A stretch of DNA of 29,574 nucleotides from Candidatus Thorarchaeota archaeon MP8T_1 (GTDB lineage: Archaea; Asgardarchaeota; Thorarchaeia; Thorarchaeales; Thorarchaeaceae): NCBI GenBank assembly GCA_002825465.1, contig PJER01000028.1, positions 1-29,574 on the forward strand, given 5' to 3'. Shown in pieces: positions 1-29,574 of the stretch. A program made the translations under genes and the position numbers. Under the pieces are notes generated by a model. The model saw nothing but the letters and a program-made list of their open reading frames with translations, had not been told where the DNA came from and ran no database searches. Numbering within the stretch: the first letter of the stretch is position 1; the number at the start of each line of letters is the position of its first letter.

Positions 1-546
1 CAGACAGCCGAATGAGAGCCAGACTGATGATCTTGCTCGACGAGCTGAGAGCTGGTGCATGGCCATCGTAAATTCGTGCCGTGAGGTATCAGCTTAAGTG
101 CTGCAACGAATGAGATCCCTGCCACCTAGTTGCCAGCCGGGAGCTTTGGCTCTGACGGGGCACACTAGGGGGACCGCCAGCGAAAAGCTGGAGGAAGGTG
201 GGGGCCACGGTAGGTCAGTATGCCGCGATATGGGCGGGGCCACACGCGTGCTACAATGGCTGGGACAATGCGTCACAACGCCGAAAGGTGAAGTCAATCG
301 CGAAACCCAGTCGTAGTCGGGATCGCGGGTTGGAACTCACCCGCGTGAACCTGGAATCCCTAGTATCCGCGTGTCACTATCGCGCGGAGAATACGTCCCT
401 GCTTCTTGCACACACCGCCCGTCGCTCCATGCGAGCGGCCTTGGGGTGAGGTGTCGTCCATTGGGCGATGACGAATCTTGGGGTCGCAAGTAGGGAGAAG
501 TCGTAACAAGGTATCCGTAGCGGAAGCTGCGGATGGATCACCTCCT
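1..546 (+). rRNA. rrs: 16S rRNA, 3' part (5' end outside window)
   Basis: This is the 3' third or so of a small-subunit rRNA gene. Visible universal landmarks are the GCAACGA segment near 105, CTACAATGG near 250, the decoding-site stretch GCACACACCGCCCGTC near 408-423, GTAACAAGGTA near 503-513, and the mature 3' end GGATCACCTCCT at 535-546. CTTGCACACACCGCCC and GTGCATGGCC-type segments are archaeal in style. Some helices depart from textbook euryarchaeal sequence (for example near 60-110 and 215-245), which fits a deep or Asgard-like lineage, but that placement is inference. The CACCTCC tail supplies the anti-SD used to judge starts elsewhere in the window. No 23S gene follows within the next 29 kb. 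Confidence 0.97.
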
Positions 547-552
547 ATGTTT

Positions 553-598
553 TTCACGATTCAATCGTGAATACAGCTTGTTCTGTCTTCGGACAGAA
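553..598 (+). other. 16S trailer: two perfect hairpins
   Basis: Directly after the mature 16S end are two clean stem-loops. TTCACGAT (553-560) pairs with ATCGTGAA (564-571) around a TCA loop. TTCTGTC (581-587) pairs with GACAGAA (592-598) around a TTCG tetraloop. They are probably part of the 3' precursor that is removed during rRNA maturation. The 5' half of the usual archaeal 16S processing stem is outside the window, so a bulge-helix-bulge site cannot be tested here. Confidence 0.65.
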
Positions 599-604
599 GA
601 GGTG

Positions 605-677
605 CAGGCTTATGATGGGGTCAGGTTTTCAGGGAACTTTCCCAGTACCTGTCTTTGTTGAGCCACCCTTTTCTTTT
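605..677 (+). repeat. Trailer repeat, copy 1 (hairpin plus T-tract)
   Basis: First of two related elements. It contains a nested hairpin: CAGGT (622-626) with ACCTG (647-651), enclosing GGGAA (632-636) with TTCCC (639-643). It ends in TTGAGCCACCCTTTTCTTTT (658-677), which is identical to 2476-2495. Looser similarity runs upstream through AGGCT and CAGGGA. Coming directly after the 16S gene and ending in a T-rich tract, it is a good candidate for the rRNA 3' processing or termination region. Confidence 0.7.
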
Positions 678-693
678 GCAATGTTTAGTTCAA

Positions 694-1272
694 TCAGTTG
701 AGCCTATCGTAGAATTTGTTTGGATGTTTATCTACAAGCTTCTTTGATGAATACCATAAGTCACTACACTTCTCTCTGTTCGTAAAATGTGATATATCTC
801 CGTAAAAGAGCCTGTACTTTGTGACGTTACTTTCTTTGACTGGTAAAATACTATTTATTGAATTTTCCAAGTTTTCCCGCTGTTTAAATTTAGATGTTTC
901 ATCGGTCTTAAGTTTGGATGAATCTAAAATCTGAATGAATGTGACAGAATTATGCATCCCCACAGGATTGGCATTCATAGATTTATGGATATAATATTGG
1001 GATAGTGCAGAAGCAAGAAACTTTCCACATATCTGAATTGGCTTGATGTTTGTTTCTTCAATCTCAATAATTATTTTGATTTTCCCCTCTTTGAGAACCA
1101 ACAGATCAACATCACAATACTTGGTGCTCCTCGATTTTTCCTCGGAGACAAACAAGGGAATATACTGATTTCCCCCGCATGCCGCATCTCTTATCAACTG
1201 GCAATCGGAAGAAATGCTATCCTCAAATAGGTTCGCTACAGCCATATGCAAGGGATGCTTTTTATTACTCAA
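694..1272 (-). CDS. PD-(D/E)XK-like nuclease-fold protein, hypothetical
   Basis: This 192-residue protein is not one I can name. A central block reads CDVDLLVLKEGKIKIIIEIEE (about residues 53-73, written here as CDVDLLVLKEG then KIKIIIEIEE). An acidic DxD strand, a hairpin and a strand ending in ExE is the layout of the PD-(D/E)XK restriction-nuclease fold. The usual catalytic lysine after the second acid is not evident (IEIEE rather than ExK), so it may be a variant site or a non-catalytic relative. The start is TTG, with a stop two codons upstream. An internal ATG at residue 10 is the alternative. A perfect palindrome lies 27 bases upstream (1299-1317). Together with the next gene it sits between the two trailer repeats. 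The fold call is tentative; the ORF itself is solid. Confidence 0.6.
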   Translation of the reverse strand: MSNKKHPLHMAVANLFEDSISSDCQLIRDAACGGNQYIPLFVSEEKSRSTKYCDVDLLVLKEGKIKIIIEIEETNIKPIQICGKFLASALSQYYIHKSMNANPVGMHNSVTFIQILDSSKLKTDETSKFKQRENLENSINSILPVKESNVTKYRLFYGDISHFTNREKCSDLWYSSKKLVDKHPNKFYDRLN

Positions 1273-1298
1273 CAGTTATGCCCCAACCTGAACCACAA

Positions 1299-1317
1299 TT
1301 ACTTGAAAATCAAGTAA
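1299..1317. promoter_or_regulatory. Perfect palindrome upstream of the nuclease-like gene
   Basis: TTACTTGA (1299-1306), AAA, TCAAGTAA (1310-1317) form a perfect 8-base inverted repeat 27-45 bases upstream of the start at 1272 on the minus strand. That is where the TATA box or transcription start of an archaeal promoter would lie. It could be a repressor operator; a hairpin in an RNA is the alternative. Confidence 0.4.
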
Positions 1318-1422
1318 GTACGGTTCACTTCTTAAGTCTGTCCACCTAGTTGACAGTTTCTCATAATATTGCAATCCTTGGAGATTGTAAAAGATGGCTA
1401 AACCTCTGATTATGGAGATGAA

Positions 1423-2307
1423 TCACGTAACTTCTTTCAATGCCATCATTATCCTATATTCACCTTCAGGGAAGTTCTCGTTCAATCTGAGTAGAGTGAA
1501 TGGTCCACTTCTATTAGGAGGTGTAATATTGAGTTCGTAGGAATATGTCATCTCGATTACGTCACCAACTCCGCGAACTGACATAGTATCGTTGATATTG
1601 TACCATTCACCTGAGTCATACCAATCTTCAAGAACTGCAAGTGCATCAACTGAATTCCAGCTCGTGCTGATGTTCCTATAGGGTGACCAAATGAGTACGA
1701 TAATCGTATAGTTTCCTTGAATGACCGAAGGATCGATATCATATTCGGGTGTATTTAGACCAAGTAAAAACCACTTCCACAGCCCTTTTACAATAGGAGT
1801 CGTAATATCATGCGACCAACCCAAATATATGCCGTCCTCAGTTCCATTTACCACATAACATGGACTAACATACCAATTTGAGAAAGTCCCGGTAAGATTG
1901 TAGTCCATCATAGATAAGTCTCGCATGCCAGTCGATTCCATAATTTGGTCTATCCTTATCTGAATCTCTTCAAGTTGTTGAGCAATCAAATCAAGTTGCT
2001 GAGTAATCTCATCAAGTTGTTGAGTAATCTCATCGAGGTTCAGGCTATCTAATGTCTGTTGTAATTCAGTGAGGTTTGCCTTGATAGTCTGAATCTCTTC
2101 AATCATACTCTCATTGAGATATGCTACACCTGTTTCTAAATCATCTAATTGGATTAGAAGGCTCTCAATCTGATCTTCTAACTCCTCAATATTGAAAGAA
2201 ACCTGATAGCCTTGTATTTGATTATACAATCCTAGTGATATAGAGCTATTCGCAATAACTGCAATCATCAATATTCCAATTATGATATTTGTTATTCTTT
2301 CTTCCAT
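1423..2307 (-). CDS. Membrane-anchored coiled-coil surface protein
   Basis: A protein of about 294 residues with no family I recognise. It has an N-terminal hydrophobic segment (about residues 8-29) acting as signal anchor, a coiled coil from about 40 to 128 rich in Leu/Ile/Gln/Glu with heptad copies of the type LDEITQQ, and a beta-rich C-terminal domain of about 165 residues with aromatic residues and several N-x-S/T sequons (NLT, NGT, NYT, NIS, NDT). The topology is therefore probably cytoplasmic N-terminus and an external, possibly glycosylated domain. GTG at 2310 and ATG at 2307 are adjacent. A GGAGG leader lies 8 bases before the ATG, which I prefer. It is transcribed away from the large surface protein at 2607 and may be displayed with it, but nothing in the sequence proves that. 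Confidence 0.75.
   Translation of the reverse strand: MEERITNIIIGILMIAVIANSSISLGLYNQIQGYQVSFNIEELEDQIESLLIQLDDLETGVAYLNESMIEEIQTIKANLTELQQTLDSLNLDEITQQLDEITQQLDLIAQQLEEIQIRIDQIMESTGMRDLSMMDYNLTGTFSNWYVSPCYVVNGTEDGIYLGWSHDITTPIVKGLWKWFLLGLNTPEYDIDPSVIQGNYTIIVLIWSPYRNISTSWNSVDALAVLEDWYDSGEWYNINDTMSVRGVGDVIEMTYSYELNITPPNRSGPFTLLRLNENFPEGEYRIMMALKEVT
1970..2032 (-). repeat. Three 21-bp tandem repeats encoding coiled-coil heptads
   Basis: Three consecutive near-identical 21-base units (1970-1990, 1991-2011, 2012-2032; plus-strand core CAAGTTGTTGAG) encode seven-residue steps of the type LDEITQQ. Each unit equals exactly one heptad, so gain or loss of units would change rod length without breaking frame or register. 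Confidence 0.8.
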
Positions 2308-2426
2308 CACTTAATCCTCCTATCCAACTTCACCGAACCAAATTGTGAGTGGGTTAATATTTCGTGAATACCCCAATAATAAGTCTCTTTTAAAGAATGA
2401 AAAAGCATCTCAGATGGACTAGGGGT

Positions 2427-2495
2427 ATAGGCTGACGGGTTAAGGTTTCAGGGATCTTTCCCTGGCAAGTTTTTATTGAGCCACCCTTTTCTTTT
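2427..2495 (+). repeat. Trailer repeat, copy 2 (displaced)
   Basis: Second copy of the element found after the 16S gene. It keeps AGGCT, the CAGGGA hairpin (CAGGGA 2449-2454 with TCCCTG 2459-2464, TCTT loop) and the identical 20 bases 2476-2495. The hairpin arms differ from copy 1 in a partly compensatory way, suggesting that an RNA structure is conserved. It lies between divergent genes (ending upstream at 2307 and starting at 2607), where a plus-strand terminator would serve no visible gene. Confidence 0.7.
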
Positions 2496-2606
2496 TATAT
2501 TTTCCAACCAAAAAATGCCTACAAAATAGAAATATAACATAAGATTGAACTAAGGTTACAGGGGCTCGAGTGGGCATTTACACATTTGAAAGGGGCTATT
2601 ACGATA

Positions 2607-5600
2607 ATGAACAATAGAAGGATTCTTTTTTCTAGTCTGTTAATCATATTCTGTTTGATAATACCTATGATGACAGTGAGTACACATCATTCCAGCATCA
2701 TAGATAATACAACACAAAATAAAGAAACCAGAATGCAATTTAATAGTAATGAAAAGTATGATATTGACCCAAATCAGGATTCAGAATGTCCATCTGTATA
2801 TTCTCTCGATGGAAAATCAATTGATTCGATACCTGATTTTGTGATAGAATCAGAGAAAAGTGCATCTGCACCATCTGAGTTCATACCTGCTGATATTGAT
2901 CCGAATAAACCGAATCTAACAGCAATTTATTACCAGAATATCACAAATGGTGACAGTAGTTGGGTAACATGGATGCAACCTGGTGGAGAGGTTAGAATTT
3001 GGTTCCAAGTAAAAGGACCAATATCAATAAGTGGCCCAGTTATTTTAGTTCAATTTGTCGCTATAATTTCTGAGAGTTCTGATTATGGGGCATGGTTTGT
3101 AGAAGCTTCAATGAACAACTGGGACATAAATGCTAATGAAACTGCTTGGTTTACTTGGGATGTTACCCTACCCAATGAGGCATCTGGGAACTATGGATGG
3201 GGCTCAGGTAAGTGTAATGCATTCACACTTTCATTATACAAGCCCTTCTTGGTAGTGCCTCCACAATCCTTTGAGGTATATTATGAAGGCCTTTACAGCA
3301 AACATAGTTTTCTGCACATGTTCGGTGAGGTATTTGTTAATGGAGTCAACTGGTACAATTATACTTATGATCAACCTAGTCCAATAATGATTCCCTGTCA
3401 AATAGCAGAGAGAAATTGGGCTATATTTCCAGAATTTGAATTCTATGTTGTTCATGCACCGGTCTGGGATATCGATCTTCGTGCAGATATGCGACGAGAT
3501 ATCGTATGGTGGCCAGATGAAACAATTCTTCCTTACGATAGTTCAAACTTTACTAGGTTACTTCCGGGCCCTCATATTTATCGACCAGAGTACTCTGACA
3601 CATGGATGGGGTGGTTACTCTCTGAGTCTTGGGAATATGGAAGCAATATTGGTCAGACCAGATCTCTGTATATGAAGTTTCATCTATACTCCGCAGGGTC
3701 ATGGTCGGAACTCTATAGCTCCAATGATGTAGGAGAATCTCTGATTCTGGTTGAAGGAGTTTTGGAACAAGCGCCTCAAATTAAAATCTTAACTCCTATG
3801 GACTCTGAAGTCATAACCGCATCATCAGTAGATTTGCAGGCAATGGTTTCAGATCCAAATTACAACTACCAAATTACAGATGTTCAAGTCATTGTTGATG
3901 GAGTGGTTACATCTGTTATAGATTTGTACAATCCTGTAGCGGGGATTCTCGAAACAACTATTCCTATATCAGAATCAACAGGGACTGTTAACATTACTGT
4001 AGTGGCTATAGACACAAGTGGTCTATTGGGCTCTGATACTGTGATTATAACTACAGAGAATCCATTAGATTATTTTCCACCCAGTTACACATCATCTTTT
4101 CAACACATTGAGAAAGTTTTAGCAGGTCAAATTTTTCAGTGGACATATCCGTTGACATACTCTCCTAGTTCAAGTCTTAACATCACTTTTATTCCAACAA
4201 TGGAAGTCGGATTCGATACAACTCTTGGGTTCGATATCTATTATTCACGTCCATCTGAGGTTTTTGCTGGTGATGAATTTGCTACCTATGTATCAGTTTC
4301 TGATCCTGTGCTTGCATGTTCAATGTGGGCAACATTTGGGTTTGATTATAATATCACATTGGATAGTTTTCACACATCAGGAACCATTACTCTCTATAAC
4401 GAAATCTGGTCCGCGTCTAGAACCATACCACTTGGTACTGAAATACTTGATTTAAGATATGACTTGCCTGGGATCTCTGAGTACATTCAGCAGTTTACCC
4501 ATTATCAGATAGGTTTCCTTGATATGATCCCATTGATTGGTGATTTTGCCAGTTTGGATCTTATCGTGGATGTCATACCATTACTCAAGATATCAAATGT
4601 AATATCAGCTGATATTGCAGGTACAGATTGCACTCCCGACAGAGATTCGATTTCATTTGTGAGTGACAAGATGTTCGCAATTATTTCAACTGTTGATAGT
4701 GATACCAGTGGAGGGATTGCAGAAGTACTCTTGAACAATGTTAATCTCGAAACAACAATTGGTTTTGATTTAGGTGTTAATCTTACTCTAACAGGTGAGA
4801 TTATCGGTTTTAAACTGGCAAATATTGATTTGAACCAATGGCTATATGATAACCTCGGTATCAAAGTCCCAATTCTGAGTCTGTGGAATGCAAAGTCTAC
4901 CTATCCTCTGGTGTCTCAAATCAATCTTGATGTAAATGTAGCAAATCAAGAATTAGAGATTGGGATGATAGGTCTCTCTGCTGATGAGGACTATATTGAT
5001 GTAAAGGTACTCCTGGAAGATGAGCGTGAAAATGGTGTAGAAGCCGGAACGATTACAGCTACAGTAGATAGTGTAAGTTGCACTGTGATTGAAGATATCA
5101 ATGGTGAATATACGGTCCGGATTCCATACAGGGCCACAGCATTCGCTCTTGATATAACCTTCAGCAAGGTGGGATACATAGGAGGATCAGATAGTTTCTC
5201 TATCTACATTGATCCAATCACTGTAGATTCAACTCCACCTTCTATAGTACCAGTTAGCACTACTCCTGAATCTCCACATAGTTTTGAGAGTGTTTCAGTA
5301 AAAGCGTCTCTTGTAGATACTCTCACAGGTATCGTTGATCCAACATTGTTCTATAGTACGAATGGAGGATCATCATGGAATTCAGTTCCAATGAATGTGA
5401 TTTCGGGTACAACCTATGAGGGAATTATTCCTGAGCAACCTGGGGGAATAACTGTCATCTATTACATTCAGGTATTTGATGAAGCAGGGAATCAAATATC
5501 GTCGTCTCAGGAGTCCTATACGGTTCTTGCTGATACAACTTCTACCATCATTACTACTCCTACAACTTCGACATCTACCACAACAACGACTTCTGACACC

Positions 5601-5756
5601 ACAGATGCATCAACTACAGATACAACATCAGACACAACAAGTGAGTCCGGCACACCACCTGATCAAAGTAATCCGATGATGTTACTCATATTTGGCTCCG
5701 CAGGTGCGGTTAGCGTAATCTTAGTATTAGTATTCCTAATGAAGAAGCAAAAATAG
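2607..5756 (+). CDS. Large surface protein with C-terminal Thr-rich stalk and membrane anchor
   Basis: An extracellular protein of 1049 residues from the chosen ATG. TTG at 2586 would add seven residues before the signal peptide. The signal peptide spans roughly residues 1-28 (basic NNRR, then a long hydrophobic stretch). A large beta-rich body with many Trp/Tyr and N-x-S/T sites follows. Two Ig-like segments are visible: about 390-480 (starts PQIKILTPMDSE) and about 880-975 (starts VDSTPPSIVPVST, ends IYYIQVFDEAGN). A Thr/Ser stalk of about 48 residues follows, then one helix (about 1024-1045) and the tail KKQK. This is a cell-surface or adhesion-type architecture anchored by its C-terminus; ligand and partner are unknown. 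The secreted Ntn hydrolase at 25072 has the same kind of C-terminal anchor. A hairpin terminator follows at 5764. Confidence 0.85.
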   Translation: MNNRRILFSSLLIIFCLIIPMMTVSTHHSSIIDNTTQNKETRMQFNSNEKYDIDPNQDSECPSVYSLDGKSIDSIPDFVIESEKSASAPSEFIPADIDPNKPNLTAIYYQNITNGDSSWVTWMQPGGEVRIWFQVKGPISISGPVILVQFVAIISESSDYGAWFVEASMNNWDINANETAWFTWDVTLPNEASGNYGWGSGKCNAFTLSLYKPFLVVPPQSFEVYYEGLYSKHSFLHMFGEVFVNGVNWYNYTYDQPSPIMIPCQIAERNWAIFPEFEFYVVHAPVWDIDLRADMRRDIVWWPDETILPYDSSNFTRLLPGPHIYRPEYSDTWMGWLLSESWEYGSNIGQTRSLYMKFHLYSAGSWSELYSSNDVGESLILVEGVLEQAPQIKILTPMDSEVITASSVDLQAMVSDPNYNYQITDVQVIVDGVVTSVIDLYNPVAGILETTIPISESTGTVNITVVAIDTSGLLGSDTVIITTENPLDYFPPSYTSSFQHIEKVLAGQIFQWTYPLTYSPSSSLNITFIPTMEVGFDTTLGFDIYYSRPSEVFAGDEFATYVSVSDPVLACSMWATFGFDYNITLDSFHTSGTITLYNEIWSASRTIPLGTEILDLRYDLPGISEYIQQFTHYQIGFLDMIPLIGDFASLDLIVDVIPLLKISNVISADIAGTDCTPDRDSISFVSDKMFAIISTVDSDTSGGIAEVLLNNVNLETTIGFDLGVNLTLTGEIIGFKLANIDLNQWLYDNLGIKVPILSLWNAKSTYPLVSQINLDVNVANQELEIGMIGLSADEDYIDVKVLLEDERENGVEAGTITATVDSVSCTVIEDINGEYTVRIPYRATAFALDITFSKVGYIGGSDSFSIYIDPITVDSTPPSIVPVSTTPESPHSFESVSVKASLVDTLTGIVDPTLFYSTNGGSSWNSVPMNVISGTTYEGIIPEQPGGITVIYYIQVFDEAGNQISSSQESYTVLADTTSTIITTPTTSTSTTTTTSDTTDASTTDTTSDTTSESGTPPDQSNPMMLLIFGSAGAVSVILVLVFLMKKQK

Positions 5757-5763
5757 TTATGAC

Positions 5764-5796
5764 ATATGGGGGACTTTGCTCTCCCATATCCTTTTT
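5764..5796 (+). terminator. Hairpin plus T-tract after the surface protein
   Basis: ATATGGGGGA (5764-5773) pairs with TCTCCCATAT (5780-5789), with one G-U pair and a CTTTGC loop, followed by CCTTTTTCT. It starts eight bases after the surface-protein stop. It also shows that the in-frame extension of the next ORF back to 5759 is not coding. Confidence 0.7.
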
Positions 5797-5878
5797 CTCA
5801 TTGGTACTTTCTAGAAGAAAAACAGCCCCCTTTATATTGTTGATATCAAGATCTTCTTACTTGGTCTTCTCAATCATG

Positions 5879-6862
5879 ATGGACATTATCGAAGGAGTGC
5901 ATACTATCAAAGTTCCCACACCCTTTCCTGTGGGTCCTGTAAACTGTTACTTGATAGAAGGCGAGCCTCTAACCATGATCGATACAGGTCCTAAGACCTC
6001 GAAGAGTCTGCTGGCAGTCAAACAAGGGCTTCAAGCATTATCCTGCAATCTATCAGATATCGAACAGATACTTCTCACACACAGTCATGTGGACCATGCG
6101 GGAATGGTGGCTCAGATTGCTAGAGAACGGGAACGATTTCATAGCAATCCTCCAGTGGTCTGGGTCCACCAAAGAGATGCAGAATCTATTGTCAATTATG
6201 ATCGATACATGGAGCGTTATACAAAGGCATTCGTTAGACTAATCACCGCCTCTGGTGTTCTTGAGAGTGAATCAAAGATGCCAATACCTAAGAACCGACT
6301 TGAATTCTTTAAACAGATTGGCGAATCGTTTCCACCAGCTCGACAGTTTAGCGAGGGGACTATTTTCAAGACAGGTATTGGAGAACTCTCTGCGCTTTGG
6401 GTTCCCGGTCATTCACCTGGCTCATCTTGTTTTTCATGTGATGAAGAAAGAGTAATCTTTAGTGGCGACCACATTCTGGGTGATATCAGTTCAAATCCAA
6501 GTATCTCCTTTGATGATTCAGAAAAAATTGGGATACTAACATACCTAGATTCTTTAGAAAAAGTCCTCTCAAAAGAGGGATTTGTTGCTTTGCCAGGACA
6601 CAGAGAACCAATTCTTGATATCAACGCCAGAATCAAAGCTCTGAAAACTGAATATACAGAGAAACTTCAGAAAGCAGCTACATTATTGACTCCTAAGCCG
6701 CAAACAATCTATGAGATTTCAAGAATGGTCTATGGAAAATATGACCCCCATTCGCTAATTCTTGCCTTGGCTGAAACCTATGACCTTCTCAGAATATTAG
6801 AGAGCAACAACCACGCAAAATTCATTGAACACAATGGCGCAGTCTTAGTGATACAAGGTTGA
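5879..6862 (+). CDS. MBL-fold hydrolase, LACTB2-like
   Basis: A cytoplasmic metallo-beta-lactamase-fold hydrolase of 327 residues. Metal-site motifs: THSHVDHAG (about residues 67-75, the HxHxDH signature), PGHSPGS (about 177-183) for the third His, SGDHILG (about 195-201) for the bridging Asp, and PGHREP (about 239-244) for the last His. A C-terminal region after residue 250 has the look of the small helical or winged-helix domain of LACTB2-like members of this superfamily, some of which cut RNA and others small esters or thioesters. The real substrate cannot be read from sequence. There are two adjacent ATGs (5876, 5879) and no clear SD. The frame is open to 5759, but that part overlaps the terminator hairpin and lacks family similarity. 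Confidence 0.85.
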   Translation: MDIIEGVHTIKVPTPFPVGPVNCYLIEGEPLTMIDTGPKTSKSLLAVKQGLQALSCNLSDIEQILLTHSHVDHAGMVAQIARERERFHSNPPVVWVHQRDAESIVNYDRYMERYTKAFVRLITASGVLESESKMPIPKNRLEFFKQIGESFPPARQFSEGTIFKTGIGELSALWVPGHSPGSSCFSCDEERVIFSGDHILGDISSNPSISFDDSEKIGILTYLDSLEKVLSKEGFVALPGHREPILDINARIKALKTEYTEKLQKAATLLTPKPQTIYEISRMVYGKYDPHSLILALAETYDLLRILESNNHAKFIEHNGAVLVIQG

Positions 6863-6984
6863 CTATGATTTGTCTACCCAGAGGTATCTATTAGGAACGA
6901 GAGATCCCCCTCCCTTTTTTCTGGATATTCTGACATTATTTCCTCTATCACTATTGTGATATTCAGCTAAGTGAAAATTAGGCT

Positions 6985-7146
6985 ATGAAGGAAATAAATG
7001 GACTCTATGAATGTGAAGAATGTCATTTGCTTTATGAAGATGCAAAGTGGGCAGAAAAGTGTGAAGAATGGTGCATCAAGCACAAGTCCTGTAATCTTGA
7101 AATAACGAAACATGCTACTAGGAAATCCAAACTTTCCCTCTCTTAG
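6985..7146 (+). CDS. 53-residue Cys-rich, zinc-ribbon-like mini-protein
   Basis: A small ORF of 53 residues starting MKEINGLYECEECHLLYEDA. Cysteines lie at 10, 13, 26, 30 and 36: a CxxC knuckle, then CEEWC, then HKSC with His 33 nearby. The block CEECHLLYEDAKWAEKC / EEWCIKHKSCNLEITKHA resembles small metal-binding proteins I associate with archaeal and some bacterial genomes, often annotated only as hypothetical. A Zn-bound mini-fold is likely from the Cys/His pattern. It is 100 bases upstream of the Mg-type P-type ATPase on the same strand, so a role near metal homeostasis is possible but unproven. There is no strong SD and it may be leaderless. The coding call rests on composition, motif and codon pattern. 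Confidence 0.7.
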   Translation: MKEINGLYECEECHLLYEDAKWAEKCEEWCIKHKSCNLEITKHATRKSKLSLS

Positions 7147-7153
7147 GCGCATT

Positions 7154-7206
7154 ACATCAGTATTTTCATCCTCAAACTGATGTCAAGTCATTCTCTAATT
7201 TATATG
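7154..7206 (+). promoter_or_regulatory. Inverted repeat and TATA-like box before the P-type ATPase
   Basis: ACATCAG (7154-7160) and CTGATGT (7177-7183) form a perfect 7-base inverted repeat with a 16-base spacer. A TATA-like TTTATATG follows at 7199-7206, which would place transcription start near 7228, some 20 bases before the ATPase ATG at 7248. The inverted repeat could be an operator just upstream of the basal promoter, or a hairpin ending the small gene at 7146. Confidence 0.45.
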
Positions 7207-7247
7207 TAGTAAGATAAAAATAGCAAGTATTGATACCCACTTTCGTA

Positions 7248-9767
7248 ATGGTGAGCAGTCAAGATTTTTGGGCTCTAGAAAAAGACTCGCTCTTAGAAAT
7301 CCTAGATGCTACTGAAAGTGGTCTTACATCAGAAGAAGCACAAGACCGACTCTCTACATATGGACCTAATACAATAAAGGTGAAAAAACGATCTAATGTA
7401 ATTGCACTCTTTCTAAGTCAGTTTAAAAGTCCAATCATAATCATTCTCCTATTCTCTGCAATTCTCTCATTTCTCTCCAATGATAATCTTGATGGGCTTA
7501 TTATTTTCAGCATTCTTCTCCTCAGCAGTCTACTTGGTTTTTGGCAAGAGTGGACCGCAGCAGATGCAATTGAAAAATTGACTTCTATCATCCAGATTAG
7601 AGGCGCTGCCATAAGAGATGACAAAGAGATAGAAATTCCCATTGAAGAGATGGTGCCAGGTGAGATTATAGTTCTAAATGCTGGTGATATAATACCAGGC
7701 GATTGTCGACTTCTAGCATCTCGAGATCTGTTTGTCAATGAGGCATCACTCACTGGAGAAACTTATCCTATCGAGAAATCCCCTGGAGTTGTAGCAAGTT
7801 CTACTCAACTAAGCAAGAGAACGAACACTCTGTATATGGGAACAAGTGTCATTAGTGGAACAGGAAAAGCGTTACTCGTTCGAAGCGGAAAACAAACAGA
7901 ATTCGGGAAAATCTCTGAGCGCCTTAAGACTCGACCAACACAGACAGAATTTGAGCGTGGAATAACAAGATTCGGTTATCTTCTCATGGAGTTAGTTTTT
8001 GTATTTGTTGTGGTAATTCTTGCAGTCAATGTTTATCTTATGCGTCCTATATTTGATTCATTCTTATTCGCTCTTGCTTTAGCAGTCGGTATAACGCCAC
8101 AACTACTCCCTGCAGTGATAAGCATCAATCTTGCGCAAGGGGCGAAGAATATGGCGAAAGAAAGAGTGATTGTTAAACGCTTGAATTCTATCGAGAATTT
8201 TGGTGAAATGGATCTACTCTGTTCAGACAAGACAGGTACAGTGACAACAGGAACTATTGTATTGCATTCCGCGATTGATATGAATGGAATAGCAAGTGAG
8301 AAGACAATGAAGTATGCCTATTTGAACTCCAAATTTCAAAGTGGTTATACTAATCCTATCGACCATGCTATCGTTGATAGTGTACAAGTTGAGGTGGGTA
8401 CCTACCAGAAGATCGATGAAATTCCTTATGATTTTGTTAGAAAACGATTAAGCGTGCTTGTGAAGCACGGTGATGATAATATATTACTCTGTAAGGGTGC
8501 TGTTCATAATATCCTCGATATCTGTAGTCAAGCAGAAACTATCGAATCTGGAACATTTCAAATATCAGCGCATAGAAAGACGATTTTATCATTATATGAA
8601 ACTCTCAGTAGCAAGGGATATCGGACACTTGGAATTGCATACAAACCATTTGGAAATCGGACCATAGTGGATCGATCTGATGAGATTGACATGGTCTTTC
8701 TTGGATTTATTGTACTGCATGATCCTCTAAAGCCTGGAATCAAAGAAACCATAGATGAATTGACTATTCGAGGGATTGGATTCAAGCTAATTACTGGTGA
8801 TAATGAGCTAGTTGCAACAAATATTGCGCATCAAATTGGAATAGATAGTCCAAATATTCTGACTGGTGGAGATATACGACTCATGAGTGACGAAGCTCTG
8901 GTTGTTCAATGCGGTTCTACTAGTCTATTTGCTGAAGTCGAACCTAATCAGAAGGAACGAATTATTATCGCACTCAGAAAATCAGGACATGTCGTTGGGT
9001 ATTTGGGTGATGGCATAAACGATGCATCAGCTCTACATGCTGCAGATGTTGGAATATCAATAGATGGTGCTGTGGATGTAGCTAAAGAGGCAGCAGATAT
9101 TGTTCTTCTTGACAAGGATCTGGGTGTTCTTCTCAAAGGTGTAGATTCAGGAAGAGATACCTTTGCTAATACGCTGAAGTATATTTTTGTTACAATAAGT
9201 GCCAATTTTGGAAATATGCTAAGTATGGCAGTGCTATCTCTAATGCTTCCGTTTATTCCTCTTCTTCCTAAACAGATACTTGCTCTAAATCTCTTAACAG
9301 ATCTTCCTGCTACCACATTATCTACCGATGATGTAGATCCAGAAATGGTTGAACGCCCACGTAAGTGGAATATCAAGATAATTAGCCAATTTATGACTGT
9401 TTTTGGCTTTCAAAGTTCAATCTTTGACTTTATTGCATTCTTTGTCTTGATTTATCTTTTACATGCAACTGAAATGCTCTTTCAGACGGGTTGGTTTCTC
9501 CTATCGGTCATTACTGAAATCTTTGCATTACTTGCTTTACGAACTAGAAGAGTCTTTTACAAAAGCAGACCAAGTAGACGACTTCTTTTTGCTATGGTGG
9601 GTATGCTTTGTATAACTCTCATTATCCCATATACACCTCTGATAATTCCTCTCAATCTGATACAACTCTCTGCTCCTGTCTTCAGCATTGTCATCCTTAT
9701 TGCTCTCTTGTATCTATTTACGATTGAGATAGCTAAAACTCTCTTCTATCGCTATTCAAAGACTTGA
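7248..9767 (+). CDS. mgtA: P-type ATPase, magnesium-transporting (MgtA/P3B) type
   Basis: An integral membrane ion pump of 839 residues from ATG 7248; a TTG at 7230 is possible but less likely. Landmarks by residue from that ATG: actuator LTGETYP (about 168-174), intramembrane GITPQLLP (about 282-289), phosphorylation site SDKTGT (Asp about 327), KGA (about 416), ITGDN (about 515), hinge GDGINDAS (about 587), then C-terminal helices. The segment NLLTDLPATTLSTDDVDPE (about 681-699) followed by RPRKW is the signature that separates MgtA/MgtB pumps from Ca and heavy-metal P-type ATPases, so Mg2+ uptake is the best guess. All catalytic residues are present and length is close to the family norm. 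Its 3' end overlaps the convergent hydrolase gene by 12 bases. Confidence 0.9.
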   Translation: MVSSQDFWALEKDSLLEILDATESGLTSEEAQDRLSTYGPNTIKVKKRSNVIALFLSQFKSPIIIILLFSAILSFLSNDNLDGLIIFSILLLSSLLGFWQEWTAADAIEKLTSIIQIRGAAIRDDKEIEIPIEEMVPGEIIVLNAGDIIPGDCRLLASRDLFVNEASLTGETYPIEKSPGVVASSTQLSKRTNTLYMGTSVISGTGKALLVRSGKQTEFGKISERLKTRPTQTEFERGITRFGYLLMELVFVFVVVILAVNVYLMRPIFDSFLFALALAVGITPQLLPAVISINLAQGAKNMAKERVIVKRLNSIENFGEMDLLCSDKTGTVTTGTIVLHSAIDMNGIASEKTMKYAYLNSKFQSGYTNPIDHAIVDSVQVEVGTYQKIDEIPYDFVRKRLSVLVKHGDDNILLCKGAVHNILDICSQAETIESGTFQISAHRKTILSLYETLSSKGYRTLGIAYKPFGNRTIVDRSDEIDMVFLGFIVLHDPLKPGIKETIDELTIRGIGFKLITGDNELVATNIAHQIGIDSPNILTGGDIRLMSDEALVVQCGSTSLFAEVEPNQKERIIIALRKSGHVVGYLGDGINDASALHAADVGISIDGAVDVAKEAADIVLLDKDLGVLLKGVDSGRDTFANTLKYIFVTISANFGNMLSMAVLSLMLPFIPLLPKQILALNLLTDLPATTLSTDDVDPEMVERPRKWNIKIISQFMTVFGFQSSIFDFIAFFVLIYLLHATEMLFQTGWFLLSVITEIFALLALRTRRVFYKSRPSRRLLFAMVGMLCITLIIPYTPLIIPLNLIQLSAPVFSIVILIALLYLFTIEIAKTLFYRYSKT

Positions 9768-10586
9768 AGTATTTTGGATTAAATTGCCGATCACATCCCA
9801 AAAGTACGCAGGATTCTCAGTATGAAGACCATGTCCTGCACTAGGGATGAAGAGAAGGGGAAGGTGTGCATCCCTAACAAGTTTCTCAGATGAGTAAACA
9901 CCTCTATTCTTCTCTCCGAAAATAAAATAGCAATTAAAATCACAATGTGTCAATAATCTATCCAGTAAGTCCCCTTTATTAGAAACTGGAGCCAAATCTT
10001 TACTGGATGCCCATATAGTGAATGGTCCTGCTTCGCGAAATGCTGAAACATATTCTTTCATGTGCTCTTCTTTTGAATCTCCTAGTATTCTATTACTTAT
10101 CGATTCAAATTCTTGGCTGAATTCATGAAAGGACATCTCAGCAAACTTAGACGAAAAGAATGCATCACCAGCATCGAGATTTCCCTCCAAGTATAACAAA
10201 AGTCTTGGTTTGGAAATAGATGTTCTCTTAAGAGCTAGAATTTCAATCAGGGAAACTGCGATTGCACCTCCCATAGAATGAGCCAGTATACTGACTTGCT
10301 CCACTTCCTCCTTTTCTAAAATAGCAGCTAGATATTCAGCTTGTTTGTTCATTGTATATGCTTTATCTTTTTCACTCTTTGATGAGTTACCATGTCCTAA
10401 CAGGTCTGGAACAATCCATGAGAATCTATCCAAGGAATATTTAGCAAAGTGTTTGGCAAACCATTTTCGATTATCTCCCAATCCATGGATATAGAGATTG
10501 ACCAATTGTTGGTCTGGACTCATGTGTGTGTAATACTCGATAACTCCATATTCAGTTTCAAAACACTTTGTTTGTAATCTTTCCAT
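9756..10586 (-). CDS. Alpha/beta hydrolase
   Basis: A 276-residue cytoplasmic hydrolase of the alpha/beta fold. Visible are the oxyanion-hole motif YIHGLGDN (about residues 33-40), DLLGHGNSS (about 60-68), the nucleophile elbow AHSMGG (about 102-107, Ser about 104) and a C-terminal SAGHGLHTENP supplying the catalytic His. The acid is probably the Asp or Glu of the strand before it. Substrate class (ester, lipid, C-C bond or peroxide) cannot be fixed from these motifs. No signal peptide. The ATG at 10586 has no SD. It is convergent with the P-type ATPase (12-base overlap) and divergent from the Ntn hydrolase at 10756. Confidence 0.85.
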   Translation of the reverse strand: MERLQTKCFETEYGVIEYYTHMSPDQQLVNLYIHGLGDNRKWFAKHFAKYSLDRFSWIVPDLLGHGNSSKSEKDKAYTMNKQAEYLAAILEKEEVEQVSILAHSMGGAIAVSLIEILALKRTSISKPRLLLYLEGNLDAGDAFFSSKFAEMSFHEFSQEFESISNRILGDSKEEHMKEYVSAFREAGPFTIWASSKDLAPVSNKGDLLDRLLTHCDFNCYFIFGEKNRGVYSSEKLVRDAHLPLLFIPSAGHGLHTENPAYFWDVIGNLIQNTSSL

Positions 10587-10686
10587 GATATCATATTCAT
10601 GATGTGGGTTTCAATTTACTTTTTCTACCACGGAAATAGATAGTCACTTTGAAATCCAAAAGCATAGTACCCCAATCTTTGCTTAA

Positions 10687-10748
10687 TTTTATAATACAAT
10701 ATTGAACCTCATACCTCAATTGAGAACTTGATTCAATACAATCGGAGG
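10687..10748 (+). promoter_or_regulatory. TATA-like box and GGAGG SD for the C45-like gene
   Basis: TTTTATAATAC at 10687-10697 would place transcription start near 10718. GGAGG at 10744-10748 is a strong match to the 16S anti-SD and lies 7 bases before the TTG at 10756. The SD therefore supports a TTG start. Confidence 0.55.
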
Positions 10749-10755
10749 ATGCAAT

Positions 10756-11742
10756 TTGAAATATCTGCAACTCAGAGGCAGTTACTATGAAATTGGACGT
10801 GCATTCGGTGAAACACGGAAGGTCGACAGGCCATTATATCATATGCCTGATACAGAGCGATTAGAGTATATGTATGCCTGCGAAACCGAGTTAAGAAAAC
10901 ACACTCCTGACTTACTTGAAGAGATAAGAGGATTTTCAGATGGCATTGGTCTTGAGTATCATCAAGTACTGGCTACACATATTCTTCCTATGACTTCAGA
11001 AGGATGTAATTTATTCTTCGTACGCGGAGAATCAACTCAAAATAGACTGCCTATCTTTGTACGACATATGGATTGGATAGAAGATGATCTTCGTTTTCTT
11101 AACATGCTTGAAACGAAACCAGTTGGAAGACACAGTGTGCTTGGTCTCAACTTCGCTGATATCGGATGCTTTGATGGATTGAATGATACTGGATTAGCAA
11201 TAGGGACTGCTTCAATTCCATTCTATGTTGGAACAAATGGAGTAGGCATTCGTGAGAATATTGCCACAAGATGGTCGTTAGACAATTTCTCTACAGTAGA
11301 AGAAGCTGTCAACTATCTAGAGAGTATTCCTCATGCTCAACCTATTGTCTATCTCATCGCTGACAAGACAGGAACCTCTGCACGTGTTGAATGCACACCA
11401 ATAAAGGTCGATGGAGAAATTTCTGATGATGAACTTAGAATTGTATGTAATTTCTTCATACTAGGTACCATGAAGGAGTTGGACTCAATGCCCAAGGATG
11501 ACCGAGCTTGGTCCTATTATAGTCGAATCATGAAATGGTTCTCTCAATCAGGGAATGACATAACACTCGATGACATCAAGAGAATCTGTAGGAGTCATGA
11601 GGTTGGCATATGCGAACATCTGAATGATCCTTCTGGGGGTACTATCTATTCTTGGTTCTCAGAACTCGGAACTGGCATGATGCATCTAGCAGTAGGGTAT
11701 CCATGTAAGAATGATTATCGACAGTTTACAATATGCACATAA
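10756..11742 (+). CDS. C45-like Ntn hydrolase (acyltransferase/amidase family), cytoplasmic
   Basis: A 328-residue protein of the peptidase C45 / isopenicillin-N acyltransferase-like group of N-terminal-nucleophile hydrolases. The N-terminal block LRGSYYEIGRAFGE is the typical propeptide opening. GCN (Cys about 84) is the expected autocatalytic cleavage point and nucleophile. RHMDW (about 103-107) and FDGLNDTGLAIG (about 143-154) match family positions. These enzymes make or break amide bonds of acylated amines; the substrate here is unknown. No signal peptide, in contrast to the related secreted protein at 25072. Start is TTG with a strong GGAGG. A small overlapping ORF start at 11711 is probably not used. 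Confidence 0.85.
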   Translation: MKYLQLRGSYYEIGRAFGETRKVDRPLYHMPDTERLEYMYACETELRKHTPDLLEEIRGFSDGIGLEYHQVLATHILPMTSEGCNLFFVRGESTQNRLPIFVRHMDWIEDDLRFLNMLETKPVGRHSVLGLNFADIGCFDGLNDTGLAIGTASIPFYVGTNGVGIRENIATRWSLDNFSTVEEAVNYLESIPHAQPIVYLIADKTGTSARVECTPIKVDGEISDDELRIVCNFFILGTMKELDSMPKDDRAWSYYSRIMKWFSQSGNDITLDDIKRICRSHEVGICEHLNDPSGGTIYSWFSELGTGMMHLAVGYPCKNDYRQFTICT

Positions 11743-11872
11743 ATTGCTCAAGAGAAATTTAGAATTCCCTCCTATCTACTGTTTTTACAGGTCAGAATAT
11801 CAATCTGAAACTTTTGCGAAAGATTCTCTAAAAATGATTAATGATTTAAGCTTACTAACGAATCACTTCATA

Positions 11873-12514
11873 ATGGCTGACGAAGTCTTTCTTGTCATTG
11901 GGATTGTAGGAGCTTGGTTTCTTTCATCCTTGATTAGTGTGTATATTAGATATAGAAGAAATGAACTACCTACCGGTTCAATCACCTTAGAGATACAGGA
12001 AGATGAAGAAGAAAGGAAAGTTCCTAGTCCCGGATGGGCAAAGATTGGAGTGATACTAGCTATGGGTGGTAATATTTCCACCCAGATAGCTTTCATAATC
12101 CTAGTAATCTTTGGTTTCTGGGATGAAGTTGTCATCTCTATCGGAGTTGGTCTTCCCTCTTGGTTGAATTGGTTTGGACTAGTTGGAATCTGGGCTCACC
12201 TAGCTTTAGGCATTTCGGTTATGTATTATAATGTGAATTACACTCCTTTATTCCAAGCTATACCGACAAAATATACACTTGCAACAGGTGGTCCTTATAG
12301 ATTTGTACGCCACCCTCAATATCTAAGTCATGTAATGCTTACACTCTTTGGTTTCTTTACAACAGGACTTTGGATTATGCTAATTACATCTATTGGTTGG
12401 ATAGGGCTTCCCATGCAGATGACCGCTGAAGAGAAATTTCTCACACAGAAGTTTGGTCAGACATATCTTGATTATAGCGAAAAAACAGGTCGGATTTTCC
12501 CAAGAATATTGTAG
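11873..12514 (+). CDS. Isoprenylcysteine carboxyl methyltransferase-like membrane protein
   Basis: A membrane protein of about 213 residues from ATG 11873, with a first helix starting MADEVFLVIGIVGAWF. An ATG at 11834 is the alternative start. About five hydrophobic segments are visible. The C-terminal half carries the ICMT/PEMT signature TGGPYRFVRHPQYLSHV, two closing helices, then EEKFLTQKFGQTYLDYSEKTGRIFP; in this family these parts bind SAM and close the active site. In eukaryotes ICMT methylates prenylated CaaX proteins, but the family is broad and prokaryotic members act on various substrates or remain unassigned. Nothing nearby suggests a prenylated partner. The frame runs open back to 11711, overlapping the upstream gene, but that part looks non-coding. 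Its stop lies 15 bases from the convergent gene at 12530. Confidence 0.8.
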   Translation: MADEVFLVIGIVGAWFLSSLISVYIRYRRNELPTGSITLEIQEDEEERKVPSPGWAKIGVILAMGGNISTQIAFIILVIFGFWDEVVISIGVGLPSWLNWFGLVGIWAHLALGISVMYYNVNYTPLFQAIPTKYTLATGGPYRFVRHPQYLSHVMLTLFGFFTTGLWIMLITSIGWIGLPMQMTAEEKFLTQKFGQTYLDYSEKTGRIFPRIL

Positions 12515-12529
12515 ATGGTTGAGATAGCA

Positions 12530-13012
12530 TCACTTTAGGTGATAATAATGATTACAACAATCATCTCCACTCATAAGACGCTTTGTAATTTTGAATTCCA
12601 TCTCTGGATTGAAACCTGCTACAATGTGAGGATCCGTACTGCAATGAAATATCAGTCCATACTCAGGCTTGCCTATTTTGAGATATGAATCTGCGATTGG
12701 GCATTTTGTGCAATGTATCTGTGCAGAATTCTTAGACCTCTCGACTGTAAATTCTCCACCAACGTGTTCAAATGATTTCCATAAGGTATCAAGAATACCA
12801 TCTATATTGTTCTCTCGTTGCTTGGCAATCTCGGACCAAGCATCTCTGGTTGTGGTTGCTATAATCTCAAGAACCTGATTCTCTGCCTCTGACCCAAAAT
12901 CTCGCTCATACTTCTCAATGAGGGATTTTAATTTCGCTGGATTAGACCGGGCTTTACGAATTTCCTGAACTAATGAGGTGAGTTCACTCAATCTGGTGTC
13001 TGCATTCGGCAT
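12530..13012 (-). CDS. L-2-amino-thiazoline-4-carboxylate hydrolase-like protein
   Basis: 160 residues from ATG 13012 (MPNADTRLSELTSL). The upstream extension to 13171 is low quality and overlaps the promoter side of the synthetase. The N-terminal half is helical. The C-terminal half has HCTKCPIADSYLKIGKPE, FHCSTDPHIVAGFNPEMEF and SGDDCCNHYYHL, the Cys/His-rich pattern I recognise from the ATC-hydrolase-like family. That family is named after one bacterial cysteine-synthesis enzyme, but most members are uncharacterised and some are found as sensory or accessory domains. Function here is therefore open. It is divergent from the acyl-CoA synthetase at 13191. Confidence 0.7.
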   Translation of the reverse strand: MPNADTRLSELTSLVQEIRKARSNPAKLKSLIEKYERDFGSEAENQVLEIIATTTRDAWSEIAKQRENNIDGILDTLWKSFEHVGGEFTVERSKNSAQIHCTKCPIADSYLKIGKPEYGLIFHCSTDPHIVAGFNPEMEFKITKRLMSGDDCCNHYYHLK

Positions 13013-13190
13013 ATTGTTTGCTAGGATTTGATTGGTAAAAGACAATGGTTTCACGTAAGTAATGACTAATGACAATGATTCAATTATGACATAGATAATG
13101 GCTTGCAAATTCTTTATTTGGGTCATATTAAGCAATAACCGTTTGCACATAATGTGAGAATTCATCCTCACGATTGATGAGAGATTGTAT

Positions 13191-15152
13191 ATGAAAGAGA
13201 ATTATGAGTTCGGAGGCGATATTGTCTGGAGACCATCAAAAGACAATGTCGATCGAGCAAATCTAACGAGATTCATGAAACTGCATGGAATTGAAACCTT
13301 TGATGAACTCATGCAACAATCGACAGAGGATGTTAGTTGGTTCACCGATGCAATTCTCAAATTTCTGGACATTCAATTCTATAAACAATATAGTGAAGTT
13401 ATAGACCTCTCTCGAGGTATTGCTTGGCCACGATGGTGTGTGAACGCCAAGATGAACATTGTTCACAATTGTCTTGACAAGTACATTGGCACATCAGTTG
13501 AGAATCAGACAGCTCTAATTTGGGAAGGCGAGGATGGCAATGTTAGATCAATGACATATGAAGAATTGTACAGAGAGGTGAACAAAGTTGCCAATGCTCT
13601 CCGTGATCTAGGCCTTGGCTTTGGAGATTCTATTGGACTCTACATGCCAATGATCCCTGAGATTACAGTTGCTCTTCTTGCGATAGCTAAGATTGGAGCC
13701 ATCATCTTACCTCTATTCTCTGGATTTGGTGTTAATGCGATAATTGACAGACTAGGAGATGCAGATGCAAAAGCTATGTTTACTGTTGATGGTTCTGTTC
13801 GTAGAGGTAAAACAGTTCCTATGAAGTCTGTTGCTGATGAAGCTGCTGAGAGAATCCCATCATTAAGACATATGATAGTTCTAAACCTAGCTGGATTACA
13901 AATTGAGATGAAGCCAGGTCGTGACCACTGGTGGAACGATCTAATAGATGATCAGTCTGATATTTCTGAAACTGAGATAACAGATGCAGAGTCTCCAGTG
14001 ATGATTATATATACATCAGGTACAACTGGACTCGCAAAAGGAGCAGTCCATACACACTGTGGATTTCCTATCAAGTCAGCTCAAGACATGGCTTTTGGAA
14101 CTGACTTGCATGCTGGTGAAGTAATAGCATGGGGTCCCAATGTAGACATGGGCTGGATGATGGGCCCCTGGCTAGTATTTGGATCCCTGATCTTAGGAAG
14201 TACTTTCTTTCTCTATTCTGGAGCAGTAGATTATCCTGGTCCTGACCGTATTTGGGAGTTAGTAGAAAAACATCAAATATCGATATTGGGTGTTTCCCCG
14301 ACTCTAATTCGTCTTCTTATGACACACGGAGATGAGCCAACTGATAAACATGACCTATCCTCACTGAGATACTTTGGCTCAACTGGAGAGCCATGGAATC
14401 CAGATCCGTGGATGTGGCTCTTTGAAAAGGTTGGAAAGAAGAGAGTTCCAATCATCAACTATTCTGGCGGAACTGAGATTTCTGGTGGTATTGTAATGGG
14501 CAATCCCCTACTTCCTCTGAAGGCGTGCGCATTCTCAGGACCATGCCCCGGTATTGCAGCTGATGTCTTCGACGATGATGGAAATCCTGTTCGAAACAAA
14601 GTTGGCGAATTGGTCATCAAAGCTCCTTGGATTGGCATGACACGAGGATTTTGGAAGAATCCCGAACGATATGAGAAGACCTACTGGTCGAGATGGGATA
14701 ATATATGGGTTCATGGTGACTTTGCAGCAATCGATTCTGATGGTCTATGGTATATTCTTGGTCGGTCTGATGACATTATCAAGGTGGCTGGGAAACGGTT
14801 TGGACCTGCAGAAGCAGAGTCGGTTCTAGTTGCTCACCCATCTGTCAATGAGGCTGCAACGATAGGAGTACCAGATAAAATCAAGCTCAACGAGCTTGTT
14901 GTTTTTTGTGTACTCAATCCCGGAGTGGAACCCTCAGAGGAGCTACGCAAGGAACTGAAGCAATCAGTAGCAAAAGCAATGGGCAAACCACTTACTCCAC
15001 GCAAAATATTGTTCGTTTCTGACCTTCCCAAGACAAGAAGCGCGAAAGTCATGCGAAGGATGATTCGTGCAGCATACCTAGGAGAGGATCCAGGAGATAC
15101 TACATCATTGGTCAATCCTGAAGCTATGGAAGAAATTAGAAGAGCAAGATAA
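13191..15152 (+). CDS. Acyl-CoA synthetase (acetyl-CoA-synthetase-like AMP-forming ligase)
   Basis: 653 residues from ATG 13191; TTG 13185 is possible. This adenylate-forming enzyme activates a carboxylic acid with ATP and transfers it to CoA. An N-terminal ACAS_N-like region is followed by the P-loop YTSGTTGLAKG (about residues 274-284), STGEPWNPDPWMW (about 397-409), GDFA (about 509), GRSDDIIKVAGKR (about 524-536) and PKTRSAK near 613-619 with the catalytic, acetylatable lysine. Overall it resembles acetyl-CoA synthetase, but the DTWWQTETG block, whose Trp blocks the acyl pocket in true Acs, reads NYSGGTEISGG here. The pocket is probably larger and the substrate longer than acetate (inference). 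It stops 5 bases from the convergent DUF1801 gene. Confidence 0.88.
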   Translation: MKENYEFGGDIVWRPSKDNVDRANLTRFMKLHGIETFDELMQQSTEDVSWFTDAILKFLDIQFYKQYSEVIDLSRGIAWPRWCVNAKMNIVHNCLDKYIGTSVENQTALIWEGEDGNVRSMTYEELYREVNKVANALRDLGLGFGDSIGLYMPMIPEITVALLAIAKIGAIILPLFSGFGVNAIIDRLGDADAKAMFTVDGSVRRGKTVPMKSVADEAAERIPSLRHMIVLNLAGLQIEMKPGRDHWWNDLIDDQSDISETEITDAESPVMIIYTSGTTGLAKGAVHTHCGFPIKSAQDMAFGTDLHAGEVIAWGPNVDMGWMMGPWLVFGSLILGSTFFLYSGAVDYPGPDRIWELVEKHQISILGVSPTLIRLLMTHGDEPTDKHDLSSLRYFGSTGEPWNPDPWMWLFEKVGKKRVPIINYSGGTEISGGIVMGNPLLPLKACAFSGPCPGIAADVFDDDGNPVRNKVGELVIKAPWIGMTRGFWKNPERYEKTYWSRWDNIWVHGDFAAIDSDGLWYILGRSDDIIKVAGKRFGPAEAESVLVAHPSVNEAATIGVPDKIKLNELVVFCVLNPGVEPSEELRKELKQSVAKAMGKPLTPRKILFVSDLPKTRSAKVMRRMIRAAYLGEDPGDTTSLVNPEAMEEIRRAR

Positions 15153-15157
15153 TTTTC

Positions 15158-15523
15158 TCATTCCCGTTGGTTCTGTTTTACTCTGAACTTTACAATATTC
15201 TTTACTAATTGAAGCGGAATTGGCTTGTTTAAGGGGAACTGAATAGATCCTTTACCCTGTTTGTAAGGCGTCAGTTCTTCCTTGAAGGCTTGAATTGCTG
15301 ATGTTCCTCCGGGGTAGAAACCAATGTGGTTCTTGAATGCCGCAAAATGAACTAGGTTCCCATTGAACTTGAATGTAGGAATCCCGTAGGATATAGCCTC
15401 TTGAGCAGTAGGTGCATTTTCTTGGATTGTTTTTCTCACTTCATTCAAGATAACTTGCACATCTTGCGGAAACATAGTTATGTACTCATCTATCGTTGCT
15501 ACCTTCTTCCTCGATGTACTCAT
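15158..15523 (-). CDS. DUF1801 / YdhG-like protein
   Basis: 121 residues from ATG 15523, chosen because GGTGAT, a perfect anti-SD match, lies 7 bases upstream. The frame stays open to 15565 but has no SD there. The motifs TIDEYITMFPQDVQVILNEV near the start, AISYGIPTFKFNG, HFAAFKNHIGFYPG and GKGSIQFPLNKPIP are characteristic of the small single-domain DUF1801 family. Family members have been linked to iron handling by a frataxin-like fold, with no agreed enzymatic role. It follows an uncharacterised gene by 32 bases on the same strand, so the two are probably cotranscribed. Confidence 0.8.
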   Translation of the reverse strand: MSTSRKKVATIDEYITMFPQDVQVILNEVRKTIQENAPTAQEAISYGIPTFKFNGNLVHFAAFKNHIGFYPGGTSAIQAFKEELTPYKQGKGSIQFPLNKPIPLQLVKNIVKFRVKQNQRE

Positions 15524-15555
15524 TTCTCTTATCACCAAATCATCTCTTTCAAGGG

Positions 15556-15870
15556 TCATACCCATGAATCAAATTGATACGGAATCTTGTATTCTATAAG
15601 AAATTCTCTAAACTTTGAGAATGCCTCACTACTTCCTCCAAACACCTTTTTGATTAGTGAAAGGAGTAGCAGATCTTTGTTTTCTTGGCCGACATACAAC
15701 CAATATTCATAGTCGGAGTCTCCCCAATACTCTTCAGGACCTTTTCCTACATCTTGACCAGACATAAGGACTTCTCCAGTTTCTTTTATTTCGATGTCAA
15801 TAAAGACAGAGGTTTCTCCTCTGCTCTCATAGAGTCTAGCACGAGAATTTGATTCGTCCATCTTGAGCAT
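15556..15870 (-). CDS. Conserved-looking small acidic protein, function unknown
   Basis: 104 residues from ATG 15870; TTG 15885 is an alternative and neither has a clear SD. The pattern LYESRGETSVFIDIEIKETG, LMSGQDVGKGPEEYWGDSDYEYW, LLLLSLIKKVFGG and FLIEYKIPYQFDSW looks like a beta-hairpin domain followed by two helices. I recall similar short bacterial and archaeal proteins without an assigned function. No catalytic motif or membrane segment is visible. It lies directly upstream of the DUF1801 gene in the same direction. Confidence 0.65.
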   Translation of the reverse strand: MLKMDESNSRARLYESRGETSVFIDIEIKETGEVLMSGQDVGKGPEEYWGDSDYEYWLYVGQENKDLLLLSLIKKVFGGSSEAFSKFREFLIEYKIPYQFDSWV

Positions 15871-16064
15871 ATCTGAATATTTCAAATGCTATCAATCTTC
15901 AGGTTGAACTGTCTGTGAAATCAATCTTGCCACTTTTCTGAGTTCTGTACACATCAAATAACTCAATAACAAAGAGGTCAATGAGAAAGGTATCTGTAAT
16001 TGAAGATCTTAAGTTTGAAATACCCTGAATTTCTTTCAACAAACACCATTGAGGTATCCAATTA

Positions 16065-16074
16065 TTTATTTATA
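16065..16074 (+). promoter_or_regulatory. TATA-like box for the MoaD-like gene
   Basis: TTTATTTATAC-type sequence at about 16065-16074 lies 21-30 bases before the ATG at 16095, the spacing expected for a leaderless archaeal transcript. AAGGT at 16084-16088 could act as a weak SD if transcription starts further upstream. Confidence 0.5.
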
Positions 16075-16094
16075 CAACCTTCTAAGGTATTGAT

Positions 16095-16325
16095 ATGATT
16101 GAAGTTACGCTCTATGGTGATGTCAAAAAGAAAGTGATGGAACAAATTCCAGATGTTAGTTCCATCATGACACTAGAATATGTTGAGGGAGAGCAATTTC
16201 AAGAATTACTAGGCCGCCTAGGACTGAGCCTGGAGCATGTTGGGGATTGTTACATCAATATCAAACCTGCAAAACCTGATACGGTTCTCCACGACCATGA
16301 TTCAATTGAACTTAATCAGCTATAA
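16095..16325 (+). CDS. MoaD/ThiS-like beta-grasp (ubiquitin-like) protein without terminal Gly-Gly
   Basis: 76 residues. The pattern fits the small beta-grasp fold: MIEVTLYGDVKKKV as first strands, EGEQFQELLGRLGLSLEHV as the central helix, CYINIKPAKPDTVLHDHD as the strand and loop where MoaD/ThiS carry the prepared-for-sulfur tail, and DSIELNQL at the end. Sulfur carriers and archaeal SAMP/Urm1-type modifiers end in Gly-Gly; this one ends in Asn-Gln-Leu, so it cannot be activated by the normal adenylation route. A single cysteine (about 53) is present. It may be a structural or regulatory relative. It stands alone between its own promoter and a strong hairpin. Confidence 0.7.
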   Translation: MIEVTLYGDVKKKVMEQIPDVSSIMTLEYVEGEQFQELLGRLGLSLEHVGDCYINIKPAKPDTVLHDHDSIELNQL

Positions 16326-16357
16326 GTTCCTCTACTCTCTATTCTAGTTCTTCACAG

Positions 16358-16407
16358 GAAGTATAGTCCATTCCATTTTTGGAATGGACCGCAATTAACT
16401 ATACTTC
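16358..16407. terminator. Nested perfect hairpin between convergent genes
   Basis: Outer arms GAAGTATAGT (16358-16367) and ACTATACTTC (16398-16407) are perfectly complementary. Inside them CCATTCC (16368-16374) pairs with GGAATGG (16381-16387) around ATTTTT, leaving a bulge of about ten bases (ACCGCAATTA) on one side. It sits between the stops of the MoaD-like gene (16325) and the ABC permease (16421). The symmetry suits a bidirectional terminator, but 17 paired bases with a bulge is more elaborate than most archaeal terminators. Confidence 0.6.
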
Positions 16408-16420
16408 AACCTATTATCAA

Positions 16421-17164
16421 TCAGAATTCATGTTTCTTGAATCTCCAAATTGCTACTGCAATCAATACCACAAGGACAATCAATGTGGCAACTGCAGGAG
16501 TAATAGGATAACTAGATCCATCGATAAGACTGAGTGATATCCTGTATAATCCCCATGGACCATATGGACTGATGAGTTCTATCTGTCCCAAATTGATTCC
16601 AAGGAACACAAATAGAAAAGGTACTGCCATCACTGGACCCGGCTTTGAAAAGAACGTACCCAGGCAGATTGTAAGAAACGCCAGGAACATCTGCCAAAGA
16701 GCCATTGGGATTAGGGAAATGAGGTAGATTGATAGACTTGGTGCAAGACCAACTCCTAGGAATACAAGATACACCACCATTCCTGGTATAAATATCATTG
16801 AGACCGAGAATCCAAGTGCAAGACCTAGAAACTTTGGAAGCAGGAATGCCTCTCTTGATACAGGTTTCGAGAGAACCCATGCAGCTGAACCTGAACGTTT
16901 CTCTTCAAGGATATTCTCATGAGCAATAATGATCGTTGCAATCGATGGAAAGATAGTAGCCATCATATAGAAAATCATCATACCCGCTTCAGGATCTTGA
17001 ATGCCGGCTGCTCCAAACATTGATAGCATCGCACTCCATAGAAGGGCCTGTTGCCACCATGCTTTTGTTCCAAACCATGCTTTCAATTCCCTTTTCATCA
17101 TGATTGAGAATCCCATTCTCCATCCTGTTTCAGTGACTGGTACAAATGACTCCTTAGTTATCAT
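16421..17164 (-). CDS. ABC-2 type transporter permease
   Basis: 247 residues from ATG 17164; GGAGG lies 9 bases before it, whereas ATG 17173 would have no spacer. Six hydrophobic segments are visible. The N-terminal MMKRELKAWFGTKAWW amphipathic segment is followed by a helix, then the cytoplasmic loop HENILEEKRSGSAAWVLSKPVSREAFLLPKF, which is the coupling region typical of ABC-2/Nat-like permeases. It overlaps the ATPase gene by 11 bases, so the two are translationally coupled and form an exporter, probably as a dimer of each. Substrate unknown; candidates for this class are drugs, lipids or small ions. Confidence 0.85.
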   Translation of the reverse strand: MITKESFVPVTETGWRMGFSIMMKRELKAWFGTKAWWQQALLWSAMLSMFGAAGIQDPEAGMMIFYMMATIFPSIATIIIAHENILEEKRSGSAAWVLSKPVSREAFLLPKFLGLALGFSVSMIFIPGMVVYLVFLGVGLAPSLSIYLISLIPMALWQMFLAFLTICLGTFFSKPGPVMAVPFLFVFLGINLGQIELISPYGPWGLYRISLSLIDGSSYPITPAVATLIVLVVLIAVAIWRFKKHEF

Positions 17165-18134
17165 TACTATCATCCTCCACTAACTTCATGAATATCTCTT
17201 CAAGCTCGTATTGCTTTAATCCGTAATCTAGAACATTCACACTATCATCTGCAAGTACAATTCTCAGGAGTTGCTTCTTTGCGACTGCATCATCCGTGAC
17301 ATTCACAACCCAGTGCGTTTGTCCCTTCTCTGTTCTCTCAGTTATAGATGAAACCCATGATTCTGACTCTAATTTTGATTGTACTCGTTGAGCATCTCCC
17401 TCAAGGGCTAGAGTATAAGCTATCCCATCACTTCCTCCAAGCAAATCCTCTATCGGCGCTTGTGCTACTAGATTGCCTTTATTCAAAATGGCAACTCTAT
17501 CACTCACTCTCTGCACATCATCAAGTATGTGTGTACTGTAGAAGATTGTCGACTCAGATCTTAGTTTCTCCATAATCTTCAGAACCTTCTCCCTCCCCTC
17601 AGGATCCAGTCCTGCAGCAGGTTCATCCAAAATTAACAACTCAGGGAAATTAATCTGTGCTTGAGCGATTCCTAATCGTTGCATCTCTCCTCCCGAGAAT
17701 CCTTCAATTGGTCGATCTGCCTTGTCTTCAAGGTCAACAGTTTTCAAAAGGTACGCTATTCTCTCATCCATCAGATTTTCTGGGCTTTTGAAGTACAGAC
17801 GAGCAGCAAACTTCATAGTTTCCCTAGCTGTCAGCTCCTTGTAGAACTTTGGTTGTTGAGCAAGGTATCCTACTTTTCTTTTTACTTGGTCGTTTTGAGT
17901 CACAATATTATTTCCTAGGACTTCAGCACCTCCAGAGGTCAAATGAGTGAGTCCAAGTAGTAATTTTATTGTCGTTGTCTTTCCAGCTCCATTGGGGCCT
18001 AGAAAGGCAAAAATGGAATTTTTCGGAACATTGAGATTTAAATTATTTAGGGCAACTATGTTCCCATAGTTCTTACTCAAATTCTCAGTTTCAATTACAT
18101 AGGGTCCTGTGGACAATTGTATCTCTCCTGACAA
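17154..18134 (-). CDS. ABC transporter ATP-binding protein (ABC-2 exporter)
   Basis: 326 residues. Walker A GPNGAGKTT (about 46-54), Q-loop near LAQQPKFYKELTARE, signature FSGGEMQR (about 146-153), Walker B LLILDEP (about 166-172), D-loop GLDPEG and H-loop STH (about 200-202) are all present. After residue 230 there is a C-terminal extension of about 95 residues, as seen in CcmA/Nat/DrrA-type exporters. The start is TTG, with AGGAG 4 bases upstream; a second in-frame TTG at 18116 also has AGGAG upstream, so the N-terminus is uncertain by six residues. It pairs with the permease downstream. An AT-rich gap of 66 bases separates it from the MFS gene. Confidence 0.9.
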   Translation of the reverse strand: MSGEIQLSTGPYVIETENLSKNYGNIVALNNLNLNVPKNSIFAFLGPNGAGKTTTIKLLLGLTHLTSGGAEVLGNNIVTQNDQVKRKVGYLAQQPKFYKELTARETMKFAARLYFKSPENLMDERIAYLLKTVDLEDKADRPIEGFSGGEMQRLGIAQAQINFPELLILDEPAAGLDPEGREKVLKIMEKLRSESTIFYSTHILDDVQRVSDRVAILNKGNLVAQAPIEDLLGGSDGIAYTLALEGDAQRVQSKLESESWVSSITERTEKGQTHWVVNVTDDAVAKKQLLRIVLADDSVNVLDYGLKQYELEEIFMKLVEDDSNDN

Positions 18135-18200
18135 TCTTCTCCTAGATTGATAAGCATCTGATTCTTTACTATAGTTAAAAAATTAGCGCTATGTTGTTTT

Positions 18201-19514
18201 TCAAATCTTTTCACGATTCATGTCCTTTGCTGGATCATCCGCCTCGGCTAATACAAACACTGCCACTATCAGAAGCACAGATGCAAACAGAAAAGGGAAG
18301 AATCCAATGAGGCCTGAATGTGGTTCCCCTGGTACGGGTGTCGCTGTAAGGTCTGCTAAGAATCCGAGAAGAAGTGGTCCCATCACGAACCCAAAGTCAC
18401 TAATCATACGATAGAGTCCCATTGATATCTCTAGTTTCTCCTGTGGAGATACATCTGTGATATATGCCGCACTAGGCCCTGAGAATCCAATTACTGCACC
18501 ATACACTCCAAGGAGTACTGCAAATGTCAGAAAATCTGTAGAAAAGAATGGTATCACCAATACCACTATTGCAGATAGAACAAGGGCGAGCGCAAGTGGG
18601 ATTTTTCTTCCAATTCTGTCAGAAACACTTCCCATCGGAGTCATTGTTATAGCTGTTGTGATGCCTCCTATTGTCAGGACTATACCAATATCGCCCGAAC
18701 TCAGACCTAGATTATTCGTTCCAAACAGTGGTATCAATGTAGATCTAACTCCGGTGCGAAGGAAAAACATCGTGAATACAGCAAAGGTCACCAAGAGAAA
18801 TGAACGATTGGACAGTACTTCTTTCACGTCTCTGAGAACAGTTCCTGATTCGAGTAGTGATGAATTATTTGAGTTTGTTAATTTTGGAAGCAATAGTGTT
18901 GGAGATATAGCCAACCCAGTCATGACAGCATATGCAAAGAAGGGCATCCTGATGTCATAAAGGTCTGCTAGAATTCCTCCGAACGTTGGACCAAAGACTG
19001 AACCAAGAAGAAGCATTCCCATATACAGACTCATCCATTGTCCCCGTTTCTCTTTACCTGATATTTGAGCTAAAAACACAGTAGCAGTAGTAACATACAG
19101 AGCTGAGCCTGATCCTTCTATCATTCGAGCAATTACAAGAGTGATATAATTTGGTGCAATGCCAGCAAGTATCGATGAAGTGGAGAGGAGTATGAGCCCA
19201 GTTATCATAATTGCTTTCTTATCGTATCTCCTAGCAAGAAGGCCAGCGGGCATATCTAGAATCATTCTGGTCACTGCGAATGAGGATACAACAAAACCAA
19301 CTAATGTGTAGGATACCTGAAAACTTTCAGCATAGGTTGGTAGAATTGGAGCAACCATACTAAGTCCAAGAAGGACACAAAAAGTCACTAACGATAGATT
19401 TAGCACTGTTAATACATTTCCCTCTTGAAATGGTTGTTGGGCATCATTCTCATCGAGGGTGATCTCTTCATTTACCAAATATATCAGACCTTTTTGTATC
19501 GGGTTATTCTTCAC
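18201..19514 (-). CDS. MFS transporter
   Basis: 437 residues with about 12 hydrophobic segments and a cytoplasmic N-terminus of about 35 residues. MFS motif A-like loops appear twice: DMPAGLLARRYDKKAI (first half) and GSVSDRIGRKIPLAL (second half, the canonical D-R-x-G-R-K form). Motifs such as RMIEGSGSALY resemble the drug:H+ antiporter subfamily, so a multidrug or small-molecule exporter is a reasonable guess, not a proof. The start is GTG with a TATA-like ATAATTTATA at about 19531-19540, close enough for a leaderless transcript. It lies upstream of the ABC pair on the same strand. Confidence 0.87.
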   Translation of the reverse strand: MKNNPIQKGLIYLVNEEITLDENDAQQPFQEGNVLTVLNLSLVTFCVLLGLSMVAPILPTYAESFQVSYTLVGFVVSSFAVTRMILDMPAGLLARRYDKKAIMITGLILLSTSSILAGIAPNYITLVIARMIEGSGSALYVTTATVFLAQISGKEKRGQWMSLYMGMLLLGSVFGPTFGGILADLYDIRMPFFAYAVMTGLAISPTLLLPKLTNSNNSSLLESGTVLRDVKEVLSNRSFLLVTFAVFTMFFLRTGVRSTLIPLFGTNNLGLSSGDIGIVLTIGGITTAITMTPMGSVSDRIGRKIPLALALVLSAIVVLVIPFFSTDFLTFAVLLGVYGAVIGFSGPSAAYITDVSPQEKLEISMGLYRMISDFGFVMGPLLLGFLADLTATPVPGEPHSGLIGFFPFLFASVLLIVAVFVLAEADDPAKDMNREKI

Positions 19515-19616
19515 GATATGAAAAATCAGCTATAAATTATCTTAGATGAGTACGTTATATCATCTCAAGCATTTCAAGAGGATTTTGCAGTTTTCAAGAT
19601 TTGGAGTTCAATATTT

Positions 19617-19677
19617 CTAAAAAAAGAGAAACCCGGGTCTTGATCCAATCAGCTACGTGATAAGACCAACAACCCGG
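19617..19677 (-). terminator. GC-rich hairpin with T-tract ending the micropeptide unit
   Basis: On the minus strand CCGGG (19677-19673) can pair with CCCGG (19637-19633), and GGTCTT (19667-19662) with AAGACC (19641-19636). The two helices share some bases and so compete or stack. The transcript then reads into a run of seven T with interruptions (TTTCTCTTTTTTT, ending near 19620). This looks like a terminator for the short minus-strand unit starting near 19965, and it separates that unit from the MFS gene. Confidence 0.6.
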
Positions 19678-19685
19678 AATTAGTA

Positions 19686-19835
19686 TCATTTCTTTGGCTT
19701 TGGCTTTGGCTTTGTTTCTGCCTTTGTCTTCTTTGCAGGAGCTTTCTTCGCTGCTGGCTTCTTAGATCCCGTAATATCACATCCTAGTGAGTTTTCGTTT
19801 CGGCATTCTGAGGCACATTCATTCCTGGTTGAAAA
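19686..19835 (-). other. Lys/Pro/Ala-rich reading frame lacking a start codon
   Basis: Minus-strand open frame of 49 codons between a TAA (19836-19838) and a TGA (19686-19688). It contains three cysteines near the start (NECASECRNENSLGCD) and then a strongly basic tail, KKPAAKKAPAKKTKAE followed by TKPKPKPKK, resembling linker-histone or HU-like tails. No ATG, GTG or TTG occurs in frame. An ATG in the neighbouring frame (MNVPQNAETK...) reaches an A-rich run GAAAACT where a -1 slip would enter this frame. It may be a decayed gene, a frameshifted gene, an assembly error, or chance. It lies 30 bases downstream of the acidic micropeptide and upstream of the terminator. Confidence 0.35.
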
Positions 19836-19867
19836 TTATCGACCAAAATGAAAGAAACTTACGACAA

Positions 19868-19954
19868 CTACTCATCCCAGTCGTCGTCATCGTCCCAGTC
19901 ATCGTCATCGTCGAAATCATCGTCCCAGTCGTCGTCTTCGTCGTAAATGAACAT
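19868..19954 (-). CDS. Asp/Trp micropeptide 1 (28 residues)
   Basis: The peptide reads MFIYDEDDDWDDDF then DDDDDWDDDDDWDE. Nineteen residues are Asp or Glu, with Trp at 10, 20 and 26 and Phe at 14, and there is no basic residue. GAGGTG (19965-19960) lies 5 bases before the ATG, an excellent match to the 16S tail. A TATA-like ATATTTTA near 19990-19997 is positioned for transcription start about 12 bases upstream. I know no matching family. The charge and evenly spaced aromatics suggest cation binding, mimicry of nucleic acid, or interaction with a basic protein; all are inference. A paralogue-like peptide is at 26571-26651. It is too short for usual gene finders, so a non-coding explanation (simple GAC/GAT repeat) must be excluded. 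Confidence 0.6.
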   Translation of the reverse strand: MFIYDEDDDWDDDFDDDDDWDDDDDWDE

Positions 19955-19959
19955 TTTTT

Positions 19960-19998
19960 CACCTCACGACAGTGTTACCTCTATAAAGAATAAAATAT
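19960..19998 (-). promoter_or_regulatory. SD and TATA-like box for micropeptide 1
   Basis: GAGGTG at 19965-19960 is a six-base match to the anti-SD with 5 bases to the ATG. CATATTTTATTC at 19998-19987 is a TATA-like element whose expected start site (about 26 bases on) falls near 19967, giving a short leader that still contains the SD. Confidence 0.55.
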
Positions 19999-20176
19999 GC
20001 CCTGTCAAATTTAGAGGAAAAATAGTCCTTTAAACAAGAAAATTGGATTAAATAACTCATTGTGATTGTTCAAAAGGAAAATCAAATTTATTTTCACTAA
20101 TATCAGGATTATGAATATTGTAATCAAAAAATTGAGGTATATTAGATGATTTAAGTACCGTCACCAGAGGTTTTCC

Positions 20177-20184
20177 GTATAATC
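20177..20184 (+). promoter_or_regulatory. TATA-like box for the GNAT gene
   Basis: GTATAATC at 20177-20184 is 28-35 bases before the ATG at 20212, consistent with a leaderless or nearly leaderless transcript. The rest of 19999-20176 holds no gene or structure I can support. Confidence 0.45.
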
Positions 20185-20211
20185 TAAATTCTGCTATTCA
20201 ATCCCAAAGAT

Positions 20212-20781
20212 ATGCGTTCAGACATCATCCTCCCAATAGAAACAAACAGGTTGGTTATTCGACCATATATTATTGATGATGCGAAGTGGTACTATCAGAT
20301 GAGTGTGAAGAACAAAGAACACCTTGCACGATACGAATCTGAGAATCCAGCCATGTTCATTCAGACAGAAGCAGATGCTTTGAAGGTAATCAAGGATTTT
20401 GTATCGCTTTGGGATGAGCAAAGATACCGCTTCATGGGTGTATTTCTGAAAGAAACTGGCAATTTCGTCGCTCAGATCTATCTTGGTAAAACAAATGAAG
20501 AACTTCAAGAATATGTGATTGGCTATTTTGCGGATATTGACCAGACTGGTAATGGATATGTATCCGAAGCTGTTACCGCAGTGGTCAGAGAGCTATTTGT
20601 CACAGCAGGTGCTCACAGAATTCAGATTGAAACTGATGACACTAATGTCAGGAGTATTAGCGTTGCGCAAAAGTGCAGTTTTGTTAGAGAGGGTCATCTA
20701 CGTGAGAACAAGAAGAATCCTGATGGAACTATTACAGGTACTCTATACTTTGGGCTCTTGAAGAGTGAGTTTCAAGAGTGA
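20212..20781 (+). CDS. GNAT acetyltransferase, RimJ/RimL type
   Basis: 189 residues. The opening LPIETNRLVIRPYIIDDAKWYYQMS is the standard first strand-helix of RimJ/RimL-like enzymes (ETxRLxxRP). The acetyl-CoA loop appears as DQTGNGYVSEAVTAVV (about 104-119), in the Q/RxxGxG position, and HRIQIETDDTNVRSISVAQKCSFVREGHLREN is the typical NxxSxxxxxKxGF-like end. Such enzymes acetylate N-terminal amines of proteins or small-molecule amines; the substrate is unknown. It has its own TATA-like box and ends 6 bases from the convergent membrane protein. Confidence 0.88.
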   Translation: MRSDIILPIETNRLVIRPYIIDDAKWYYQMSVKNKEHLARYESENPAMFIQTEADALKVIKDFVSLWDEQRYRFMGVFLKETGNFVAQIYLGKTNEELQEYVIGYFADIDQTGNGYVSEAVTAVVRELFVTAGAHRIQIETDDTNVRSISVAQKCSFVREGHLRENKKNPDGTITGTLYFGLLKSEFQE

Positions 20782-20787
20782 TTTTAC

Positions 20788-21717
20788 CTATTTTCGTAGA
20801 ATAATGACAAACAATAGAATTAGACCACTTAACAATCCAATTCCATATGACACATCAAAATACAAGCTGTAATCTGCTAATCCGGACCCATAGAAAGCAA
20901 CTGTTGTAAGAAATCCGACTGTAATTGTTACCAAGATTAAGAGTTCTCGTTCCAGATCCGTGAAGTTTTTGTGATTCAGAGAGAACATTCGCAACCAAAT
21001 CACTACACTAAGAATTGCTAATGGTGTAATTTTTACTAGGACAAGCGATATTGGAAGCAGGACAAGTCCACTCAGAATCGCTCGTATCATGAACAGTCTC
21101 AGACCATATCTCTCAAACTCTTTTTCATAGACACTTCCATAGTCTTTTCTCAATGAAGATTTGTAACCCCTCCAGACAGAGAATCTCCAATCCCCTAACT
21201 TCTTCTGTGCCTTTGATATACTTGAAGGTTCAACCTTTTCTATCTCCGGTGAATACTCTCCCTTGATTATGGGAATAACATAGACCAGTAGGATGAGAGA
21301 CCAAACACCGAAAATCATGGATAGAAATTCTAGATCTGTCAGTGACCTTGCAAGATAGATTGCTCCCCATATTGTGTAGATAGCATAGAATATCAATCCC
21401 AGCGCTGGTATTAGCACTAGGCCAATCACAATCTTAGCTTTGGTTTTACTTCCTTTCATTTGAGGTGAGAGGTATCTGAACATTAGAGAACAGAAGGTGG
21501 CATATGTAAGAGAGATTCCCAATCCACTAAGAAATCTCATAACGACGTTTGATACTACCGAGAGTTCAACAGAAAATACACCAGTAATTAGAGAAATTGG
21601 ATTCCATCCGTTGAAAGAGAGTATGATTACGTACAATACTAACCCAAACAAAAATGCGATTATGAACGAGTCTCTCTGATTATCTGCAATCTTCTTGCTA
21701 ATACGCTGCAAAACCAT
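20788..21717 (-). CDS. Integral membrane protein with about eight helices, unknown function
   Basis: 309 residues, not a family I recognise. Eight hydrophobic segments can be seen, roughly at 18-36, 55-80, 95-122, 132-153, 205-226, 229-247, 260-280 and 285-307. A cytoplasmic-looking loop between helices 4 and 5 is rich in Lys/Arg/Trp (KKLGDWRFSVWRGYKSSLRK). No transporter, protease or glycosyltransferase motif is evident. ATG at 21717, no SD. Convergent with the GNAT gene and separated by 121 bases from the DUF116 gene upstream. Confidence 0.75.
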   Translation of the reverse strand: MVLQRISKKIADNQRDSFIIAFLFGLVLYVIILSFNGWNPISLITGVFSVELSVVSNVVMRFLSGLGISLTYATFCSLMFRYLSPQMKGSKTKAKIVIGLVLIPALGLIFYAIYTIWGAIYLARSLTDLEFLSMIFGVWSLILLVYVIPIIKGEYSPEIEKVEPSSISKAQKKLGDWRFSVWRGYKSSLRKDYGSVYEKEFERYGLRLFMIRAILSGLVLLPISLVLVKITPLAILSVVIWLRMFSLNHKNFTDLERELLILVTITVGFLTTVAFYGSGLADYSLYFDVSYGIGLLSGLILLFVIILRK

Positions 21718-21838
21718 AGATGAACAATCCCTAATCAGTCTTCAACGACACCGGATATAATCTCTGCCTTTGCATTGTGTACCACATTCAATATCATCGA
21801 ATTGATGTAAATTTGATTGTCACTGATATAAAATTGAA

Positions 21839-22462
21839 CTATTCACTTGTATCAGAAATATCCAATTTAACCAGAACACTATCGAGATCTACTTCCGTAT
21901 TGACACAGCCTGCCTTACTTAGTAAGACTGCTTGAGTTGGAATACCATACTCTCCAATCTTATCAACAGCTAATTTAGCATCATCAAAGCAAGCGATTCC
22001 AAACACAGCACGAGGTCGTGCATTCTTCACGATTCTGATTGCGTGGGAACCACCACCTACCATATACCATTTTATTCCGCGTTCTTCTGATGCTGAAGTA
22101 ATATCTGAAATAACACAAGCACCACATTTCTTACAGTGGTATCCTTCATCATCGATTGGTGCAATGCACTTTTCTGCGTCTCGCAAGCAATGAGGAATCA
22201 ATACAATCCTGTCTTCTCGCTTTACATATTCGTATGCTTTTTGATTAAGGACATTTCCTGCTTCAATGAAAGTATAATTCCACAGGTCCTCATTCATAAG
22301 TTCTAATTCTATTTTGACCTTCTCAGCAAGATCTTCAACAGTGAGTATAGGTTGAGTCACGGCATAGGTTTCTAAAAGTTCACGAATCTTATCGTGGATA
22401 TCGATTTCATGAAGTTTCTCAGAATTCTTGGCAATATCATTTCCATTTAACAACATGTTCAT
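21839..22462 (-). CDS. DUF116 family protein
   Basis: 207 residues. The C-terminal two thirds match DUF116: IVLIPHCLRDAEKC (about 85-98), GYHCKKCGACVI (about 107-118), GIKWYMVGGGSHAIRIVK, PRAVFGIACFDD and a closing AVLLSKAGCVNTEVD. The conserved cysteines suggest a bound Fe-S cluster or zinc; the family is common in anaerobic archaea and bacteria and has no settled reaction. ATG 22462 and ATG 22456 are both possible; AGG next to the first serves the second better. It lies 79 bases downstream of the ornithine-cyclodeaminase-family gene on the same strand, with two small hairpins between. Confidence 0.85.
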   Translation of the reverse strand: MNMLLNGNDIAKNSEKLHEIDIHDKIRELLETYAVTQPILTVEDLAEKVKIELELMNEDLWNYTFIEAGNVLNQKAYEYVKREDRIVLIPHCLRDAEKCIAPIDDEGYHCKKCGACVISDITSASEERGIKWYMVGGGSHAIRIVKNARPRAVFGIACFDDAKLAVDKIGEYGIPTQAVLLSKAGCVNTEVDLDSVLVKLDISDTSE

Positions 22463-22470
22463 CCTAACTG

Positions 22471-22519
22471 GAGAGTTATGCTCTCAAAAATTGCCCTGTT
22501 AAATGACTATGCATCAGGG
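22471..22519. other. Two small hairpins between the OCD-family and DUF116 genes
   Basis: GAGAG (22471-22475) pairs with CTCTC (22481-22485), and CCCTG (22494-22498) with CAGGG (22515-22519). They sit in the 79-base gap between two same-strand genes and could be a weak terminator or attenuator. Stems of five bases can arise by chance. Confidence 0.3.
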
Positions 22520-22541
22520 AAATATCCACTTGACTGCGGAT

Positions 22542-23534
22542 TTAGCTCATCAAATCGATTGAATGTCCAAGTTTCTTCTCTCTCGCTGCTCTTAGTACGA
22601 CATGCGCTGCGGCAATATCTTGTGCTGCAAGACCAGTAGAATCAAAAAATGTAATCTCATCATCTGATTCGCGGCCGCTCTTTTTTCCAAGTAATATGTC
22701 ACCAATCTCCGCATGAACATCATCATCTGTAATCAAACCCTTTGCTATCGCATGTTGAATTTCGCCAATTCTTCTACATTGATTAAGACTATCTACAACA
22801 ACCTTGTCTGCAAGCTTCACAATGGCTGGGTCGTGTTCTTGCTTGCCCGGTCCATCAGCACCTATAGCATTGATGTGCATTCCTCTCTCTATCCAATCCA
22901 CTTCTACCAATGGTTCCTTGGATGGGGTCACAGTAACTACGATATCACTTCCACGCACGACATTTTCACGATTTGATAAATTCTTGACATCTATTCCAAG
23001 AAGAGTTGACATCTCCTTTGCATAGTGTGACGCCATCTTCTCATCTATATCCCATACTCGAACCTCTTCTAATTGGAATAACTCTTTTAATGCAAGCACT
23101 TGCATTCTCCCTTGAGTTCCTGCACCGATGACACCTATTTTGGAGGACTCCTTTCTTGCAAGAACACTAGCTGCAACAGCGCCTGCAGCTCCTGTCCGAT
23201 ATGCAGTGATGTAAGAACCGTCCATGACTGCAAGTGGCATACTTGTCTTCAAGTCTAGTAAAACGATGACAGCCACTCCGGGAGGTAATCCTAACTTATG
23301 GTTATCATAATATCCACTAGCAATCTTTGTACCTATGAGTTCGAAATCTTCAACAAAACCCGATTTGATATCGACCTCGCCATTATGCTTGTGAACATCA
23401 AGATGCATTACAGGAGGCATCTGTACTCTGCCATTAGCAAATGCCATGTATGCTTCTCGTACAGCTTCAATCGTTCTTTTCATTGAAAGGCACGACTCTA
23501 CTTCTTTTCGTGTTAGAATTAATACGTCTGACAT
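22542..23534 (-). CDS. Ornithine cyclodeaminase / mu-crystallin family dehydrogenase
   Basis: 330 residues, the usual family length. N-terminal catalytic part with LTRKEVESCLSMKRTIEAVREAY, MPPVMHLDV, GEVDIKSGF (Lys about 58), GTKIASGYYDN (Lys about 70) and AYRTGAAGA; NAD(P)-binding loop IGVIGAGTQGRMQ (about 133-145); NAIGADGPGKQE; and the closing FDSTGLAAQDIAAA. The family includes ornithine cyclodeaminase, archaeal alanine dehydrogenase, and imine reductases such as ketimine reductase. The sequence does not separate these, so the substrate is left open. The start ATG is 62 bases downstream of the GNAT stop, with a hairpin between. Confidence 0.88.
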   Translation of the reverse strand: MSDVLILTRKEVESCLSMKRTIEAVREAYMAFANGRVQMPPVMHLDVHKHNGEVDIKSGFVEDFELIGTKIASGYYDNHKLGLPPGVAVIVLLDLKTSMPLAVMDGSYITAYRTGAAGAVAASVLARKESSKIGVIGAGTQGRMQVLALKELFQLEEVRVWDIDEKMASHYAKEMSTLLGIDVKNLSNRENVVRGSDIVVTVTPSKEPLVEVDWIERGMHINAIGADGPGKQEHDPAIVKLADKVVVDSLNQCRRIGEIQHAIAKGLITDDDVHAEIGDILLGKKSGRESDDEITFFDSTGLAAQDIAAAHVVLRAAREKKLGHSIDLMS

Positions 23535-23572
23535 CTCGCTCGTAATGTAATCTGTTATTCTGTCTAATGACT

Positions 23573-23591
23573 CTTCTCAATATTAGAGAAG
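23573..23591 (-). terminator. Hairpin after the two-domain GNAT gene
   Basis: CTTCTC (23573-23578) and GAGAAG (23586-23591) are perfectly complementary across AATATTA, 6 bases beyond the GNAT stop. No clear T-tract follows on the minus strand, so it could instead stabilise the 3' end or lie in the leader of the next gene. Confidence 0.4.
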
Positions 23592-23596
23592 TAGAT

Positions 23597-24394
23597 TCAT
23601 CCTGAACAAGTTGCTCTGACAAAATATACAGGATCCGCTTCTGAGTATTTGAATCCCATTTTTTCATACATTTTTTGTGCAGGAGTGTTATCCTTAAAGT
23701 AATGCAAAATAACTAGTTCAGATGTTTTCAAAACCTCATCTACCACAGCCTTAGTGCTTGCAGCAGCATATCCCTTTCTCTTGTGATCTGGATGAGTTGC
23801 AATATTACCAATCTCTGTTCCGTAGGGGGTCATGTAATGAACTCCTGCAACAGCCAAGATCGTACCATCATCTTCGATGATTCCATAAAATGGACCTAGA
23901 TCCATAGCATTTGGAGTCCATGCTGGTGTCCCACTCAGTCGATATAATTCTCTCAATTTATCCGCATGATCGATTGATAGTCTGACTGGAGTTTGTTTGC
24001 ATTCACATTGTAGCATGGTCGACCTGTCTGCAATCATCTGCCGTTCTTTGATTGGTTTCAAGATGACACAAGCCTCACCAAATTGGTTCAGTTGCTCTTC
24101 GGTACAGATAGCAATGAACTCCTTACCTACTAATCGGTCAGAATAATGCGCCATTATCTTCCTCAATGATTCGACATTACGACACCAGAATGCTGTTGCA
24201 AGGAAGTCCAAGTCACTATAAAGAGAGAAGATCGCATCAATTCTTCCGTCATTTCTAAGAATTCTCACATCACACCAATCTCTCAATTGAGTGCAATCAG
24301 CTATCAAGACAATATTAGATAGGGTGTCTTCTGATAGAATTTCTAGGACTTCTTCTATTGCATCTTCTGAAAGAGGTTCAATATCTGTTTTCAT
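23597..24394 (-). CDS. GNAT acetyltransferase with N-terminal extension
   Basis: 265 residues. The C-terminal GNAT domain (about 135-260) shows IIEDDGTILAVAGVHYM, GNIATHPDHKRKGYAAA (the acetyl-CoA loop, R-K-G-Y-A) and LHYFKDNTPAQKMYEKMGFKY, an FR47-like ending. The N-terminal 130 residues have no clear motif and resemble the non-catalytic half of two-domain GNAT proteins. GAGGTGA lies 5 bases before the ATG. Its start is 5 bases past the stop of the DinB-like gene, so the two are one operon. Substrate unknown. Confidence 0.85.
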   Translation of the reverse strand: MKTDIEPLSEDAIEEVLEILSEDTLSNIVLIADCTQLRDWCDVRILRNDGRIDAIFSLYSDLDFLATAFWCRNVESLRKIMAHYSDRLVGKEFIAICTEEQLNQFGEACVILKPIKERQMIADRSTMLQCECKQTPVRLSIDHADKLRELYRLSGTPAWTPNAMDLGPFYGIIEDDGTILAVAGVHYMTPYGTEIGNIATHPDHKRKGYAAASTKAVVDEVLKTSELVILHYFKDNTPAQKMYEKMGFKYSEADPVYFVRATCSG

Positions 24395-24399
24395 TTATT

Positions 24400-24906
24400 T
24401 CACCTCTGTTTTTCTTTGAGTATTTTCATTCTGTACGGGACATAGTCAGTCATAACAACATCTCTTCCAAGAATGCGTAATCCCATCACAATTTGACCCC
24501 GATGATAGGTCGCATGATTTACAAGGTGAAAGAGAATCTCCTCAAAAGTGATTCTGAGCTTTCCATCCTCAGTGGCAATATCTACATGCTCTACTGCTCG
24601 TGTATCCACCATATCTGCAAATAATTTTGTATACTCTCTGATTGAGACGAAAATCTCATCTCTTGTCATATTCAAAAAATCTGGTTCATCACCAGGTTCC
24701 ATACCCATCCAATCAATATACCACTCCCACCAATCTTCTGCAAGATGTGCGTATCGCCTTCGAATACTCCCTCCATTTTCATAAAGATCTCGATTATACT
24801 CCTCATCAGTTAGAGTTTCTACTATCTCCCATATGGTAGTATCTGCCCACTCAAGATATCTACTCATTTTCTCAAGAAGAGTCATAGTAAAAGCAAGACT
24901 ACACAT
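24400..24906 (-). CDS. DinB-like four-helix metal-binding protein
   Basis: 168 residues. The pattern of a DinB/DUF664-type helical bundle is visible: LEWADTTIWEIVETLTDEEY at the first helix, RRYAHLAEDWWEWYIDWM with the first histidine, and LFHLVNHATYHRGQIVMGLRILG with the NHxTYHRGQ double histidine, giving the three-His metal site of the family. Known relatives include thiol transferases and damage-induced proteins; no substrate can be assigned. ATG 24906 is used here; ATG 24885 (residue 8) is equally plausible because neither has an SD. Upstream it faces the secreted Ntn hydrolase across a 165-base promoter gap. Confidence 0.82.
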   Translation of the reverse strand: MCSLAFTMTLLEKMSRYLEWADTTIWEIVETLTDEEYNRDLYENGGSIRRRYAHLAEDWWEWYIDWMGMEPGDEPDFLNMTRDEIFVSIREYTKLFADMVDTRAVEHVDIATEDGKLRITFEEILFHLVNHATYHRGQIVMGLRILGRDVVMTDYVPYRMKILKEKQR

Positions 24907-25071
24907 CTTAAGGCAATTGTCCTTCCATAAGATTGTATTTGCACTTTTTGTCTAATTCTATTATTTGTATCCAGTTACTTTGGAACCTTCTTCAAACATT
25001 GCGTCAGAGGCTGTACTTTTATTTCAAAAATTTAAATCAAAGGATTAAGAACGAAGGGGTTATAATCTGCA

Positions 25072-26568
25072 GTGAAAGATTGGAACAAAGCTATACTGAT
25101 TATCCTTACTCTATTCCTACTACAAGTTCTTGCCACAAATGATGTGATTCCCAAACAATCTAAATTCGATGAATCAGAGATCTCCATTAATGAAGCGATT
25201 TCGATACTTTCAACCTCTACTGATTTGCCGATTAATTCTACATTTTTGGAAGATGAATGCAGCTCAGTCATTGTAACTGGAAGTGCAGCAAAGGATGGTC
25301 GTGCAATACTGATGAAGAATAGGGATTGGTCTCTCGAACCTCAGAATAGGCCAATATACACCCCTGCTGAGAAAAGTAACTTTGCGTATGTTGGTGTGAA
25401 TTCAAATACCATGGGAATCAATGAGAAAGGATTAGCGCTCATGAACACTGCAATGCCAGAACTTGAATCCGAACCTGGTCTAGGAAATCTAAATCTTAAC
25501 CAAAGACTACTGGAAGAGTACGAATCGGTAGCTCAGGTCGCTAGAGACCTCAATAATAGCAGATCCTTCATTGGACCGACATATCGATCTTCAATGGGTA
25601 CAATTGCAACTTGTATTGGCATCGTAGATCGGTTCGGAGTCGGTGCATTTTTTGAAATCAGCAACACCGAAGCTTATGTTCAGTATATCGTTGATGGCTA
25701 TGATACACGTGCAAACCACCCTAGGATATTTGCAGGACATGAAGGTGGACCTAGCGGACGAGACCAATACTTGCTTGACATACTTGATGCAGTTTATGAA
25801 AAGAATGGAGTAATCACATGGGAAGATATTATGCAGAATGCCTCACGATATGTGCGAAACAAAGAACTCGGGTCCACTCCTTTCTCCATTGATGGTGAAG
25901 CCTGCAATGAAGCAACTGTTGCTGCAATGGTTGCTGTTAGTGGAGATGACCGATATGATGGGCGTCTAAACGTAATGTGGGGAGCCTATGGTCCCACCCC
26001 TCTAGTGAGTGTTTTTGTTCCTTCAATGGTTGCGGCAGGTGATACTCCAGGTTCTACTAGTAGTCTATGGTATTTCACGAATCAAAAATACCAATCTGCA
26101 CAAGTACAGAGTAATCCTATTCTACTTGATCCATATCGTATCCGAGAAATCCAAGATTATGCTTTCTTTGCAGAAGAATATTCCATTGATGCATTTGATA
26201 GTCTTTTATCATGTGTTCCTGAAGGACTTTCAGATTATCAGCTTCAAGATACTCTAAGAGATTTCATCACTCGAGTAGATGATTATGCAGCTGAGGTTTT
26301 CATTGAGGAGTCATTTTCTATTAGCGTTCCTGATTCAGTCACTTTTCCAACACCTACAGTCGTTTCTACAACCACCTCAACAGCTACAGGAACATCATCA
26401 ATTTACACCAATCCTTCAGAAACAAATCCATCTAGTAGTACAAGCAGTAATGAATCAAGCCCATCCCCTTCTGCAATTAATGTTGATATATCCGTGTTTC
26501 TTGGATTTGGCATCGGTGGTGCGATTAGCATAGTCGTAGTGTTGATTTTCATCAAGAAAAATCAATAA
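25072..26568 (+). CDS. Secreted, membrane-anchored Ntn hydrolase (C45/choloylglycine-hydrolase-like)
   Basis: 498 residues. Signal peptide about 1-22 (KDWNKAILIILTLFLLQVLA). A short segment leads to DECSSVIVTGSAAKDGRAIL, where Cys about 63 is the expected N-terminal nucleophile after self-cleavage, followed by KNRDW (about 82-86) and GINEKGLAL (about 115-123), all positions typical of C45 and related Ntn amidases. After the catalytic body comes a Ser/Thr/Pro stalk (about 425-475), one helix and the tail KKNQ, so the enzyme is displayed outside the cell. Likely an amide hydrolase on an external substrate. Start is GTG; TTTAAAT at 25031-25037 would give a leader of about 12 bases. Confidence 0.85.
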   Translation: MKDWNKAILIILTLFLLQVLATNDVIPKQSKFDESEISINEAISILSTSTDLPINSTFLEDECSSVIVTGSAAKDGRAILMKNRDWSLEPQNRPIYTPAEKSNFAYVGVNSNTMGINEKGLALMNTAMPELESEPGLGNLNLNQRLLEEYESVAQVARDLNNSRSFIGPTYRSSMGTIATCIGIVDRFGVGAFFEISNTEAYVQYIVDGYDTRANHPRIFAGHEGGPSGRDQYLLDILDAVYEKNGVITWEDIMQNASRYVRNKELGSTPFSIDGEACNEATVAAMVAVSGDDRYDGRLNVMWGAYGPTPLVSVFVPSMVAAGDTPGSTSSLWYFTNQKYQSAQVQSNPILLDPYRIREIQDYAFFAEEYSIDAFDSLLSCVPEGLSDYQLQDTLRDFITRVDDYAAEVFIEESFSISVPDSVTFPTPTVVSTTTSTATGTSSIYTNPSETNPSSSTSSNESSPSPSAINVDISVFLGFGIGGAISIVVVLIFIKKNQ

Positions 26569-26570
26569 CA

Positions 26571-26651
26571 CTACCAATCGTCATCATCATCTTCCCACTC
26601 ATCATCCTCCCAGTCTTCCTCTTCCCATATATCATCATCATCGAATCTCAA
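26571..26651 (-). CDS. Asp/Glu/Trp micropeptide 2 (26 residues)
   Basis: From TTG 26651 the peptide reads MRFDDDDIWEEED then WEDDEWEDDDDDW. Eighteen residues are acidic and Trp lies at 9, 14, 19 and 26. GAGGTG (26663-26658) is 6 bases upstream of the TTG, the same SD and almost the same spacing as in micropeptide 1. GTG at 26660 is in frame but overlaps the SD. Codons vary (GAT, GAC, GAA, GAG), so it is not a plain DNA repeat. It lies 75 bases downstream of the RNase Z-like gene and may be the last cistron of that operon; it stops 2 bases from the convergent Ntn hydrolase gene. Function unknown. Confidence 0.55.
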   Translation of the reverse strand: MRFDDDDIWEEEDWEDDEWEDDDDDW

Positions 26652-26726
26652 AGAATACACCTCAAGCAAGTCTGGTTCAACTATCTACCTTTCAGGCTAT
26701 TATCAATTTCCTACATTTTACAAGAT

Positions 26727-27539
26727 TCAGAAATCATCCAAGTCTATTCCCGATATTACTCGACCATGATAGTGTCTTGTAATTTCTTTGACCAAGTCGT
26801 CATCTGATTGCCCCATGAATAATTGATGATATAGGATGAGCAGTTTAGGTCTAACCTCTTTTGCTATTTCAGCTAGTTCTATTGTAGATGTATGAACTGT
26901 TGAATGATATTCTCTCCATTCTTTTGTTCGTTCCTTAAGTCCCTCTGCAGAGTAGACCTCATGTATTAGTAAATCACAATCTTTAGCATAATGAATAAGG
27001 TTTCTAGAAAATGAGGTGTCTCCGGATACAACAACAACTCTGTCAGGTAGTGTGAATTTGTACCCAAAGGATTCCAATGAACCATGAGATACTCGAAACG
27101 CCTCGACTCGTACATTATCATCTGAATAGATTTGCCCCTCATCAATCTCATAAGGATGTACAATGTACCCATTTGGGTTGGCAGGTTCAAGTCCATCAAC
27201 TCGTTCACGAATATCTAATTTGTATGCTGACAAGATACTATTCGTCATATCCACAATACCTTTTGGCCCATAGACCTCAAGAGGTTCGCAACGTTCAATC
27301 ACTCCTGGTGTAAGAATTACGTCAGGATATCCAATTGTATGATCTGAGTGCAAATGAGTGAGAAACAAACGAGTGATTTTAGAAACAGCTATTCCTGCGG
27401 CAACAACTCTTCTTACAACACCTGCCCCACAATCTATCAAGTATAATGAATCATTTACCAGCATTGCGACTGAAGGTCCAAATCTTTCAGGATCCGGATT
27501 TGGATTTCCTGTACCCAACAGAATGACTTTACTCCTCAT
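26727..27539 (-). CDS. MBL-fold hydrolase, RNase Z-like
   Basis: 270 residues. Opening MRSKVILLGTGNPNPDPERFGPS is typical of the tRNase Z/arylsulfatase branch. Metal ligands: FLTHLHSDHTIG (about 60-71), FRVSHGS (about 148-154), VVSGDTSFS (about 169-177) and the closing HSTVHTS plus LLILYHQ (about 241-247). The exosite arm and PxKxRN block of true tRNase Z are not evident, so it may be a related phosphodiesterase or esterase. It begins 22 bases after the MarR stop and is probably part of that operon. Confidence 0.85.
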   Translation of the reverse strand: MRSKVILLGTGNPNPDPERFGPSVAMLVNDSLYLIDCGAGVVRRVVAAGIAVSKITRLFLTHLHSDHTIGYPDVILTPGVIERCEPLEVYGPKGIVDMTNSILSAYKLDIRERVDGLEPANPNGYIVHPYEIDEGQIYSDDNVRVEAFRVSHGSLESFGYKFTLPDRVVVVSGDTSFSRNLIHYAKDCDLLIHEVYSAEGLKERTKEWREYHSTVHTSTIELAEIAKEVRPKLLILYHQLFMGQSDDDLVKEITRHYHGRVISGIDLDDF

Positions 27540-27561
27540 TCTATCCCACTCTAAGTGATTG

Positions 27562-28002
27562 CTACTCTGATTCTTGTGATACTAGATTCTTCAAAATTCG
27601 ATGGAGAAATGCTTCTAACTCATCTATTTCCTCTGGCGTAAATCCTTTGTAGAAAATCTTGGTCATATCTGCGGATAGTTTGATGTAGGTATTCTGAAGT
27701 TTTCGAGTCTTATCCGTTAAACGAATTAGTGTTTTCCTTCTGTCCTGCTCAGATTGAACCCGCATTATATGTCCTGCAGCTTCAAGATTGTCAAGAAGCT
27801 CACTAAGTGTAGATTTTCGTAGTAAGGTCCGTTTCGTCAGATAATTAATTGGAACATTGTCTTTCTGCCATAGTGCAAAGAGAATTCTCCCCTGTCCAGG
27901 ACCGATTTCCATATCATGTTTTTTTAGGAGCTCGGTAAATACACGTCTTCCTAGATGATGTATCTGTGTGATGAGGAATCCTCCCTCTCTCTGAGACATC
28001 AT
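27562..28002 (-). CDS. MarR-family transcriptional regulator
   Basis: 146 residues with a winged-helix domain: ITQIHHLGRRVFTELLKKHDMEIGPGQGRILFALWQ, then the recognition helix TLLRKSTLSELLDNLEAAGHI and the wing EQDRRKTLIRLT, which is the classic MarR DxRxxxLxLT block. The C-terminal helix mediates dimerisation. The upstream stop and this start overlap as TAATG, so translation is coupled to the FMN protein; ATG 27999 is a second possible start. It probably represses its own operon; palindromes at 28472-28517 are candidate operators. Confidence 0.9.
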   Translation of the reverse strand: MMSQREGGFLITQIHHLGRRVFTELLKKHDMEIGPGQGRILFALWQKDNVPINYLTKRTLLRKSTLSELLDNLEAAGHIMRVQSEQDRRKTLIRLTDKTRKLQNTYIKLSADMTKIFYKGFTPEEIDELEAFLHRILKNLVSQESE

Positions 28003-28469
28003 TATTCATCACCCAGTGTAATCTTGAAGGTTCCCCTTCCTGTCCAACCTTTGGCAATCTTTGGTTGCAATCTTATAACAGTATGATCAGGATCGTTATA
28101 CCCCTTGGGATAATATCTCTCCCATCCGTCGTGCCAGAGTTCCCTCTTGATGCCCTCATCCTCTACTATCTCGATATTACCTCCAAACATGCTTCCTTTC
28201 CATGACTCCGGATCGCAATAATAAACAGAGGCTGATGAATTCTTCTTGATATCATCAACCTTTGTGGAGGATGTATTTGTACTGAATATTATTGTGAAGT
28301 CCCCTTGTTTCTTAAAGAATGGAACCAATTTTGGAAACCGCTCTTTATTTCGCAGATTGAACATTGCTCTAGTTTGCGGATATCCTTCATCATCAATAGT
28401 GGTGAGATATGCAGGCCAACCTGTCGTAAGAAGTGTTTTACATTGTAAACGAAAATCATCTTCGCTCAT
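28002..28469 (-). CDS. FMN-binding split-barrel (pyridoxamine-phosphate-oxidase-like) protein
   Basis: 155 residues from ATG 28469 (MSEDDFRLQCKTLL). The frame is open to 28595, but that part is low quality and crosses the putative promoter. AYLTTIDDEGYPQTRAMFNLRN, TIIFSTNTSSTKVDDIKKN and ASVYYCDPESWKGSMFGGNIEIVEDE follow the split-barrel flavin-binding pattern of general-stress-protein-26-like proteins. It probably binds FMN or F420 and acts as a redox enzyme or flavin store; the cofactor is not certain. AGGTG sits 10 bases upstream. First gene of the likely operon with MarR and the MBL protein. Confidence 0.82.
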   Translation of the reverse strand: MSEDDFRLQCKTLLTTGWPAYLTTIDDEGYPQTRAMFNLRNKERFPKLVPFFKKQGDFTIIFSTNTSSTKVDDIKKNSSASVYYCDPESWKGSMFGGNIEIVEDEGIKRELWHDGWERYYPKGYNDPDHTVIRLQPKIAKGWTGRGTFKITLGDE

Positions 28470-28471
28470 GC

Positions 28472-28526
28472 TGGACACACCTATAATAGTTCGTGTCCAA
28501 ACTGTTAGAACCCTAACTAAATATAG
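28472..28526 (-). promoter_or_regulatory. Promoter with two palindromes (candidate MarR operators)
   Basis: TGGACAC (28472-28478) and GTGTCCA (28493-28499) form a perfect inverted repeat with a 14-base spacer, beginning 3 bases upstream of the ATG at 28469. GTTAG/CTAAC (28504-28508 and 28513-28517) is a second perfect palindrome. Minus-strand TATA-like CTATATTTAG (28526-28517) would start transcription near 28493-28498, so the first palindrome would cover the start site and leader and the second the region between TATA and start. Binding by the operon's own MarR protein is inference. Confidence 0.45.
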
Positions 28527-28591
28527 ATTGTGGTCGAGGATATCGATAGTAATAACTGATATACCTGCTACTTCTGTGACGTACCGTAGTA

Positions 28592-29458
28592 TCAATTATT
28601 CTTCTCATCACTCCGTTTGTCACGGACTTTGTCCATGAACTCTGGTGTGATGACAGTGATACCTTCTTCCTTTGCAGCTTTGACTACTCCTTCAAAGACC
28701 CTTTTGAGAAAGATTCTAGGTACGTTCACAATCTTTTCAGCAGCCTCTTCTGTCCATTCTACTGAAGGATCAAAACGCTTTGCAGCATACATCACAGTAT
28801 TGATGTTCGTACCTTTGTCTTCTGGTATTCTGACTTTATACGGTTTCTTTACCTCTGCAAACCAGAAGTAGATGTTGTCCCTAAAACCAAAATCAATTGG
28901 AAGATTGGGGAAGGACTTCTCATCCATTCCTCGAATGATTGCCTCTTTGTATTTCTTCTGGAGATGAATACTGTTTACTTTGAGAAGGAAGTTGTCACAA
29001 CCCTGAATTAGTTTATGTGGATATGACTTATCCCAGGTACATTCGAATATCTGGATTGCTTCTTTTACCACTTCTGGGTAATTTCTGCCATTTCCATTAT
29101 CAGGGCGCATTGATGGTATAAGGGAAAAGACACTATTAGTCATCTTTTCCTCTGTTGTTTCTCCTGGGAATCCAAGAACGACACAATTCTCCATGTACTT
29201 TTTATCATCAGGAATGAAATTGATTGCGCAAATCCCTGTTCGTTTAATGTTCATTGCAGTGTTACTGTCTTCACGACAAATGAGCATCATTGCATACTTG
29301 TCTTCCTCAGCAATAAGATGTGGAAAGCACAGAGAATATGGTCCCAAATTTGTCTGTCCAGTTTCCGCCATGGTACTAACTAAGACTACCGGCATTGGAA
29401 AGAAGGAACTAGTCTGATAGAAGTTATCAAGTATTTTGATTTGTTCAAAGTCTGTCAT
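28592..29458 (-). CDS. Flavin reductase-like domain fused to a PCP_red domain
   Basis: 288 residues. The N-terminal ~200 residues match the flavin-reductase/flavoredoxin split barrel: FFPMPVVLVSTMAETGQTNLGPYSLC, MLICREDSNTAMNIKRTGICAINFI and a closing IFECTWDKSYPHKL/LLKVNSIHL segment. The last part, VEWTEEAAEKIVNVPRIFLK (233-252) then RVFEGVVKAAKEEGITVITP (253-272) and EFMDKVRDKR, fits the PCP_red motif (W-x-x-E-A, V-P, G-x-x-x-I-T-P-E) known from the C-terminus of protochlorophyllide reductase subunits and small stand-alone proteins. The fused protein probably moves electrons using flavin; the role of the second domain is unknown. It stops 123 bases before the split-barrel gene. ATG at 29458 with no SD. 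Confidence 0.8.
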   Translation of the reverse strand: MTDFEQIKILDNFYQTSSFFPMPVVLVSTMAETGQTNLGPYSLCFPHLIAEEDKYAMMLICREDSNTAMNIKRTGICAINFIPDDKKYMENCVVLGFPGETTEEKMTNSVFSLIPSMRPDNGNGRNYPEVVKEAIQIFECTWDKSYPHKLIQGCDNFLLKVNSIHLQKKYKEAIIRGMDEKSFPNLPIDFGFRDNIYFWFAEVKKPYKVRIPEDKGTNINTVMYAAKRFDPSVEWTEEAAEKIVNVPRIFLKRVFEGVVKAAKEEGITVITPEFMDKVRDKRSDEKNN

Positions 29459-29574
29459 GGTTGATTCATCCCTAGTGTGATCAATATGTCAATGTCAAGT
29501 CACTGTTCTGACCACGATTTCAGTGATATTTCATAAATACATATCTGGAATATATTATATTAATCAATAATAAT

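Follow-up and report, generated by a model that had tools for sequence, protein, structure and literature searches.

Several described systems rest on strongly acidic proteins. DNA-mimic proteins and other acidic inhibitors of basic proteins are small and very acidic, of a kind that would occupy a basic nucleic-acid-binding surface, and those known are folded. Acidic transcription activation domains carry interspersed aromatic residues. These domains have been described as acidic chains with interspersed hydrophobic residues (excerpts of PMC10550315 and PMC8137143), and prothymosin alpha and linker histone H1 have been proposed to form a fuzzy, charge-driven pair (excerpts of PMC7661507).

We describe here an acidic, Trp-punctuated micropeptide of Asgard archaea, the basic neighbour protein p280, and a Lys-rich micropeptide that often accompanies them. 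The likeness to prothymosin alpha and H1 lies in a highly acidic chain with an oppositely charged basic partner, a putative one in Asgard archaea; however, the Asgard peptides are 24-40 aa long, carry Trp at regular intervals and show genetic linkage to p280. In contrast to DNA mimics, the peptide studied here is 28 aa long, of low complexity and punctuated by Trp. Like activation domains, it is an acidic chain interrupted by hydrophobic or aromatic residues, but it is free-standing, outside any transcription factor. PaaX-type regulators and Cas2, which have ferredoxin-like domains, are among the best fold matches of p280, with weak similarity.

Pfam, NCBIfam, PADLOC, PHROGs and PDB sequences offered no convincing match for the acidic peptides tested, which bears out in these libraries the first-pass annotation's remark that nothing in known small-protein families looks like this peptide. 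Excerpts of the literature searched contained nothing on an acidic/Lys-rich/p280 module. Because no family model or solved structure matches and the literature searched is silent, we rate the gene module as categorically new. Gene callers usually stop at about 30 codons; an ORF of 28 codons lies below that limit, so the libraries searched lack a family that is conserved in several Asgard lineages. These micropeptides are defined by charge pattern, not by fold, and the association of polyanionic and polycationic micropeptides with a conserved basic protein offers a testable hypothesis on nucleic-acid handling in archaea related to eukaryotes.

The acidic micropeptide gene in its window

The window, the whole stretch of DNA analysed, is 29,574 nucleotides of a Thorarchaeota contig and begins with an archaeal SSU rRNA (1-546). 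Its other features are:

18201..19514, minus strand: MFS transporter (Pfam) downstream of the micropeptides; a synteny anchor, as the acidic/Lys-rich pair precedes MFS in G207, G209 and G213
19632..19677, minus strand: G+C-rich inverted repeat, then a T-rich run, after the Lys-rich reading; terminator-like by eye
19686..19772, minus strand: Lys-rich micropeptide reading GSKKPAAKKAPAKKTKAETKPKPKPKK; frame open, start in doubt (first codon ACG), relatives with an intact start there
19868..19954, minus strand: acid-1, ORF of an acidic micropeptide punctuated by Trp (28 aa and a stop codon), from sequence
19960..19965, minus strand: Shine-Dalgarno sequence GAGGTG, 5 bases 5' of the acid-1 ATG; from sequence, aligns with relatives
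19991..19999, minus strand: TATA-like CATATTTTA, promoter-like element upstream of acid-1; the same CATATTTTA aligned in G207, G209 and G213
20212..20781, plus strand: GNAT acetyltransferase (Pfam), divergent neighbour in the place of the relatives' p280
26571..26651, minus strand: acid-2, second acidic Trp micropeptide MRFDDDDIWEEEDWEDDEWEDDDDDW, with TTG start and GAGGTG Shine-Dalgarno; from sequence, relatives in the same MarR/MBL neighbourhood

The acid-1 gene runs from ATG to TAG in 28 codons on the minus strand (19954→19868) and encodes MFIYDEDDDWDDDFDDDDDWDDDDDWDE, with 20 acidic residues, three Trp, a net charge of -20 and a mixture of GAC and GAT Asp codons. The first-pass annotation had reported this ORF without its strand and with 19 acidic residues, a count that the sequence corrects; its length, three Trp, mixed Asp codons, GAGGTG at 5 bases from the ATG and TATA-like box were all confirmed, the last two by alignment with relatives as well. 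Position, Shine-Dalgarno and promoter box of acid-1 align with G207, G209 and G213; promoter box, Shine-Dalgarno, acidic ORF and Lys-rich frame are retained between these genomes and the window. By eye, a TTTAC box lies at a similar distance in 15 of 21 upstream regions of p280-linked acidic genes (21 of the 24 p280-linked loci were inspected). The window MFS protein has 13 relatives at 66-77% identity, all titled Thorarchaeota. A GTAAGT...CAG stretch that resembles an intron, situated between the two micropeptide readings, is regarded as coincidence.

Neither alignment with G207, G209 and G213 nor a profile search found p280 in the window. The GNAT gene in its place and the doubtful start of the Lys-rich reading suggest that the p280 on which acid-1 acts is encoded elsewhere, or else that acid-1 has outlived its p280.

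The neighbourhood of acid-2, a MarR gene and an MBL-fold hydrolase, is common to eight genomes (G003, G004, G006, G011, G211, G212, G213, G214), counting G212 without the hydrolase, G004 with a contig that has only the hydrolase tail end (by eye), and G011 by eye. Micropeptides of the acid-2 type keep this company in genomes with and without detected p280.

The acidic family and its coding signal

Acidic Trp micropeptides occur in 30 of 47 genomes of the class, 24 times beside p280 and six times without a detected p280; the remaining 17 genomes, searched with strict patterns, are counted neither as carriers nor as lacking. The six (G006, G011, G202, G211, G212, G214) belong to the 22 genomes of the class in which p280 was not detected. 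Across the class the peptides are 24-40 aa long, usually with a GAGGTG Shine-Dalgarno and regularly placed Trp. Those linked to p280, 24 in number, have 25-40 aa (median 28.5), a net charge of -15 to -24, 2-5 Trp and no Cys. The first-pass annotation had staked acid-1 on conservation of frame, Shine-Dalgarno and Trp spacing in relatives. The frame is kept; GAGGTG lies within the last 16 bases 5' of the start in 18 of the 24 p280-linked relatives, the other six having a shorter or more distant match; and Trp spacing is kept loosely, not strictly, with 50 of 59 Trp-Trp steps spanning 5-9 residues.

The DNA pattern W-(D/E)D.D..DW matched 46 times in 39 of 227 genomes of the phylum, its reversed control 0 times. 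The micropeptide count kept 22 of these 39 genomes, all from the class, after dropping 11 with a match in the C-terminal tail of a protein of about 261 aa, four with longer acidic ORFs and two with chance matches in long proteins. A second pattern, based independently on Shine-Dalgarno and start, had 16 matches, spread over 15 genomes (control 0), of which 14 were already known; G002 was new, and at the G182 match there was no acidic micropeptide. An HMM of the acidic peptides reached only 8 of the 227 genomes, weakly, and added G011. An acidic relative of 40 aa used as a protein query had no match at E 1, a result of little weight, since such a search depends on shared words and gives low-complexity sequence poor scores.

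Related sequences turned up beyond the family. The protein of about 261 aa carries the same acidic aromatic tail, FLWEDDDDWFFDF, in 11/11 loci (L026-L036) from 11 phylum genomes outside the class. The longer acidic ORFs of four other phylum genomes (L022-L025) were set aside as unlinked to p280: those genomes gave no p280 match at E 1e-3, and a wider profile found none in their loci of 2.3-3 kb. Several longer acidic Trp ORFs (L022, L024, L025, L248, L250) have a Lys-rich beginning (GPKKGKK..., KKKKVKYW...), which gives the look of a single micropeptide with its basic and acidic parts joined. Among viral contigs, at least 120 stretches matched the acidic pattern, and in the 80 loci among the matches listed none was of the same kind: 64 of their 84 matches fell within long frames and the other 20 within frames that were short or cut off, one of these 20 being a 55-aa acidic ORF (L068) that was rejected for its different make-up. 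Megablast of window positions 15000-25000 against phages gave no match.

Differences between acidic genes fall mainly on third codon positions: 109/78/448 over 1131 codon pairs from 20 genes in four syntenic groups, and 0, 0 and 24 in the MFS-linked group, all counts (as for the Lys-rich genes below) being from all-against-all, non-independent pairs. The commonest replacement is Asp-Glu (108 of 244). This pattern shows selection on the reading frame. The Lys-rich genes give a weaker signal (229/250/459 over 873 codon pairs, 16 genes). A GAY/TGG repeat or chance ORF would suit the low complexity and the restriction of Asp codons to GAC and GAT, but acid-1 and acid-2 are the two window ORFs of at least 20 aa with at least 50% D/E and at least two Trp, and 200 dinucleotide-preserving shuffles produced a total of 0. 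Set beside the third-position excess, the start, stop and Shine-Dalgarno kept in syntenic relatives and the presence of such ORFs next to distant p280s, this makes a non-genic origin scarcely credible. Judged from sequence, the acidic micropeptide is a conserved, translated-looking gene of Asgard archaea.

The basic neighbour p280 and the Lys-rich micropeptide

p280 has 272-306 aa (about 280) and a net charge of +18 to +41 (37 rows), and occurs in 25 of the 47 class genomes with exactly one match each, those of G013 and G201 being cut by contig ends. Homologues with a name are titled 'hypothetical protein'; where an organism is given, it is Thorarchaeota or, for one distant homologue, Promethearchaeota. 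In 24 of the 25 class loci an acidic Trp micropeptide is divergent from p280, with 239-392 bp separating its start from the edge of the match; in the 25th (G203) the contig ends 322 bp away, too early to tell. A p280 profile found 15 distant loci in 13 further phylum genomes (E 3.5e-23 to 3.4e-8). Beside p280 in 13 of these 15 lies an acidic ORF (18-95 aa, a D/E content of 40% or more, one Trp or more), 11 times downstream on the same strand and twice divergent. The G192 locus has no acidic ORF in 4.9 kb, its contig beginning 121 nt from the p280 ORF, and the G017 locus has none in 8 kb, with Lys-rich ORFs on both sides. By the same measure, 12 class loci fetched for their MFS gene (155 kb, omitting a 13th, L012, which has the acidic peptide) contained 0 such ORFs, and a wider 205-kb background contained four, all from loci chosen because they match the acidic pattern. 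Charge, aromatic residues and company are what persists across lineages, despite changes of gene order and drift of the sequence.

One p280 gene (G010:C60:1236-2042) carries an in-frame TAG, and its acidic neighbour is open. A further acidic aromatic ORF lies 3' of p280, convergent, in four loci (L063:4144-4245, L064:1698-1784, L055:456-572, and L056 around 1716-1775), with motifs such as WPEEFWDDD...DDYDDW.

The Lys-rich micropeptide, of about 20-33 aa (for example MAKKKPAAKKSTKTETKKKKK and MGSKKPTTKKPPAKKAGAKKEAKAAEKPKKK), is encoded behind the acidic gene in many class loci. It is present in 9 of the 25 class p280 loci, including G207, and in 10 of the 15 distant ones, either between p280 and the acidic gene or beyond the acidic gene; the distant count kept 11 of 21 Lys/Arg-rich rows, chosen by eye for a MAKK/MPKK/MSKRKK-like start and an SD-like stretch, and dropped ten, several of them other-frame readings. 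Nine class genomes out of 47 matched a Lys-rich start pattern, whose reversed control had 3 hits; in eight of the nine the match stands directly behind an acidic peptide, G200 being the exception. By eye, G003, G008 and G013 have Lys-rich remnants only. Net charges of +10 to +13 (four Lys-rich peptides) join those of p280 opposite the -15 to -24 of the 24 acidic peptides, large opposite charges as in a prothymosin-H1-like pair.

The predicted p280 model has two ferredoxin-like domains and a three-helix bundle (pLDDT 88.4, pTM 0.83). Its best Foldseek matches are PaaX and Rv0674, and Cas2 too is among the best fold matches; the similarity is weak, and the fold comparison covers the families that VIA-align lists. 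The main rival to charge pairing starts here: p280 would regulate transcription in the manner of PaaX, with the divergent acidic gene simply as its target, and the peptide would act elsewhere or serve as a small inducer of its own regulator. These fold matches, the divergent layout at 239-392 bp in 24 of 25 class loci and a promoter-like element common to many loci are all consistent with it. However, 11 of the 15 distant loci have p280 and, downstream of it, the acidic gene on one strand, often with a Lys-rich gene between, an order that needs no regulator-target layout. The fold similarity is weak, too, and Pfam revealed no DNA-binding domain in four class p280s, nor any below E 0.01 among the best 25 of 37 families listed for the 37 members. 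Nor did a PaaX model match among the best 25 of those 37 Pfam families (E up to 1), or in NCBIfam for three p280s. We consider this regulator unlikely.

p280 had no convincing counterpart in Pfam or NCBIfam, and its best library matches were weak, at E 0.0007 in Pfam (coiled coil), 0.0012 in PHROGs (unknown function) and 0.043 in PDB sequences. Cas2 has a conserved catalytic Asp after strand 1; no such residue was found in p280, the 37-row alignment having no Asp among its invariant or 90% columns. PADLOC returned no defence-protein match for one acidic peptide and three p280s (sole hit, E 0.05), and 111 viral stretches tested included no relative of p280.

The genes beyond the acidic ORF bear on another reading. 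Acidic nascent chains destabilise ribosomes in bacteria (excerpts of PMC9718836), and the acidic ORF could by such intrinsic destabilisation serve as a leader peptide sensing Mg2+ or ribosome state. Some loci do have a co-directional gene downstream: MFS (the window, G207, G209, G213), CN-hydrolase (L054), an exchanger (L209) and others (L061, L063, L064). But the next larger gene is convergent in ten loci (ACS in L016-L019 and L044; phosphorylase in L053, L055, L056, L065 and L066), the acidic ORF comes last, followed by a T-run, in L251, L253 and L256, and the co-directional gene, where present, varies from locus to locus. Gene order in these loci revealed no fixed regulated gene directly downstream of the acidic ORF. 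Given the convergent genes and the differing co-directional ones, a leader fits badly, and we hold it to be very improbable.

Charge pairing as a proposed function

We propose, with moderate confidence, that the acidic peptide belongs to a three-part module with the basic p280 and, often, the Lys-rich micropeptide, in which the polyanion would bind its basic partner or partners by charge as an antagonist or chaperone. From the computed family, coding signal, Shine-Dalgarno, neighbourhood and charges, we infer a peptide that would stay largely unfolded and bind p280, the Lys-rich peptide or both by charge, anchored through its Trp side chains. Resembling nucleic acid, it might antagonise, shield or chaperone the basic partners or displace them from nucleic acid, and so may tune the times at which p280 and the Lys-rich peptide occupy DNA or RNA. 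If this holds, the module would work like charge pairs such as prothymosin and H1. The company of p280 and the Lys-rich micropeptide suggests a charge-pairing system that annotation has overlooked.

The first-pass annotation had offered several roles for what has proved to be a genuine small gene with its own Shine-Dalgarno and promoter-like element and no library match. Its 'partner of a basic protein' is the best-supported guess, since the gene is conserved beside a strongly basic protein and, in many loci, a Lys-rich micropeptide; 'nucleic-acid mimic' is compatible with a basic partner. Secretion found no support, as none of the 24 p280-linked peptides has, by eye, a hydrophobic leader. The window without p280 and the six genomes with an acidic peptide and no detected p280 argue against p280 as the only partner.

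Its 'cation binder' survives as a rival, a free intracellular polyanion buffering Ca2+/Mg2+ or polyamines without a dedicated protein partner. The Asp-dominated sequence, the acidic copies in those six class genomes and a Na/Ca exchanger gene downstream in one locus (G002, L209) point that way. Such a buffer leaves unexplained, however, the pairing with p280 (24/25 and 13/15 loci) and the kept Trp, and the exchanger appears in one locus only among the neighbours scanned; we think it quite unlikely.

Our preferred charge-pairing reading admits a broader, speculative extension that we doubt on balance: an Asgard nucleic-acid-organising system in which an acidic Trp micropeptide would chaperone by charge both a basic two-ferredoxin-domain protein and a histone-tail-like Lys-rich micropeptide. 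It would be a minimal counterpart, possibly coacervate-forming, of H1/prothymosin and of histones with their acidic chaperones, in archaeal kin of eukaryotes.

Two further genes were noticed near members of the module. The gene downstream of the acidic peptide in L061 (1341-2324) is TFIIB-like by eye, and an RPB9-type zinc-ribbon protein adjoins two of the distant p280 genes (L249:3145-3495, L257:1608-1898), a hint at transcription.
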